A program made the translations under genes and the position numbers. Positions 1 to 41,609 of a DNA stretch of 41,609 nucleotides are shown here, piece after piece (positions within the stretch are counted from its first letter, which is position 1; each line of letters starts with the position of its first letter). The stretch is from Thermomucor indicae-seudaticae (taxonomy: Eukaryota; Mucoromycota; Mucoromycetes; Mucorales; Lichtheimiaceae), in NCBI GenBank assembly GCA_000787465.1, contig JSYX01000298.1, forward strand, positions 1 through 41,609, read 5' to 3'. Under the pieces are notes generated by a model. The model did not search any database, was not told where the DNA came from, and was given only the letters and a program-made list of their open reading frames with translations.

Positions 1-191
1 TTACAGTTGATGCAAAATATACGGGTTGCCCTAGCGAAATAACGGTATGGGACGTTGCGGAACGAAGGTGGTCCGCCCATTTTTGCTTCCCTCGTTCAAG
101 TCATCTACACAGTCCTAGGAACCGTCGGAAGATCGAAGCTGACCTTCAAGCTTTCCTGATGCAGGATCGTCTTGGAAAACCGTCAGATTGA
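1..191 (+). CDS. 3' end of an unidentified protein gene (partial)
   Basis: A frame starting at base 3 stays open for 62 codons and ends in TGA at 189-191. The peptide looks protein-like: a Trp-containing stretch (ITVWDVAERRW), then a charged helix-like tail ending QDRLGKPSD. The window edge cuts off the start, so the rest of the protein, and whether base 3 lies in an exon or an intron, cannot be seen. I do not recognise the family. A minus-strand frame at 115-456 is also open but resembles nothing I know. The call rests only on an open frame and composition. Confidence 0.35.
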   Translation, partial: TVDAKYTGCPSEITVWDVAERRWSAHFCFPRSSHLHSPRNRRKIEADLQAFLMQDRLGKPSD

Positions 192-1466
192 ATATCTTAG
201 CATTAGCACCGACGTACAAGCGAAGAGACAATGGAAGATACTTTATCCAAACCTTATCTACAAGCATTGGTATGAATGTGGGTTTTCTAACTTTCAATAT
301 CGCAAACGCTGTCAAATACGTTCCGTAAAGCAGGTCCCAGATGCAGTAACTCAGATAAGCACCGTATCCAGACTGCTGGCATCGTCGTCTTTTACTTGAT
401 CGTTTCCCTTTGATATTTACTGCCAGCCGACTAGTCTGTCCTTGTAGGCCACGCAATCTTTGTTAACATGCAGATACATTGTCTCAGTAGAGGTCTCTTT
501 ATTGAACACTACATTCTTGCCTTTTCGATCAAACAATGAGCTCATGAGATCGAGCATATCCCTTTTGCGCTGACTGCACCATAATCAGAACGATACTGTT
601 TTATTGCACAAACCAAGTATTAAGCTGATTGAGAACGAAGTACATGACGGGATTATCCGCAGCTTTTGTGCGTGGATTATGTTCTAAAACCTTGCTATTG
701 ATATCCGATTGGAAATGTAAGACTCCTGTAACCCCTGTTCAGAACTTACTATGTCTTCATCAGTGCTCGAAGGCCTTTAAGACCAGTTCTTACTGTAATA
801 TCATGCTCGTCTTGACAGGAGGTCCACTTGAGTTTCATATGCTGTACGAAAGACCTTGAGAGTTACTGTTCAAGGCAACGTGCACGTCAGCCAGTTTATG
901 TTCGTTCAGTTTCAGCAGTAAAATCGTACAGCGTGCACACTGTGTCACGAGGGCGACCGAACCAACAAGGTTAACATAAGATCTTTATCTCTAGATCCGT
1001 TGTCACCAGATGAGCTCTGCCGTCCGTCATACGGATCGACTTTTCTTTAGCAGTGCGTCGATGTAGAGGCTACTTTTACAGCTGGTCTTCACTGATAGCG
1101 AAGTCAGACAAAGTTTTAAACCACTTTACCCAGCAAAAGCTTTCTTTCTTTGAATAAGATCATACGCGATTAGATTGGACGGTTATCAGTGTCCCTTCTC
1201 ACGCACAGACTGTATGCAGTGCCGTTTTAGAAACAAAACTGAAACAGAAATACAATAAAGCCCCAAACCTAACTGAAACATGGTTATCTTGGAAATACTA
1301 AAGTTGTTACGCAGAAATTGAGCGAGGCCTAACACAAAGAAAGCCACGATTCAGTGCTTCTTCAGCGGGTAATCGTTAGTTGACCATTGGGGAATTTGGG
1401 GCGGGAAAAAAGTGTCCATAATAACAGCCGAGGTGGCTTGCTGCTAGGGTTGGGAGGACGGCTCAT
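192..1466. other. Non-coding stretch, nothing recognised
   Basis: No convincing exon, tRNA or snRNA was seen. The few open frames of 60-110 codons on either strand have no recognisable domain. The right end holds the promoter of the TBC-domain gene. Confidence 0.4.
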
Positions 1467-1475
1467 TATAAAAAC
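1467..1475 (+). promoter_or_regulatory. TATA box of the TBC-domain gene
   Basis: The sequence TATAAAAAC lies about 100 bp upstream of the preferred start codon at 1570. Transcription starting some 30 bp downstream would make the ATG at 1570 the first one in the message and would exclude the in-frame ATG at 1387. Confidence 0.5.
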
Positions 1476-1569
1476 CGCTTCCGAGCACGCAGCACATTTT
1501 CCCTTCTCTCGACACACAAGACGTCTTTTTCTTCCTTTACTTCCAAACACCTGTTGTAGGTTCTTTCAC

Positions 1570-2952
1570 ATGCTGCAACTCTCTCCAAATAGTTCAGCGA
1601 TCGGACGAGCTCAAGGACAAAGAGACAGGCCAGCTTACGTGAACATGAACCAAGATGAGGCGTTATTGAACCTCAACGACTATAACGAGATCTTACAGTC
1701 TGAGGTATACGTGGACCTGGACCGACTACGGTTGTTAGCACGCCACGGGGTTCCTAACCAACTTCGAGGGGTAATCGTCCTCTGGGTCCTCAATGGAAGT
1801 TTGAAGAAGATCCCTTACTTTGACGCGCCGGTTTTGTATAGGAAGTTTGGAAATATCTTTTGGGTATACAACAAGCCGATCGATGTTAGTATCCTAGTAA
1901 AAGAAAAGATCGTGTTGCGTGGCTAAAAGAGGTCTCCCTCCCTCTTTCAGCTAAAGAACTGACGAACTCGAAGGCAAGAAAGGAAGACTATGAGCAAATC
2001 GACAAGAGCGACTCGGAGGTTTCAAAGAAGATACGTGGTGAAGTCTCTCGGTATCAACGCCGTGAACCGCTGCTGGATGGCAGACATTACATGTATCGCT
2101 TCGAAAACGTCATTCTCGCTTATCTCAATGCCAACCGCGACGCAGAGTATCATCCTGCTTTAATATCGTTATGTGCACCCTTCATTTACGTCATGGAAGA
2201 AGAATGCGATGCATACTTTTGCTTCGAAAGATTGATGCAAATGCTTGGTAATTCCACAGTTTTCCTTTTCTTTACCAAGAGACCTCTCTCTAATAACTTT
2301 TAATAATAGACGAGCATTATACCACACATTCCATCAAAGAAAATGTGGCCAACTTCATGACACTCTTCCGGTCTGTTCTTCCAGAACTGTAAGGATGGGT
2401 TATACCGCAACAAAAGTGTGCATGTTCAAAAGTGTGACAATGCCGGATAGATGCAACTACTTTGAAGAGGAAGAAGTTGATCTGAATGAGTGGATGACTT
2501 CTTGGTTGCAGTATCTGCTTTCGAGAGAATTGAAGTTTGTGGATCTCGTACGGTTATGGGGTAAGTTTGTATATACAGCTCAACATGACAGGGTTACAAA
2601 TTTGTTTCTTAGATACCTACTTTGCCATGCCGGACTTCCTTGAGTTTCATCCATTCGTATGCTTGGGTACGTGGTGTTTCTTGAGAGGGACGACGATGGG
2701 ACTTATATTAACATTGCTTATTCAGCCATCCTTCGAAACGCCCGGGAGAACCTCGAGGATCTCGAGCAGTCGGAGATCAGGACAATGATGCTCCGACTCC
2801 CGCACCTGGATATGCGTAGAGTAAGTCCAAGTTTTCGTTCATACATTGAACAAAAGTATCTGACGATCTCTCTTGTTTAGACGTTGGCTAAGGCATACAA
2901 TCTTCGTCATGAGAGCATGGAAAGACAAGCATCTGAAGATGGAGATCTCTGA
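1570..2952 (+). CDS. TBC-domain protein (Rab GAP-like), divergent
   Basis: TBC proteins normally stimulate GTP hydrolysis by Rab GTPases in membrane traffic. Here about eight exons join in frame. Exon 1 ends at 1770, the next is 1842-1884, and the third begins at 1951. The joined product reads RHGVPNQLRG-EVWKYLLGIQQADR, the usual entry into a TBC domain. Later come an aspartate/glutamate-rich helix, SLCAPFIYVMEEECDAYFCFE and SRELKFVDLVRLWDTYF, the typical TBC C-terminal half. The protein ends HESMERQASEDGDL before TGA at 2950-2952. The arginine-finger region reads IRGEVSR (Glu for the usual Asp), and I find no YxQ glutamine finger, so GAP activity is uncertain. An ATG at 1645 is an alternative start. 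A member of a known TBC subfamily lacking the Q finger is the simplest reading. Confidence 0.85.
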
Positions 2953-3409
2953 CCTGCTCATCCATTAACATGTCATCATCACCAACACTAATTTCGCCCA
3001 CCGTCTGGTGCCTTTTTGTCTTGATTTCATAAGCACTTAATTTCACAACTTTGCATTATTCCCTCGTTTTCATCATGGTCTTGTGAGCACTCCTCCCCTA
3101 TTTTTGGAAGTTGTACATCCAGTTGAGTAGTGATGATCATATGACGATGGGACAAAAATCATTCATCATCTTGCAGGTTTAAGCCGTCATGGTATACGGT
3201 GTCTATGATGCGCAAACATTTTTTTGCCACTGAAGGCACACGAAGAAGTACATAAAGTACATTGTAGAGGCATTTCCAATACTGGAAGTCATTCTAGCTG
3301 CATACATCAGTATTGTCACATGATGCAGCCTCAAAACTATCCAATTGGAGGAATTTACCGAAACAGACAAAGCGCTTTGGGCGAAAGCGCTCTTTTTTGT
3401 CATTTTCTT
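2953..3409. other. Intergenic, no gene seen
   Basis: This stretch follows the TBC gene and runs up to the inverted U2 copy. It presumably holds the 3' UTR of the TBC gene. No exon or RNA gene was recognised. Confidence 0.4.
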
Positions 3410-3590
3410 TTTCGGATTATGCCGGCATTACACAGCTATGCATTGTTATGCTGTGGATACCAGTAGTCTCCCCGATGGCAAGCGAGAGCGGTGAGACCTG
3501 GCGGAAAAGATTAGCTTAAATAAGTCGAGCGAAGTGGTTCGACATTATAGTCGTTAAGCTATGATCTTCTGACGCTCTTCCTTGATTGGA
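3410..3590 (-). pseudogene. Truncated U2 snRNA copy, inverted
   Basis: Read on the minus strand, this matches the intact U2 gene (3817-4012) from its stem II region to its 3' hairpin: GACTATAATGTYGAACC, TTTTCCGCCAGGTCTCACCG, CCATCGGGGAG, GGTATCCACAGC and AATGCATAGCTGTG all occur in both. The 5' part is missing. From the shared CCAATC upstream motif to the GACTATAATG motif there are only about 30 bases here, against about 120 in the intact gene. The TATA box, the U6-pairing region and the branch-site recognition sequence are therefore gone. The GCCAG/CTGGC stem of the intact gene is broken here (CTCGC replaces CTGGC), as is the stem closing the 3' hairpin. I infer a non-functional copy produced by inverted duplication and then a deletion of about 90 bp. 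Confidence 0.8.
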
Positions 3591-3598
3591 CAGCGCAT

Positions 3599-3740
3599 AC
3601 AGTACCCGCGCGATATATCGATATTTGATATTCTCGATATGTTCAATCACGGATCCGCTTTTTCCAGGCGTATGTCCACTTGATATAACGATCGCATTTT
3701 TTTCGTCACGGACCCTATCGTTATATCGCGCGGGTACTGT
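3599..3740. repeat. Inverted repeat between the two U2 copies
   Basis: Arms at 3599-3617 and 3722-3740 are perfect reverse complements of 19 bp (core ACAGTACCCGCGCGATATA), followed outward by a degenerate CCAATC motif. Each arm is upstream of a U2 copy in the same relative orientation. It is either a snRNA promoter element or the remaining inner part of the inverted duplication. The GC-rich core flanked by A/T resembles a factor-binding site, but that is inference. Confidence 0.7.
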
Positions 3741-3778
3741 ACAGTGTTCCAATCGGTATATATCTGGGTACCAAGAGG

Positions 3779-3786
3779 TATAAAAG
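3779..3786 (+). promoter_or_regulatory. TATA box of the U2 snRNA gene
   Basis: TATAAAAG lies 38 bp upstream of the predicted U2 5' end at 3817, a usual spacing for an RNA polymerase II start. The truncated inverted copy lacks it. Confidence 0.65.
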
Positions 3787-3816
3787 GGCGGTCGATTTGG
3801 GGACTTTGCGAACAGC

Positions 3817-4012
3817 ATCCTCTGAGGCCTTTTGGCTAAGATCAAGTGTGGTATCTGTTCTTTACAGTTTAATGACTATAATGTTGAACCACTTCGTTCG
3901 ACTTGTTTAACCTAAACTTTTCCGCCAGGTCTCACCGCACTGGCTTGCCATCGGGGAGTCTACTGGTATCCACAGCCTGACAATGCATAGCTGTGTGATG
4001 CTGGCAGACCCA
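3817..4012 (+). ncRNA. U2 spliceosomal snRNA
   Basis: U2 snRNA pairs with the intron branch site and with U6 in the spliceosome. The 5' half is almost identical to U2 of other eukaryotes: GGCCTTTTGGCTAAGATCAA followed by TATCTGTTCTT. Downstream are a stem II region, a GCCAG/CTGGC stem around 3926-3945, and a 3' hairpin with ACAGC/GCTGT inside a GG(A)GTCT/AGACCC closing stem that ends near 4012. Its length of about 196 nt fits the family. Two things are odd. The branch-site recognition element reads GTGGTA (3848-3853) instead of GTAGTA, a single A-to-G change at 3850. The presumed Sm site (AAACTTTTCC, 3914-3923) departs from AUUUUUG. The 5' end is placed by comparison with other U2 RNAs and the 3' end by the closing stem. 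Confidence 0.93.
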
Positions 4013-4671
4013 AAAGAGAAAATGATAATTGAGCGTTCCATGTGTGCCGGGACACTACGTCGCGCGCGGACATGGAATTGCGAGTTGTCAAACTGCTTAT
4101 ACTTCTTGTTTCTTCCTTGGTAAATTTGACTGCCTATCGCTCTATCCTGCTATGTGCCTTCGATATGGGTTATGTTCTAGCTACGCATTAGCAGGAAATG
4201 ACCTGTAGCGAAGCAGAGAGTCCTGTTCCTTTCGAAGCAAAGCGCAGCTTGCTATTGCTGGTCATCGGCAGTACGAGTAATGACTTTATTTACCAATAAC
4301 GCTTCCGGACAGACCAAAAGCTAGCTAACGTATGTACATACAACATGCCAAGAAGGACGATAAAGGATTCCAAAGAATATACATCGCAGACAGGGTGCCA
4401 GAGGGGCTTTGAAAGTTTCTGCAGCCTTTTGCCTTCTGAAAGGCTTCATTTGGTGTCACAAACGTGAAAATACAAGTGGTCGAATGACAGGCTGGATTTG
4501 TGCTCAGCCGATCAATTGGTTTCCGCACAGCTTCAGACACATGAATAGGCGGCCGTGTCCAAAGACAGATTACAGGTAATTGATCGATGTTTATACTAAA
4601 TTTCCACAGAAATAAGACAGCCGACAGTTCAATACATGGCAAAATAACAGCTGTAAGGTATCAAACACAGG
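4013..4671. other. Intergenic, no gene seen
   Basis: This stretch lies between the U2 gene and the stop codon of the R-SNARE gene. A 105-codon minus-strand open frame at 4325-4642 has no recognisable domain and is probably chance. The right part should be the 3' UTR of the R-SNARE gene. Confidence 0.4.
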
Positions 4672-5310
4672 TCATTTATGGGTCGTCTGAGTCCCAACAA
4701 TAGATCCTACAAGCAGATTGAAGTTACTATTGATACTTAGAAAATGTCAAGCAATCTTCTTTAACCTACCAATAATGATAGCCAAAATGACGAGAATGGT
4801 AAGGGCAATGATAATCTTCCACTTCAAATCCTTCCACCACATCCGCTTGCGGACTTGATTAGCACCCCGTCGGAAATGATGCGCAGTTGACTGCAAGTCC
4901 TCTATGTGGCAAAAGTAAAGCAGATATTAATTGACGAGATGAAGAAATCGTAGACTAGTTCATGTAGTCCGAGACTGAAAGAGGCGTAGGAACCGTTTAA
5001 AGAAACGAACTTGTATTTACCTGTTTTCCCTCGCAGATCGTCGAGACGCTCCCCTCGCTGCATGACCTTGTCGATGTTATCTTGCATAATGTTCACAACC
5101 TCATCGACTTGAGCTTGAACACGTGCAGTTTTGCTGTTTCCAAAAGCCCCATCCTTTGCTCCGGAACGCTCATTGGGAATATACGGATCGTACGGCTCCG
5201 ACCTACAAACATGTGAGAATTCGGTTGTAAATCGGAATGCCTGGGCCAAACTCTTGCCGTTTTGCTCAATTCTAAACGGCAGCCAATTTTTTGTTGTTAA
5301 TAACTCACAT
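4672..5310 (-). CDS. SNC1: R-SNARE, synaptobrevin/VAMP (Snc-type)
   Basis: This is the vesicle R-SNARE for fusion of secretory vesicles with the plasma membrane. The protein starts [12 protein letters not shown]. The SNARE motif follows ([19 protein letters not shown], then [10 protein letters not shown] with the zero-layer Arg), then [20 protein letters not shown] and a single C-terminal membrane segment ([18 protein letters not shown]). Splicing: the start codon appears to be split AT|G, with AT at 5310-5309, intron 5308-5203 (GTGAGT...TTTGTAG) and the G at 5202. A second intron covers 5020-4902. A third possible intron, 4769-4707, gives a tail [11 protein letters not shown] ending in TGA at 4674-4672. 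Without it the protein would end GRLKKIA. No in-frame ATG exists further upstream in the exon beginning at 5202, which supports the split start. Confidence 0.92.
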
Positions 5311-5606
5311 TTCAGTTTATATTTTCAGGTAAATTGTAAAGGTGGCAAAGGTCGAATGCGGAGGAAGGAAAAAGAGGTCAGGTACAGGTTGAATGAATTG
5401 AAGTTCCGCTATATATCTGACATCACAAAGTTTTTTCTTGCGGCTTTCCTTTTCGCATCGCTCTCTTTCGCAGAAGATCGGCTACGCAAGGCATTTATTT
5501 AATATCCACGTCATCTCCATTACACGGAATTTTTAACGAAGCAAACTGACGCTAGAGAAGACAAACCGTTCTTGGTACTAATCGTGCTCAAGTATTTACC
5601 GAATCA

Positions 5607-8578
5607 ATGTCTCTGCAAAATAACATACCTCCAATGAATGGTGTGAACCACCGACCGCCGCCATCCCAACAACAACAGCATCAGCAAGGACTCGGACCAC
5701 AACACGGATTGCCTAACATAGAATCTGTGCGAAGGGCTTACCGAACAGCCTTAACGGAATTGACGTTCAATAGCAAGCCTATAATTACAAATCTGACCAT
5801 CATGGCGCAAGAAAATCAACATGCCGCAAACGTCATTGTCCGGGAGATCGAGCAACGGTTAAGAAGTGTAAGTAATAGACTGGTATACTTTATAAAAAAA
5901 GAAAGGGTCGTCGAGACTCCAAAGCACACTTTGGGAACATGTGGGTTGGCTTTGGTGCTCGGGTAAAGACTGGCTTCGACAACCACCAGCCGAAAGATGT
6001 ACTATTTACTGTGCATCTTCGCTTCGTTGTTTTCGGCTATCCGACAACCGCAGCTTTGCTTCGCTCGTCATCGTCATCATCATCTATTGTACATAATAAA
6101 ATCGATACGACGCTCTGTGTATTCGTTTTTCTGTTTCTTCTATTATTACTCCTCCTCCGCAGTACTTCTCCTTTGCCCTAATTCACAAAGCAACTTCTGC
6201 ATTTCCCTTTCTTTTTCTATTTTCTTTTTTTACGAAAAAGAGTGCTTTCTTTATCCGGGTTTGTGATATAGTGAGCATGGCATTAACATTTCTTTCCTAT
6301 TTTCTTTTATGCAGAATGCTCCTGACCAGAAGTTGCCGGTTCTCTACTTAATTGATTCGATCTGTAAGAACGTCGGAGGAATATACATTAGTAACTTTGC
6401 AAGAAACATTGTATCGACCTTCCTGGATGCCTACAAGCTGACGGATCCGCAAACAAGGCGTAGCTTTGAGCGCTTATTACAAACATGGAAAAACGGCATG
6501 CCAGACGGAAGCCCTGTATATCAACGCCACATCATTGAAACTATCGAGCGTTCGCTCAAGTATATTCATGAACGTGAAGCACAATCGCAGCAAAGGTTAC
6601 ACCCACATCAACAAAAACAGCAAGCAATGTCCCCCTTACCTCAAGGTCGATATCCGCCAACTTCTGCATCACCAACCGCATCCCGCAATCAGCAGATACA
6701 CGTTAATCCCAATTTCGTACCGAGGGTATGTGATGTGCTTTGAGAAATTTTGAGACCTGTCATGCTCATTATGATTCTTTCGATCTAGCACGACAAACGT
6801 GATCCACGCGGACTACATGCATACCCTTCTCCAGTTACAGAACCACGAGCAGCAGATCGACCTACTTCTGTATCAGCACCGCCAGTTCAGGTGAGTAAAT
6901 TATGACACTGCTCCCTAGGAAAGATGGTAACATCTCGCTAGTTATCGCATCCCACTCAGCAACCTCAGTCCAACGATGTCCTTTCAACTTTGCAATCTCT
7001 TCTTCCAGCACAAACTGCTGCTCAAGGCCCAGTCGGTACAACTGATCCGATATCGCAGATATTGTCGCAGGTAAGTCCTTAACTTCTGAATGCGTCAAAG
7101 CCCATGTCCATTGATAAATTTGTTTCACAGATTCAAGCTATTCTCCCAGCATTACCTGCTGCACAGTCGATGGCAATCCAACAATATCTCTCACAGATCC
7201 TAGGCAATAGCGCAACAATACCTACAAATCCAAGTCCAATGGCTTTCACATCTGGTGTCTCTGCTCCCATCTCGAACGCGGTATCTTCACCTGCACTTGC
7301 AGTTTCCACACCGACCATAGCATCCGCAGCAGCAGTTCCTGTTCAAACGCCTATGGTATCTTCTGGCATGCCCGTTGATGGCCTGGCGCGTTTGTCACAT
7401 CCCGTAACCTCTACCCCTTCACCCGTAATACCAGCTCCAGTACTGAGTTCTAACCCTCCGCCAGCACCAGTCAACACGGCCGAGCTGCTCAAAGGTTTAA
7501 CATCCCTAGGCATACTGAATCCGACCGGTGGCAAACCATCAACTAGTACACCAAGCTCTCAAACCACGGCACAGGAACCGTCCTTGACTTTAAACAGCTT
7601 TGGACCGTTCCGTCTGGACAGCAAGGACTTGCAAATGTGTGTATTACTAGATCGTGATACAGGTTTTATTAGTTCAGTTCATGCTCATTTTACTTTCTTT
7701 TTCTTCTTTCCTTGTGATTTGTATAAAAAAGAGTGCGTCCGGGCGCAATTGAGCTTTTGTATTCGGGTCTGCCGCTGCAGTGCAAACAATGCGGCTTCCG
7801 GTACCCGAAAACAAACGAAGGTCAAGTCAAAATGGATGCCCATCTGGATTCACACTTTAGGCAGAACAGGCGCATGAAGGAACGAGTTAAGCGCGGCTTA
7901 TCAAGATCATGGTTTGTCACTGAGGATGAATGGATAAGAGGTTCTGGTGGAGAAATGACCAGCCAACAAGGTAAAAGAGCCGGAACTCAGTCTTCTATCC
8001 ATTTCTTTGATCCACTGATACGTAGATATGTCTCTTTGAAAACAAAAAAAGCACCGGCGTTCCTTAATGACCAGAGTACTGGCAACTCGAGTCAAGATAC
8101 CTTACAGCCTACGGCAGGTGCAAGTTCAAGCGGCGTGAATCCTGAAGAGCACATGGTGGTTATGCCCAATGAAGAGCGAAAATCATGCCCCATTTGTGGT
8201 GAGCGGTTTGTAGATTTCTGGAACGACGATGAAGAAGAATGGATGTACAAGAATGCAATCATTGTAAACGGCGTGGTAAGATTTAAAACCACCATGACGG
8301 TCGCTAGAATGGTCACTCAATTGTACGTTAGATTTATCACGCGACGTGCCATGCCGATGCTATAACAAGTGGTGCCTTAGCAGCAGACAAAGAAGAGACA
8401 GAGGACGACGAGAAGCCTATCCAGGGTGTCAAGCGCAAGGCCGAGGATGTTGGCGAGGTAAAGTGTCGATTTAGTAGATATGTTGCTCGGCTGTTTATTG
8501 ACAAACCTTTTTTCACAGATGAGCCAGAAGGAAGATATTAAAGCAGCACGAAGAGATGCATATAGTGAAATCAAATAA
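5607..8578 (+). CDS. PCF11: Pcf11, pre-mRNA cleavage complex subunit
   Basis: Pcf11 couples 3' end cleavage and termination by binding the RNA polymerase II C-terminal domain. Eight exons can be joined: 5607-5867, 6315-6725, 6789-6890, 6942-7070, 7131 to about 7640, about 7731-8275, 8332-8457 and 8519-8578. After a Gln-rich start comes the CTD-interacting domain (residues about 35-160), with [16 protein letters not shown] and [17 protein letters not shown] as diagnostic stretches. A low-complexity Gln/Pro/Ser/Thr middle follows. The C-terminal half has the two zinc-binding motifs of the family: [10 protein letters not shown]...MDAHLDSHF, and CPICGERF...(spliced) [10 protein letters not shown]. 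The end reads [10 protein letters not shown]. The donor near 7638 and acceptor near 7731 have two possible pairings that keep frame. It converges with the RNF220-like gene, 145 bp away. Confidence 0.95.
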
Positions 8579-8723
8579 AACAAAAAAAAGAGATAGGGGA
8601 GACTGTGGCGATATTCGTGAATTAGGGTGTAGAGCTTACAACAGATCTGTTTCTCTTTTCCTTTTCTTCTCTTTGGACGCAATAAACAAATGGAAATATA
8701 TTACAAAGGAAATGGGGTGGTTA

Positions 8724-10485
8724 TTAAAGATAAATGCGGCGCAAATCGGATGGTGTGGTAATCTTTTGACATTGAGGGCAAAGTTTCTTGGATCCAAGTG
8801 TTTGAAGCCAGCATTGCTCACAGTGAACATGCCAGCAGACGATAGAAGCAAGCGGGGTCTTGTAGGGCTCTAGACAGATGAGACAACGAGGTGCAGACCG
8901 TGATGAACGTTCCTAAACAAGAAGACAATTGAATATCGCCAGATGCACTGGACCGATGTTGCGTGGATTTACCAGTTGTTGTATACGCGATTTTAGTGAT
9001 TCTATAACAAGTTTTGAATGGCCTGCAGTTTGTATATCGTCACTGGCGATTGGTTGCTGCCAGCCTTCTTCAGAAACCACTTCTTCGTACCCGCTTCGCG
9101 GTGAGTCATGGTTGTGGCTAACTATCATGTAAGAACTTGCTGTGGTGGGAGAACCAAAAACGTAGGGTTCTAATAACTTACGAAGTTTCTCGTCGTGCTG
9201 AACTACCACCCGATACCATCTCTCGTAGTTCAAAAACTGTCTCATCCTCTGTATGAACCACAATATCACGTTCTGTATATTGACTTTCGCCATATTGAGC
9301 AGCATCATCATCCTCCACGTCGAGGTCTTCGTCCACATCTTCCTCTTCCTCGCGTTTACTGGCAGTAGCGAAACCTGCGCCTAATATATATACCAAATGA
9401 ATAACCAAGCAAAAGCAGAGTCCGGTCGCTATATATATATATATATATATATATTACTTACCACTATATCCGCCTTCCATCATGGCCGTTGCACGTACTC
9501 TTGTCTGTCCTGCCCACTCATATTCGACCCAGGTTCCGCCACCACTAGTACTGCTCTCTGCTGTATTATTATTCATATTGGCCAGACATTGGTCAATATG
9601 AAGATTCACGGCCTCTGAGTCGCCATGCAGGACTTGGTTACAGATGAAGCAAGTTTGTGTATCTGATAATACTATAAAATCTTTAGAACTTAATATGACC
9701 AGACCAGATACATCGTTTATACTTACGTTGCCCAAGTGTGGCATCTTCCTCCTGAGATACCTCTTCCCGTGACCCATCTATGTTTGATATCAGTTCCGCC
9801 TTGTCTCTTATTTATATGCTATAACACAACTTACGCAGTTGCGTCAAGGCTCGCTGTCGGTTGGAACGATTCCTTTGCACCTTCTCCAAGGTCTCTTCAT
9901 ACACTGACATTGATTTTTTCTTGCTGGACGATTTTTCCATCTGTAAGCGGGCAGCTAGTGCGGCTCCACGCTTTTTGGCTTTGCCACTATTGGCAAAAAT
10001 AAGCGACAGAACCTCTTTCAGTTCACGCTTGCCCCATGCCGGAAAGGAAGAAAGACCCGTGTGATATGAAATTACCTTGCTGAACTGTGATAGATTTCGG
10101 AATCCGGCTCATTCAATCGCCCAAGCTCGTACTCATAATGCATTGGCCATTGTTCAACATCAATCCGGAGTTGACAAATGGGACATTTCGGTTGATCGCG
10201 GGTCGCTAAATCATATTGTCGTCCAAGCTGAGTCCTCCTAGTGTATTATGCTCTCACGTTGCACGAACCTCGTTTGCCATTGTTATCGACAAGCAAATGC
10301 AATTCTCGCTTTAGGCTTCTTGGTCTTTTCTTAGGTCTCGTTTGTGTACTATTAAGCTTGGCTGAGTCTTATTTTTCTCCTCCAGCACACTTGACAAGTG
10401 CAGCCCCATACTCTTCGACATGCTCTCGATTCTGACCAGCGGAATCAACCTGTTCTAAAGTGCCGCTGCTGCTGGAGCTGGACAT
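8724..10485 (-). CDS. RNF220-like RING-type E3 ubiquitin ligase
   Basis: This is a predicted E3 ubiquitin ligase. Joined exons match the layout of animal RNF220. Early on is a zinc-finger segment, CPICQLRIDVEQWPMHYEYEL. Then comes YEETLEKVQRNRSNRQR, then a UBZ-like finger CFICNQVL...HIDQCL, followed by the very characteristic VEYEWAGQTRVRATAMMEGG and an acidic block (DVDEDLDVEDDD) before QYGESQYTERDI. At the C-terminus is a RING, CLICLEPYKTPLASIVCWHV-HCEQCWLQTLGSKKLCPQC, ending PSDLRRIYL with TAA at 8726-8724. The start at 10485 (MSSSSSSGTLEQV) is plausible, but the splice between it and the first zinc finger (about 10220-10400) is not resolved. The gene lies 155 bp downstream of the WDR24 stop on the same strand. 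Confidence 0.87.
9430..9454. repeat. (TA)n microsatellite
   Basis: About 25 bases of alternating T and A lie inside an intron of the RNF220-like gene, immediately after its GTAAGT donor (minus strand). Confidence 0.9.
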
Positions 10486-10640
10486 AACTGGTGACACAAG
10501 TAGTTCCAATATTATGGATCAAAAAGTAGTTTAAGTAGACGGTTGGACGCGTGGAAGATGGCATGGATCAATGGATGGAGACACACATGAACTCCGACAT
10601 ACCCACAAGGCTCGTCGCAAGAAACAGTGCATCTTTTATT

Positions 10641-13631
10641 TCAGAAACCTGTGCAAGGGTGTCCACATCCTGTAGGACAAAGCGTTTCCTGAGAAAACCA
10701 TTCGCGCAGGTGCTCCAAGTGGCCTCCGTGATTACAGCCTTGGCACCAAGCATATAACCCACGAACTGTTTGGTGACTGGCTCCAAAAGTCAGTGTCTCC
10801 CCCCAAAAAACATTCTTAAACTGCTTACCATAATGAACAAGAGTTCAGTAGCTGATGACACTTGTCACAAGCCCAGGCGCCCTGACCTGCGCTCATAACA
10901 AGCTTAAAGCAGTTATTACACGCTATATTCACTGTTGTGGCATCCTAAAAGATTTCCCGTGTATCAATCACTTGGACTTGACTTTCCTTTATACGACATT
11001 TTACCCCATTGCGTTCTCGTATCCGTGCCAGTGGACATGCGTTCATGATAGCCGTCGCGGATGTCCAGAGCTTAAAGCGGTGTAGTAAATCTGCATATCC
11101 CGATCAGCGTTACGGAATAGACCGTCAATTTTCCTAGCTAACCTATGTATGAAGTGAACCAGTCATCCAGGCGCGATTCATCAATCACGAAATAGTCTCG
11201 AAATATTAAATACAAGGTAACGCACATTTGCACATCGCCCTACTCTACGGTCAAACAAACAGGCACGTACATAAACAGATCATATCATACCTCTTCTGTA
11301 TAGTAATCTAACAAATCCTTCATGATTCCATCGTGTTGCCACGGGGGAAATAAGTCGCTTGTTTTGATATTTGGAGAACTTGCTTCTGTGTCTTGATCAT
11401 CTTCTTCATTGTTGCTGCCTTTACTAGATCCAATGTCGCTGAATATATCTTGGCTGTCTTTACGAGTTACATGCTGCTATACCCCTACACCATCAGCTCC
11501 CGCCATCAAAATATCCACAGGCGACCGCCGTTACGCACCATATGCTTTTGATCGTTTGCGACTTTTTCTTCCGCATCCGTGTCCTTGCCGTCAGAATCAT
11601 CATCTTTCTGGAAAAGGAGCCCTAACATTTTCCATGTTTGTGCTGTCCTATATCGGCCCAGCTTGTAAGCGATCTAAACCACAACTTAGTATTAATTCCT
11701 GAGACAAGTCATGCGCTCTGTCCATGGTGCATGCTTTTACCTCGCTGTTTCTTTCACATGATAACTGAGGGTTTTGATTTGAAATCTCATAATGCTCTGC
11801 AAATGTTGAAAATGTCTCAAAGTCAAACAGCGGTAAGTGTGCGATGCCGCAGCTTTGTGGAGGAATGTACTGGACAGCCTGCGACTCCAATTTCTAATAC
11901 GCATCAATATAAATCATTGACCAAACAGACTATGATTATTACCTCTTCCTCAAGAGAAGCCTTGGCTGCTTTTTTCCAGGGTTTTGGTTGATTTACAGAG
12001 GGTTTCGGTAATAAGCTTAGAGTAACGCGCTAGTTGAGCAAAAGCATAAAGTTCCCGTCATTTGATGCTTTACCTCTCATCCACAAATTTATCGCGAGTA
12101 GACTTGTCGATAGCAAAAGCCAAATCACCGTGTACATTCCATCCAATCCCATTCCGTCGAAGAAGTTTCACAGGTTGGTAGGCATTCTGGACTTCTTGCC
12201 TGACAAACGTTTTATCCTTCGCACATGAGTATATCACGTCGGAATTGTACCATACAAAGCCCGTCGGCGCAGTGTCATGCTCCTCAAAAGCATATTTCGC
12301 AATGTACGGACGGCGGATATCCCAGACATGGATACGACTGTCTGTGAGTAAAGAACTGGATGCAATTTCATCATCGTACCCTGGCCGCCACTGGACACGT
12401 GAAACTGGCGCCATGGCACGGATAGTGTATAACGGTCTGCGACTGTCAACATTCATATCCCACACCTAACTTGACATATAAATCAACTGACCAACCGACT
12501 GCTCGCTGCCTGATAGTTTACCTTTATTGTCTTGTCACGGCCGCCGCTGGCCACCATACGTCCGGATGGATGCCAATCCAGAGTCAAACAGGGACCATTA
12601 TGCGCGCTGACTTTACGTTCATACAGCGCCTTTGGATTCCGTATATCCCATTTCTACGATGACCGCGGGTTTAGTTCATGTTTACGGTTCTGTTTCGCCA
12701 AACCATGCTACCTTTTCTTTTTTACCTGGATAGTACCAGTTTCAAAAGCAGCCGCAAATTCATGATGGATAACGGGATTAAACTGGACATCACGAACTGA
12801 CTCTGACTTCCCCTCAAACCGATATCGAGCCCCGTTTCTCGGGTCGCGCAGATCCTATCCAGTCTTGTTTCAGCAGAATCCTTCTTCAGATGTCCCTCTC
12901 TCTGACTAACCCAACATTTCATGCTTCCATCCTGTGACGCACTTAGAAGAATGTTGCCATTCTCAGGTTGGAAGGATAATCGATTGACAGCACGCGTATG
13001 TTCCGTAATCACTCGTTCTGCTCGACTACGACCTGTTGCTCTGCTGACATCCCATAGCATGATGGATCCATTGGCTGCGGCTGTTGCAACTATATTCTTG
13101 GTCACTAAAACGAACCAAACGGTTATCTTTTTCTCTGCCTTCTTCCTCCAAGTTCAGGAACAATAATACGTGCTGTTGTTTCCCCATTTGACATCATTAC
13201 TACTGTAATTCGCATTCAAATGGCTTCCCGCTCGTAGATTCAACACTTCGCGTACTTGAGTTCGAGTCACAGCAAGGATCTTTAAAACTATAAAGGATCC
13301 CTTTCGCGTTTATTTCCGAGGCGCGACCTACACGTATACAGAGAATTCTCAAACCTTCACGCCCTGCTACAGCCACGGCCTCACGGTCCGGTGAAAGACA
13401 AATGGCATTGACTGTTCCGAAGAGTCGATAACGTACAAGTCCCGAACTATTGCTGCATGCTTCTTGCTCTTTATTGCTAGTGTTTTCCCAGTCGTTGAAT
13501 GTTTCACTTGATTGCTGCTGCTGCTGCTGTTGTTGTTGTTGTTGTTGCTGTGGTTGTTCGGATGCACTTCTGCCACCACCAAACAGTAAGCCCGGCTGGG
13601 ATACTTTGTAACTTTTCGTGGATTTTCGCAT
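10641..13631 (-). CDS. RTC1: WDR24 / Sea2 (Rtc1), GATOR2-SEACAT subunit
   Basis: WDR24 (yeast Sea2/Rtc1) is part of the GATOR2 complex on the vacuole, which relieves inhibition of TORC1 when amino acids are present. An N-terminal WD40 propeller runs from about 13430 down to 12070. Recognisable repeats include TAAANGSIMLWDVSRATGRS, SFQPENGNILLSASQDGSMK with CW, and DSRIHVWDIRRPYIAKYAFE. An acidic linker follows, then the helical segment with YIDLLHRFKLW. The C-terminal zinc domain has ACNNC, CDKCHQ and CSLCHQTVRGLYAWCQGCNH, and ends CPTGCGHPCTGF with TGA at 10643-10641. This matches animal WDR24 closely. The start MRKSTKSYKVSQPGLLFGGG at 13631 is preferred over an in-frame ATG at 13709. A long Gln tract precedes the propeller. 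Many introns are present, and the linker exons (about 10950-12000) were not all joined. Confidence 0.93.
13508..13552 (-). repeat. Poly-glutamine coding tract (CAA/CAG)n
   Basis: A mixed CAA/CAG run encodes about 14 glutamines near residue 30 of the WDR24 protein, just before the propeller. The mixed codons suggest a fairly stable tract. Confidence 0.85.
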
Positions 13632-14010
13632 GAGCAATGTTAGGTCGACAGGACAATGACAGTTCTCTGCTCCTTTTGCGTATGAATTTGCGGCGCATGA
13701 AAAATACAACCGGAGGCGGGCTTAATGAACTCGGCACATTTCATTACAGAATTCTCAAAAGCCATTAATGTGAAGTAGGTATAAATAGTAACTTTATTTA
13801 CACAAAAATGAGTAAAAAGTAATCAGCAAGAAAAAGATTAATGAAAACAGAAAGTCAACGGCGTGCATACCAACATTTGTTGTTTGTGATTTGCTTTACT
13901 ATTACATGGGCGCGTAAGGGCGTGTTTTGGGTTGTGGAGGATAGATTAAGTTAGTAGACAAAGTATATAGATAAAACGTCTAATAAGTCCTTTTTCCATT
14001 TCTTTTGGCT
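13632..14010. other. Intergenic between WDR24 and flippase genes
   Basis: This is A/T-rich non-coding DNA. On the minus strand it is downstream of the flippase gene and upstream of WDR24, so it should hold the flippase 3' UTR and the WDR24 promoter. No clear TATA box was recognised. Confidence 0.4.
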
Positions 14011-17000
14011 TCACCGCTCTTGCATCTTGATATCACCCGCATTGTTTTCGCCAGGTACCACACATCCAGTCTGCTGTTCACTAGTAACAAACGTTCCCTT
14101 GGACGATGTCGTGGTCTCTAACCCGAGCGTCGCGGACAGCCGCCTTGTCTTCTTCAAAACCAATTCGATTTCACGGACAATATCGTTATCGTACGGATGA
14201 TACTGATGCAAGTAATAAGCAGCGGCCGTTCGTGGAATGAAACAAGCAACCACAGTCAGGATGAGGACGAGCCAATACAGACCCGTGCCGAACATCCGCA
14301 CTTGTCCAGCGAAAATAAACGTATTGAATTGAGCGTAAATGGCGACGAAGGCGTAATAGACAAGGATAGACAAGGCAATGATGCCAACTTGAATCCAAGT
14401 GTAGCTGTAAAGCGAAAAGGCGACAAAGAAATTGGCAACACACACCGCAATACTGGATACGATCGTTCCAAATTCGTACATGCCGTTCGCGTCATGGCCC
14501 GTAGGATCGATGTTGCCGTCAATCAAGAGCATGTAGGGAAAGAAAAAGCATACAGCTGATTGGAAAATGGAGTCGAAGATGGTCAACCAGAACCGCCAGC
14601 TATGGAACATGTCGTTGCGCAGACCCATTCGATACAGTTCGGGGTATCGTAATGATATCTCTGCGCTCAAGTCTTGGTCCCATATACCTGAATAGGCGTT
14701 TGTGAGCAATTTGACATTGAGTTGAAACAAAGGCCTTCAACTTACCTAGAAAGATAATTGGCAGCGAAGTAAAGATCAAGTTGTACAATGTCACCAACGC
14801 ATAGTCAAACATCATGGAACCGCTGAACCTGCAAAATAAAACACACGGTTAAAAGATGAAGAGATGACAATCTCTTTTCAAGCACTTACTGGCAGAATAT
14901 CTGATACCAGAAAAGAACAAAGGTCCAAACGATGTTCTTGTAAAAGAAACCCATAATCATTTCTGACGTTCTCAGATACGACCATCGTCCATGAACCAAA
15001 AGCAACTTTCGCAAGAACCGGAATTGTGCGATCGCATAGTCAGATGCCATCACTGCTTGACGACCTTCCAGACCGGATATACCGACGCCCACATTGGCAG
15101 CCTGTATCATTGACACGTCGTTTGCACCATCACCAATCGCCAGCGTCATGACCTTGAGGCCCTTCTTGACAAGCATCACAACCTGGGCTTTCTGCTTCGG
15201 ACTCACACGGCAACATAGCACACTGACACACCGCATCCCCAGCTCAAGCACCATATCCTTTGTCTTGGGCTCCAGAGCATACTTTAAAGTTGTACCATCA
15301 ATCACGAGAGCCCGTTTCGTTGATGAGGAAGCCTCTGTTTCACGTAGTGCAGCTTTCAACTGCTCAGCCGTGTCTTCGCGGTTTTGAGCTTGAAGGATAA
15401 TCAGATCCATGTCGTTGGACAGCAGATTGCAAGCAAATCCAATATTGATCGCAGTCTCGGTTTTGTCGCCAGTCAGGACCCAAAGCTTGATACCCGATTT
15501 CGCCAACTCGGCGATCGTCTCAGGGACACCATCTTGCAAACGATCTTCAATAGCTGTGCCACCCATCAATAACATGTTGCGCTCGATCTCTTCGCAAGCA
15601 GCATCCATTTTCTCTTCACGGTTATAGAGACTGGCACTGGCTTCCTGGAAACGACGGCTCCAGGGCTTGTATTCCTCTGGCGAAATAAAGCGGTACGCTA
15701 AACACAGCGTGCGAAGACCTAGCAGAAAAGAGGATCAGGGCAAGTTTGACTGGAGTCATTTCAAAGCCTCTTACCTTCGTTGGCAAAATCCTTTAAATGT
15801 TCCGTGGTGTCCTCGCGCAGTTGCGCTTGGGCTTTCTCAAGGTCCGTCTGATTTCCAAAATCAGTGCATAAACGTTCATAGATCACAGAATCAGCGCCTT
15901 TGCACAGTAAAATGATCTTGTCGCTATCATGTGGTTTCAGGATGACACTCATGCGTTTCCGAGCCGAGTTAAACTCGAGGACATGCAGCAAGTCAAAGTA
16001 CTTAGACTCTCCCTTCACTTGCACATGGAGTGTGTTGGAGTCCCGTCCGATAAAGACGAATCCAAGATCACGAGCTGTTGCAACGAGTGCGGCTTCGTCG
16101 GGCGACTGTGCCTTGTATTCGATATGGTCAGGGTTGTTCTTTTTGTCCGGACGCTCTGCAATGACGGTATGACACAAAGCCAAGGTTGAATAAAAGTGAG
16201 TAATCGCATCCGCATGGGCGTCATCACGAGCAAGATCGTCGAATAGCTTGGGATCCACAAACGTTGGGTTCGGCCCCACATGCTTGTTTTCAAAGAGCTT
16301 TTGTTGTTTCTCGTACATTTCTGCCATTGCTTCTTCAAGATTGATGCCCTCTGAAGAAGAAGACTGTACCGTAATAGTATCGCTTCCTCCACTCTTCCTT
16401 GCTTCTTCAGCTGCTGTATCACTCTTTGCTGTAGTACTCTTCCGTCGGAAGCCCTTCTCTCGAAGCTTGGCACCCATCGAGGCTTCGGTGGCTCCGAGAC
16501 CATACTTGACTCCATTGATGGTGCATTTCCGATACTCCATCACGTTTTGCGTCAAGGTTCCTGTCTTGTCAGAGAAAATGTACTCGATCTGACCAAGATC
16601 ATCTGAAATATTCCAGGTCTTTGGTATACATGGAGCATCAGTAGGCTTATGATACATGTCAATGTCGATAAAGATAAACAATGCCTAAGATGAAACAAGG
16701 TCAACCGAGGTGCATCCCAGCGAGCCGGGGACAAACTTACAGCCAAGGTTTTGACGATCTCTACAGATATGTACAGCGAAATCGGCACAATGTTCTGATA
16801 CAGAATCAAGGTCACCCTATAAGACACATTAGGTAATGATTGCATATTACACACAGATTCCAGTGTAACATACCAGAAAGTCAAGAAGCCAGAGTAGGTT
16901 GCATCATCCCCATTGATGCCATAGTCAAAGAAACGCCCAGACCCATCATTCTGTCTAAACTCGACACTATCCATGATAGAACTGACAATACAAATGACGG

Positions 17001-18650
17001 CCAAAATGACGAAATTGGCAACCACCTAGAATAATTCGTCAGCCAAACAAAAGCAAGAAACTTGTTAGAAACAGGGTCTGAGGTTACATGAGGATTGGTC
17101 TTCTTTGCAATCTTGCTGCGTTTCGACGGAGTGCGGCCCGAATTGAGCATGATTTTCGTCTCGTTACCCGTAAACAGGACGACGCCAATAACCCATTCCG
17201 TGTTTCGGACCACAGAACCCCTGAGTAGCACATTATTGTAAGTGATGGCTTCTGTCTTTTCATGTGAAACGCCAGAACGAGTCGTCGCGCTCTCTTCTGG
17301 TTGATCAATTTGCCACTTTAGGACGCCATTGTACTGATATAGATTGACGTGCGGGGGTTCGCTTTCGATATAGAACTGGGCTCGCTCACAGTCATGGACC
17401 GTCTTGATTTCGGAGGTCGCCGACAGCGCTTGGCGTACTTTGAGGTTTGTTTCGCCATCCAAATTCTGGGTCTCGATATAGCAAATGTTGTCACGGTCCG
17501 ATGTCGAAAGTATGACGATATCGGCCGGCACATCCTCGTTGTCTCGAATCATGATATAGTCGCCCACATTGATATCCTGCCATGACGTCGGTTTCCACTC
17601 AATGTTGCAGTGAGGTGCCGGAGGTTCATTCGGGAGTGTCTCAGCGCAAGGCGGCAAGGTGGATGATGACGGGTGAACGGTGGATGGACGACGTGTAATT
17701 GGAGGCGCTGTCGTGGTGTCTTGGGTCGGAATTCGATACAGGACTGAGTGTGGAATAGAGCCCGGTCGATAGGGCTTTCGGGAAGCGGAAGATGCGGTAC
17801 CATGGTGTTTAAAGATACTTTCAATTTCTGATCGAATGGTGCCTGAGCGTTGTCTCATGGTGCTAAACAGACCTTTGTGCTGTGGCGTTGCTTCGGCACG
17901 ATGCTGAGACGAATTAGAGGATGCAAGACTGCCAATATTGTTGTTGCTGTTGTCTGACAAATCCGTTAGCGGCACTTTATCCTCAGTCCCACTCCTGGGT
18001 CGCTTCTTCCGAGAAGAATTTCGTTTCCGCATGGTCGCTGTCCGATATCCTTGAGCATACTTGTTCTCCAAACCGGCCAGCACAGAAAAGAAGCCGAGAA
18101 TAATAACTCGCAAAAAGTACCATCTTCCTCGACGAGACGACTCTTCGGCGGCAATATTCACATTAATCCAGTTACTGAGCGTCAAGGTTTTAGCGTTATT
18201 GACTCGATTATCGCTCTGATTTCGCTTCCAGTCTTCGATGCCGTCCTTTATGCCGGTAATAACAAGAATGGCAATCAGAGGAAGTGCTGAGACGGCCGGT
18301 TCGACTACGCCAAACACAGGAATGCATTGCAAAATCACCAGGAACAAAAAGTACAGATTGGCAACGTTTCTGAACTGCTCAAACAAGTTCTTTGGTATAA
18401 ATGTTAACGGCGTATATTTTGCTGTCCGGATACGGTTGCTGACGTGATGATTTTGTCCAGGCAGTCTTCGTCCCTTTTCGTCAAACTCGGAAGCGGGTAG
18501 TTCCATGTTAACGTATATCCTGCGGCGCTGTTGCATGTAGGACGACCGCGAGTCCATACGTCGTAGTTCGTTTCGCTGATCGTCCTCATCGTGTCGTCTT
18601 ATGCGCACCTTGCGCCGAAAAATTGCTTTCAGCCGTGATGCAATGCTCAT
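14011..18650 (-). CDS. DNF1: P4-ATPase phospholipid flippase, Dnf type
   Basis: P4-ATPases move phospholipids to the cytosolic leaflet; Dnf proteins act at the plasma membrane and endosomes. Exon 1 (18650-17088) encodes a basic N-terminus, KYTPLTFIPKNLFEQFRNVA, membrane segments 1-2, a low-complexity Ser/Thr-rich insertion, and the actuator domain with YIETQNLDGETNLK. Later exons carry TPSKRSKIAKKTNPH (Dnf-like rather than Drs2-like), PISLYISVEIVKT, the phosphorylation motif DKTGTLTQNVMEYRKC, nucleotide-binding KGADSVIYERL, TGDKTETAINIGFACNLL and AIGDGANDVSMIQAANVG, then the last membrane segments with YPELYRMGLRNDMFHSWRFW. Key catalytic motifs are intact. The total length, roughly 1,350 residues, fits the family. 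Introns lie near 17087-17026, 16860-16800, 16740-16680, 15770-15720, 14885-14830 and 14745-14690. Confidence 0.95.
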
Positions 18651-19846
18651 GTCGTTGAGGAAGGGTAAAGACGAGAGAGGCTACAGGACTGACGGATAAA
18701 AATACATGAGCATTTTACTGCGCCTTAAATAAAATAGAAAAAACTTGCATTACCTATTATTTTGCTGTCGAAATATAAGTACATGTGCCGCAGAGACAGT
18801 ACGGTTCCTGGATTTTTTAGCGTTGATGATGAATTCAGGGGTCCGTAAGAACAGAGAAAACGGGAATTGGGAAGGAAATGATCGGATAATAGAAGGGAAA
18901 AAAAGAAGCTCGAGGAGGAGGATCTTTAGCGCAAAAAAAAGAAGGCGGGAAAAATGTTCAGGGCGCCAGGTCACCTTTCCCCGAATTGGGTACTTTCCAA
19001 CTCCACGTGTTACCGGCCCGACCGGGAAAATTGCTGCCGAAAATCATTCGTCACCTTGCTGATCGTCAGTTTGAGGCCAAAGTTTCTTTTTCATCCAGTC
19101 CCTTTTTTTGTTTCTATGGAAAATCCTGTTTCATCTTTTAAACGTCACAGTGTTTGTCTAGGGATTATCCAGCAGCTTGATGATAACCTGTGCTCGTTCA
19201 GCATATCGTATAGTGGAAAGTTAGCATGCTATTGAACTATTTGCTAAATTCTTGGTGCTCGTGCCCCAATGATCCAGTCGAATATATAATCAGATAACAT
19301 TCGGCTAAAGTTATTTCATCGAACTCCCTTTTTCCGGTCTTTCAAATCACCTTGTTCGGGATCAGATGCGATTCTCATAAGCAAGTTTATAGCAGGAACT
19401 CGCGTTTTGCTTATGATTCCGAACATTGTTCATTATTTTCTTAATTATTTCTATTCTACCTGTTGACATGCTTTAAAAAGACGCCTGAGAGCAGCAAGCC
19501 ATTAACGCTGACATAAGACAGCAGACAAGTGAGTTTTCAAATAAGAACAATTGCGAAAACTCATCCAGACAGAGATTTGACAGAAAGGCGTGCACAGACA
19601 ACAAGGGCTTTGAGTTTTCCCTCTGCTGTTGTATGCACATATGTAAATCAGGATCATCCTTATTCCGTAATGTCGCTTAAAAAAAGAGAAAGGGGCTCCT
19701 CTTGCTTGACATATTCGAAGTGCATGAATGCCACGACGAATGTATACACCACTTGCCATGATCATATGTGATCCATTTCCCTCCCAATTTTAGCGTATGC
19801 GATCCGGCATTTATTACAGGAGAAAAAAGAAATTGCAATAGACCCA
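18651..19846. other. Intergenic, flippase upstream region
   Basis: About 1.2 kb lies between the flippase start and the eL24 stop, both genes on the minus strand. Open frames of 60-105 codons occur on both strands but resemble nothing known and are biased by Lys/Arg- and Phe-rich simple sequence. It should contain the flippase promoter and the eL24 3' UTR. No RNA gene was recognised. Confidence 0.4.
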
Positions 19847-20588
19847 TTACTGCTTGCCAGCAGCCTACAATAGATAGCACATCGTCAGTCAACATAACCA
19901 ACTTCTATTCCTGCTGCACGCGCACACACTGACCTTCTCGGCCTTCTTAGCCTTCTTGGCCTCCTTGCTCTTGGCAATGGCAGCCTGACGGGCAGCAGCA
20001 CGAACATCGGCACTCTCGTTACGCTTGGCCCGGATCTCTTCCCAGGTCATACCAACAATGGCACGCTCGTGCTTGACGGTACGGCGCGTACGTCTCTTGG
20101 TGACGACTTCACTAGCACCCTTCTTGTTCAGGCGACGGTAGATTTGAGTCCAGCGGATCTTGCGGGGGTTAATGCGCTGAAGGAAGTACGACTCGGCCTT
20201 GCCGTTGATGAAACGGAAGGTCTAAAATTGGCAAAGACAATGTTGTGTGAGTCCTATTAAGCCCGATGTGATATCCAATGATGCCGCATCCCGCAAATTG
20301 TCTGCCAACACATTCTCTCTCTCTCTGTCTCGCCGAGCCGTATATGAAAAACCACTTACTCTAGAGTAAAGAGGTCATGAGTAATGACGTGTCAGAGCAG
20401 TACACGTTTGCGTTTTTCCTTACCTGCTGTCGCTACGAACGTAAATTTTGCCCTTGGCAGGGTAGATCTTGTAGCCAGAGTAGGAGCAAACCTCAAGCCT
20501 ATCGTTATCATGTTAGCCTTATCCATCCATCCTTCCCCTGTCTTCCTTCAAATGCCCATCGTGTTGGGGGAACGACATCGTACTTCAT
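19847..20588 (-). CDS. RPL24: Ribosomal protein eL24 (60S subunit)
   Basis: eL24 is a structural protein of the large ribosomal subunit. The protein begins MKLEVCSYSGYKIYPAKGKI-YVRSDSR, then TFRFINGKAESYFLQRINP, RTRRTVKHERAIVGMTWEEI and a Lys/Ala-rich tail ending KAEKAAGKQ, clearly the eL24 family. Exons: 20588-20584 (ATGAA only), 20498-20424, a single nucleotide at 20360, one starting at 20221, and a last short exon (AAGKQ) ending in TAA at 19849-19847. Exon 20498-20424 ends two bases into a codon, and the exon at 20221 starts at the first base of a codon, so exactly one extra base is needed. That base is supplied by an A at 20360, between a perfect acceptor and a perfect donor. Flanking introns are 20583-20499, 20423-20361, 20359-20222 and one with donor GTCAGT in the C-terminal region. 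It is divergent from PAN2. Confidence 0.95.
20360..20360 (-). other. Predicted single-nucleotide exon of eL24
   Basis: On the minus strand the context is TTTACTCTAG|A|GTAAGTGG: a pyrimidine-rich acceptor, one base, then a consensus donor. It completes an Arg codon (AG+A) between AGC (Ser) and ACC (Thr), giving SDSRTFRF, the spacing of eL24 in other eukaryotes. It splits an otherwise 202-bp interval into introns of 63 bp and 138 bp, both GT-AG. Confidence 0.78.
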
Positions 20589-20754
20589 CGTTATACGGAT
20601 GCGTAAAAAGAGAGGGAACACGAAGATGGCACCAGTGCTCCTCCTCAAGAGTTTGGTCCGAACCGGACAATAGCCAAACTCCGCCTACTTCTTATTTCAT
20701 GTGGAGCGCAATCCTCTGGCTTGAAATATACTTTCCAAAGTACGACGGGTTCGA
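20589..20754. promoter_or_regulatory. Shared divergent promoter of eL24 and PAN2
   Basis: Only 166 bp separate the eL24 start codon (20588, minus) from the PAN2 start codon (20755, plus), so both 5' UTRs and core promoters must fit here. I see no clear TATA box. Confidence 0.6.
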
Positions 20755-23700
20755 ATGGAAGCCACATGGATACAAGTGCAGGACATCTGCGATCCAGGTG
20801 TGAACAACAAAGTAACGCCCATTTCAGCATTATGCTGGGATCCCTATTATGAACTGTTGTGGGCCGGAAATGACGCTGTAAGCTTTCACTTTGTCCAAGT
20901 GCTTTCACCGTAGATAGAAAACTGGATATAGCTTTGCGTCATTGCTTTGAAAGTGCTTGTCATTATCGAACATTTCGTTGCAGTTTTTTGCTCAATATGC
21001 ATTGCTAGGGAAGAGTAACTTCGTATTACGGCAAAGGTCTACAGCGTTACACCTCCTTTAAAGCGCATAAAAACGAGCAAATCCGGCAAATCCGATTAAC
21101 GGATCGAGGAGTGATAAGCTTGAGTCCAAGCAGTATACAAATGCGAGATAGACGAGGACTTGTACGGTGGACTATTAGGTACTTGCGATTTTATGCGATG
21201 CTGTTGCTCAAATAAACGAAACGCTAAATGTCGCTCCAGTAATGAGCATACAAAGGATCTCCATTGTCTTACGGCAACGACATTGACGAACAACAGCGAG
21301 CTTATGGTTGCTGGTCAACAGGATGAAATGTTGATAGTGAACGTTGCGCGGGGAGCAATAACTCGAACAATTCCCGGGGTATCGAATATTGTCGTTATGC
21401 GTAGCATGACACGATCGGTTTGCTGTGGATCCATGCTGGGTGAAGTGACATTAAGAGATAATCGGACGATGCGTGTGGAACAACGTGTGCAGGCCCATAC
21501 GGGGACACTGTCCGATCTAGATGTCTCAGGGAACTTGCTTGTCACTTGTGGTTTTTCTCAGAGGTATGGGCTTGAAATGGAGGCACAGAGATAGATGAAT
21601 CATTGGCAAAGAAACTAAAATGGAGGGCTGTCTGTATCCAGACAAAATTCCCTCGTCATTGATCCATTAGTCAAAGTATACGATATCCGGATGATTGCTC
21701 GTTCTCTGGCACCTATACCTTTCCCTGGTGGACCAATATTTCTTCGGATGCATCCCACGCTGAGTACCACTTGTCTTGTTGCTTCTCAGACAGGACAATT
21801 TCAAATGTGCGACGTGTCCAGTTTAGCCTTGGGATCCTATGCTCCTCCTGCTCAGTTCTTTCAGATCCAAGCAAACAGTTATATCACGGCCATGGACATT
21901 TCCAGTTCAGCGCAAACGATTGCGTTCGGAGACGCTGCTAGCTGTATCCATCAGTTTGCTGAAACAACTGACTTTGATGTCAACCCGTATTCCATGCCGT
22001 TGTCCACCCCAGATGTTGTACCGAACCCGAATATTTCCATGACGGAAGACAGGTATTATTTGCTGGCCACCCCTCCCTCTTACCTTTGATTTGTTAACGC
22101 TAATTAATGCCTGCTGTTGCAGTCCGTTGTCGTCTGTAGGCATGCCTTATTATACAGAACCTCTGTTATCAAATTGGTCTTCTATGTCTGTATTTGAGAC
22201 CGGATATCCTGCAGCTCAAATTGACGAGGAAATTCTTCGCAATATGAAGACGATTGACTTTGTTGGTTACGCACCGAATCCAGGCAATATCCGTCGCAAC
22301 CAGGTGACTAGGCGAAAGAAGCATGGATATGGAAGAGATGTACCAAAGTTCCGATCTGAGCAAGAACGAGAATTGTTAATGTCAAATAACGTATCTTTGG
22401 AAGAGGGAGAACCACAGGTAAGGGATATTCAGATTGGGATTATTATTGCTGCCGAAGCCTGACAAACCATCGTGGCAGCACTCTGGGCGTCGCTCGTCGT
22501 CGGTCAGCGATATATGGTCTTCTGATCCTTTAGCTCTCGTAATGCCTAACCACTACCGGAGAGTGGAGATACAATATAGCAAATTTGGAGTTGATGACTT
22601 TGACTTTGGGTATGTGAAAGACGAACACAAAGCAACAATCTAGTAGCTAAAATGGTGCGTTCAGTTACTTTAATCGCACGAGATACGGTGGTCTTGAGAC
22701 TCACATTCGGAACTCTTATTGCAATTCTTTCTTACAAGTATTATACTTTATAATTCCTTTGCGTGATATTGCAAAAAGCCATATCAAGACTGCGTGTCCA
22801 AAGAACAATTGCTTGCTATGCGAGCTGGGTTTCCTATTCCGAATGCTGGAGGATTCCAAAGGACAGAACTGTCAAGCGACAAACTTTTTACGTGCATTTA
22901 GCACTTTTCCTCAGGGTAAGTAAGATGGGTCTCTCTATTTCACTGGTGTTCAGATTATAATTATTCATTTTCTTCGTTCTAAAGCCGAAGCGTTGGGCCT
23001 TTTTGAGCCGGAAACTCCTGATCGACATACATCATATTCCCTCTTAATGCAAGGCTTCACACGGTTCCTTATGGAGCAATTGCATCTAGAATCTAACAAG
23101 CCGGGTGAGAACCCGTTAATATCAAAGACTTTGCATCAAGAACCCAATACTAGTGCTGGTGATGACGAAACCGCGAAGGATGAAAAGTCAAAGTCTTCCA
23201 TACCGTCACCCATCCAGCAGCTATTTGGTCTACAAACGCTGAGCCAAAGTGAATGTAGTAGCTGTCAGCACGAGCAATCACGGACAACGTATCCGTTCGT
23301 GGTAGACATGTTGTATCCAAAGAAGGTTAGCATCTGATTTTTTTACGCAACTGATGTGTTACTGATTGCGGTCCAACAGGACCAGAAATCTCGGAAACGG
23401 TCCTTTGCCAGCGTGCTTAAAGGAAGCATGTATCGAGAAAACCAAACCAAAGCCTGGTGCCCAAATTGTCGACAATATCAACCGACAACAACCAAGAAGC
23501 TTATTCAAGGTCTACCTAGTATACTCTTGATCAATTCTGGTGCGGCTAACAGCGAAGCTGCGGCCATCTGGCGACAAAATGGACCCAACTCTTGCAGAAA
23601 GCAACAGCAGAAGCAAAGCTCGGAAGCTACTGCTGGTGAAGGAAGCGACAATAACGCCGACACGCCATCTCAGATGCCATCGTCCTGGGTACCCGAAAGG

Positions 23701-25591
23701 TATAATGAAACAGCAACTGGACTATAAACTACGCATGAAGCCCGTTTTAGCCTACTAATTTTTCTACTGACTAGCGGTTAGTTAGCCGACTGATTATTGC
23801 TGGCTAGGTTGTTAGTCGGATGACTTACAGCTAACTGACCGCTAATCAGTAGGAAATTAGTAGGCTAAAAACGGGATTTATGTGTAGTGATAGGCAAACG
23901 GCGGCAACTAATTTAGCATCGTCTTTTAAAAAAAGATTTGGCATTCATATTGATGGTTCAGATATTGTGGTGAAGACACTTCCACATGGCAAGGAAATAC
24001 CTCCTGAATTTAAGCAGTCTCCACAAAAATGTGCGATTTACGAACTCACGGTAAGCTTTGCGGTGAGCATATGGATTTACGTCTAGGCTTATATCGTGGA
24101 AATCTAGTCCACTGTCCTTCAAATACAAGTTGATGATGAAGTACCGCATCTTGTAGCACAGATCAAAGGTAAAATGTCCATTTAGTTAGCAACTTCGATA
24201 ATTGTTCTAAGCAAAAGAGATAGTTCCTGAGGAAGAACCAGGGGAAGATGCAAAGTCACCGTGGTACCTCTTTAATGACTTTATGGTGCGCAGGATACGA
24301 AAAGAAGAAGTCTTTTCATTTAAAGGAACATGGAAGGTAATCGATTCATGGCCAGATTCATATTCGGACCCTCCTGATTAAATAACTTTTCGTATTTCTA
24401 GACTCCAGTAGTATTACAGTACAAGCGGATAGATGCCGACGAATTGATAGACCTTTCAGCACTGCCATCAGAAACCGATTACTCACTATTATTCGAGGAT
24501 AATTCCATTGCAAAGTATGTACACCGGGAATTGTTTAGCAGAGATCCGTAGCTAAAAGCGTGTAAAGGAACCCTCCTGCAAACCCCAAGCACAAGATTCT
24601 AACGCGGGATGAAATGCCCAAGAAAGGAACTTTAGTTGCTATCGACGCCGAATTTGTTGCCCTTAATCAGGAAGAAGCGGAAATCCACAGTGACGGTACC
24701 AAATCGCTGATCCGGCCGAGTACGCTATGTCTAGCGCGTTTGAGCGTATTGCGTGGCGAAGGAGAAAACGAGGGTATGCCCTTCATAGACGATTATGTAG
24801 CTACAGACGAGCCTGTTGTAGACTATTTGACGGAGTATAGCGGTATCAAAGGCAAGTTCAAAAGGATCTTAATCGTTCAGGATGATTTTTGCTGATACGG
24901 CCAGATATATATAGCCGAAGACCTTGATCCAAATACCACAACACACACACTGGTACCTTTCAAGGTGGCCTATAAAAAGCTGAGAATGTTGGTGGACATT
25001 GGCTGCGTTTTCATAGGTCATGGTCTTATGAAAGACTTTCGCACAATTAGTAAGTCGCGTTTTACTCGCGGCAGAAAAGAAAGGTGCTATATCTGACATG
25101 ACCATAGATATTCTTGTACCTCCGGAGCAAGTCATTGACACTGTTGATATTTACCACATACGAAACAGACAACGGTAACGCGCAGATGCAGTAATATTAT
25201 CGAAAGAACTAAAAATGACAGTGATGGATATTAGCAAAATCTCCTTACGGTTTTTGGCCTGGCATTTATTAAAGAAGGACATTCAATCAAGTGCACATGA
25301 CAGTATCGAAGATGCTGAAACGGTAATAGGAAATAGAAGGAGTTGGCACTGTATATAACAGTTTTCATGGTTGCACTAACCGTTTGGTTTGGTTAGGCAC
25401 TTGTTCTGTACAAGAAATATCTTGAATACAAGAGCAAAGGCGAATTTGGTCAAATTTTGGAAGATGTGTATGCGGCTGGACATAAAGCCAACTGGCTTAA
25501 AGGTCCACGGGAAGCAGCAGCCATAACGCGGGTACCACCGCAGCACCTGACCTTTGATCCATTTTCCCCTTCTCCCATTCGACCAGTATAA
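20755..25591 (+). CDS. PAN2: PAN2, catalytic subunit of the Pan2-Pan3 deadenylase
   Basis: PAN2 trims mRNA poly(A) tails in the cytoplasm. Exon 1 (20755-20877, [10 protein letters not shown]) joins 21009-21178 and 21240 onward in frame: [20 protein letters not shown], then [23 protein letters not shown]40 propeller (to about 22090) is followed by [15 protein letters not shown]. Next comes the pseudo-ubiquitin-hydrolase domain ([13 protein letters not shown], no catalytic Cys-box; zinc-type cysteines CPNCRQYQP), then the DEDDh exonuclease: [28 protein letters not shown] and [10 protein letters not shown], with the acidic residues and His present. It ends SPIRPV, TAA 25589-25591. Oddities: the intron at 24852-24914 uses a GC donor, and the intron at 23700-23935 carries an inverted-repeat element. 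The protein looks intact and functional. Confidence 0.96.
23741..23875. mobile_element. 135-bp inverted-repeat (MITE-like) element in a PAN2 intron
   Basis: The ends are reverse complements over about 46 bp (outer ends CCCGTTTTAGCCTACTAAT and its complement), with a few mismatches and one gap. The roughly 40-bp centre is also rich in TTAG/CTAA. It contains no coding frame. It has the size and structure of a non-autonomous DNA transposon, or of a foldback element. No clear target-site duplication is visible (flanks GAAG and ATTT). It lies wholly within the intron predicted from frame, 23700-23935, so the PAN2 protein is unaffected. Confidence 0.7.
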
Positions 25592-25664
25592 AAATACGAT
25601 ACCACATCCTCTTTTAATGTACATTTGTTTTCGAGTAAAACAAAGAAAAAAGTTTTGTATACTG

Positions 25665-26015
25665 TCATTTGAAGGTCTGTGGTGATGAATACCGCGTACC
25701 CTGCTGCTGTTGTTGTTGTTCGTTCTTCAACTCCTTAAGGACGGCCTAAGAACCACCTTCTAATTTCTGTTGGAGAAAACTATCTTGGACTTCGTTCATG
25801 ACTTACAGCTAAAGCCTCTGGATTAACACCTCGTTCGATCATCGAAACACACAGAGCCAGCGTGTCGCGATCAAGGCCCGTGTTAAGCAGCGTAGCCATT
25901 TCCAACAAAACTAGTTTTGTATGCAATGAATCTGTCAATCGATTATTCTCATTTCCAAAAGACGTGTCCAACAATTACTGTCCAGAGTTTCCCTCACATC
26001 GCGTTCTTTGTCCAT
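25665..26015 (-). CDS. MZT1: MOZART1, mitotic-spindle organising protein 1
   Basis: MZT1 is a very small subunit of gamma-tubulin complexes, needed to recruit and activate them at spindle poles. The core matches the family well: [20 protein letters not shown], then [11 protein letters not shown], spliced to [10 protein letters not shown] Gln-rich tail follows (six Gln), ending SSPQTFK and TGA at 25667-25665. The main frame has no ATG upstream of the core. Joining a short exon MDKERD (start 26015) through a 50-bp intron (GTGAGG...AATGAG) gives [20 protein letters not shown], a normal-length protein of about 75-80 residues. That first exon is my inference. The second intron (GTAAGT...TTCTTAG, about 25811-25748) is clear. 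Confidence 0.88.
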
Positions 26016-26289
26016 TAGCAAGAACGATAACTTTCTTCACCAGCGGAGGCAGAAACCCAACTCGCTTCTCCAGGGACACTCAACCACATATACTTTGCAC
26101 CGTGCTCCTTTATGGACTCCATGTTCTAAGACAAGAAGCGGTTTATCGTCTGGCTACTGCCGAATGTTGCCATCCGTCCAGGCTTTTACGCGTACATGGA
26201 ATTCTCTCTACTGCCTCGACGGTTGGTCTTATACAGCTGTCCCCGTATCATGGCCAACAGAAGCAAACTTATCGTGTAGTGGGGTATGC

Positions 26290-26850
26290 CAAGGCACATT
26301 TGCCGTTCATGCCACAAATCTTGGATTTATTGTCTATGTTACTTGGCCATGGCAATATAGGGCATAAGTTACTACTCTATATTGTTGTAAGCTGGAATAA
26401 TCTCTGCCTTTTGGTATAGGGTATTCCAAGCTCTCATGAATTGTCTCTTGGATTTCCCTGGCACACATAGATGCTTGTTCATGGGGTATCGTGACATGAA
26501 GTTGAAGTGACATCCTGGACAGGACATCCCAGAGACGCTGGTCATGGAGGATACAGTGAATGGAGCAGACCTCCGGAGCGGCCATATGTTGATTTTGGCC
26601 ATGAACTTCTGCCTGCGAACAATGCGTTCATTCAAAAAAAAGGATGGTAAGCCCTGTTGATTGTTTGCTTCGGGCGAGTGAGCTGTGATCACTCGTGAGA
26701 GATAGTTCCATGTTTTCTCTTTCTCTTGACGAGAAAACGCCGAGGCTTTGGCGCTGGCTTTGCTTATATCTCGGCGTGACACGGCGGCCAGGAATCGCTG
26801 GCGAGTGATAGACACGGTGTATGGACGAGTGCCTGGGTGCCAATGTTTTT
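26290..26850 (-). CDS. Unidentified protein, probable small multi-exon gene
   Basis: Two minus-strand stretches read like protein. One, upstream, contains RQRFLAAVSRRDISKASAKA, then RQEKEKTWNYLSRVITAHSP. The other begins after an acceptor near 26605 and contains EVCSIHCILHDQRLWDVLSR, then HVTIPHEQASMCAREIQETI. I do not recognise either. No in-frame ATG was found for the first stretch, so an earlier exon or a different start is needed. An intron near 26380-26335 would give an end TINPRFVA. The boundaries given are approximate. The gene would be divergent from SURF1. The stretch from 26016 to about 26290 was not explained. Confidence 0.35.
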
Positions 26851-26975
26851 ATCAGCTTGGCAAAACTGAGGTATTTTTCACCAGCGCAAAAGTCCACTGG
26901 AAGTCGGACCTGGGTCTGGGTCCTGCAAAACTTTCAAGCAACCTGAACTTCTTTCTCTCATTTCGTTGGTCCCTA

Positions 26976-28032
26976 ATGTCTCTTGTTTTCCGACGCTTCT
27001 GTCCATCGCGACACCTGTCCCAAGGAATACGCCAGCATTTGCATAACCGATTCCAAAGCACCTCAGTCCAACAGCAAGAAGCCGCCATTCGACCCAAACG
27101 TCGGTTCGGTTTCGGGACAGCCCTGCTTTGCACCGTACCTTTCATTGCCTTTGGTCTAGGGACATGGCAAGTCCAGCGTCTGCGTTGGAAGGTCGGATTA
27201 ATCCAAGAATTGGAAGAACGCATGGCCATGCGCCCAATACCTTTACCTCGTCGCATAAAGTAAATAAGTCCAACCCGGCTATATTTCTAGCAAAGAGAAA
27301 AACTCATGACATGTAGTCAGGACGCGCTACCCGACTATGAATACCGTAGAGTCACTGTAACGGGCAAATATAGACACGACCAAGAAATGTTATTGGGACC
27401 AAGAACACGAGGCGATGGCCAAGTGGGTTACTTTTTAATCACCCCTTTGGAACGCGAAAATGGCTCGACCATCTTGGTGAAACGCGGTTGGGTGCCTGCT
27501 GCAAAGAAGGACAAGCAGTCGCGTCCTGAAAGCTTGACGGAAGACACAGTGCGTATAGAAGGCTTACTTCGCATGTCTGAAAAGGTACTAGTAAGAAACG
27601 CTCCAAGTAATTCCGGGATTTGTCAATAGGTTATTAAGCCAGGCACCAAAACATTTAGCGGAACCCTTTTACACCTGATAACGACGTGATTCGAAACCAG
27701 TGGTATTGGGTAGATATCGATACCATCGCTCGTTTAACTGGATCCGAGCCGCTTTTAGTGGAAAGAGTCTCAGGTAAGGAAAGGGCATTAGCAAGGAAGA
27801 CACCCGAAAGCACACTGTATCTAACTTTATGTCATCAGACCAATCACCTCCTACCGAGTACAGCTTGATTGAGCGAGGGATTCCTGTAGGACGCTCGCCA
27901 GTTGTCGAAGTCCGCAACAACCATCTACAATATATCGTTACATGGTACTCATTATCCATCGCTACATCGATCATGCTTTGGCGACTACTCAGAAAGCCAG
28001 TCAACAGACCAATGCAAGCTAAGCGACTGTAA
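26976..28032 (+). CDS. SHY1: SURF1/Shy1, cytochrome c oxidase assembly factor
   Basis: SURF1 acts in the mitochondrial inner membrane in early assembly of complex IV (Cox1 maturation). The N-terminus MSLVFRRFCPSRHLSQGIRQ is a typical mitochondrial presequence. The first membrane segment and signature follow (FIAFGLGTWQVQRLRWK), then YEYRRVTVTGKYRHDQEMLL, GYFLITPLE, ILVKRGWVP and QWYWVDIDTIA. Near the end is NNHLQYIVTWYSLSIA with the second membrane segment, and a basic end (RPMQAKRL). Introns lie after residue RRIK (about 27259-27318), near 27580-27680 and near 27772-27838. The length, about 285 residues, is normal. It converges with the vezatin-like gene, leaving 167 bp. Confidence 0.94.
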
Positions 28033-28199
28033 CATAAAGCTTAATTCATCTTTAAACGTCACGAATAGAAAAAGGGACTTGTACGAGTTGCAAACATTGT
28101 GAGACATTGTGGATATTTTCTGGGGGGTATCTAGGAAAAATGAGAGCTCCCTGTGGATGAATAACAATGCAGGTGTATGAGATATGCTGTGTCATAGCC

Positions 28200-30393
28200 T
28201 TATTTCTCGACGGCTTCAGCTTCTTCAGGTCCAAGTTGCAATTCGGTGACTCTACGATCCAGAACATTTTTTAGCTCATGAACCATGCTTTGCGAGTCCA
28301 TTTGCTTAGCCTTTTTACGAGCCTACAACATATAGCAACCAGTCAACCCAAAGGAAATCTTAAGTAAAAAAAAGCCTATGTAAACTTACCTGCTCTTCAC
28401 GCTCAGCTTTCATTTTGGCAATTCGTTCAGCACGGCTCATCTTCGATCGGCCTGGCTCATGTCTTTCCACTACTTCCGCGACGGCTTCAAAGACAGACGC
28501 TTTGGCTGGTAAAGGCAAGTCAAATACAGCACTGTCCTCCGCGTCGTACACTTGGTGATTTTCCTGTCCGTCTGTAGCAGGCGAGGGCAAAAGAGACGTA
28601 TCATCTCTGTCTTTATGAGGTGTTACTGGTGTGGACGTGGATGATGATGGCGACGGGTCGAGTTCGGGAGGATCAAGGAACGATAATAGTGCATCCCGAC
28701 CAGCTTCCCATTCGACTACCATTTGGTTGAAATCTTGCTGAATGGACATATAATCCCGCTTAAGACGCTCACGCAGATCATCGTTTGTCGCATCCCAATT
28801 TGCAGTAGTGCCTATTAAAAAACTGTTCATAATCCCAATCAAAGCTTCTGGAAGTAGTGTCATGATTACCTGATGTGAACTGACGGATATTGTCGTTGCA
28901 GAGATAGAATTTAGCCTCCAGTGTTCGTACTTGTTGGTCCAAGGACGCCAATCTATGCACAAATTGCTTTAACCGGCTGTCGGATACAGTAGCAAAATCA
29001 GTAGAGTCGCCTTCCGACGGATGATCTAATGATGGTTTGTCTGTTGAAATCGTTAATACAGTATATCCACAACTACTAGATTTGTCTCGACTTACATAGC
29101 TCGTTCCCTAAAGCATCCACTACATCGCCAACGAATTTTCTAGTCTCTTCCGCTAGCGTTGCCAGTACTGAATTCACTGCCTTCCATCCCTTTTCGTAGT
29201 CGCGTCGTACAGAGTCATGACCTTCGGACATGATATCAAGCGCCAAAAGTTGCATCATACATTCTCTGCGTTTCGCATGCATCAACTGAGCCAGTGCGCG
29301 TAAACGTTCCAAAGAAGTTCCAGCTGCTGTTGCCTCCGACTCGTTTTCATCCATGCGGTCAACGGCAGAAAGCGACGCTATTGACCGGACGTTATACATA
29401 TCGTACAGGCGAGACAGATTGCTTTTGTTTACATGCTCAATCAGATCAATAATTGCTTCTTCATAGACAATGAACGCGCGTCGAAGCACTGCTGCGAGGC
29501 GGTTGCGCAACGTGACACAGCGCCGAGATTTAGCTGTCTGTTCGATTCGAGAAATCGGGGATAATGGAGTCGAAAGCCGATATCCCCGAGACACCAACTC
29601 GATTTCTTGAATAGTCATCAGCGCTCGATGAGTTTTGCTGTCCAATGCTTCACATTGTTCCATCAATAGTTGCAGCTGCTGAAGCGCCGTCTCATAGAGT
29701 TGGCGGACAGCAGCCCTATGCTGAAAACGAATGGAGATAAGCTTTCCGTTTCGGTGACCATAACTTTCTTATTTTTGTAACTCACCATATGACGGTACAC
29801 AAAAAATATCGAAAGTGTACCCGTTAAAAGCGTTGTCAGTGAAATGGTTGGTTTTGACAAGAGACGTACAGCGGTTGTCCAAAGAGCTTGACTCTGAGGC
29901 TGTTGTCCGTGTACCAGGAAGGTCTCGGTTCCCAAGGCGGCCAGCAAACCGGCAATGGTAGCAACCGACCCGATGCTACCGGTCCGAGACACTTTTGTTG
30001 TCGGGGTCGAATAATCCGTAGTCATGTGGGGTGCTGCATGTTTTTGCTTCTTCTTGTTTGCGTTATGGACCGAAAGTGTCTCGCTCAACAACGGCGAGGT
30101 GACTATGATATACTTGAAGTTCTCCTCGAATGCGGTTTCTTCAGCCAATGGAAGTGAAACCGAAAACGTGTCCTGTATACGTAATCAGGGGACGGGAATT
30201 TAGCAAAGAGAGAGACAAATGGGACCAGGGCTAATAACTTGCGTGGAACAATGATCGCCGCCAAAACTGGTACAAAGTCTCTGACCATTGCGCAACCCAT
30301 CGTACAGAAGCAGCAGCAGCATTCAGTCGATTCCTCTGTACAGGTGCTAACTTCACCGGAGATTCTGAAATCTCTATTGCTATCGAAATGCAT
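28200..30393 (-). CDS. Vezatin/Inp2-like myosin-binding protein
   Basis: The gene encodes a protein with the fungal myosin-binding domain shared by vezatin and yeast Inp2, the peroxisome receptor for a class V myosin. Visible landmarks: FEENFKYIIVTSPLLSETL near the N-terminus; two hydrophobic stretches (SVATIAGLLAALG, and SLTTLLTGTLSIFFVYRHMV); then ALDSKTHRALMTIQEIELVS, RGYRLSTPLSPISRIEQT, RSIASLSAV and long helices. The C-terminal part has coiled coil and Ser/Pro-rich segments and ends GPEEAEAVEK with TAA at 28202-28200. The 5' end is uncertain: an exon beginning at 30393 (MHFDSNRDFRISGEV) or the overlapping frame containing SETLYQFWRRSLFHAS could precede the acceptor near 30169. The specific organelle (peroxisome) is inferred from the family. 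Confidence 0.75.
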
Positions 30394-30449
30394 GTAAGTC
30401 CCCGAACGGAGCACATAAGTGATGTGTATTCGAACCATTACGTACAATT

Positions 30450-31409
30450 AAGGTATTCAGCAAACGGTGTGTCTTCGTATACAACGAATTCAGTCATTAG
30501 GTGTTAAAGGTGAAGAAGAAAGAAAAGGAAAATGTTCCCAAAAAGCAAGAACACCAGGTTATGTCATGTCGGAGAAGAATTGACGACGGCATTGCACATG
30601 AAACATCCGATTCTCGCAGCTTGCAGAGACAACGTGATGCTGAGATAGTCATGTAAAAGGATTGATCCATATATTGCTATGTAAAAGAATCCATGGGATG
30701 GGCGTAGTGTACAAGAAGCGGTCGTGATTTATGAAGCAGCCCAAGTGAACACTTGGTCCGAAGTCTCTGCTACAATTACAGTATAAATGACCCCGTTGCG
30801 GATCTTTTCCTCTTTAATGATCCAGACATAGAGCAGAGCCGTTGAGTATACTAAGTAAGCTCTGCATGACGCCGTTATCTACTACATAAGAGTACATACT
30901 CTTTCCTGGATCCTGTCCATGGTATGAAGTTAATACGAAAAGTTTGTACGAGTAGTATGTCCTTGACATTGGCCTGCCCTCTTTCCGCTGCTATTGTCGT
31001 GAAGTACTAAATAACCGTACAAATATCCATTGTTCTGTTTAAATCATGGCTTGAAGTGTGCCAACATTACATCAACATGAGCAGGTGTTTGAAGCTGCAG
31101 AACTAGGCGCGCCATTTGCATATCAGATACTTTCTCAAACCCATGCACATCACTTAGTATCAATAGAACCGGGCATATCAATCATATTCTTGCTGTTTGT
31201 AACCTGCAACGATGATATTCTTATCTGCTTCTCAAAATGCTCGTTTCTGGAGGAAACACGAAATGGAAAGTGCGTTTGTGGTGTAATGGGTCACTATAAA
31301 AACACCCTTAAAAAGAGAAGAACCAGAATATGACATGCGTGGGCTATATACAGATCCTAAATATGCGTTCTTCACCCCTTGAATTATCTTTCACTCGTAC
31401 ACAATTCCC
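30450..31409. other. Divergent intergenic region, no gene seen
   Basis: This is the region upstream of both the vezatin-like gene (minus) and the Sec14-like gene (plus). A 91-codon plus-strand frame at 31058-31333 has no recognisable domain. No tRNA was recognised. Confidence 0.4.
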
Positions 31410-32666
31410 ATGTCTAACGAAGAGCGGTGCTTGTTATCCTTTCGGGAATCCATAGGAGAGCGCAGTGACCAGTTCTCAGATACCGTAAGGACATATAACG
31501 TGTCCTAGCGCTGAAGTAGCTATCTATATATTCATTAAGCCATCCGTAGTATTTGTCGCAATTCTTGGTGGCCCGTAACTGGGATATAGTATGTGGGATG
31601 GCTATACGTCTTTGGTTGATATTAAGTGGTTGCCATGGAAAACAGGAAGCTGCGGAAGCCCTGTTCGATAACACTCTGCAATGGCGAGCAATCAATAACA
31701 TTGACCTTTTACCGTGTGCCACACGTTCTAATAATCTTCCGCTGCTAGTGGCAGTGAGAGGTTTCGAGAGCATCGGCGATGGTAATCTTGAAAACCGGCC
31801 TGGTTTATCCGAGTGCTCGATCCGCATTGCGAATCTCATGGGAGGCGATTGCATCCACAAGACAGATAAAGATGGGAACCCAGTTCTCATTGATCGAACC
31901 GTAAGCCTCGTTAAGCAGTATGCCCTAACCCGTGACTCAGGCTGGTTCGATAGGGTTATCATAACATCAAAGAGCTTTGCCGACACGTCTCGGTGGAGCA
32001 AATTGCCCACTTTCAGGTGTCCTGCAACGAATTCCTGAACCGAGTCATTATGCCTGAATGCAGCGAGCGAGCCAATCGAGATATTTATCAAGAGACGGTC
32101 ATATTTGACTGTGCCAACTTGCGAATATGGCGTAAGCTATTATACTATGACAAATTGCCCCTGACAGCAGCAAAGACTAATGAAGCTTATTTTGACAGAG
32201 CTACCGCTGAATGCCTTGGATTATGTGAAATCCGTCGCAGATATCGTCCAAGGTTATTATCCGGAAACGCTGAAAAGATTGTTCATCGTGAACGTTCCTC
32301 CTCTTTTTCTGGCAACTTGGAGACTCATCCGGCGTTGGCTTGAGCAAAGAGTGAGAGATTCAAACTTGACTGTGCCATATCAACAATCAATAATGCTTTC
32401 TGTAGACATTAGACAAGATTCACATTCTCGGCAAGCGTGATACAGCCAGGGTCCTTCTTGAACATATCCCAGACGAGAATCTTCCAACTTTTCTGGGCGG
32501 ATCATGTACCTGTAGCCACATGCCTGGAGGTTGTGTGCCTTCCTTCACCATGGGGAACGTTCCTCCGCTCGTGGCAGGACCTGAAAACGAACACGTCTCT
32601 ACCGCTTATAATACAGATATCATGGTTGCGGCAAAGTCCGACGAATCTTTGCGCAGACCTACATAG
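31410..32666 (+). CDS. Sec14-like CRAL-TRIO lipid-transfer protein
   Basis: CRAL-TRIO proteins bind and exchange phosphatidylinositol and other lipids, linking lipid metabolism to vesicle traffic. Exon 1 reads MSNEERCLLSFRESIGERSD. Next come FLVARNWDI and EALFDNTLQWR (the N-terminal CRAL-TRIO helices), IHKTDKDGNPVLIDRT, TVIFDCANL, and the highly diagnostic LPLNALDYVKSVADIVQGYY and PETLKRLFIVNVPPLFLATW, followed by DKIHILGK and FLGGSCTCSHMPGGCVPSF. It ends AAKSDESLRRPT with TAG at 32664-32666. At least five introns are present, including 31489 to about 31552 and one near 32352-32407. At about 330 residues, it is a compact Sec14-like protein with no other domain. Confidence 0.9.
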
Positions 32667-32892
32667 AAGAAACTCTTACGCTACGCTAGACTTTGTGGTG
32701 ATACTATACTGTATACACGTGCAAACAACATTATGTCAATCACAAACTAAACGATTTGCACCCAGTCCTTTGCCAGACATCTTGTAAGAGTACGCGAGGT
32801 TGACCACCGTATGATATGAAGTCACAGTATCGCGCGTTGCTTCTATTGGTGTGACAAAGTCATTTTGTGTTGTGCTGCGTACCACATGTGTC

Positions 32893-33465
32893 CTAGCCAC
32901 CTTCTGATCCTCCTATTAACGTTCCGGGACGTAGCAGCCGGTGAAGACGTGCTCTGGTACTAATTGAAAACATAGGAGATTGGGTAGTCCGCCTACAGGT
33001 AGAATAATCGTGAAGGACAGCTTCCCGTAGTTTCATCTCTCTTGCAATGGTGACAGGTTTCCCTCGTAAGATGCCACTTATGTCGCCTTGGCTTAATCGT
33101 GGCTCAGCGCAAGTGAACAGAGATGGATGGACCGCCGCTTGTGGTTCCGCCAATTTTTTGATGTGCCCGCAAAACTGCATAGGATCACTCCAAGCCAAAC
33201 ATGAAATATAAAGAGTCATTTAAGGTGCATCATGTCCTTAATGGCCGCCCATATAGTAATGCAGAACTTACACGAGGTTAAAGCAGAGGAAGATCGGCAT
33301 CGTCAATTCCGCTGCAACATTGGAATAAAAAATATGAGTTTGCATCAAATCAAGAGTCAAGGGGTTTAGGTATTTTAAAGGTGCAAGAGATATCTGCTTA
33401 TCCGCCGGTGCCAGACGAGAAAATGCCGAGGGCGTACCGGTCGTTGATTTACCAAACTTTAACAT
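32893..33465 (-). CDS. Hypothetical protein, about 165 residues
   Basis: Two exons join cleanly. Exon 1 starts MLKFGKSTTGTPSAFSRLAP at 33465 and ends at a GTAAGT donor near 33271. Exon 2 follows an acceptor near 33192, giving FLCFNLVDPMQFCGHIKKLA and later GDISGILRGKPVTIAREMKL. The end is Arg/Gly-rich (RARLHRLLRPGTLIGGSEGG), stop TAG 32895-32893. It has no signal peptide, membrane segment or motif that I recognise. Canonical splice sites and matching phases support a real gene. Confidence 0.55.
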
Positions 33466-33809
33466 TTTCGGATCAAAAGACCCTCTTTTTGTTCCTCAAT
33501 CCGAGTTTTAAATGATCTTTTATCAATATCCTAATACTCTGATAATAAACAACGACTTGCTTTACGATGTAGTTGTTGTCAGAGTTGTATGACTGTTTCT
33601 AAAACTCCTGCAAACAGTAGCGGGATTGTTACCAGGTTCTGATGTCAAACCAAATGATTTACTTTCCTTTTTTGTTAGCGCCTCTTTTTTTAGGCACATC
33701 TGAATACTTTTCTACACTCTTTTACTGATTCTCCGTTAAGCTCCACGCTTTTTGAAAACTTTTGTTCTCCTGTATATCAGAATAGCCCCTTTCTTTCGCT
33801 CAGTTTTCC
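33466..33809. other. Divergent intergenic region
   Basis: About 340 bp of T-rich DNA lie between the starts of the hypothetical gene (minus) and the glycosyltransferase-like gene (plus). This is presumably a two-way promoter region. No RNA gene or repeat was recognised. Confidence 0.4.
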
Positions 33810-35331
33810 ATGATTTCGGGAGTGTCGAAGCGGACGACTCTGGTGGCTGTCCTGTCATTAGTCGTAATCTCGCTCATCTTTTTGTTCTCAGTTTCTACGT
33901 ACCATTTTGGCCCGAGCAACGGACAAAACAGTAGCAGTAACAGCCTCGTGTCAGAACTGAGTCGGCCATCGTCATTGCAAACCGTACCGGGATGTCTACC
34001 GGACACATCAGCCAAACTGACATTGAGTCGGAAGCAGTGGGAGACGTGCCTGGCCCCTGGTGATGACCCCACGTATTACCTCTCTATAGTGATCGTCACT
34101 CGAATGGATGACTATGCCGGGTAACTTTAGGAGGGCGGAGACTGGTCCCTGGAAATGGTGGTGCTAACCGACTGAAATCAGCAATCAACACCATCGTCTT
34201 CAGAACTTTATTGATAGTGCCTATTTACTTGCGGAACATACAAAAGAGAACATTGAACTGCTTATTGTGGAATGGAATCCACCAAAAGATAGACGACGTG
34301 TCATTGATGCGTTCGTAAGTGAGCCGAGAGTGATCGACATGGTTTAGTTCGTGCAACCCTATTTTCTGACTTTGTCTTGATATGCAGCGTTTCCGACGAT
34401 CCGAACATTTGACATACCGCATCATTACCGTACCTGACACGATCCACGATGTTTTGCCAAACGTAGGCGGCGCGCCTCTGCATGAATTCGAAGGCAAGAA
34501 TGTCGGTATCCGCTTTGCACGAGGTGAATTCGTTGTTTGCACAAACCAAGGTAAGCATAAAAATATGACTATTCATGACTTTCCATGTCTCAACCGAAAG
34601 TGTACAGATGATATCTGGTCTCACAACTTCCACAATGCTGTCAAATCGCGCGTCTTTGAAAAGGATGTAATCTATTTACAGCATCAAGATCGTCATAACA
34701 TGTTAGTGGCTTAAATTAACAAATAACGTGGTCACCGGTTCTTCTGACACTCACCTTGTAGTCACGACAATCTGCCCCCGAGTATCGTCAACTTGCCTGC
34801 TTTCCCCGATGACGATATGTTGTATAACGCATGCCGTTTGGACAACCAAGACTGGGGCAACTATCAACTACCTGAATATATGGAGTTGACAACAGACAAT
34901 TTGCTGCGGGTGGGTGACCAAGCCGGTGATTTCACGCTTGCGCATCGGGATACGTGGAAACGCGTGAAGGGTTACCGTGAGTCGGGTGGCGTTGCATGGT
35001 AAGTGCAAGGAACAAAGCCACCTGTAGGAGAATACACACATCTGACTTGCATGTACATAGGGTGGACATTGAGTTCATTGGCACAGCTGCGTGGACCTTT
35101 GATATCCCTGTTGTATACAGCGAGAAGGGCTTTACGTGCCATCAAGAGCACGAGAACGTCTGGGAAAAACACCAGGACAGAATAACACCAAACCAGGACA
35201 TTGACATGGGTGCAGTACAACGTAAAGAGAAGCAATACGTAAACGAAGATGGAAAATGGGCATTAGAACATGTGGATATTTGGGGCCTTGGATTAGAATG
35301 CTTCGAGTTTCAAGGCGGTCTTTGTTGGTGA
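33810..35331 (+). CDS. Type II membrane protein, probable glycosyltransferase
   Basis: The N-terminus MISGVSKRTTLVAVLSLVVI continues into a single membrane anchor (to about residue 30), then a Ser-rich stem, the arrangement of Golgi glycosyltransferases. The lumenal part has TYYLSIVIVTRMDDYAG, ENIELLIVEWNPPKDRRRVI, NVGIRFARGEFVVCTNQ followed by DDIWS, then GDFTLAHRDTWKRVKGYRES, spliced to VDIEFIGTAAW. These resemble the strand-loop pattern of GT-A nucleotide-sugar transferases; a DxD-like acidic site could be DDIW. It ends LGLECFEFQGGLCW. Six exons have matching phases. The exact family and substrate are not known to me. Confidence 0.75.
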
Positions 35332-35603
35332 AATTTAACGTATTTAGTCATCATCCAACTTAATCAAATACGCATTAGTTCAAAATGAATTCTGTTGCAC
35401 TGGCTGCAAAGCTATTATTCTTGCACGGATCCTTTGAGCTCGTTATCCCTTAGGACTGTATACGTAATCTCAGAACTACTAAGACGACAATAGCGTAGCT
35501 GGGCTTAGAATTTTCCCGAAGAATGGTGTTGCTATTCGCGTTAAGAATACAAAGTGATGTACATGCGTCTAATAGTATTATTGTCCAGAATATGCGGTAT
35601 ATA

Positions 35604-36310
35604 TCAACGTCGAGAGCTGGTGGGTGACCATGCACCAGGTACAAATGTCTCTCCATGACCTGTCGGTTCCGTCGAAGGTTGCTGTTCTTCTTTTCTTTTC
35701 TTGGTCGGCTGTTCCTGAGCACTTGCTATGTCTCAGTGTTAGCCATATGTTTGTGCACGTAGTAGGACTTCTAAACGCTTACCTTGTTCTTTAGCTTGCT
35801 CTTCTGTTTCCTTTGCAGTACCACTAGATGCAGCCAGTTGACGCCGCTGTTCCTCTGCTTCCCGCAGTTGTCTAACTTTTTGCTGCAATAATTCTCTTCG
35901 TCGCTGGTCTGCCAGAAGATCTTGAATTGTCGGTGGCTCAAACCGCGTATGTCGCAACCACGCCTGCCATTGTACTGATAAAATTTGCTCCCTTTTCAGT
36001 AAATAGGTTTAGGGTTTCTTACCCGTTTCATTATTACCTGGTAGTTGGTTTTCTTCAAAAGCGCCTACATCTGTTGGCGCTTCCTTCATTTTGACCCAAC
36101 GTTTCCAGCGTCCAGCTTTTCCACTTCAATAAATGATACTGAGAGATTTCGGGACAAGAAATCAAGAACCTTACTGGGATTGTTGGGGTTGGGCATTTCC
36201 CAATACTCGTTACCGTCAAGATCCCAACCCACCATCACATGTTTCTTCCATGGGAATTGGCTAGTCTTGTAAGCTAAACTTAATCGCTGCAAAAGATTTA
36301 ATCGTGACAT
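35604..36310 (-). CDS. NDUFAF2: NDUFAF2-like complex I assembly factor
   Basis: NDUFAF2 (B17.2L, mimitin) is a mitochondrial chaperone for a late stage of complex I assembly, a paralogue of the B17.2 subunit. Exon 1 (36310-36175) encodes MSRLNLLQRLSLAYKTSQFP and MVGWDLDGNEYWEMPNPNNP. After a 59-bp intron the frame resumes TGRWKRWVKMKEAPTDVGAF, then VQWQAWLRHTRFEPPTIQDL, a charged coiled coil, and after a last intron a C-terminal tail SAQEQPTKKRKEEQQ ending HGETFVPGAWSPTSSRR, TGA 35606-35604. The acceptor at 36117-36116 is the only one that keeps frame. Its presence implies that the organism has respiratory complex I. Confidence 0.92.
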
Positions 36311-36517
36311 TGCAGTTTGCGTGTTTGGGAGGATAGCGGGTTATTCACTCCGACAAGGCTTGCATCCGGCGAATCGTTACACTGATCAAATCGTGCATTG
36401 ACCACCAAATGACCCAAGTACAAAAGGCGTTCTGTTTCAATCACAGTAAAGAAAAACCCATGCGCCGTGTGAATTCTGGCTTCCCCGTTTTCCTTCTTTT
36501 CTCTCACTGTCCACATC

Positions 36518-37614
36518 ATGCCGGATAATGATGTTTGGCACCAGCTGAACGAGCTAGTACAACTAACCTATTCAATCGCACAAGTCAGAATATTTCATTC
36601 ACAGTACCTTTCAAAAGATAATACTTGGATCCTACATGTTTTGAGTGAATCAGACGTTTACAAAGCACAGTATAATGGATCCAAGGAGCTTCAACGCGTA
36701 ATGGTGCACAATACTATTGCTACTTTTATCCATCCATATCTACGATCTATCGGACTGACTCCTTTCGCACCAGAGTCGACGTCAACCTGAAGCTGCTTCT
36801 GCATCAGCATTTGTAAATTGGTTCGTAAAGTCTGTGAAACAAGGACACCTGCATACTGCATTATCCGACGAAGAATGCGTGGTATGAATCACCTTTCGAT
36901 GATATTCGTCACGGAAGAAACGACCATCTGAACATTAGTTAATAGCTCAGAGTGGGTGAAGAAGAGGTCTTGGAAGTCGAACTTAGTCGGGTAGATGACG
37001 TAAAGGAACAAAAACAGATCACCTGGCATATTTTGGTACAGGTAAGAGCGACAAAGCCAAATGCACCCCTTCTCCCAATTCGCGTCTGATACCATGCTCT
37101 TCTTTTATGTAGCTCGCTACGGATGCCCAGAACCAGGGTAAATTGTCCCTTGGTTCGTCAGGACAACAGTATCCAAGTGAAGAAAGAGCATCACCAGACC
37201 GAGCAACGCCTTCCTTTATGCAGGTAAATGCTATATCCGTCGACAGACCTCCAATCGACGCACATTAAACTTTCATAACTTAGCCTTCCTCGTTTGGTAA
37301 TAATATTAGTAGCGAGTTCATGGCAATCTCCAACAAACTCACCCCTGAGGCCCTTTTCAGCACCATCCCCACCTTCCCTCACATCGCCTAAACGTCACCG
37401 TTCTGCAGTACCACCGGCTGCCCTACCGCTCACTAGAGCAAAGCGAAAGGGCGAGAGCCTCATTAACCCTCGTGTAAAAAAGTTAGGGATAACGACGTTT
37501 ACAAAGCACAAGTATATGTTACTAACTGCAACTGCGATATATTATAGAGCCGCGAAAACTGAAGTCGAGTTTGAAGATCCACCATCCCCATCTGATGAAG
37601 GTACAAGTGACTAA
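36518..37614 (+). CDS. Unidentified, probably nuclear protein
   Basis: The start MPDNDVWHQLNELVQLTYSI leads into a short alpha/beta-like domain (VRIFHSQYLSKDNTWILHVL). A 76-bp intron (36698-36773, GTAATG...CACCAG, branch ACTGAC) is needed to reach SRRQPEAASASAFVNWFVKS. Further exons give VLEVELSRVDDVKEQKQITW, LGSSGQQYPSEERASPDR, then PSSF joined across a second cryptic-looking intron (about 37291-37353) to APSPPSLTSPKRH, a basic patch RAKRKGESLINPRVKK and an acidic end EVEFEDPPSPSDEGTSD. A small N-terminal fold, a Pro/Ser linker and basic then acidic tails are reminiscent of XRCC4/XLF-class repair proteins, but I cannot show that homology. It is divergent from NDUFAF2, 207 bp apart. Confidence 0.7.
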
Positions 37615-37968
37615 GAGTAGCAAACAACTTTTCGACTTCATTAAGCACTTTAGCCTCATTTTTATTACATTCTCGATGGACTAAAGGACTACATCGATAA
37701 TAGTGAAGATCAACCAAATGTTCATTTCATATTGTTGTGTCTTAGAATACAGATGTTAATGCTGGAATGATACAAATTAAAGCCGGGTATTAAAGATCGG
37801 TGCTTATAGTTTGGTTGTAACCATTACGGTCCGGCGATGTCCCCCTCACAGGCAAAGACTTTACTGTCGTTCTCGCTTTTCTTTACCAGAAGTGCCAACA
37901 CGCTCTTGCTTTTTCGACACGGTTTTCCCAATGCCTTTGTGCTTGTGAGGATCCTAAATTTTTATGCA
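37615..37968. other. Convergent intergenic region
   Basis: About 350 bp lie between the stop codons of two convergent genes, presumably the two 3' UTRs. No repeat or RNA gene was recognised. Confidence 0.4.
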
Positions 37969-40685
37969 TTATATATCTTTTGCTTCATCACGCCGCTGTT
38001 GCCTTTCAATGATCGGTGCACGTACTTTTCTGCTCATCGTTACCCGATCCCGAACACCTTGACCGCCTTCCCAGAATGCTCCCTTTTTATGGCTACGCTC
38101 AAACTCATGACCGCAGCCAACACAGACAGGCTTGATTTCTTGCTCTCGTGAGCAAAGTCCGCACACATGCCGTTTGGCATATTCATACGTATGATCTTCC
38201 TGAGAATCGTGACACACGTCGCACGGATAAAGTTTGTGACAACAGGGGAACCGAAACCATCGTTTGGATTTTCGATAATGTGAGCAGGTACCGTTATCAG
38301 GCAACGGCTGTCCGACCACCAGCGCATCCTCTTTCCGCTTCTTTGTCTTCTTTTTCAGTTCAAGTTTGGCCACCTGATCTTGGCTCGCTTGCAATTTGGC
38401 GCCGCCTTGTCCAACATTGACGAACCGATACTCGCCCAGCTTAACAGTTAGTTTGGCATGACAAGAGAAGCAGGATACCGTCGTAGGCTGGTCGTGGGGT
38501 GAGAGACGAAGTGGCTTTTTCATGTCCTCTAAGCAATTCGCGCAACTGCCAACAAAAGACGAAGGCATGATGTCAAAGGGCGTACAACCTGCCGTCTGCA
38601 AAAAGCCCAGCGTTGAAGCGTTTTGGTGCATCAGTTCTTATAACCACATCATCGTCAATATCACTGCCATGCAAACACGTACACTTCTTCTATCATCCTA
38701 CCGGCAATGAATTTCACGCCCACAACTGAGTTGCACGTTGGACACGTTAACCATTTTTCATTCGTAGACGCTTTGCTATCTCCTGTTGATGATGATGATC
38801 CTCGCAGAGGGTCCGTCGGTATAATGTTTTCCACGTCGACGGTGTTCTTACAGCGTGAACATTTGGTAAGCAGATGGAGCGATATACACCGGAACAAAGA
38901 CAGATTCTCCAGCCGCGGTTCTAAGAATCGGATCTCGGTACCTTTTCGAATATCTTTTTGATGTGATGATGTTGACGGTGATGGTTGTATATCCTCTTTC
39001 TTCTGCTTTTCTGTAGGATGTAAATCTTGAACACCTTCCGAGTCGTTTTGATCATCCGTCTTGGACACCGAGCCCTCAGATGACCTCTCTTCAGCTTCGA
39101 ATCCAGGTGGCCGTAATAGACTTCGGTCGTCCACAACAATCACCCGTTTGTCTTTTCTTGTTGACTCGTCGCCTTCCAAAAGTTGGCTTTGCGGCTTCTC
39201 TGTCTGCTTTGGTTCACGAGGAGTTCGTTCTTCTGACTTTGACGGCACTGGTATCGAGACAGGCGGTTGCTCCTTTTCACGCTCTAACTCTTTTTGTTCC
39301 TGCGTTGGGGTTATCTGCGGGGGATGTAGCAGAATCGTCTCCAACTTTCGGTTGAGCCAATTAAGGTTTTGGAATAAACTTCTTTTGGAATCCTTGACAT
39401 GCTCGGAAAAGCAGTAAGCAATGTCTCTATAGGCATATCCGCCGATAAGTAACGTTTAAAGAAATTAGCCGTACAGTTATCACCTCCGCTTTACTCTACC
39501 TTGAAGCTTTATCGCTTAGACCTTTATTTTCTACTTCGATCGAGCAAGGAATTAATGGGTATTGCACTGGGATATGATATTTGAGACGTAGTTCTCCTCC
39601 AAATAGATCCGCCAGTCCAAATTCTGGATCATTCAGCGGTATGACCAAGGATATCACAGTTTCCGTCGGTCGCCTATAATTGCAACATGTGAGGGAGATG
39701 CGCGAGGTAAGAGTCCTTTGGTCTTCCTACTTACTTTGTAACTTTACAATTATCACGGAAGCGCGTCTCAAGCTGATGGATTTCTTTTTCACGTGTAACA
39801 GCAGCACTCTGTAGTTGCGCAGCAGTAAAGAATGGCATGGCTTCTGCATTCAACGTTTTTCCTTCTTTGGGTTCAGATGGTTTTTCCGCAACGTTAGATC
39901 GCTCTGCTTTCTGGGATGTTGTTGTTGGAGAAGGCGTGATTGCCGTATTGTTATTGTTCTTGGAAGAAACAGTATCCAAAAGCTCTTTTGGAAGTTCAGG
40001 CGGCATTTTTGGCTCCTGCTCTTCTTGCTTGCGAGCAGATGGTCGACTGGATACAAACCGAACTGTCCGGGCCGGAGCCTGCTGGAGCAAAGACTCCATG
40101 TTTCGATCCAACCAGTCCATTTGTCGCACCAGAGTCATACTGCTGGAGTTTGTTTCCACGAATTTTTCAAATCCCTTTTCCAGGTTGCTGCATAATAAAG
40201 CTTTTCTGTTAGCTGCCCTGCACTACGTTAACAAGTTTTAAATATATCTTCGTGCATACAAGGCAAATCCTCTCGGAATGTCTGTGTTCATCACGGTAAT
40301 ATAACAATACTTTTGCGGATACTCGCTTGGAACTGTGAGTTGTACTTTAAGCGATTCTAGGTCGTAAGGGAAATCGGGATCACTCGGCTTGATCTCGAAT
40401 CGCACGGTCGTACATTCGTCTGTCTTGCTGCGAAAAGGAAAGAGCAATCAGCACAAGGTACATAGCGATGCTGTTAAAACAGTCCCTATACCTCACGGTC
40501 TTGAATGTAGATCGATACCGTCTTTCCAATTGTGTCAGCTGCGATTCTCTATTGTTCTGTCGGACAGGCTTCCGTTGTTAAAAATTATAAATGGTTAACG
40601 TCTAACATTCTAGTAGCTTGGTATATAGAGCGGAATTAAAAACCTTTGTCACAGTTTTACCGGCATTGCGACTTGATTCTGCCAT
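37969..40685 (-). CDS. CHY zinc-finger protein with an N-terminal RWD-like region
   Basis: This is a large protein with a C-terminal CHY zinc finger. Start MAESSRNAGKTVTK at 40685, joined to NNRESQLTQLERRYRSTFKT and SKTDECTTVRFEIKPSDPDF. The next part (LKVQLTVPSEYPQKYCYITV, NTDIPRGFALYARR) resembles an RWD fold. A linker with coiled-coil and Ser/Thr/Pro-rich segments follows. One pair of CxxC motifs (FRCISLHLLTKCSRCKNTV, then CPTCNSVVG) and another (CANCLED, CFSCHAKL) precede the CHY finger: CSHYRKSKRWFRFPCCHKLY, CDVCHDSQEDHTYEYAKRHV, CGLCSREQ and CVGCGHEF. It ends RRDEAKDI. Proteins of this layout exist in many fungi. The CHY finger binds several zinc ions; in Hot13 it helps mitochondrial import, but the role of this large form is not known to me. 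Confidence 0.88.
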
Positions 40686-41609
40686 ATTGATGATCAGGCC
40701 GGGGAGAAGGCAACCAGAATTTGGTGTGTCCTTATATATTATTCTCACCTGCGACCGCAGCAACCTGCCATAGGCGTTGCAGAAAATTCAAGGAGGAAAA
40801 ATGTTTTTCCGGAGAAGTCTTGAAGTACGCTACCCCATGAAAACGTTCCACTTACAACCCATTCCGTTAAAGGAGCTTTCACGACAACGCCACAGGGTAT
40901 AGTGAAAGTAAGGGAACAGAGAAGATAGAAAGAGAAAGACGATCTCTATTTTTGACAGTTTTACATCGTAGCAAGTAATTCTTGAAGCAATTGCCAGAAA
41001 CTGTTCAAGCGAAACAGAATGACAAAGATTCTACGTTTCGCTGATGCATGAACCACCTGGACCGAAGCTTGCGATCAGAAGACTCACTTCCTGTGGCACC
41101 TAGCTATTCTTTTATTATCATGCTTAATCAATTAACGACAATAAAACATTGAGCAAGATACTTTCCAAGTACGAGCAAACATGCACAAATGGATGATCCT
41201 TATTGTGATCATAATACGTGTACACCGTGATCTTCTACTCTTAGCTATCGCGTAAGGCAACGCTATTCCGGTTTAGTCTGTTATATCAGTGCCAAAGAAC
41301 CTTGACGCAATTATCAGAAACTATCCAATCCTGCCTCAGTTCGAGAGAAACAGAATGACCAAAGACGCTGCGTTTCACTGGTGCATAAATTCGATGAGAA
41401 TACTCATCTTGTCATTAATTGATTAATAATACGATAAATGTCTCCATAGAACAGAATGCATTTTAAACAACAAATGAAGACAATTGTATATGTGCATGGT
41501 TTTCTTATAATGGCATCAACGTGTATACCAAGATTTCTGGTCGTCATTCGTTATGTGTGTATGCAGTGATTTGTCTGTTACAATGCTTGATATGGTGCGC
41601 GTCACCAAT
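40686..41609. repeat. Non-coding end region with a degenerate duplicated segment
   Basis: About 920 bp without a recognisable gene; the left part is upstream of the CHY gene. Two segments about 320 bp apart are similar: one at about 40985-41055 (GCAATTGCCAGAAACTGTTC, GAAACAGAATGACAAAG, CGTTTCGCTGATGCAT) and one at about 41307-41385 (GCAATTATCAGAAACTATCC, GAAACAGAATGACCAAAG, CGTTTCACTGGTGCAT). Downstream bits such as CTCATCTTGTCATTAATTGA also have weaker counterparts near 41080-41130. This looks like an old tandem duplication. Confidence 0.6.

Follow-up and report, generated by a model that had tools for sequence, protein, structure and literature searches.

How is a reading frame maintained across a junction that lacks one base? 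This question arises at the gene for ribosomal protein eL24 on the minus strand of a 41,609-nucleotide stretch of DNA from Thermomucor indicae-seudaticae, here called the window (contig C259; assembly of 24.8 Mb in 735 contigs). Exon 2 of this gene stops on AG, two bases into a codon, and the conserved exon 3 has to be read from its first base. The first-pass annotation, which described this mismatch with coordinates that all hold, proposed that the missing base is supplied by a lone A at 20360, i.e. by an exon of one nucleotide. When the exons of Table 1 are joined with this A, an open frame of 128 amino acids results. The product contains the Ribosomal_L24e domain (PF01246; Pfam 4.7e-30 for the window copy and 3.4e-29 for a paralog), and the window protein matches four solved eL24 chains with alignments shown over the whole length, with no gap across the junction, in agreement with the spacing that had been expected for eL24. 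As detailed below, the A is very probably a constitutive one-nucleotide exon, to which we assign a probability of about 0.92 from the comparison of genomic sequences and protein models.

Table 1. Predicted structure of the eL24 gene in the window (splice-site scores in the feature column)
Feature	Position	Strand	Basis
First coding exon, ATGAA, 5 coding nt	20584..20588	-	joined CDS open, matches eL24
Intron after MK, 85 nt, GTACGA..GATAG	20499..20583	-	sequence, joined CDS, site scores
Exon 2, ends ..GACAGCAG, two bases into Arg27 codon	20424..20498	-	sequence, joined CDS
Intron i, 63 nt, phase 2, GTAAGG..CTCTAG; donor 10.3, acceptor 8.4	20361..20423	-	joined CDS, site scores
Putative one-nucleotide exon (A), completes Arg27 codon AGA as its third base	20360..20360	-	frame enumeration; same in paralog
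Intron ii, 138 nt, phase 0, GTAAGT..TTTTAG; donor 8.5, acceptor 1.6	20222..20359	-	joined CDS, scores; codon boundary common to RLP24-like intron
Exon 3, TFRFINGK.. to ..KAEK, opens ACC TTC CGT	19934..20221	-	joined CDS
Last intron, 69 nt, GTCAGT..TTGTAG	19865..19933	-	joined CDS, site scores
Last exon, AAGKQ + stop	19847..19864	-	joined CDS

The need for an additional base follows from the frame itself. Past the first donor the frame reads AGG TAA, and the codon ahead of ACC is the TAG of the acceptor, so that neither flanking exon can be extended. Script enumeration of GT/GC-AG introns that leave both exons whole gave 0 single-intron solutions in the window and 0 in the paralog. Splice sites were scored with a matrix built from 11 other introns of this genome, a small set whose scores serve as a guide only. 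On this scale, the A of the window stands between the best acceptor of the gap (8.4; next 3.1) and its second-best donor (8.5; next 3.4), the best donor being that of intron i; the two flanking sites named in the first-pass annotation thus rank first among the acceptors and first among the donors that remain, and they lie one base apart. In the paralog, the acceptor of intron i is the best of its gap (4.2), yet every reference acceptor scores at least 5.0; the donor GTAAGA (7.2) ties with another GT (AAG/GTCCGT, 7.2). The acceptors of intron ii score low in both copies (1.6 in the window and 1.8 in the paralog; reference minimum 5.0). Both copies present AG before and GT after the A in a splice-site context, with a weaker acceptor in the paralog, and in both the base is required by the frame. 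Chance was assessed with 20,000 dinucleotide shuffles per gap, in which a lone A followed by a GTRAG donor, with both introns of at least 40 nt, was found in 0.325% of cases for the 202-nt gap of the window and in 0.055% for the 124-nt gap of the paralog. When the A is skipped in silico, each copy runs into a stop at codon 58, and mis-splicing would for this reason be costly.

The strongest evidence comes from this second eL24 gene (C463:3437-3724 and upstream), since both of the eL24 copies found in the genome (2/2) carry the lone A. The paralog consists of an ATGAA exon, an exon 2 ending in GACAGCAG, a 59-nt intron (GTAAAG..GAATTAG), the A in the context TAG-A-GTAAGA, a 64-nt intron (GTAAGA..ATTTAG) and an exon 3 opening ACA TTC CGC. 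Coding sequences of the two copies differ by dN 0.09 and dS 0.855 (NG86, first 122 codons), a contrast that indicates constraint on eL24, and their introns resemble each other no better than expected at random (scores at least as high in 227 and in 914 of 1000 shuffles). A tree of the exon-3 part was built from 51 rows, two from this genome plus 49 drawn from the 155 proteins described below (P0024, which has no anchor, was left out). It places the two copies as sisters (100/98) within Mucorales (97/88), with Phascolomyces, Zychaea and Fennellomyces nearest to the window copy at weak support (93/73); the best eL24 matches among those listed are 81% identical. Because the paralogs are sisters, they would have inherited one event, not two, and so one ancestral arrangement appears to have outlived both the duplication and a full turnover of intron sequence. 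Given the presence of this arrangement in the paralog, the A is very unlikely to stem from chance or from a sequencing error. In both copies ATGAA is also the sole coding content of the first coding exon (paralog locus L003, 4002-3998, minus strand), and this exon is seemingly absent from several public Mucorales models, which start for example with RLEICSF or NRLEICSF.

Introns i and ii are two ordinary short U2-type introns, of 63 and 138 nt, and each would be recognised by intron definition. They would be removed one after the other, leaving the A to complete the Arg27 codon between Ser26 and Thr28. AG is the end of exon 2 and of intron i alike. The intron ii donor accordingly has the context AGA/GTAAGT whether or not intron i has been removed, and the junction should therefore tolerate either splicing order. 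The two sites that meet at the junction would hardly be occupied simultaneously. We infer the use of these sites and the order of their splicing from this layout. The first-pass annotation had also offered a recursive splice step that leaves one base behind; this would have the same anatomy under a name given by splicing order, and the sequence is compatible with either order.

Public protein models of other species provide a wider view of the junction. The survey covers protein models only, namely 155 proteins among the matches listed, assigned to groups from organism names. Among them, 19 of 67 models of Mucorales and Umbelopsidales have an intact junction, against 84 of 88 others (Fisher p 9.6e-20, a descriptive value, since the rows are related and annotation pipelines differ). 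By group, the intact models among the matches listed are 19/61 for Mucorales, 0/6 for Umbelopsidales, 16/16 for Mortierellomycotina, 2/2 for Glomeromycotina, 1/1 for Calcarisporiella, 5/6 for Zoopagomycota/Basidiobolus, 20/20 for chytrid-like fungi, 9/11 for Dikarya, 9/9 for animals and 22/23 for unnamed or unplaced entries; the broken unplaced row (P0087) matches an Umbelopsis model at 96% identity across 73% of it. A further 69 proteins among the matches listed are all intact (69/69; 67 by script and 2 by eye, with KIFP for KIYP); the query of this search was itself intact, which biases the matches towards intact proteins. One scan each of bacterial/archaeal contigs and of viral contigs, made to detect DNA of other species present as contamination, yielded no relative.

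The way in which 48 of the 67 Mucorales and Umbelopsidales models listed are broken is informative. Eleven of the 67 (counted by eye) lose six residues, as in KTY/TFRF, as if the GT of a Val codon had served as a donor joined to the phase-0 acceptor, a join that the window and the paralog both permit. Among the broken Mucorales models, 18 retain VRxDS, and eight of these then read R-V-[SRC] (three from Mucor, two from Rhizopus stolonifer, and one each from Rhizomucor, Absidia and Lichtheimia). A Val directly after the Arg cannot come from reading past the first donor, because this puts a T after AGG. The R-V-[SRC] insertions are compatible with a single base finishing the Arg codon and a GT donor coming next, as with GTAAGT, GTAAGA or GTATGT, all three of which count among the usual donors. 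Read-through of intron ii would yield RVSG in the window and RVRI in the paralog, and the letters RVRI also occur in Absidia and Rhizopus stolonifer models. The other ten of the 18 are without R-V: two read R-Y, as would be expected from read-through of a first donor GTAC, four read S and four are otherwise different. In three species, intact and broken models share the same 70 residues (Phascolomyces articulosus P0002/P0025, Gongronella butleri P0009/P0033 and Thamnidium elegans P0021/P0096). The six-residue skip also occurs outside the group, in Thamnocephalis (P0103) and Saitozyma (P0139), and for this reason model failure alone is not specific; these two genes may hide a similar intron layout. 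The 19 intact models among the 61 of Mucorales listed could reflect either a one-nucleotide exon correctly carried or loss of the introns. Taken as a pattern, the breakage suggests a spread of the lone exon beyond this genome.

Several other explanations of the mismatch have to be weighed against these data. The gap might be a single non-canonical intron (20423-20222) that leaves a G in the mRNA because it ends at TTTTA (GT..TA) or starts at TAAGG, which would give codon AGG and an unchanged protein. The arithmetic works in both copies through a G common to both ends, at the price of non-canonical ends; the reading would leave unexplained why introns that are unlike in all else retain the block TAG-A-GTAAG in both copies, and the R-V-[SRC] insertions of eight Mucorales models do not follow from it, so that we regard it as very unlikely. 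Even less probable is a longer micro-exon (4, 7, 10 nt and so on) that restores the frame. Enumeration of frame-preserving exons between 1 and 60 nt long, with introns of at least 40 nt, gave nine options in the window and two in the paralog, the lone A included. A consensus-like donor accompanies the lone A only (4/4 positions in the window and 3/4 in the paralog); the eight longer options of the window reach 1/4 and the single one of the paralog 2/4, and they add residues inside a conserved stretch, with no option common to both copies. A single canonical intron might instead cut into an exon; one running from a donor in the Val22 codon to ACC (KIY/TFRF without VRSDSR) would preserve the frame in both copies. 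If exon residues may be lost and exon 3 ends in frame, the window allows 22 such solutions and the paralog 31, and the form without VRSDSR is the one displayed by the eleven shortened models described above. Its donors score -1.8 in the window and -3.7 in the paralog against a reference minimum of 6.3 (11 donors), and it loses residues that are present in the 84 intact models outside the group and in the solved chains shown; the best-scoring solution of this kind keeps the true first donor and drops 37 residues. Trimming is accordingly scarcely credible.

The loss of an exon base by sequencing error or in a pseudogene, with an A placed suitably by chance, would mimic the phase mismatch, and a one-base error in an exon had been named in the first-pass annotation as a finding that could overturn the proposal. 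It is contradicted by the same mismatch with the same remedy in a diverged second gene, and the rarity of a suitable A in shuffled gaps, the constraint on the coding sequence and the trouble of Mucorales models at the same place all stand against it; we consider it barely conceivable. A different proposal, which adds to the one-nucleotide exon and does not oppose it, is that of a regulatory switch, in which inclusion of the A gives eL24 and its skipping gives the stop at codon 58 followed by decay, thereby tuning supply. That stop is common to both copies; it is, however, predicted from sequence alone, and many frame-shifting skips would have the same effect, which makes such a switch rather unlikely. 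Of the canonical readings found, the one-nucleotide exon alone retains the conserved residues while using good donors in both copies. The proposal of a true one-nucleotide exon is supported in this respect and by the frequent failure of Mucorales models at the junction, as it predicts.

The origin of the two introns can be approached through a related gene. A search of the genome with PF01246 found the two eL24 genes and one more place, on contig C165, which we take to be an RLP24-like gene. Its junction, read by eye, is AAG/GTAAAC..GGTAG/ACC TTT CGA TTC, with a phase-0 intron of 59 nt (NDSK/TFRF; C165:54670-54612, minus strand, locus L010), and this intron lies at the codon boundary homologous to that of eL24 intron ii. 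The common position suggests that intron ii is very old. Because the RLP24-like gene has its phase-0 intron exactly where intron ii lies, intron i, one base upstream, is probably newer, although in a single genome the agreement could be a coincidence. Intron i would then have arisen by insertion between AG and A. Earlier literature on intron positions in eL24 was searched for, and none was found. For the age of the arrangement, we infer with some preference a scenario in which the exon is at least as old as the common ancestor of Mucorales and Umbelopsidales, was created when an intron was inserted one base upstream of the ancient phase-0 intron shared with RLP24, and has since been spliced accurately, passing unnoticed as annotation programs rarely model such an exon.

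One-base exons were described in the first-pass annotation as extremely rare, with one reported in Arabidopsis; they are in fact better known. In plants, such exons have been demonstrated in APC11 by cDNA and reporter constructs (PMC4674806) and in VPS55 by RNA-seq and RT-PCR (PMC8831610), and they are conserved across land plants (PMC4674806, PMC8831610). As in eL24, one base lies between AG and a GT donor, the frame needs this base and annotation misses it (PMC4674806, PMC8831610). The APC11 exon is also an A, and intron definition with stepwise removal has been proposed for it (PMC4674806). Unlike these plant cases, eL24 is a fungal ribosomal protein gene and its exon is predicted here from sequence. 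In Fusarium, the exon of CYP621A is called by its authors the first of one nucleotide in a fungal gene (PMC12940212). It shares with eL24 a phase mismatch in a conserved motif and database models that are nearly all wrong, and it is common to orthologs; in contrast to eL24, the gene encodes a P450 rarely expressed according to the authors, the exon is a G and sequencing reads support it (PMC12940212). The words Mucor, ribosomal and stwintron are absent from the main text of that paper (PMC12940212). The eL24 exon differs in lying in a ribosomal protein gene, in being an A and in occurring in two paralogs. Fusarium and the fungus studied here belong to different fungal phyla.

Related splicing systems delimit the case further. 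In [D1,2] stwintrons, two U2 introns of fungi meet at a donor and are removed sequentially, as is proposed for eL24; the internal intron of a stwintron splits the donor between bases 1 and 2 (PMC5639578). Recursive splicing at RS-exons resembles eL24 in that a first splice brings a new donor to the upstream exon, and differs from it in that one base of eL24 stays in the predicted mRNA (PMC6224609). Both eL24 introns have whole GT donors, with the A ahead of the second, which separates them from [D1,2] stwintrons; the order AG-A-GT and the need of the frame for the base separate the junction from a zero-length recursive (ratchet) site. An exon of one base is also reported for mitochondrial cox1 of placozoans (PMC5436844). 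Such a mitochondrial exon is not handled by the nuclear spliceosome. As judged by titles and the beginnings of abstracts, the literature searched yielded no such exon for Mucoromycota and none for a ribosomal protein gene. The eL24 exon joins a known class of one-nucleotide exons, and is the first that we found in a ribosomal protein gene.

Other features of the window deserve mention. It carries a gene for U2 spliceosomal RNA at 3815-4010 on the plus strand (Rfam RF00004, 94.6 bits, model positions 1-192 of 192), an inverted partial U2 copy of 141 nt at 3420-3560 (90% complementary to 3866-4006) and, between the two, a 26-nt inverted repeat at 3598-3741 with 96% complementarity and arms 92 nt apart. 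At 5607-8578 on the plus strand lies a gene of 712 amino acids and seven introns, presumably PCF11-like, which was used as a splice-site reference.

Ribosomal protein genes are usually among the most expressed gene classes. If the reading proposed here is true, the smallest possible exon lies in a housekeeping gene that needs efficient splicing, which suggests that intron definition alone handles an exon of one nucleotide. The case is notable for the gene concerned, for its likely age and for the ease with which it can be tested. The breakage of eL24 models at this place in Mucorales and Umbelopsidales is likely to be a systematic annotation error. Two paralogs, and probably many species, would offer natural replicates for the order of intron removal and for the gain of an intron one base from another.
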